A stretch of 33,396 bases of DNA from Candidatus Dormiibacterota bacterium (GTDB lineage: Bacteria; Chloroflexota; Dormibacteria; Aeolococcales; Bog-877). The translations under genes were made by a program, and so were the position numbers. This document shows, one piece after another, positions 1 through 33,396 of the stretch (within the stretch, counting starts at the first letter, position 1; the number at the start of each line of letters is the position of its first letter). The notes below the pieces were generated by a model. The model was not told the origin of the DNA, made no database searches, and was given only the letters and a program-made list of their open reading frames with translations. The DNA is taken from contig DAHUZL010000151.1 in NCBI GenBank assembly GCA_027306655.1, forward strand, positions 1 to 33,396, given 5' to 3'.

Positions 1-42
1 CGGGCCGTCGAGGGCGAACGGGTCGTCGGGGGCGGCGCCCAC
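1..42 (-). CDS. 5' end of a minus-strand gene running off the left edge (MGAAPDDPFALDGP...), putative leaderless GTG start
   Basis: Minus-strand TATGAT (54-49), 6 nt, then GTG at 42-40, open to the window edge; same geometry as other starts in this window. Only 14 codons visible. Confidence 0.3.
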   Translation of the reverse strand, partial: MGAAPDDPFALDGP

Positions 43-137
43 GTGTCGATCATAGGCCGCGACGCGAACGGCCAAACGTCGGGGGTGGGCACCGGCGGAG
101 GCGCGCGGCACGGGACCCGCCGGCGGCGGCGCCCGGG

Positions 138-3843
<3,706 letters not shown>

Positions 3844-3871
3844 CCCGGCGGCGAGCCTACCAGGTCGGCGA

Positions 3872-5035
3872 TCAGCCGACCGGGGGCAGGACCAGGCTCA
3901 GGTGATGGACCTGCCCGGCCCTCCAGACCGCCAGCGCCAGGACCCCGTTGACCGACTGCTGGACCAGGAAGTCGGAGACCGAGGGCATCGCGGCGGCGGG
4001 GTGGCCGTCCACGGTCAGGACCACATCGCCGGCGCGCAGCCCGGCCAGCGCCGCCGGGGAGCCGGCCCGGACCGCCACCACCAGGGCCCCGCTCGGCAGG
4101 CCCAGCGAGGCGGCGCTGGCCGGGTCGAGCGGCTGGCTGACCACCCCCGGGGCGGCCGGCACCAGGGTCGCCGAGCTGAGCGCCGACACCAGGCTCTGGG
4201 CCGCCGCGGTGTCGAGGGCGAAGGTGCCCCCGGAAGCAGGCGCCACCCCCGCGGCGGCGACCACGTCGGGGCCGGCGAGGACCCCGATCACGTTGCCGTT
4301 AGCGTCCACCACGGGGCCGCCGGTCGCTCCCGAAGGCACCGGCGCGTCGGTGCGCAGGGCGCCGCCGAGGGCGACCGGCCCGCCCGACCCGGCCGGGTCG
4401 GGCACCCGGATGACGAGTCCGGTGGCGCTGACGGTCCCGACGTCCACCGCCGGGCCGGCCCCGACCGGCTGGCTGAGCGCGATCGCGACCTCCCCGACCC
4501 GCGGCGGCGCGCCGAAGGGCAGGGCCGCCAGGCTCACGGTGGTGCTGATCCGCAGCACCACGATGCCGGTGTCGGGGTCGGCGGCGGCGAGGGTCGCGGC
4601 CACCCTCACCCCGTTCGGCAGCACCACCGCCAGCCCCACCGCGCCGGTCACCGCCGCCGCGGCGGTGACGATGAGGCCACTGGGATCGGCGACGAACCCG
4701 CTCGCCACGTCCGACGGCGTGGCGGCGCCGCGGGCGGGTTCCCGGACCACCTGGACCAGCGACGCCTGGTCCGCCGCCACCGCGCCGGGCAGGGCGGCCG
4801 AGTTCGACGTCCCGCTGGCCTGGGGGGTGCGGATGATGACCTGGGTCGGCGCCGGCGTCCCCTGCATCCGGATCACGAAGTCAGCGCTGCCGCCGCCGAC
4901 GAGGATCGCCACCACCGTGGTCAGCACCACCGTCGCCAGCAGCCGGCGTCCGGGCGGACCCGCGCCCGGCGCTGCGGGGGCCGGCACCGCGGGGGCTGGC
5001 GCCGCCGGGGCCGGCGGCTCGGGGGCCTCGCTCAC
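3872..5035 (-). CDS. Membrane-anchored trypsin-like/PDZ protein with degenerate catalytic triad (predicted pseudoprotease)
   Basis: Pro/Ala-rich N-terminus, one TM (LLATVVLTTVVAILVGG), S1C-like fold segments (GLIVTAAAAVTGAVGLAVVLPNG, DPDTGIVVLRI, PSGATGGPVVDANGNVIGV) and PDZ (AGLRAGDVVLTVDG). GTG start overlaps the GNAT stop. Confidence 0.75.
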   Translation of the reverse strand: MSEAPEPPAPAAPAPAVPAPAAPGAGPPGRRLLATVVLTTVVAILVGGGSADFVIRMQGTPAPTQVIIRTPQASGTSNSAALPGAVAADQASLVQVVREPARGAATPSDVASGFVADPSGLIVTAAAAVTGAVGLAVVLPNGVRVAATLAAADPDTGIVVLRISTTVSLAALPFGAPPRVGEVAIALSQPVGAGPAVDVGTVSATGLVIRVPDPAGSGGPVALGGALRTDAPVPSGATGGPVVDANGNVIGVLAGPDVVAAAGVAPASGGTFALDTAAAQSLVSALSSATLVPAAPGVVSQPLDPASAASLGLPSGALVVAVRAGSPAALAGLRAGDVVLTVDGHPAAAMPSVSDFLVQQSVNGVLALAVWRAGQVHHLSLVLPPVG

Positions 5036-5541
5036 CCGCCGGCCTCCCTCGGGAACCAGGTGAGCACGGCCTGCTCGGTGGGAGTGAACCCGTGGGCGGC
5101 GTAGAGGCGCAGCGCGGCGGCATTCCCCGGCCGCGTCCAGACACAGGCGAACGTCACCCCGCGCTCGGCGAAGAGCCGGGTCGCCGCCCGGACCAGCCGG
5201 CCCGCGAGGCCCTCGCCGCGCCGCTCGGGGATGACGTACAGCTCCGCGATCTCGGCCTCCAACCCGGTGCCGGGGTCGTGCAGGACACACCAGCAGAGAC
5301 CGACCACCCGCCCCTCGGCGCGGGCCACGACGAGGTGGTTCTCGCCCCGGAACGTCGGCTGGGCCAGGGGCAGGCTCTGGTCCAGCTCAGACCGGGTGAG
5401 GCGGGGGTGGTCGAAGTGGTCCTGCTCGGAGACCAGGAGGTCGAGGAGCAGCCCGCGCGCCTCGTCGAGCCGGTCGTCCGCCAGCGGCTCGATCGCCACC
5501 GTCGGGGCGCTGTCGCCCGCTCCGGCATCCACGCGGGCCAT
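5032..5541 (-). CDS. GNAT family N-acetyltransferase
   Basis: AEIAELYVIPERRGEGLAGRLVRAATRLFAERGVTFACVWTRPGNAAALRLYAAHGF acetyl-CoA-binding pattern. ATG at 5541 overlaps a TACGAT -10; the start may be GTG at 5532. Confidence 0.9.
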   Translation of the reverse strand: MARVDAGAGDSAPTVAIEPLADDRLDEARGLLLDLLVSEQDHFDHPRLTRSELDQSLPLAQPTFRGENHLVVARAEGRVVGLCWCVLHDPGTGLEAEIAELYVIPERRGEGLAGRLVRAATRLFAERGVTFACVWTRPGNAAALRLYAAHGFTPTEQAVLTWFPREAGG

Positions 5542-5571
5542 CGTACGGGGCCCCCCCAGGGCCTCCCCGCC

Positions 5572-6981
5572 CTACTCGTCGTCGTCGGGCGGGGCCACGC
5601 GGGCGACGTCCCCGGCCACCGCCGCCCGCGCGACCGCCCGGGCCACCCTCCGGTGGACGGCGGGGTCGAGCGGGTCGGGGACCAGCTCGTCGCCGCGCGC
5701 CTGGGCGGCGATCGCCTCGGCCGCGGCGAGGAACATCCCGGGGGTGAAGCGGCGCGCGCGGGTGTCCAGCGCTCCCCGGAAGAGGCCGGGGAAGCCGAGC
5801 AGGTTGTTGACCACGGTGCCGTCCACCGCGATCGCGGCGCCGGCCGCGAGGGCCAGCTCGGGGAGGATCTCGGGGACAGGGTTGGAGAGGGCGAAGATCA
5901 GCTGGCCCGGCCGCACCTGCTCGGGCGCGATCAGGCCCGGGTGCGCGGTGGTGGCGATCACGATGTCGGAGCAGGCGAGCAGCTCGTCCAGCTCCACCGG
6001 GACCCCCCCGGCGGCCGCCAGCCGTTCGATCGAATCGGGCGTGCGCCCGCTGCCGAGGACGGGCTGGTCCAGCACCTGGAGGAGGAGCTCGGCGATCGCG
6101 AACCCGGCGGCGCCGAGGCCCACCACCCCGGCCCGCATCGACGGCAGCGGCCGGCCGACCAGCTGGGCGGCGCGGGTCACCGCGGCCAGCACCACGGTGG
6201 CGGTGCCGTGCTGGTCGTCGTGGACCACCGGGATCTGGAGCCGCTCCTGCAGCCGCGGCGCGATCGTGAAGCAGGCGGGCGCGGCGATGTCCTCCAGCTG
6301 GATCGCGCCGAAGGTGGGGGCGATCCGGGCCACCGCCTCCACCAGCGCGTCCGGGGGCCCGGGCTGGAGCAGGATCGGGATCGCCTCGACCGCCACCAGC
6401 TGGGCCAGCAGCGCGCACTTGCCCTCCATCACCGGCATCCCCGCGACCGGGCCGATGTTGCCGAGCCCGAGCACGGCGGACCCGTCGGTGACCACCGCGA
6501 CGGTGTTGGCGATCATCGTGTAGCGGTCGGCGGCGGCCGGCTCGCGCGCGATCAGCCGGCAGACCTCGGCGACGCCGGGGGTGTAGACGCGGCGAAGGTC
6601 GGCCAGCGAGGCGACCGGGTAGCGCGGCAGGATCCGCAGCTTGCCGCCCACGTGCACCCGCAGGACCTCGTCGCGGACGTCGAGCAGACGGGTGTGGGTG
6701 AGCCCTCGCACCGCCTGCAGCACCAGGTCGAGCATGGCGAGGTCGACGCAGGTGACGTCGAGGTCGCGGACCACGTGGGCGGAGCTGCGCTGGACGGTGC
6801 GGATGTCGCCGATGTTGCCGCCGACACCGCCGATCGCCCGCGCCACCTCGCCCAGCACCCCCGGCTGGTTGTCGTTGCGCAGGCGGAGGGTGCGGTCGAT
6901 GCGGTACTCGACCTGGCGGTGGGGGGACTGGGCGGCCTCGGTCGGGAACGCCCGCTCCGCGGGCGCGGCGGGGTCACCCAT
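5572..6981 (-). CDS. NAD(P)-dependent malic enzyme with N-terminal ACT domain
   Basis: ACT region [32 protein letters not shown]; malic enzyme motifs [52 protein letters not shown] overlaps the ilvD 3' end. Confidence 0.93.
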
Positions 6982-8683
6982 CGGCCGCGGCGCGGTCCCC
7001 CGAGAGCACCGCCCCCCGGGAGGCCGAGCCCACCAGCTGCGCATAGCGGGCCAGCGCGCCGCGCGGCGCGGACGAGGGTGTGGGGCGCCAGGCCCGCCGC
7101 CGCGACGCCCACTCGCCGGGACTGATGTCGACCCCGACGGTGCGGAGGTCGACGTCGATCGTGACGGTGTCGCCATCCCTGAGCCACGCGATCGGCCCGC
7201 CCACGGCCGCCTCGGGCGCGACATGGCCGATCATCAGGCCGTGGGTCGCGCCGCTGAAGCGCCCGTCGGTGAGGAGCGCCACCGCCTCCCCCAGCCCCTG
7301 CCCCACCAGGGCCCCGGTGATGCCCAGCATCTCCCGCATCCCCGGACCGCCGCGCGGCCCCTCGTAGCGGATGACGACGACGTCGCCGGGGTTGATCCGC
7401 CGCGCCGACACGGCTGCCATGCCCTCCTCCTCGGAGTCGAAGACCCGGGCCGGGCCGCGGTGGGTGCGCCGCTCGTGGCCCGCCACCTTGAGCACGGCCC
7501 CGTCGGGCGCGAGCGCGCCCCGCAGGATCACGGTCCCCCCGGTCGCCTGCAGCGGGCTGGCGAGCGGGCGGACCACGTCCTGGCCGGCAGGCTCGGGCCA
7601 GTCGGCCTCCGCCCTCTGGGCCGCCTCGGCCAGGGTCTGCCCGGTGCAGGTGCCGCAGGCTCCGTCCATCAGGCCGGCGGCGAGGAGGCGGCGGACGAGC
7701 AGGGCGACGCCGCCGGCGCGGGTGAGGTCCACGGCGTTGTAGCGTCCGCCGGGGCGGAGGTCGGCCAGCCACGGGGTCCGGCGGCTGACCTGGTCGAAGT
7801 CCTCGAGGTCCAGCGCCACCCCGGCCTCGTCGGCGATGGCGAGGAGGTGGAGGACCGCGTTGGTGGACCCGCCGCTCGCCATCACCCCGGCGATCGCGTT
7901 GTGGAACGCGGCGCCGTTGAGATAGCTGCTGGGGCGCCGCCCGCTCTGCACCATCTCGACCGCCTGCCGCCCCACCTGGGCGGCGACCGCGGGCTTGGCG
8001 GGGTCGACCGCCGCTACCCCGCCGGTCTGCAGGGGCGCGACGCCGAGCAGCTCCACCGCCATCGCCATCGTGTTGGCCGTGAACTGCCCGCCGCAGGCGC
8101 CGGCGCCCGGGCAGGCGACGTCCTCCAGCTGGCGCAGCTCATCGTCGGTGATGCGGCCGGCCTCCGCGCTGCCGATGGCCTCGAAGACGTCGATGACGGT
8201 GACGTCGCGGCCCCGGAAGCGCCCCGGTTGGATCGAGCCCCCATAGAGGAGGCAGCCGGGCAGGTCCAGCCGCGCCAGCGCCATCGCGGCGGCGGGGATG
8301 GTCTTGTCGCAGCCGACCAGCGCCACCAGCCCGTCGAGGAGGTGGCCGCGGCAGACGAGCTCGATCGAGTCCGCGATCACCTCCCGGCTCACCAGCGATG
8401 CCTTCATCCCCTGCGTCCCCATCGCCACCCCATCGCTGATCGCGATGGTGTTGAACTCCATCGGGGTCGCGCCGGCGTCGCGGATCCCCTGCTTCACATG
8501 CTCGGCCAGCCGGCGCAGGCCGAGGTTGCAGGGCATGGTCTCGATCCAGGTGCTGGCCACGCCGATCAGCGGGCGGGCCAGCGCCGCGTCGTCGAATCCC
8601 GCGCCCTTCAGCATCGCCCGGGCCGCCGCCCGCTCGCGCCCGACGACCAACCGGCGGCTGGGTAGATCCACTCCGGACGACAT
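6974..8683 (-). CDS. ilvD: Dihydroxy-acid dehydratase
   Basis: [75 protein letters not shown]-like GGAGGTG upstream. Confidence 0.96.
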
Positions 8684-8805
8684 GGGCGACGCACCTCCGA
8701 ACGGCCCGGGACGGCCGCGATCCCCCCCGCGGACGACCGCGCACGGCCACGGTAGCGGAAGCCGGGCGCACTCCGCGCGCCCCGGGCGGCGGCGACACCG
8801 CGGCG

Positions 8806-9189
8806 ATGGCGGACCTGCTCGACCGCGAACAGGTCCTGGTGACCGGGCCGGTCGTCGCCGAGCTGTTGGCGGGGACGCGCGATCGACGCCGGGGCGAGCT
8901 CTGGTCTGTGCTCCAGGGACTGGGGTGGGCGGCCGTGGATCGCCACACGTGGTGGCTTGCCGGGACCGCGGCCGCTGCCCTGCGCGAGCAGGGCGCGACC
9001 GTCCCGCTCACCGACCTGGTGATCGCCGCCGCCGCCGTCCAGGCCGGCGCCGAGCTGTGGACGCGCGATCGTGACTTCGTGCGCGTCGGGGAGGCGATGC
9101 CGGCCCTCACCCTGTATTCGTCGGCCGACCCCCTGGCCCTGGGGTCGCCGGGGAGCACCCGCGGGAGCCGCGCCCGGGTGCCCGGGTGA
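8806..9189 (+). CDS. PIN-domain protein, VapC-like, apparently N-terminally truncated
   Basis: [30 protein letters not shown]...[27 protein letters not shown] matches the VapC core; the usual N-terminal (V/L)DTSVWI segment is absent. Confidence 0.7.
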
Positions 9190-9196
9190 TCGACCC

Positions 9197-9225
9197 TTGA
9201 CATCGCAACCATCCCCGGGTATAAG
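9197..9225 (+). promoter_or_regulatory. Promoter of the ilv/leu cluster: TTGACA-17-TATAAG
   Basis: TTGACA 9197-9202, 17-nt spacer, TATAAG 9220-9225, directly upstream of the leader peptide. Confidence 0.85.
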
Positions 9226-9235
9226 TGGAGGCACT

Positions 9236-9319
9236 GTGGCCGCCACGTACGCCGTTCAGCTGATCGCGCGGGACCTCCGGGTCCTGGTACTCCTTATTCG
9301 CGGGGGGCCGCTCAGCTAA
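9236..9319 (+). CDS. ilv leader (attenuator) peptide MAATYAVQLIARDLRVLVLLIRGGPLS
   Basis: GTG start 11 nt past the -10; codons 14-21 are L-R-V-L-V-L-L-I; followed by overlapping antiterminator/terminator elements and ilvB. Confidence 0.88.
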   Translation: MAATYAVQLIARDLRVLVLLIRGGPLS

Positions 9320-9354
9320 CGCCACCTGACGACGGCGAAGGCAACCGGCCCCCC
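9302..9354 (+). promoter_or_regulatory. Antiterminator pairing GGGGGGCCG (9302-9310) with CGGCCCCCC (9346-9354)
   Basis: Perfect 9-bp complementarity, mutually exclusive with the terminator stem at 9343-9375. Confidence 0.75.
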
Positions 9355-9382
9355 GACAGCCCCGGGGGGCCGGTTCTTTTTT
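9343..9382 (+). terminator. Intrinsic terminator of the ilv attenuator
   Basis: AACCGGCCCCCC (9343-9354), 9-nt loop GACAGCCCC, GGGGGGCCGGTT (9364-9375), then CTTTTTT; perfect 12-bp stem with T-tract. Confidence 0.92.
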
Positions 9383-9479
9383 CCCCTCCGGAGGCGGCGG
9401 GCCGGGTGCCGAGCCATCGGCGCCGTCGACCGTCCCCTGCGTCCCCCCGACCGTCCCGCCCACCCGAGGAGAGCTCCTG

Positions 9480-9671
9480 GTGACCAGCCCCGCACCCGCA
9501 GCCCGGCCCGACCCCGGACCCGACCCGGTCCCCGACGATGTCCATCTGGGCGAGAGCGCTCGCAACCGGCTGGGGCGCCTGCGCGCCGCCGAGCCGGAGC
9601 GGCCGATCCGCGAGCTCGCCGCCGACGCGGCCGTGACGGCGGCGATCGACGCCACCTACCAGGCCGGGTGA
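9480..9671 (+). CDS. 63-aa hypothetical protein between attenuator and ilvB
   Basis: GTG start with GAGGAG ~8 nt upstream; ends 10 nt before the ilvB ATG. No family recognised. Confidence 0.55.
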   Translation: MTSPAPAARPDPGPDPVPDDVHLGESARNRLGRLRAAEPERPIRELAADAAVTAAIDATYQAG

Positions 9672-9681
9672 GGTCCGTCTG

Positions 9682-11414
<1,733 letters not shown>

Positions 11415-11418
<4 letters not shown>

Positions 11419-12017
11419 GCGAGCCCGCGCACGCCCACCTCGCGCCCCGGCCCATCCCCGAACCCACCGGACACCGCGTCCGCGTGGTCACGATGCGGCT
11501 GGAGGACCGGGCCGGGGTGATGCAGCGCGTCACCAACTGCATCCAGCGGCGGGGCTTCCGCCTGGAGACCTGCGCGGTCGGACCGACCCCCGAGCCCGGG
11601 ATTGCCGGCCTCACCCTCCGGATCGACCCCGGGTACCAGCCGCCGGACCAGGTGGTGAAGCAGCTGGCCAAGCTGATTGACGTGGTCAGCGTCGAGGACA
11701 TCACCGACTCCCCCCGGGTCGAGTGGACGACCGCGATCGTCACCCTCCTCCGGCGCGGGGCGGAGGCGGTGGTGGACCCGGCGGTGGCCGGCCTCGACGG
11801 CCAGGTGCTCCACCGCGACCGCGACCGGGTGGTGGTGGCGGTGGCGGGGCCACCCGCCGAGGTCGCGACCCAGCTGGAGTCGCTCCGGTCGCTGCCGGGG
11901 GCGGACTGGATGTGCAGCGGGCCGCTCGCGTTCGCGCCCGGGTCGCCGCCGCGGTCGGCGACAATGGACCTCCCACCGCCCGCGGCGGTACCCCCGGCCG
12001 CACCACGAGGGCGCTGA
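11415..12017 (+). CDS. ilvN: Acetolactate synthase small subunit (ACT domain)
   Basis: [49 protein letters not shown]...[22 protein letters not shown] overlap with the ilvB stop. Confidence 0.9.
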
Positions 12018-12022
12018 CCAGG

Positions 12023-13098
<1,076 letters not shown>

Positions 13099-13102
<4 letters not shown>

Positions 13103-14370
13103 GGGCGGCAGCCAGCGGCGCCGACCCCGACGTAGGGGCGAGCACCTCCAGCGTCGCCGGCATCGCTGACTCCCCCGACGACACCGTCGAGTTCTTCGAC
13201 ACCACGCTCCGCGACGGCGAGCAGTCGCCGGGAGCGACCCTGCACCTCGCCGACAAGCTGCTGCTCGCGCACCAGCTCGCGCGCCTCGGCGTCGACGTCA
13301 TCGAGGCCGGCTTCCCGGCGTCGTCGCCGGGCGACTTCGAGGCGGTGCGGCGGATCGCGCGCGAGGTCGAGGGGCCGATGATCACCGGCCTGGCGCGGGC
13401 CACCCGGAGCGACATCGATGCGGTCCACGGCGCGGTGCGAGAGGCGGCGCGGCCGCTCATCCATGTCTTCATCAGCGTGTCCGACCTCCACATCACCCAC
13501 AAGCTGGGGCTGGACCGGCCCACCGTCACCGCCCGCACCGCCGAGGCGATCGCCTATGCGAAGACGCTCTGCGACGCGGTCGAGTTCTCGCCCGAGGACG
13601 CGGGCCGGGCCGACCCCGACTACCTCTGCGAGGTGGTTCAGGCGGCGGTCGACGCCGGTGCGACGGTGGTCAACATCCCCGACACCACCGGCTACTGCCT
13701 GCCCCTGGAGTTCAGCGCCCTGGTCGCCGCGGTCCGCCGCGAGGTTCGGGGGATGGACCGGGTCCTCACCAGCGTGCACTGCCATGACGACCTCGGCCTG
13801 GCCACCGCCAACTCGCTGGCCGGGATCGCCGCGGGTGCGCGCCGGGTCGAGGGCTGCATCAACGGGCTCGGCGAGCGCGCCGGCAACGCCGCGATCGAGG
13901 AGGTGGTGATGGCGCTCCGCGTCCGCCGGCCGGTGCTCCACCTCAGCGACCACCTCCGCACCGAGGAGCTGGTCCCCACCAGCCGGATGGTCGAGCGGCT
14001 CACCGGCATCCCGGTCCCGCCCAACAAGCCGGTGGTGGGCGCCAACGCGTTCGCCCATGCGTCGGGCGTCCACCAGCATGGGGTGCTGCGCGACCGGCGC
14101 ACCTACGAGATCATGTCGGCGGCCGACGTGGGCGCCGACGGCACCCGGATCGTGCTCACCGCCCGCTCCGGCCGCCACGCCCTCCGCCACCGCCTGGACC
14201 AACTCGGGGTCCGGCTCCCCGCCGACTCCTTCCAGGCGTGCTGGGAGCGCTTCCTCCAGGTGGCCGACACCGCCAAGGCGGTGGACGACGCCGACCTCGC
14301 CGCGATCGCCCAGGCGGTGCTGGCCGAGACGGCGGCGGTCGAGCCGGCCCCGGTGGCGCCCTCCCTGTGA
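13099..14370 (+). CDS. leuA: 2-isopropylmalate synthase, short form lacking the C-terminal LeuA-dimer domain
   Basis: [69 protein letters not shown]; ends shortly after subdomain II. GTGA overlap with ilvC. Confidence 0.88.
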
Positions 14371-15461
14371 GCGGCGGCGCGACGGCGACCGCCCCCCTGC
14401 GGATCGCGGCCCTGCCCGGCGACGGCGTCGGTCCCGAGGTCACCGATGCCGGCCTGGCGGTGCTGGAGGCGATCTGCGATCGGGCCGGGCTGACCTGCGC
14501 GGTGAGCCGCCATCCGATCGGCGGCGCCGCCCTCGACGCCACCGGCGAGCCCCTCCCCGCCGCCACCCTCGAGGCCGCGCGGGGAGCGGACGCGGTCCTG
14601 CTCGGGGCGGTGGGCGGCCCCGGCTGGGACCACGCCCCGGTGCGCCCGGAGGCCGGCCTGCTCGCGCTCCGCCGCGGCCTCGGCGCCTTCGCCAACCTGC
14701 GCCCGGTGGTGGTGTGGCCGGGGCTGGAGGCGACCAGCCCGCTCCGCCCGGAGCGGGTCCAGGGGGCCGACATCCTGTTCGTCCGCGAGCTCACCGGCGG
14801 CGCCTACTTCGGGCGGCCCAAGGGGATCGCCGGGACGACGCCCCATCGGCGCGCGGTCGACTCGATTGAGTACGCCGAGGGGGAGATCCGGCGGGTCGCC
14901 GAGGTGGCCTTCGCGGCGGCGGAGCGCCGCCGCCGCCATCTCACCTCGGTGGACAAGGCCAACGTCCTCGCCAGCTCGCGGCTCTGGCGCTCGGTGGTGG
15001 AGGAGCTCGCCCAGGAGCACAGGGCGGTGACGGTGGACCACTGCCTCGTCGACAGCTTTGCCCTCCGGCTGCTGCAGGAGCCGCGCGCCTTCGACGTGGT
15101 CGTGACCGAGAACCTCTTCGGCGACATCCTCACCGACGAGGCGGCCGCGCTCACCGGCACCCTCGGCACCCTGCCCTCGGCGAGCGGCGGCGGCGACGGC
15201 CCCTGGCTGTACGAGCCGGTGCACGGCTCGGCGCCCGACCTGGTCGGCCGTGGCGTCGCCAATCCCTTGGGCGCGATCGCCACCATCGCGATGCTGCTGC
15301 GCCACACCCTCGGTCGCGAGGACCTCGCCCGGCGGGTGGAGGCCGCGATCGCCGGGATCGTGCAGCGGGGGCCCCTCACGCCCGACCTCGGCGGCGACGG
15401 CACGACCGCCACGGTCACCGCCCAGGTGGTGGCGCAGGTGGGCCGGGAGGTGGCAGCGTGA
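14367..15461 (+). CDS. leuB: 3-isopropylmalate dehydrogenase
   Basis: [79 protein letters not shown] overlap with leuA. Confidence 0.95.
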
Positions 15462-17068
15462 CGTCGAGGCCGGTCATCCTCTACGACACCACCCTGCGCG
15501 ACGGGATGCAGGGCTTCGGGCTCCAGCTCAGCTGCGACCAGAAGCTGGCGATCGCCCGCCGGCTGGACCGGCTCGGCGTCGCCTACGTCGAGGGCGGCTG
15601 GCCGGGGGCCAACCCGCGCGACACGGCGCTGTTCCGGCGGCTGCGCCTCCGGCCGCTGGGCTCGGCGCGGCTGGCCGCCTTCGGCGCCACCTGCCGTCCC
15701 GGAGCCAGGGCCCCGGACGATCCCGGTCTCGCCGCCACCCTCGACGCCGGCGCCCCGGTGGTGACGCTGGTGGGGAAGGCGTCGCGCTGGCAGGCGGAGA
15801 CCGTCCTCGGCACCACTGCGGGCGAGAACCTGCGCATGGTGGCCGCCAGCTGCGCCCACGCGGTGGCCCAGGGACGCGAGGTGGTCTTCGACGCGGAGCA
15901 CGTCTTCGACGGCGCCCGCGGCGAGGACAGCGACCCCGGCTACGCGATGGAAGTGCTGGAGGCGGCCGCCCAGGCGGGGGCGTCGTGGATCGTCCTCTGC
16001 GACACCAACGGCGGGCAGCTCCCCCGGGCCATCGCGGAGGTGACCGCGGCCGCCCGCGAGCGGGTCGGGGATCGCCTCGGGATCCACTGCCACAACGACG
16101 CCGGGGTGGCGGTGGCGGCCTCGCTGGCGGCCCTCGAGGCGGGGGCGCGGATGGTCCAGGGCACCCTCAACGGCTGCGGCGAGCGCTGCGGCAACGCCGA
16201 CCTGCTGGTGATCGCCGCCACCTGCGAGCTCAAGCTGGGCCGGGCGGCGCTGCCCCCGGACCGGCTCCAGGAGCTGGTCGCGGTCTCGCGCACCTTCGAC
16301 GCCGTCGTCAACCGCGCCCCCGACGCGCACCGCCCCTACGTCGGCCCGGCCGCCTTCCTGCACAAGGGAGGGCTCCATGCCCAGGGCATGGCCCGCCACC
16401 CCCGCGCCTACCAGCACGTCGACCCGGCGCGGGTGGGCAACCGGAGCCGGACCGTGGTCTCCGACCAGGGCGGGCGGAGCAGCATCGGGGCCAAGCTGCG
16501 CGAGCTGGGCTTGGCCGACCTCGATCGCGACGGTCGCGGCCGGCTGGTGGAGCGCCTGAAGCGCCTGGAGTCCCTGGGGTGGGCGTTCGAGGACGCCGAC
16601 GCGTCGTTCGAGCTCTTGGTCCGCCGCCAGCAGCCCAAAGACCAGCCCCCATTCGCACTCCGGGAGGTGCTGGTGGTGGCCCGCCAGGAGACCCCGGCCG
16701 ACGGCCCCGCCCGGCAGTCGGTGGAGACCAGCGTCAAGCTCCTGGTCGGCCCCGCCCTGGTTCACACCGCGGCCACCGGGCTGGGCCCGGTCGAGGCCCT
16801 CGACGTCGCCCTCCGCCGGGCCCTGGTCCCCCACTTCCCCGAGCTGGCCCAGGTCCGGCTGGTCGACTACCGTGTCCGCGTGATCGACGGCGATCGCGGC
16901 ACCGGCGCGACGGTGCGGGTGGGGATCGACTCCAGCGACGGCGAGCGGCTGTGGACGACGGTGGGCTGCTCCGGCAACATCCTCCACGCCTCCGCGCTGG
17001 CGCTGGTCGACGGCTACGAGTGGGCGGTGCGCCACCGCGGCCACGGCCGGCTCACGGCCAGCGCATGA
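15458..17068 (+). CDS. cimA: (R)-citramalate synthase (CimA type, with LeuA-dimer domain)
   Basis: [71 protein letters not shown], long C-terminal domain [35 protein letters not shown]. Confidence 0.88.
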
Positions 17069-18510
17069 CCGCGCGCACCGCCTACGCGAAGATCTGGGAC
17101 GCCCACGTGGTCGCCGGCGACCCCCGGGCCCGCGCCCTCCTCTACGTCGACCTCCACCTCGTCCACGAGGTCACCTCGCCGCAGGCGTTCCAGGGCCTCC
17201 GCGCCGCCGGCCGGACGGTCCGCCGGCCCGACCTCACCCTGGCGACGATGGACCACAACGTCCCCACCTGGGAGCGCTCGCGGCCGACGCCGGACCCGGT
17301 CGCCCAGGAGCAGCTCCGCCAGCTGGAGGAGAACTGCCGGGAGGCTGGGATCCCCCTCCTCGGCCTGCACCACGCCCGCCAGGGGATCGTCCACGTGATC
17401 GGGCCCGAGCTGGGGGTCACCCAGCCGGGGATGACCGTGGTCTGCGGCGACTCCCACACCGCGACCCACGGTGCCTTCGGGGCCCTGGCCTTCGGGATCG
17501 GCACCTCCGAGGTGGAGCAGGTCCTCGCCACCCAGTGCCTCTGGCAGGCGCCGGCCGCGACCCTGGAGGTGCGCATCGAGGGCGCGCTCCCGGCCGGCGT
17601 CACCGCCAAGGACATTGCCCTCGGCGTGATCGGCCGGATCGGCGTCGGCGGCGGCCGGGGCTCGGTCATCGAGTACACCGGCCCGGTGGTCCGCGCGCTC
17701 TCGATGGAGGGGCGGATGACCCTCTGCAACATGACCATCGAGGCCGGGGCCCGGGCCGGGCTGGTCTCCCCCGACGAGACCACGGTCCGCTACCTGGAGG
17801 GCCGCCCCGCGGTCCCCGGTGGCGCCGACCTCGCCCGCGCCGCCGCCGCCTGGCTGGCCGTCGCCAGCGACCCCGGGGCGACCTTCGACCGCACCGAGAC
17901 GATCGACGGGACGGCGCTCGTGCCCTACGTCACCTGGGGAACCACCCCCGCCATGGTGGTGCCGGTGACCGGCCACGTCCCCACCCTGGACGCGTTCCCG
18001 ACCGAGGCCGGGCGGCGGACGGCGGAGCGCGCCCTCGCCTACATGGACCTCGCCGAGGGCACCCCGATCGAGGCGATCACCGTGGACCGGGTCTTCATCG
18101 GCTCCTGCACCAACAGCCGCCTCGAGGACCTCCGCGCGGCGGCGGAGGTCGTCCTCGGGCGGCGCGCCCATCCCCGGGTGCGGGCGATGGTGGTGCCGGG
18201 GTCGCAGACCGTCAAGCGCGAGGCGGAGGCGCTCGGGCTGGACCGCATCTTCCGCGACGCCGGCTTCGAGTGGCGGGAGGCCGGCTGCTCGATGTGCCTG
18301 GGGATGAACCCCGACGTGCTCTTGCCCGGCGAGCGCTGCGCCTCCACCTCCAACCGCAACTTCGAGGGCCGCCAGGGGGCGGGCGGCCGCACCCACCTGG
18401 TCAGTCCCGCGATGGCGGCGGCCGCCGCCCTGCACGGGCATTTTGTCGACGTCCGGGAGCTGGCGACGACCCGGCTGCCGGAGCCGCCCGCCGCCCGGGC
18501 GGGCGGCTGA
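17065..18510 (+). CDS. leuC: 3-isopropylmalate dehydratase large subunit
   Basis: [11 protein letters not shown]...[85 protein letters not shown] overlap with cimA. Confidence 0.96.
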
Positions 18511-18520
18511 GGCCCCGCGG

Positions 18521-19141
18521 ATGCGCCCCTTCACCGAGCACGAGGGCCTGGTCGCGGTGCTCCCCCGCGACGACGTCGACACCGACCAGATCATCCCCAA
18601 GCAGTTCCTCTCGCGGACCGATCGCGACGGCTACGGCGACGCCTGCTTCTTCGCCTGGCGCCTCGATGAGGCGGGCCGTCCGCGACCGGACTTCGAGCTC
18701 AACCACCCCGGCTTCCGGGGCGCCAGCGTGCTGGTGGCCGGGCGCAACTTCGGCTGCGGCTCGTCGCGCGAGCACGCCGCCTGGGCGCTCCTCGACAGCG
18801 GCCTGCGGGTGGTGGTGGCCCCCTCGTTCGGCGACATCTTCACCGTCAACGCGCTCCAGAACGGGCTCCTCCCGGTGGCGCTGCCGGCGGAGGCGGTGCG
18901 CACCCTGGTCGGCCGCGGCGAGCGCCACGACGGCTATCGCCTCACCGTCGACCTGGGCCGCCAGGAGGTGCGCGACGGTGAGGGGCTGCGGGTGGGCTTC
19001 ACGGTCGACCCCTTCTGGCGCGACTGCCTGCTCGAGGGACGCGACCCGGTGGCGATGGCGCTCCACCACGCCGCCGCGATCAGCGCCCACGAGGCCCTGC
19101 GTTCGCCCCTGCTGCCGGTCAGCACCGGGCTCGACACCTGA
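18521..19141 (+). CDS. leuD: 3-isopropylmalate dehydratase small subunit
   Basis: DDVDTDQIIPKQFLSRTDRDGYGDACFFAWR, LVAGRNFGCGSSREHAAWALLD, FTVDPFWRDCLLEG. Confidence 0.95.
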   Translation: MRPFTEHEGLVAVLPRDDVDTDQIIPKQFLSRTDRDGYGDACFFAWRLDEAGRPRPDFELNHPGFRGASVLVAGRNFGCGSSREHAAWALLDSGLRVVVAPSFGDIFTVNALQNGLLPVALPAEAVRTLVGRGERHDGYRLTVDLGRQEVRDGEGLRVGFTVDPFWRDCLLEGRDPVAMALHHAAAISAHEALRSPLLPVSTGLDT

Positions 19142-19161
19142 TCGGCCGCCCCGGCCGACGC

Positions 19162-19167
19162 TAGACT
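19162..19167 (+). promoter_or_regulatory. Putative -10 (TAGACT) for a near-leaderless transcript of the 19176 gene
   Basis: TAGACT followed by 8 nt then ATG, in the 34-nt leuD-19176 gap. Confidence 0.5.
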
Positions 19168-19175
19168 GGCCGGCC

Positions 19176-19826
19176 ATGACGTGGGCGATCGCCTGCCGCT
19201 GCCGGGACGCCCCCGGGACCCTGGGCCGGCTGGCCGCCACCATCGCCGCCGCGGACGCCAACATCCGCGACGTGGCCCTCACCCGGGAGGGCCCGGACCT
19301 GGTCTTCCTCCATTTCGAGATCGACGACGGCCCGGAGCCGGACGCGATCGTGTCCCGTCTGGGCGCGCTCGAGGAGGTCGACCTGGTCGAGCGGGTGCCG
19401 ACCCAGCGGACCATCTTCGGCAAGCGCGTGATCGTGATCGGCGGGGGCGCCCAGGTGGCGATCGTGGCCCAGGGCGCGGTCAACGAGGCCGACCGGCACA
19501 ACATCCGCGGGGAGAGGATCAGCGTCGACACCATCCCGCTCGTCGGCGAGCAGGAGATCGCGGCGGCGGTGCGGGCGGTGCGGCGGCTGCCGCGGGCGGT
19601 GATCCTGGTGCTGGCGGGCTCGCTGATGGGGGGCGCCATCACCGAGGCGGTCCGGGAGGTGCGCCGCCACGGGATCCTGGTCATCTCCCTGCACCAGGCG
19701 GGGTCGGTGGTGGAGGCGGTCGACCTGGTGGTGGCGGACCCGATCCAGGCCGGGGTGATGGCGGTGATGGCGGTGGCGGGGACGGCCCGCTTCGATCTGG
19801 CGCGGGTGCGCGGCCGCCGGTTCTGA
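19176..19826 (+). CDS. ACT-domain protein with DUF5612-like C-terminal domain
   Basis: ACT-like N-terminus (RDAPGTLGRLAATIAAADANIRDVALTREGPDLVFLHFEID) plus GKRVIVIGGGAQVAIVAQGAVNEADRHNIRGERISVDTIPLVGEQEI...LAGSLMGGAITEAV...QAGVMAVMAVAGTARFD; family name from memory. Confidence 0.75.
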   Translation: MTWAIACRCRDAPGTLGRLAATIAAADANIRDVALTREGPDLVFLHFEIDDGPEPDAIVSRLGALEEVDLVERVPTQRTIFGKRVIVIGGGAQVAIVAQGAVNEADRHNIRGERISVDTIPLVGEQEIAAAVRAVRRLPRAVILVLAGSLMGGAITEAVREVRRHGILVISLHQAGSVVEAVDLVVADPIQAGVMAVMAVAGTARFDLARVRGRRF

Positions 19827-19899
19827 CCCGCCGCCAGGGCGTGACCGGGTCATCGCCCGGGCGCGATGGGGCCGTGACAGCGACTCGGCACACTCACAC

Positions 19900-21240
19900 G
19901 TGGACAGCCCGACGGATGCCGTTCGGGCCCGGACGGTGATCCACCCCACGAGGACGACGATGTCCGCAGCCGAGCCGCAGCACGCCGCGGCGCCGCCGGC
20001 GGCCGCGGCGCCGCCGCTCGATCGCGGCGGCGCGGAGCGCCTCGTCGCCGACCGGATCCTCGCCGGTCGCCCCACCCGGGTGCTGCTGGTGGCGGTCGAC
20101 CCGCCGCCCCCACCCGGAGTCACCCTGGCCGCGATCCGCCACGCGGGCGCGTCCCTGGTCGGGGAGCCGGGGGTGGTGGCGGTCTGCCGCTGCGACCCGG
20201 TCCTGACCGCCCTCGTCCTCGGCGGCCGGGCTGGGACACTGGCGCGGATCAACGACCTGAGCACCGCTCAGACCCTGGAGGTCGAGATCGGGGCCCGCCT
20301 GCAGGCCGCCGGCCACCCCCAGAGCGGGGTGAGCGTGGTCGGCGGGTCGGAGGCGGCCGAGCTGGAGCCCAAGGTCCAGCTGATGGTGCGCGGGATGCTG
20401 AACGCCCTCGGTGACCGGGCGGCGACCCTGGCCCGCAGCCGCGCCCACGTCCAGCAGGTGGCAAGCCTCCTGGAACGGCAGCGGCTGCGGATCCTGTTCC
20501 AGCCCATCGTCCACGTGGAGCGCCGCGCGATCGCCGGGTACGAGGCGCTCTGCCGGGGGCCCTTCGACCATCCCCTGGAGACGCCCAGCCGGCTGTTCGA
20601 GGCGGCCGACCTGGCGGGCCTGCTCGGCGAGCTGCACTGGGAGCTGGTGTGGCTCGCCCGCCTGCGCGCCAGCGAGCGGTTCCCCCGCCGGGACCTGCTC
20701 CTCTTCATGAACGTGGAGCCGCGTGAGCTCGGCGACGCCCCGCCGCCCCGCCGCCACGAGTGGGACCGCCCCGACCTCTGGCCCGAGACCCAGATCGTCG
20801 CCGAGGTCACCGAACGCCGCCCGATCGCCGACATCATCACCTTCCGCCGCCACACCGACCGCTACCGGCGCCGCGGCTATCGCTATGCGCTCGACGACGT
20901 CGGCTCCGGCTACGCCGGTCTCGGCACCCTGGCCCTGCTCACCCCCGAGTTCATCAAGGTGGACATGCACCTGGTCCAGGGCTGCGAGGAGGACCCGGTC
21001 CGGCAGTCGGTGGTGAGCGCTTTGGTCCACCTCGCCCGCAGCATCGGGGCCGAGGTGATCGCGGAAGGGGTCGAGACCCGGGCCCAGCTGCTGACGCTGC
21101 GACGGCTCGGGGTCGACTACGTCCAGGGCTTCCTGCTCGCCTGCCCAGCCGAGGAGCCCCCCGCGGTGTCCGCGCCGGGGCTGGAGGCGCTGGACCAGGC
21201 GGTCGGACCGGAGCCGGCCGGCATCCGGGCGCTGCGGTGA
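19900..21240 (+). CDS. EAL-domain protein (predicted c-di-GMP phosphodiesterase) with degenerate N-terminal domain
   Basis: GYEALCRGP, LFMNVEP, EVTERR, YALDDVGSGYAGL, FIKVDMHLV, VIAEGVETRAQL, DYVQGFLLACP. Alternative start ATG 19960. Confidence 0.9.
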   Translation: MDSPTDAVRARTVIHPTRTTMSAAEPQHAAAPPAAAAPPLDRGGAERLVADRILAGRPTRVLLVAVDPPPPPGVTLAAIRHAGASLVGEPGVVAVCRCDPVLTALVLGGRAGTLARINDLSTAQTLEVEIGARLQAAGHPQSGVSVVGGSEAAELEPKVQLMVRGMLNALGDRAATLARSRAHVQQVASLLERQRLRILFQPIVHVERRAIAGYEALCRGPFDHPLETPSRLFEAADLAGLLGELHWELVWLARLRASERFPRRDLLLFMNVEPRELGDAPPPRRHEWDRPDLWPETQIVAEVTERRPIADIITFRRHTDRYRRRGYRYALDDVGSGYAGLGTLALLTPEFIKVDMHLVQGCEEDPVRQSVVSALVHLARSIGAEVIAEGVETRAQLLTLRRLGVDYVQGFLLACPAEEPPAVSAPGLEALDQAVGPEPAGIRALR

Positions 21241-23183
21241 GCGGCGCCGCGGCCGGGCGGCGGCTCCGCTGGCCCGGGAGCGCGTCGATCGGGCAGCGCT
21301 TGGCGGGGGGCCTGCTCCTCCTGGTCGGGGTCCTGATCCTCAACCTGGTGGCGGCGGTGCCCCCGCTCACGGAGATGCAGGCCGCCAACGGTCAGCTGCA
21401 GCACCACGACCTGCCCCTGCAGACCGCCACCGATGGCCTGGTGACCCACCTGCTGGACGCGCAGACCGCCCTCGGCGCCGCGCTCCTTGCCGGCCGCGGC
21501 GGCGCGCTCGCCACCGTCCACCGGGACCTCGCCGCCGCCGCCGCTGACCAGTCCGCACTCACCCCCCTCGCCGCCGGCCACCCCGCCCTGCGGTCGGACC
21601 TGGCCCGGCTGCGGGCCCGGACAACGAGCTGGGAGCGGGGGTACCTCGGCCCCCAGCTGTCCAGCCGCACGACCACGTCCCTCGCCCAGCGGGTGGCCGC
21701 CCTCCCCACCGGCGACCGCCTCTTCCAACAGGTCGATGTCGCGGCCGGTCAGCTGAAGCGGGCGGCCGCGGCGCAGGTGTCGGCGGACCTCAGCCAGGCG
21801 GCCTCGGCCCAGCTGGAGATCTTCATCCTGGTGCTGCTGACCTCGGTGATCGGGTGCGTGGTGGCGGGCACCCTGATCGTGCTCACCGCCCGCTCGGTCC
21901 TGCGCCCTCTCACCACCCTGGGGCAGATGGCGCGCGACCTCGGCGAGGACCGCCCGATCCGGCTCGACGCCCCCCGGGGCACGCCCGAGCTGCGCGAGCT
22001 CCACGCCAACCTCACCGCCGCCGGACTCCACATCCAGGAGCAGCAGGCCCGCCTCGCCGACAGCAACGCCGAGCTGGCCCGCGCGGTCCAGGTGAAGAGC
22101 GAGTTCCTGGCCACCATGAGCCACGAGCTGCGGACGCCGCTGAACGTCATCCTGGGCTTCACCGAGCTGATCCGGACCGGGGCCGCGGGCGCCATCCCGG
22201 ACACCGCCCAGGAGCACCTCGACCGGGTGATCCGCAACGGCCGGATCCTGCTCGCCCTGATCAGCGACATCCTCGACCTCAGCAAGCTGGAGGCGGGGCG
22301 GATGGAGGTCGGCTGCGTCGTCACCGCGGTCGACGCGATCGTCGCCCAGGTGGTGTCGGACGCCCGCTCGGTCGCCGACCGCAAGGGGCTGGTCCTCGAC
22401 CTGCACCCGTGCCAGGAGCCCGCCGCCGCCCTCGCCGACCCCCGCGCGGTCACCCAGGTGCTGACCAACCTGGTCGGCAACGCGGTCAAGTTCACCGAGG
22501 CCGGCAGCGTCACCGTCTCGATCCGAGCCAGCGGGGCGTGGCTCAGCGTCGACATCGTCGACACCGGGCCGGGGATCGCTGAGGCCGACCGCGAGACGGT
22601 CTTCGACGCCTTCCGCCGCGGCGGGGCCAGCATCCACGACGAGCTCGGCTCGACCGGTCTCGGCCTCGCCATCTCGCGCCGGCTGGTGGGTCTGATGAGC
22701 GGGCGGATCGACCTCGAGAGCCAGGTCGGCTTCGGCAGCCGCTTCACGGTGGAGCTGCCGCTGGCCCGGGTCAGCCCCAGCCTGCGCGCCGGGCGCCAGG
22801 AGCAGCCGCTGATCCTGGGCGTCGCCCAGGACCCGTCGGCGCTGGGGCGCTGGGAGGCCCAGGCGACCATCACCGGGTTCGACTTCGCCGGCACCACCGA
22901 CGGGCCCACCGGCCTGCGGGCCGCGGCGGCCCTGCGCCCGGCGGTGGTGCTGGTGCTCGCCGATCTCGACCGTGAGGAGGCGGAGCGCCTGCTCGACCAG
23001 CTCCAGGCCCAGCCCGCCACCCAGGGGCTGGCGGTCCTTCTCGTCACCGGCGGTGACCCGTCGGTGGCAGGGCCCGGCGCCGAGGCCGACGGATTCCTGC
23101 GCCGGCCGGTGCCCGAGCCGGCGCTCCGGACGGTCCTCCTCCAGCACCGCCGCAGCCGGGCCGCGGCGAGGGCCGCCTCGTGA
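21237..23183 (+). CDS. Membrane sensor histidine kinase with HAMP and C-terminal receiver-like domain
   Basis: Two TM segments flanking a CHASE3-like helical sensor, HAMP, HisKA (FLATMSHELRTPLNVILGF), HATPase (NLVGNAVKFTEAG, DTGPGIAEADRE, STGLGLAISRRLVGLMSG), then a degenerate REC-like tail. GTGA overlap with the EAL gene. Confidence 0.92.
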   Translation: MSGAAAGRRLRWPGSASIGQRLAGGLLLLVGVLILNLVAAVPPLTEMQAANGQLQHHDLPLQTATDGLVTHLLDAQTALGAALLAGRGGALATVHRDLAAAAADQSALTPLAAGHPALRSDLARLRARTTSWERGYLGPQLSSRTTTSLAQRVAALPTGDRLFQQVDVAAGQLKRAAAAQVSADLSQAASAQLEIFILVLLTSVIGCVVAGTLIVLTARSVLRPLTTLGQMARDLGEDRPIRLDAPRGTPELRELHANLTAAGLHIQEQQARLADSNAELARAVQVKSEFLATMSHELRTPLNVILGFTELIRTGAAGAIPDTAQEHLDRVIRNGRILLALISDILDLSKLEAGRMEVGCVVTAVDAIVAQVVSDARSVADRKGLVLDLHPCQEPAAALADPRAVTQVLTNLVGNAVKFTEAGSVTVSIRASGAWLSVDIVDTGPGIAEADRETVFDAFRRGGASIHDELGSTGLGLAISRRLVGLMSGRIDLESQVGFGSRFTVELPLARVSPSLRAGRQEQPLILGVAQDPSALGRWEAQATITGFDFAGTTDGPTGLRAAAALRPAVVLVLADLDREEAERLLDQLQAQPATQGLAVLLVTGGDPSVAGPGAEADGFLRRPVPEPALRTVLLQHRRSRAAARAAS

Positions 23184-23575
23184 CCCGCCCCCACGTCCTG
23201 CTGATCGAGGACTACCCGGACAACCGGGTCTTGGTGTCGGCGGTGCTCGGGGACGCCGGGTGGGAGGTGAGCGTCGCCGAGGACGCGCCCAGCTGCGATC
23301 GCCAGCTGGCGACCGGCCTCGAGCCCGACCTGTTCCTGATCGACCTCTCCCTGCCCGGCGAGGACGGCTGGAGCCTGGTCCGCCGGCTCCGCCAGGACCC
23401 CCGCTGGCGGGAGCGGCCGATGGTGGCGCTGACCGCCCACGCCATGGACGGAGACGCCCGCCGGGGCCTGCGCGCCGGCTTCGACGGCTATCTGACCAAG
23501 CCGATCGATCTCCAGACCTTCCCCGCCACCCTGGCCCGCTGGCTCAGGGAGCCGGCCGCGGCCGAGGGGGGCTGA
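23180..23575 (+). CDS. Single-domain response regulator (REC)
   Basis: VLLIEDYPDNRVL, LFLIDLSLPGEDGW, VALTAHAMDGD, GYLTKPID: acidic pair, phospho-Asp, Thr and Lys all present. GTGA overlap with the kinase. Confidence 0.92.
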   Translation: MTRPHVLLIEDYPDNRVLVSAVLGDAGWEVSVAEDAPSCDRQLATGLEPDLFLIDLSLPGEDGWSLVRRLRQDPRWRERPMVALTAHAMDGDARRGLRAGFDGYLTKPIDLQTFPATLARWLREPAAAEGG

Positions 23576-23699
23576 CCGGGGGACCGGCCGGGATCCCGCG
23601 GGCCGGGGCTTGACCGGGCCGCCGATTGTCGCCACCATGCAATCCACAGGACAGGGGCGGCCGCCCGCGAGTGCGGCCGCCGAGGAGAGGGGGCCCGTG

Positions 23700-25583
23700 A
23701 TGCCGACCACCCGCACGACCACGATCACGAGCATGGGCGGCCGCCCGGCACAGCCCGGCCCGCGCCGCGGCTGGCGCCGGCTGGTGGCGGTGGCGGCCGG
23801 GCTGGCCGCCGTCCTCGGCTCCGCGCTGGCAGGGGCGGCTCAGACCGGGCGGGCCGCCCCGGCGGGCGGCACCGTCACCTTCGCCCTCCCCCCGGGCGAG
23901 TACTGCAACTACATCTCGCCCTTCATCAACGGGCCCGAGTCCAACAACGTGGACCTCTTCCAGTGCGAGTACTTCCTCTACCGGCCGCTCTACTGGTTCG
24001 GCAACAACGGCCAGTTCACCATCAACTACCGGCTCAGCATGGGCCGGCCGCCGGTGTACTCCAACGGCGGGCGCACGGTCACGATCACCCTCAACCACTA
24101 CCTGTGGTCGGACGGCAAGCCGGTGACCAACCGCGACATCGAGCTCTGGATGCACATCCTCCAGGTGGAGAAGGCGCAGTGGGTGGGCTACGTCCCCGGT
24201 GACATCCCCGACAACATCACCTCGATGAGCTTCCCGGCCGCCACCCCGGAGACCTTCAGCATCACCTTCAACAAGGCCTACGGGGCGACCTGGCTGCTCT
24301 ACAACAACCTCAGCATGATCTTCGCGATCCCCCAGCACGCCTGGGACCGGACCTCGGCCAGCAGCCCGATCGGCAACTACGACCTCACCCCCAAGGGTGC
24401 CGTCGCGGTCTGGCGGTACATCGACAGCCAGGCCAAGCAGGAGGCGACCTACACCACCAACCCGATGTGGAAGGTGGTGGACGGACCGTTCAAGCTGGCC
24501 GCCTACCTCCCCGCCACCGGCTACGCCGCCTTCGTCCCCAACCCCGCCTACACCGGGCCCCAGAAGCCCCGGATCGCCCGCCTCGAGGAGATCCCCTTCA
24601 CCAACGACACCGCCGAGTTCGACGCGCTCCGCTCGGGCGCGCTCGACTACGGCTACCTGCCCACCCAGGACCTGAACCAGCGGTCGTACTTCACCTCCCG
24701 GGGGTACACCGTCAGCCCCTGGGTGGACTGGGGCTTCAACAACTTCTGGATCAACTACACCAACCCCAAGGTGGGCGCCATCTTCGACCAGCTCTACGTG
24801 CGCCAGGCGATGCAGCGCCTGGTCGACCAGAACCGGATCGTGAAGGACATCTACCACGGCAACGCCTATCCCACCTACGGCCCGGTCCCGATCCTGCCTC
24901 GGAGCCCGTACCTCAGCCCCTATGAGGCCTCCGACCCCTACCCCTTCAGCATCCGGGCGGCCAGCCAGCTGCTGGCCCGCCACGGCTGGACGATCCATCC
25001 CAACGGTACCGACGTCTGCGGCCGCGCCGGCAGCGGGCCGTCCGACTGTGGCGCGGGGATCCGCGCGGGCACCCCGCTCAACTTCACCGTGATCAGCTCC
25101 CCGGGCTCGGTCGCCTTCAATGCCGAGATCAGCGTGATCCAATCCGACTGGACGCTGGCCGGGATCCACCTCACCATCACCCAGACCCCGGAGGCGACCC
25201 TCTTCGCCGAGCTGGTCCCCTGCAACAAGTCGACCGGGGCCGGATGCTCCTGGCAGATCGCCAACTTCGGGCAGCCCGGCTCGACCCCGACCTACTCGCC
25301 GCAATACCTGCCCACCGCGGGGATGTGGATCGGGAGCGGGGGCAGCAACAACGCCGCCGGCTACAACAACCCCGTCCTCGACCGGCTGATCGCCGCCACC
25401 AGCCTGCAGCCGGGGCTGGCTCCGTTCTGGGCCGAGGAGAACTACGCCGCCAAGGTCCTGCCGGTGATCTGGGAGCCCGACTACTACTACCAGCTGTCGG
25501 TGATCAGCCCCAAGTTGAAGGGCGCCCTGCCCCAGGATCCCAACCTCAACATCTATCCGCAGGCCTGGTCGCTCAGCGGCTGA
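23700..25583 (+). CDS. ABC transporter substrate-binding protein, family 5 (peptide/oligopeptide type)
   Basis: Signal-like N-terminus; SBP_bac_5-type pattern (FLYRPLYWFGNNGQFTINYRLSMG, LWSDGKPVTNRDIELWMHIL, WKVVDGPFKLAAYLP, VRQAMQRLVDQNRIVKDIYHGNAYPTYGPVP); SD GAGGAG upstream. Confidence 0.9.
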   Translation: MPTTRTTTITSMGGRPAQPGPRRGWRRLVAVAAGLAAVLGSALAGAAQTGRAAPAGGTVTFALPPGEYCNYISPFINGPESNNVDLFQCEYFLYRPLYWFGNNGQFTINYRLSMGRPPVYSNGGRTVTITLNHYLWSDGKPVTNRDIELWMHILQVEKAQWVGYVPGDIPDNITSMSFPAATPETFSITFNKAYGATWLLYNNLSMIFAIPQHAWDRTSASSPIGNYDLTPKGAVAVWRYIDSQAKQEATYTTNPMWKVVDGPFKLAAYLPATGYAAFVPNPAYTGPQKPRIARLEEIPFTNDTAEFDALRSGALDYGYLPTQDLNQRSYFTSRGYTVSPWVDWGFNNFWINYTNPKVGAIFDQLYVRQAMQRLVDQNRIVKDIYHGNAYPTYGPVPILPRSPYLSPYEASDPYPFSIRAASQLLARHGWTIHPNGTDVCGRAGSGPSDCGAGIRAGTPLNFTVISSPGSVAFNAEISVIQSDWTLAGIHLTITQTPEATLFAELVPCNKSTGAGCSWQIANFGQPGSTPTYSPQYLPTAGMWIGSGGSNNAAGYNNPVLDRLIAATSLQPGLAPFWAEENYAAKVLPVIWEPDYYYQLSVISPKLKGALPQDPNLNIYPQAWSLSG

Positions 25584-25598
25584 GCACCCCCCCACGCC

Positions 25599-25620
25599 CC
25601 GCCGGTGACGACGCCGGCGG
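25599..25620. terminator. Candidate hairpin between convergent genes (CCGCCGG-8nt-CCGGCGG)
   Basis: 7-bp perfect inverted repeat in the 84-nt gap between the SBP stop and the SDR stop; no T-tract. Confidence 0.3.
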
Positions 25621-25667
25621 ACGGAGCCCACCCGGGCGCCGTCCGCCGGGCCGCCGCCGCGCCGGGC

Positions 25668-26441
25668 TCAGTGCATGACGGCGCCGCCGTCGACGACGAT
25701 GGTCTGGCCGGTGATGAAGTCGCTGTCGGGGCCGGCCAGGAAGCTGACGGTGCCGACGACGTCCGCCGGCACCTCCACCCGTGCGATCGCGCGCTCGCGG
25801 AGACGCTCCGGACGCGCCGCCGCGGCGTCGGCAGCGCCGGGTCCGGCGGCGTCGGTCCGCCCGGGGGCGACGCAGTTGACCCGGATCCCATCCGGGCCCA
25901 CCGCCCGGGCCAGGCTGCGGGTGAACCCGAGCACCGCCGACTTGGCGGTCACGTACTGGAGCAGGGTGCTGGCCGCGCCCTTGAAGACGGTGGCGGAGCT
26001 GAGGTTGATCACCTTTCCGTAGGCGCGCCGGCGCATGTCGGGCACCACCGCCCGGGCGCAGAGCCACATCCCGATCACGTTGACGCGCAGGACGTGCTCG
26101 AAATGCTCCAGCGGGATGGACGCGAAGTCGCCGTCCACCAGCGGCACCCGCTGGAACACGGCGGCATTGTTGACCAGGATGTCGACCCGCCCGAACGCGC
26201 CCAGCGCGCCCGCCACCATCGCCTCGACGCTGGCGGGGTCCCCGACATCGGTGGCGAGCGCGATCGCGCTGGCGCCCGCGGCCCCCAGCTCGGCCGCGGC
26301 GGCCTCGCCGGCCGCCCGGTCCAGGTCGGCCACCACCACCTGGGCGCCGTCGGCGGCGAGCCGCGCCGCGAAGGCGCGGCCGAGACCGTGACCGGCTCCG
26401 GTCACGATCGCGCAGCGGCCCTGGAGCGGGTGCCCGTCCAC
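25668..26441 (-). CDS. SDR family oxidoreductase
   Basis: AIVTGAGHGLGRAFAARLAADGAQVVVADLD, VDILVNNAAVF, YVTAKSAVLGFTRSLARAVGPDGIRVNCVAPG, SDFITGQTIVVDGGAVMH. GTG start 7 nt after TATCAT. Confidence 0.93.
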   Translation of the reverse strand: MDGHPLQGRCAIVTGAGHGLGRAFAARLAADGAQVVVADLDRAAGEAAAAELGAAGASAIALATDVGDPASVEAMVAGALGAFGRVDILVNNAAVFQRVPLVDGDFASIPLEHFEHVLRVNVIGMWLCARAVVPDMRRRAYGKVINLSSATVFKGAASTLLQYVTAKSAVLGFTRSLARAVGPDGIRVNCVAPGRTDAAGPGAADAAAARPERLRERAIARVEVPADVVGTVSFLAGPDSDFITGQTIVVDGGAVMH

Positions 26442-26493
26442 GGCCGCGATGATAGGCGAGGCGGGGGCGCCGGCGGCGTCCCCGCCCCCGCGC

Positions 26494-27345
26494 TCAGCGC
26501 TCGATCGGAGCCCGCACCAGACTGCCCCACTCGGTCCACGAGCCGTCGTAGTTGCGGACCTGAGGGTAGCCCAGGAGCTCGTGGAGGACGAACCAGGTGT
26601 GGGCGGAGCGCTCGCCGATGCGGCAGTAGGCGACCACGTCCTTGTCGGGAGTGACCCCCTCCCCGCCGTAGAGGGCGCGCAGCTGGTCGGCGGGCAGGAA
26701 CGTCTCCTGCTCGGGGTGCACCGCCTTGCTCCAGGGGATGTTGCGCGCGCCCGGGATGTGGCCCGGCTTCTGGGCCGCCTCGTTGGGCAGGTGGTCGGGC
26801 GTCAGCCGCTCGCCGCGGAACTCCTCGGGCGAGCGGACGTCCACCAGGGCGGCGTCGGGGCGGCCCAGGATACGGCCGGCGACGTCGTCGCGGAAGATCC
26901 GGATCGCGGCGTCGCCCGGGCCGGGGCGGTAGCCCGCCGTGGGGGCGGCGGGGGTGACGTCAGTGGTGAGGGCAAGGCCGTCCAGCTCCCACTTGCGCCG
27001 GCCGCCGTCGAGGAGCTGGACCCGGGGGTGGCCGTAGTAGGTGAAGTACCAGTAGGCGTAGGCGGCGAACCAGTTCTTGTTGCCGCCGTAGAGCACCACC
27101 CGGGTGTCCCGGGTGACCCCGTAGCGGTCCATCAGCCGGCCGAACCCCTCCGGCCCGACGAAGTCCCGCTGGATCGGGTCCTGGAGGTCGTCCTTCCAGT
27201 GCACCCCGACCGCCCCCGGGATGTGGCCCTTCTGGTAGGCGGTGGTGTCCTCGTCCACGTCGAGGACGCGCAGGTCGGGATCGTGCAGGTGCTCGTTCAG
27301 CCAGGCGGTTGTGACCAGGGCGTCGGGGCGGGCATAGTCGCTCAT
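26494..27345 (-). CDS. Thiosulfate sulfurtransferase (tandem rhodanese)
   Basis: DLRVLDVDEDTTAYQKGHIPGAVGVHWKDDLQDP, LYGGNKNWFAAYAYWYFTYYGH, DVRSPEEFRGE, active site VAYCRIGERSAHTWFVLHELLGY; SD AAGGAG before MSDYARPD. Confidence 0.93.
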   Translation of the reverse strand: MSDYARPDALVTTAWLNEHLHDPDLRVLDVDEDTTAYQKGHIPGAVGVHWKDDLQDPIQRDFVGPEGFGRLMDRYGVTRDTRVVLYGGNKNWFAAYAYWYFTYYGHPRVQLLDGGRRKWELDGLALTTDVTPAAPTAGYRPGPGDAAIRIFRDDVAGRILGRPDAALVDVRSPEEFRGERLTPDHLPNEAAQKPGHIPGARNIPWSKAVHPEQETFLPADQLRALYGGEGVTPDKDVVAYCRIGERSAHTWFVLHELLGYPQVRNYDGSWTEWGSLVRAPIER

Positions 27346-27422
27346 GGAGCGCTCCTTCTGGGGGGCGGGCGGGTGATGGGACGGTGCGGCCGCGAGGGCG
27401 ACCTGCGGTCGGCGGGCCGGCG

Positions 27423-27467
27423 TCAGCGCCGAAACGCCCCACGACATCGGCGGCGGGCCATCACCAT
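27423..27467 (-). CDS. Putative leader peptide MVMARRRCRGAFRR upstream of the sulfurtransferase
   Basis: 14-codon ORF starting 9 nt after TACGAT (27482-27477, minus) and ending 77 nt before the sulfurtransferase start; contains Cys in an Arg-rich context. Confidence 0.4.
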   Translation of the reverse strand: MVMARRRCRGAFRR

Positions 27468-27556
27468 GCTGCCGCGATCGTACCAGAGCCGATCGGGTGG
27501 GCCAGACTCGGGACCACCTCGTCGGTCCGGTCCGGGGGCGGCACCGCTCGCGGCCG

Positions 27557-27904
27557 TCAGTCCCGGTCCCACTCCGGGCGCTTGCGGAAGAGGCCGCCCC
27601 AGCCCAGGTGGAACCAGCGCTCGGCGCGGTAGGCGGGGAGCTGGGCGGCGTCGACCGCGGTCAGCGAGGTGTGGACCGCGCTGCGAGTGATCCGCTCGAC
27701 CCGGTCCGCCGCCAGCTCCACGATCTGCCCCCCCGGCCGGCGAACCGCGAGGCCGTGGAAGATGTCCTCACCCTCGTCGCCGAGGAGGGACTCGGTGGTG
27801 CCGATGGCGGCCCCGTCGCGGTCCAGGACCGGCGCCCGGTAGGGCGTCGCGGTCCAGGCCACCTGCTCCTCCCCCGCCGGGGTCTCGGCGAGATCGTCCG
27901 TCAT
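27557..27904 (-). CDS. PRC-barrel-like hypothetical protein
   Basis: YRAPVLDRDGAAIGTTESLLGDEGEDIFHGLAVRRPGGQIVELAADRVERITRSAVHTSLT resembles a PRC-barrel fold pattern; ATG at 27904. Confidence 0.65.
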   Translation of the reverse strand: MTDDLAETPAGEEQVAWTATPYRAPVLDRDGAAIGTTESLLGDEGEDIFHGLAVRRPGGQIVELAADRVERITRSAVHTSLTAVDAAQLPAYRAERWFHLGWGGLFRKRPEWDRD

Positions 27905-27979
27905 CGCGCCCTGCCTCATTGCCCTGCCGCGGAACGATGATAGCGCCCGCCCGTCGGATCGGTCGCGGGGCGCCCTCAG

Positions 27980-29080
27980 TCAGCCCGAGGCGGGCAGCTG
28001 CCCGAGGCGGACCGTGAGCGTCTCGCGGGCGCCCGACGGGGTCACGATCCCCACCGGCACCCGCTCGCCCGGCGCCAGCCCGGCCAGGACGGTGGTGAGG
28101 GCGCTCACGGAGAGGGTGGGCCGGTGGTCCACCGACACGATGATGTCGTCCACCCGGATCCCCGCCCGCTGGGCGGGGGCCCCGGCGATGACCCGGGCCA
28201 CCTGGGCCCCGGCGGGGCTGCCGTCGGAGCTGAGGACGTCGCCGACGTCCACCCCCAGGAAGGCACGGTGGCTGTTCACCACCCGCCCATCGCGGATGAT
28301 CTGGCCGGCGATCGACTGGACCACGTCGCTCGGGATCGCAAACCCGATCCCGGGAGCCTGCGATCCCCCGAGGCTGTTGTCGAGGGCGGCCAGGGTGGGG
28401 ATCCCCACCACCTGGCCGGCGAGGTCGACCAGCGCGCCGCCGCTGTTGCCAGGGTTGATCGCGGCGCTGGTCTGGAGGACGTCGGGCAGGGTCACCCCGC
28501 TCGGCTCCTGGACGGTGCGCCCGGTGGCGCTGATGATCCCGGTGCTGACGCTGCTCTGGAGCCCGAGCGGGTTGCCGATCGCCATCACGATGTCGCCGAC
28601 CTGGAGCCGGCTGGAGTCGGCGAAGGTGGCGGGGCGGAGCCCGGTCGCGCGGATCCGGATCACCGCCAGGTCGTCGGCCCGGAAGGTGTTGACCAGCCGG
28701 CCCGGGTACACCCGGCCGTTGGCGAGGGTCACGGTGAAGCGGCGGAACCCACTCACCACGTGGTTGTTGGTGACGATGTCGCCCCCGGTGTCGAACACGA
28801 TCCCCGAGCCCAGGTCGCTGCTGGTGGAGATCTCGACGACCGAGGGCGCCACCCGCCGCACCACGTCCACGTAATCCTGCTGGAGGGCGGTCAGCGCCTG
28901 CGCGAGGGTGGCGGGGCTGACCGTGGTCGGGAGCGTGGTGCCGGCCGACCGGGGGGCGGGCGCCGCCGGTGTGGGGCCGGTGGCCGGGCGGCCCGCATGG
29001 GCGGCCGGACCACAGCCGGCGAGGACGGCGGCGAGCCCGAGCCCGGCGAAGGCGAGCATGGTCGGCGGCCGTCGGGTCAC
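27980..29080 (-). CDS. S1C (HtrA/DegP-type) serine protease with PDZ, predicted lipoprotein
   Basis: Lipobox LAGC; GDIVTNNHVVSG (His), RADDLAVIRI (Asp), AAINPGNSGGALVDLAGQVVGI (Ser); PDZ APAQRAGIRVDDIIVSVD. Confidence 0.9.
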   Translation of the reverse strand: MTRRPPTMLAFAGLGLAAVLAGCGPAAHAGRPATGPTPAAPAPRSAGTTLPTTVSPATLAQALTALQQDYVDVVRRVAPSVVEISTSSDLGSGIVFDTGGDIVTNNHVVSGFRRFTVTLANGRVYPGRLVNTFRADDLAVIRIRATGLRPATFADSSRLQVGDIVMAIGNPLGLQSSVSTGIISATGRTVQEPSGVTLPDVLQTSAAINPGNSGGALVDLAGQVVGIPTLAALDNSLGGSQAPGIGFAIPSDVVQSIAGQIIRDGRVVNSHRAFLGVDVGDVLSSDGSPAGAQVARVIAGAPAQRAGIRVDDIIVSVDHRPTLSVSALTTVLAGLAPGERVPVGIVTPSGARETLTVRLGQLPASG

Positions 29081-29147
29081 GCCCTCAGTCTGCGCGCATC
29101 CGAATGAGAGAAACGTGAGAGTCGGCTGAGGGGCCGGTCGGGAGCGG

Positions 29148-30299
29148 TCAGCGGGATCGGCGCCTGGGGGCGCGCACGGTCGCCTGGAGGCGCCGACCCT
29201 CCGGGGTGAGGACGGTGACGGCGGCGGCACGCCCGGGCCGGAGGCGGGACAGCGCCGCCGCCAGCGCCGCCACGGTGAGGGTCGGCCGGCCGGCCACCGC
29301 GACCACGATCTCCTGCGGACGGAGCCCGGCCCGGGCGGCCGGGGACGCCGGACTCACGTCGGTGACCAGCACCCCCGCGGGCGCGCCGGCGGCGGTGACC
29401 ACCCCGCCCCCGGTGAGGCCGAGGAGGTCGGGCGTGGTGGTCCCGACCGCCCCGCCCCGGACCAGCTCGGCGGCCACGGTGGCAACGGTCCGGCTCGGCA
29501 CCGCGAAGCCGATGCCGGGGGCCTCCCCCGCCTGCTGCTGGCTGAGTGCCACCAGGGTCGGGATCCCGACCACCTGGCCAGCGAGGTCGACCAGCGCCCC
29601 CCCGCTGTTGCCGGGGTTGATCTCGGCGCTGGTCTGGACCGCGTCGGCGATGGTGACCCCGTCGGGCTCGGTGACGCGCCGGCCGATCGCGCTCACGATG
29701 CCCACGCTGACGCTGCTCTGGAAGCCGAGGGGGTTGCCCACCGCGAGGACGATCGCGCCCGGCTCCACCGCCCCGGGGCCGGCGAAGCGGGCCGGGCTGA
29801 GGCCCCCGGCGTGGATGCGGACGACGGCGAGGTCCTCGGCGCGGTCGGTTCCCACCACCGTCCCGGTGGTGATCCGACCGTCGGCGAGGGTGACGGTGAC
29901 GCGGCGGGAGCGGCCGACCACGTGGGCATTGGTCACGATGTCGCCCCGTCGGTCGAGGATGACCCCCGAGCCGAGGTCGCCGGCGGTGGTGATCTGGACC
30001 ACGGCCGGCTCGATCGCGCGGACCACCCGGACGTAGGTGGCCTGCAGCGCCTCCAGCGCCCGGGCCAGCGGACCCCTGGGCAGCACGACGCCCGTGGGCG
30101 GCGGCAGGCCGGCCGGGGGACGGGCGCGGCGCGCCGTGGCGACCGCGGCGCGGACGGGGTGGTGGGGTGAGCCGGCCAGCGTCACCCCCGCCAGGGCGAG
30201 GCCCAGCACCACCAGCACCCCGAGCGGCCGCAGCCAGTCCCCCCGCCGGCCATCACCGGCGGGGCGGGTGGGGCGGGGGATCCGCGGATGGGCGGCCAT
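29148..30299 (-). CDS. S1C (HtrA/DegP-type) serine protease with PDZ, membrane-anchored
   Basis: N-terminal TM (PLGVLVVLGLALAGVTLAG); GDIVTNAHVVG, RAEDLAVVRIH, AEINPGNSGGALVDLAGQVVGIPTLVAL; PDZ. Confidence 0.9.
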   Translation of the reverse strand: MAAHPRIPRPTRPAGDGRRGDWLRPLGVLVVLGLALAGVTLAGSPHHPVRAAVATARRARPPAGLPPPTGVVLPRGPLARALEALQATYVRVVRAIEPAVVQITTAGDLGSGVILDRRGDIVTNAHVVGRSRRVTVTLADGRITTGTVVGTDRAEDLAVVRIHAGGLSPARFAGPGAVEPGAIVLAVGNPLGFQSSVSVGIVSAIGRRVTEPDGVTIADAVQTSAEINPGNSGGALVDLAGQVVGIPTLVALSQQQAGEAPGIGFAVPSRTVATVAAELVRGGAVGTTTPDLLGLTGGGVVTAAGAPAGVLVTDVSPASPAARAGLRPQEIVVAVAGRPTLTVAALAAALSRLRPGRAAAVTVLTPEGRRLQATVRAPRRRSR

Positions 30300-30373
30300 C
30301 GTCCCGATCCTGCGCCCGCCGGGGGCCGGGCGGCAAGATGACGCTCGCCGCCGATGTCGAAGGGAGGACCCCG

Positions 30374-31144
30374 ATGGCTGCCGACGCCCTGGTCCAGCTC
30401 GCGATCGAGGGAGATGTCGCGACCGTCGTCCTCGACGCGCCCGATACCCGCAACGCCCTCTCTCAGCCGCTCCTCGCCGCGCTCCAGGCCCAGCTCGACA
30501 CCGCCCTCCGCCACCCCGGGCTGCGGACCGTGGTCCTGGGGCACACCGGTCCCGCGTTCTGCGCCGGCGCCGACCTCCGCGAGCAGCGGCGCACCGGCGG
30601 GCTGGGGGTGGCCGGCCTGGCCCCGGTCCTGCGGACGATCTGGGACGCGCCGGTGCCGGTGGTGGCCCGGGTGGGCGGCGCCGTCCGCGGCGGCGGGATG
30701 GGGCTGGTCGCCGCCTGCGACCTGGCCGTCGCCGCCGACACCGCCACCTTCGCCTTCAGCGAGGTCCGCCTCGGGGTCGCCCCGGCGGTGGTCTCGGTGG
30801 TGTGCCGCCGCAAGCTCGGGCTGGCGGCGTGCACCGAGGCCTTCCTCACCGGCGCCCCCCTGACCGCCTCCCGGGCGCACGCGATCGGGCTCGTCCATCG
30901 CACGGTGGCGCCGGACCAGCTCGAGCAGGCGGTGGCGGAGCTGGTCCGCGACCTCCACCACGGGGCACCGGGGGCGCTCGCGGCGGCGAAGCGCCTCCTC
31001 CACGATGAGCCCCTGCCGGCGCTGGAGATGGGGCTCGCCGCCATGGCCGAGCGCTCGCTGGAGCTGTTCCGCTCCGAGGAGGCGCAGGAGGGGATGGCAG
31101 CCTTCCTGGAGCGACGGCCGCCCCGCTGGGCCCCGCGGCCGTAG
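30374..31144 (+). CDS. Enoyl-CoA hydratase/isomerase family protein
   Basis: ATVVLDAPDTRNALSQPLLAALQ, GPAFCAGADLREQR, RGGGMGLVAACDLAVAADTATFAFSEVRLGVAPAVVS; SD AGGGAGG. Confidence 0.92.
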   Translation: MAADALVQLAIEGDVATVVLDAPDTRNALSQPLLAALQAQLDTALRHPGLRTVVLGHTGPAFCAGADLREQRRTGGLGVAGLAPVLRTIWDAPVPVVARVGGAVRGGGMGLVAACDLAVAADTATFAFSEVRLGVAPAVVSVVCRRKLGLAACTEAFLTGAPLTASRAHAIGLVHRTVAPDQLEQAVAELVRDLHHGAPGALAAAKRLLHDEPLPALEMGLAAMAERSLELFRSEEAQEGMAAFLERRPPRWAPRP

Positions 31145-31161
31145 CGGCCCGGCGCGGGGCC

Positions 31162-31965
31162 CTACCCTCGCCGGAAGGCTCGCACCGAGAGCGGGATGAA
31201 CACGAGCAGCAGCCCGAGCAGCCAGGCGATGGTCTGGAGGGCGGGGACGAGCGCGTCCGCGTGGCCGATGGTCAGGGCGCGGACGGCATCGACCGCCAGG
31301 CTCACCGGGTTGACGTCGGCGAAGTCGCGCACAGGGGCGGGCATGGAAGCGGTCGGGACGAAGGCAGACGACGCGAAGGTGAGCGGGAAGACCCAGATGA
31401 ACCCGGCCGACTGGGCCGTTTCGGGGTCACGGACAGTGAGGCCCACGAACGCGCTGATCCACGAGAAGACGTAGGAGAAGGCGAGCACCAGGACGAACGC
31501 GAGCGCGAGCTGGTAGACCGGCTGGCTGGGTCGGAAGCCGACGGCGAGACCGACCAGCACCATCACGATCAGCGTCATCACGTTCATCACCATGTCCGCG
31601 GCGGTGCGCCCGAGCAGCACCGCGGCGCGGGCGATCGGCAGCGACCGGAACCGGTCGACAACCCCCGCCTTGAGGTCCTCGGTCAGCCCGAGACCGGTGA
31701 CCAGGGCGCCGAAGACCGCGGTCTGGACGATGATCCCCGGCATCAGGAAGTCCACGTAGGCGACCGGTCCGGTGTGGATGGCGCCTCCGAACACGAAGCG
31801 GAACAGCAGCACGAAGATCACCGGCTGGACGAAGGAGAAGACGATGTATGTGGGCCGGCGGAGGTTCTTGCGGAGCTGACGGACCGCCATCACCCGCGTG
31901 TCACCCAGGGTCTCCGACAGGGTCAGGTGCTGCCGCTCCGACCGTGCCGCGGGGCGGGCGATCAT
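31162..31965 (-). CDS. ABC-2 type transporter permease (DrrB-like)
   Basis: RPTYIVFSFVQPVIFVLLFRFVFGGAI...YVDFLMPGIIVQTAVFGA, several hydrophobic segments; ATGA overlap with the ATPase stop. Confidence 0.9.
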   Translation of the reverse strand: MIARPAARSERQHLTLSETLGDTRVMAVRQLRKNLRRPTYIVFSFVQPVIFVLLFRFVFGGAIHTGPVAYVDFLMPGIIVQTAVFGALVTGLGLTEDLKAGVVDRFRSLPIARAAVLLGRTAADMVMNVMTLIVMVLVGLAVGFRPSQPVYQLALAFVLVLAFSYVFSWISAFVGLTVRDPETAQSAGFIWVFPLTFASSAFVPTASMPAPVRDFADVNPVSLAVDAVRALTIGHADALVPALQTIAWLLGLLLVFIPLSVRAFRRG

Positions 31966-32957
31966 GCGCCCTCCAGCGCGACCCGGCGATCGTCGCGATC
32001 ACGGGGGCGGGCGGGACGGCCGGTCAAGGACAGGAACACGTCGTCGAGGCTGGGCTGCTGCAGCTCGACGGCGGCGATCGGCACCCGCCGCACGTCGAGC
32101 CGGCGGACGGCTTCGGCGGACGCGTCGGGGTCGGCGACGGCGAGACGGATCTCGCTGGCGGTGGAGTCGATCCGGGGCGCGTCGTGGGCGGCGAGGTCGG
32201 CGAGCAGGGCGCCGGCGTCGCCGACCGTGGCCGGATCGCGCAGGCGGACCGTCAGCACGAAGGTCCCGATCGCGGCCTTGAGCTCGGCGGCGGTGCCGAG
32301 AGCCGCGATCCGTCCGTGGTCCACGACCGCGATCCGCTGGGCCAGGCGGTCGGCCTCCTCCAGGTACTGGGTGGTCAGCAGCACGGTGGTGCCGCCGCGG
32401 CCGAGCTCGTCCACGATGGTCCAGAGCTCCTGCCGGGAGCGGGGGTCGAGGCTGGTGCTGGGCTCGTCGAGCAGGAGCACCGGCGGCCGTCCCGCCAGGC
32501 TCGCGCCCAGGTCGAGCCGGCGCCGCATCCCCCCCGAGTAGGTGGACACGCGCCGATTGGCCGCCTCGGCGAGACCGAACCGCTCGAGCACGTCGCCGGC
32601 GCGTCGGCGTGCCTCGCCGGCGGGGAGACGATACAGACGCCCGATCATCTCCAGGTTCTCGCGCCCGGTTAGCTCGGCGTCGATGGCGGCGAACTGGCCG
32701 GCCAGACCGATCCGCCGGCGCACCGCCAGCGGTTCGGCGACGACATCGTGGCCCAGCACCCGGGCATGGCCCCCGCTGGGACGAAGCAGGGTCGCGAGGA
32801 TGCGCACGAGAGTGGTCTTGCCGGCACCGTTGGGGCCGAGCAGCCCAAAGACCGTGCCCGCCTCGACCTCGAGATCGAGGCCGTCGAGGGCCACCGTCGC
32901 GCCGTAGGACCTGGACAGTCCCTCGGCCTGGATGGCGACGGCCGCGTCGCCCCCCAT
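31962..32957 (-). CDS. ABC transporter ATP-binding protein (DrrA-like)
   Basis: Walker [18 protein letters not shown], signature [15 protein letters not shown], Walker [16 protein letters not shown], DrrA-type C-terminus. Confidence 0.95.
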
Positions 32958-33396
32958 CACCTTCGACTCAATCGGGTCTGCTTGTGGCGCTCCCACTCGC
33001 CGCGCAGCTCCGGCACCCGCGCCTGCCACCAGGCGTAGAACGCGTCCAGCCCCTCCAACCGGGCCCGGCGGCCCGGGGGCTCGCCGGCGAGCGCCTGGAG
33101 TCCCTGCGCCAGCACCGCTCGCGCCGTGTGGAGCTCGCTCTGGTCGAAGACCTGCTCATCCCAGGCGTCCAGACGCAGCCGGAACCGATCAGCCCGCTCG
33201 CCCCGTACGTGGAGCCGGTCGACCAGCCGGAAGCGCACCAGCATCCCGGTGGCGCCGCTGATCGAGCCCGTGCTGGCGTCCAGCGCCTCGGCGATCTGGG
33301 CGGCGGTCTGCTCGACCGGTTCGCAGACCAGGAGCCAGCCCAGCACCCGGCCCGCCATCCGCGGCAGGCCGTGCGCCTTCGCCGTCCACCCCCCGA
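32957..33396 (-). CDS. MarR/GbsR-like transcriptional regulator, 5' end beyond window
   Basis: Frame stays open to the edge (..WTAKAHGLPRMAGRVLGWLLVCEPVEQTAAQIAEALDASTGSISGATGMLVRFRLVDRL), HTH pattern; stop overlaps the ATPase ATG (TGATG). Confidence 0.8.
   Translation of the reverse strand, partial: GGWTAKAHGLPRMAGRVLGWLLVCEPVEQTAAQIAEALDASTGSISGATGMLVRFRLVDRLHVRGERADRFRLRLDAWDEQVFDQSELHTARAVLAQGLQALAGEPPGRRARLEGLDAFYAWWQARVPELRGEWERHKQTRLSRR

Follow-up and report, generated by a model that had tools for sequence, protein, structure and literature searches.

The question raised by this locus is whether the DNA in front of ilvB allows the operon to respond to the amino acids that it makes, and by what means. 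The window, that is, the whole 33,396-nucleotide stretch analyzed here, has a GC content of 74.9% and belongs to a 2.8-Mb metagenome-assembled genome (G000) that, judging by its nearest named relatives, is a Candidatus Dormibacterota; the closest named matches of its IlvB are bins of that group, at no more than 76% identity. A first-pass annotation of the DNA had proposed an ilv attenuator with a near-leaderless leader peptide. We located a promoter, a leader ORF, a putative antiterminator and a terminator 362 nt 5' of ilvB (Table 1), which very probably constitute a ribosome-mediated transcription attenuator setting ilvB-ilvN-ilvC-leuA-leuB-cimA by the supply of charged valine, leucine and probably isoleucine tRNAs. 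The mechanism is familiar and the lineage is new, and the attenuator is well supported and conserved in Dormibacteria. Less expected is that six relatives have a diverged copy of it before the glutamate synthase large-subunit gene (gltB).

The operon headed by ilvB makes the sensed amino acids, with ilvB, ilvN, ilvC, leuA and leuB named by NCBIfam models and the last gene, named from its Pfam domains, probably encoding citramalate synthase (cimA). The true ilvN start is probably near 11415, inside the longer ORF. The leuA-type ORF gave no match to a C-terminal regulatory domain, and the Pfam search returned no LeuA_dimer for it. Should the cimA assignment be correct, the operon could supply all three branched-chain amino acids (valine, leucine and isoleucine) with no need for threonine; no threonine codons occur in the leader's control run.

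Table 1. Coordinates of the attenuator and of the downstream genes in the window.
Feature	Position	Strand	Remark
-35 element, TTGACA	9197..9202	+	Read directly; TTGAC kept at the same position in f1 and f2
-10 element, TATAAG	9220..9225	+	-10-like element 8-12 nt 5' of the leader start in 59/59 relatives
Predicted transcription start (A), 8 nt past the -10 element, 3-nt leader	9233..9233	+	Predicted; A invariant in 14 f1 leaders
27-codon ORF of the leader peptide, from GTG to TAA	9236..9319	+	27 codons in all 14 f1 leaders
Possible long-range helix, 9258-9265 with 9310-9317	9258..9317	+	7/8 pairs in the window; 2 pairs changed on both sides
Hairpin spanning codons 12-17, with stem 9270-9275:9280-9285 and loop TCCG	9270..9285	+	Covariation
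Control codons 16-21, GTC CTG GTA CTC CTT ATT	9281..9298	+	GTA and ATT invariant in f1
5' arm of the putative antiterminator, CGGGGGGCCG, within the leader ORF	9301..9310	+	Folds with 9346-9355
Terminator hairpin, 13 pairs, loop of 7	9343..9375	+	3 pairs changed on both sides
Putative antiterminator 3' arm, common to the terminator 5' arm	9346..9355	+	Core pairs invariant in relatives
U tract, CTTTTTT	9376..9382	+	Read directly
63-aa ORF between terminator and ilvB, own Shine-Dalgarno, unannotated	9480..9671	+	Kept in family f1
ilvB, acetolactate synthase large subunit	9682..11418	+	TIGR00118, 641 bits against a cut-off of 538
ORF with ilvN, acetolactate synthase small subunit	11241..12017	+	TIGR00119 above cut-off, residues 81-232
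ORF with ilvC, ketol-acid reductoisomerase	11723..13102	+	NF004017 above cut-off, match from residue 101
leuA-type 2-isopropylmalate synthase	13099..14370	+	NF002086 above cut-off
ORF with leuB, 3-isopropylmalate dehydrogenase	14238..15461	+	TIGR00169 above cut-off, match from residue 55
Second HMGL-like enzyme with LeuA_dimer domain	15458..17068	+	Pfam domains only

Among 110 genomes of the class, IlvB was identified in 70, and in 59 of these, which are related and incomplete genomes, a branched-chain leader ORF followed by a terminator precedes ilvB (14 in family f1, 14 in f2 and 31 in f4). The terminator of G027 is broken by an assembly gap, and a few other terminators were read by eye after the automatic search had missed them. 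Six other ilvB loci (G026, G043, G081, G085, G104 and G105) reach contig ends. A covariance model built from the f1 leaders recovered the element in every f1 genome with an assembled region 5' of ilvB. The leader has 27 codons in f1 and 21-31 across the class. The recurrence of the leader ORF and hairpins in relatives, which the annotation had named as a test of its reading, was thus found.

The promoter was present as annotated, with a 17-nt spacer, and its TTGACA occurs only once in the window when both strands are searched. It is near-consensus and conserved; a sigma-70 scan that demanded T as the last -10 base did not pick it up. The distance from the -10 element to the leader start in the 59 genomes was 10 nt in 28, 11 nt in 16, 9 nt in 12, 12 nt in two and 8 nt in one, compared to 12 of 2373 control start codons (0.5%) in the same upstream sequences with a -10-like element at 8-12 nt, a contrast that is somewhat inflated because the pattern was written to cover the f1 variants and the start nearest the -10 element was taken where several were possible. 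The f1 starts picked in this way also yielded 27 codons in 14/14 genomes. The fixed spacing argues against a transcription start well upstream, which the annotation had listed as a refutation, and supports the near-leaderless start of the annotation; its position, given there as about 9232, is likely A9233.

The leader ORF runs from the GTG at 9236 to the TAA at 9317-9319 and encodes (M)AATYAVQLIARDLRVLVLLIRGGPLS. Codons 14-21 read L-R-V-L-V-L-L-I, with branched-chain residues at seven of eight positions, in agreement with the annotation. We searched both strands of the window for ORFs of 10-45 codons with at least 7/8 Leu/Ile/Val followed by a strong hairpin and a T-run, and this ORF was the only one recovered. 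The intrinsic terminator sits between the leader ORF and the structural genes, and a terminator of such strength would be expected 0.1 times in shuffled DNA of a 1-kb region. It had been described as a perfect 12-bp hairpin with a CTTTTTT tract; the hairpin and tract are there, and the stem has 13 pairs. The proposed competitor, GGGGGGCCG at 9302-9310, is complementary to CGGCCCCCC at 9346-9354 as claimed, and the pairing gains one more pair (9301:9355).

Alignment of the f1 leaders supported some of these structures more than others. Three pairs of the hairpin over codons 12-17 changed on both sides, with 93% of cells paired in 14 genomes, and the covariation scores of this hairpin and of the terminator were above all or nearly all shuffles and above the slid controls, counts that relatedness among the genomes can inflate. 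There was moderate support for a long-range helix that would pair codons 8-10 with the end of the ORF, with a register displaced by 3 in the G041 group. The antiterminator showed an invariant G-C core, one pair changed on both sides and one column A:C-mispaired in 11/14; its covariation is weak because the core is invariant, so the f1 alignment is compatible with the pairing and does not prove it. A synonymous-codon shuffle of the antiterminator was supportive in f4 (mean z -1.6) and gave no clear support in f1 (-0.39) or in f2 as tested. In f2, the antiterminator arm directly follows the ATT codon, far ahead of the stop codon, and shares sequence with a hairpin that spans the control codons (GCTCCT-GATT-AGGAGC), a layout that would correspond to the textbook 1:2 / 2:3 / 3:4 arrangement. 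We do not propose a class-wide protector fold, for which the same kind of shuffle gave mean z of -0.35 in f1, -1.12 in f2 and +1.3 in f4 and no consistent excess stability.

The annotation had remarked that GTA, CTT and ATT are unexpected in so GC-rich a genome, and the codon counts of the operon bear this out. In ilvB, ilvN, ilvC, leuA and leuB of the window, GTA makes up 0.6% of valine codons and ATT 4.6% of isoleucine codons, and neither CTT nor CTA occurs among 187 leucine codons. Across f1, codon 18 is GTA and codon 21 is ATT in 14/14 leaders, and codon 20 is CTA or CTT in 13/14. The f1 leaders use GTA for 16 of 41 valines, ATT for 14 of 26 isoleucines and CTA for 22 of 74 leucines, compared to 1.3% GTA, 2.5% ATT, 0.3% CTA and 3.6% CTT in the f1 ilvB genes. 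The bias is similar in f4 (GTA 34/58, ATT 32/42 and CTT 68/201). The invariance of the rare GTA and ATT implies selection on decoding. Rare codons may plausibly sharpen stalling, as the annotation supposed; according to attenuator sensitivity theory, the charging of tRNA isoacceptors matters and rarity alone is no explanation (PMC1183508), and the strongly conserved GTA, CTA and ATT codons offer material to test this theory of codon choice. ARAGORN recovered valine tRNAs TAC, GAC and CAC and leucine tRNAs CAA, CAG, TAA and GAG from G000, with no leucine TAG gene and also no isoleucine tRNA, so the set is incomplete. The window leader contains no CTA codon, and a meaningful pairing of this absence with the missing TAG tRNA is only a hint.

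From this anatomy we infer the following start, stalling, termination and amino-acid response. Transcription would start at or near A9233, and the ribosome would begin on the GTG about 3 nt from the 5' end of the RNA, without a transcribed Shine-Dalgarno sequence. When charged branched-chain tRNAs are available, the ribosome would reach the stop codon and cover 9302-9310, allowing the 13-bp terminator to form and transcription to end near 9382. If the supply of these tRNAs falls short, the ribosome would stall among the rare codons in the neighborhood of GTA (codon 18), leaving 9301-9310 free to pair with 9346-9355, which would block the terminator and let RNA polymerase continue.

We evaluated this scheme by folding only the RNA 3' of the ribosome, and the energies below are energy-parameter predictions with an assumed footprint, in which the leading edge of the ribosome lies roughly 13 nt beyond its A site. 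With the ribosome on codon 18, RNA 9301-9362 is predicted to fold as the antiterminator at -34.4 kcal/mol, compared to -16.0 kcal/mol with the ribosome on codon 20 and -12.0 kcal/mol on codon 21. With the ribosome on the stop codon, the predicted value for the free region is -6.5 kcal/mol and that for the terminator -33.5 kcal/mol. In most of the 59 genomes, the fold freed by a stalled ribosome is predicted to be about as stable as the terminator or more so. The model would have stalls up to about codon 18-19 leave 9302-9310 free and stalls at L20 or I21 cover it; codons 14-21 therefore need not all act alike. A stall at isoleucine codon 21 should mask the nearby antiterminator arm, which counts against the proposed mechanism. 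Equilibrium folding with a masked ribosome and pairing allowed across it always yielded the terminator, a result that we regard as uninformative.

The same attenuator could have an ordinary Shine-Dalgarno-led leader, with a start further upstream and use of the GGAGG at 9227-9231, which lies 4 nt 5' of the GTG and speaks for this reading. We consider this unlikely, since the GGAGG overlaps the spacer between the -10 element and the start, behind a promoter whose conservation was described above. A Shine-Dalgarno core precedes the leader start in 2/59 genomes (G000 and G049), yet in f1 and f2 nearly all of the small ORFs that follow the terminator carry one. Because of this scarcity we regard the GGAGG of the window as incidental and rejected it as the ribosome site of the leader; its absence from the sister genome G001, with a core at only one other leader, strengthens the near-leaderless reading. 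The leader starts with TTG, a weak start codon, in 12 of the 14 f1 genomes.

Two further readings would dispense with the response to charged tRNA. One could treat the conserved region as a ligand-binding, riboswitch-like RNA in which the ORF is incidental, which would suit the covarying hairpin, the conserved nucleotides within the ORF and the fact that some covarying changes there alter amino acids. We regard this as extremely unlikely, because the frame, a start spaced by about 10 nt from the -10 element and the branched-chain run are kept in 59 genomes while much else changes, and because no Rfam 15 match in the window or the leader reached the gathering score and no credible one emerged when E values up to 10 were allowed (the T-box sequence is likewise absent from the window in that search). 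A terminator that acts constitutively, behind a vestigial leader and with no amino-acid response, is very unlikely; equilibrium folding of complete leaders does return the terminator in every f1 member, but such folding does not model translation-coupled folding, and the selection on decoding seen at GTA and ATT is against a vestigial leader. The ribosome-mediated attenuator with a near-leaderless ORF is the reading that we retain.

Attenuators of ilvB with leaderless leader ORFs are already well known from Actinobacteria (PMC11857589, PMC10272879, PMC8079986). In Corynebacterium glutamicum ilvBNC, the transcription start precedes the leader start codon by 1 nt and there is no ribosome binding site, and AUG, GUG and UUG starts have been described for the ilvB-II motif, with uORFs of 15-17 codons usual in Corynebacterium (PMC11857589, PMC10272879). 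The Dormibacteria element shares with it the branched-chain-rich leader before ilvB, the terminator and, putatively, the antiterminator, and differs in its longer leader ORF, sequence and phylum, in the predicted 3-nt leader and the mostly TTG starts in f1, and in an operon that runs on into leuA-leuB-cimA. The ilvL of Streptomyces lividans is similar in layout, with a leaderless leader peptide before ilvBHC and a terminator downstream, but has 13 residues and a short ILVL run; the comparison is of layout, not sequence (PMC8079986). Experimental support exists for the ilvB1 uORF of Mycobacterium tuberculosis, in which a ribosome that has reached the stop codon hides the antiterminator, a stall at the LVVI codons exposes it and GUA is marked as a regulatory codon; the logic is the same, in another lineage and sequence and with a terminated RNA of about 120 nt (PMC13236596). 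A limited search of the open-licence literature found no earlier report for Dormibacterota, which is weak evidence. The present case would extend leaderless leader-peptide ilv attenuation from Actinobacteria to an uncultured soil phylum.

In five genomes (G006, G009, G010 and G011 in f2 and G051 in f3; loci L100, L148, L149, L150 and L151), a T-box leader takes the place of the attenuator 5' of ilvB. These calls are based on the GGTGGTACCRCG core and on matches to Rfam RF00230 with E values of 2.5e-9 to 1.3e-4, under the gathering score. The apparent specifier is CUC (Leu), as GAA-CUC in 4/5 and GA-CUC in 1/5. T-box leaders are likewise sensors of tRNA charging and stand before ilvB in bacteria of this class, but they bind the tRNA directly and have no leader peptide; the exchange of attenuator and leucine T-box at one operon within one class offers a natural comparison of tRNA-charging sensors. 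A rough scan of ilvB leaders in other phyla turned up several T-boxes along with a few branched-chain ORFs, most of which lack the -10 spacing. Other Chloroflexi (L053 and L072) have a longer branched-chain leader ORF 5' of ilvB (MNALSNLVVLSLVLVIVLIIRNKDHMLLGEG), without the Dormibacteria -10 spacing.

The f1 covariance model also recovered diverged copies of the leader in six f1 genomes (E 2.8e-9 to 0.005; L197 in G038, L198 in G034, L199 in G036, L200 in G046, L201 in G035 and L202 in G047). The copy lies directly 5' of gltB in G035, G036, G038, G046 and G047; in G034 it is near one contig end and gltB is at the end of another, and the two presumably adjoin. The copies keep the near-leaderless promoter, an ORF of 25-28 codons and an antiterminator and terminator that are predicted to fold. 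The branched-chain run is lost, and each copy retains one CTA codon, in most cases in the position that control codon 17 occupies in the ilvB leader, and at codon 20 in G038. No copy was found in 19 regions 5' of gltB from genomes of other families, nor by eye 5' of gltB in G049. It is possible, and we propose it tentatively, that in f1 the attenuator has become a movable module, with an ilvB leader copy placed before gltB to adjust glutamate supply through a weak leucine or rare-codon signal. If so, the module would tune glutamate, the amino donor for branched-chain synthesis, and the copies suggest how such a switch could be reused for another gene.

Several minor observations concern the surroundings of the attenuator. 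The ORF at 9480-9671 had no match in Pfam or NCBIfam, and a Shine-Dalgarno-led ORF of 61-66 residues is conserved at its place across f1. Most f2 members have a small ORF of different sequence in the same place, and f4 has little room there. In many f4 relatives (L012-L025), a leuC-like gene, recognized by eye, lies divergently upstream of the leader, and a conserved sequence between the two (GGGAACGACAACTTTACGC in several) could be an operator. In the window, an ORF for a PIN-domain, VapC-like toxin (8806-9189) ends just 5' of the -35 element, and the ORF at 17535-19826, downstream of the operon, carries a DUF5612 domain beside an ACT domain.
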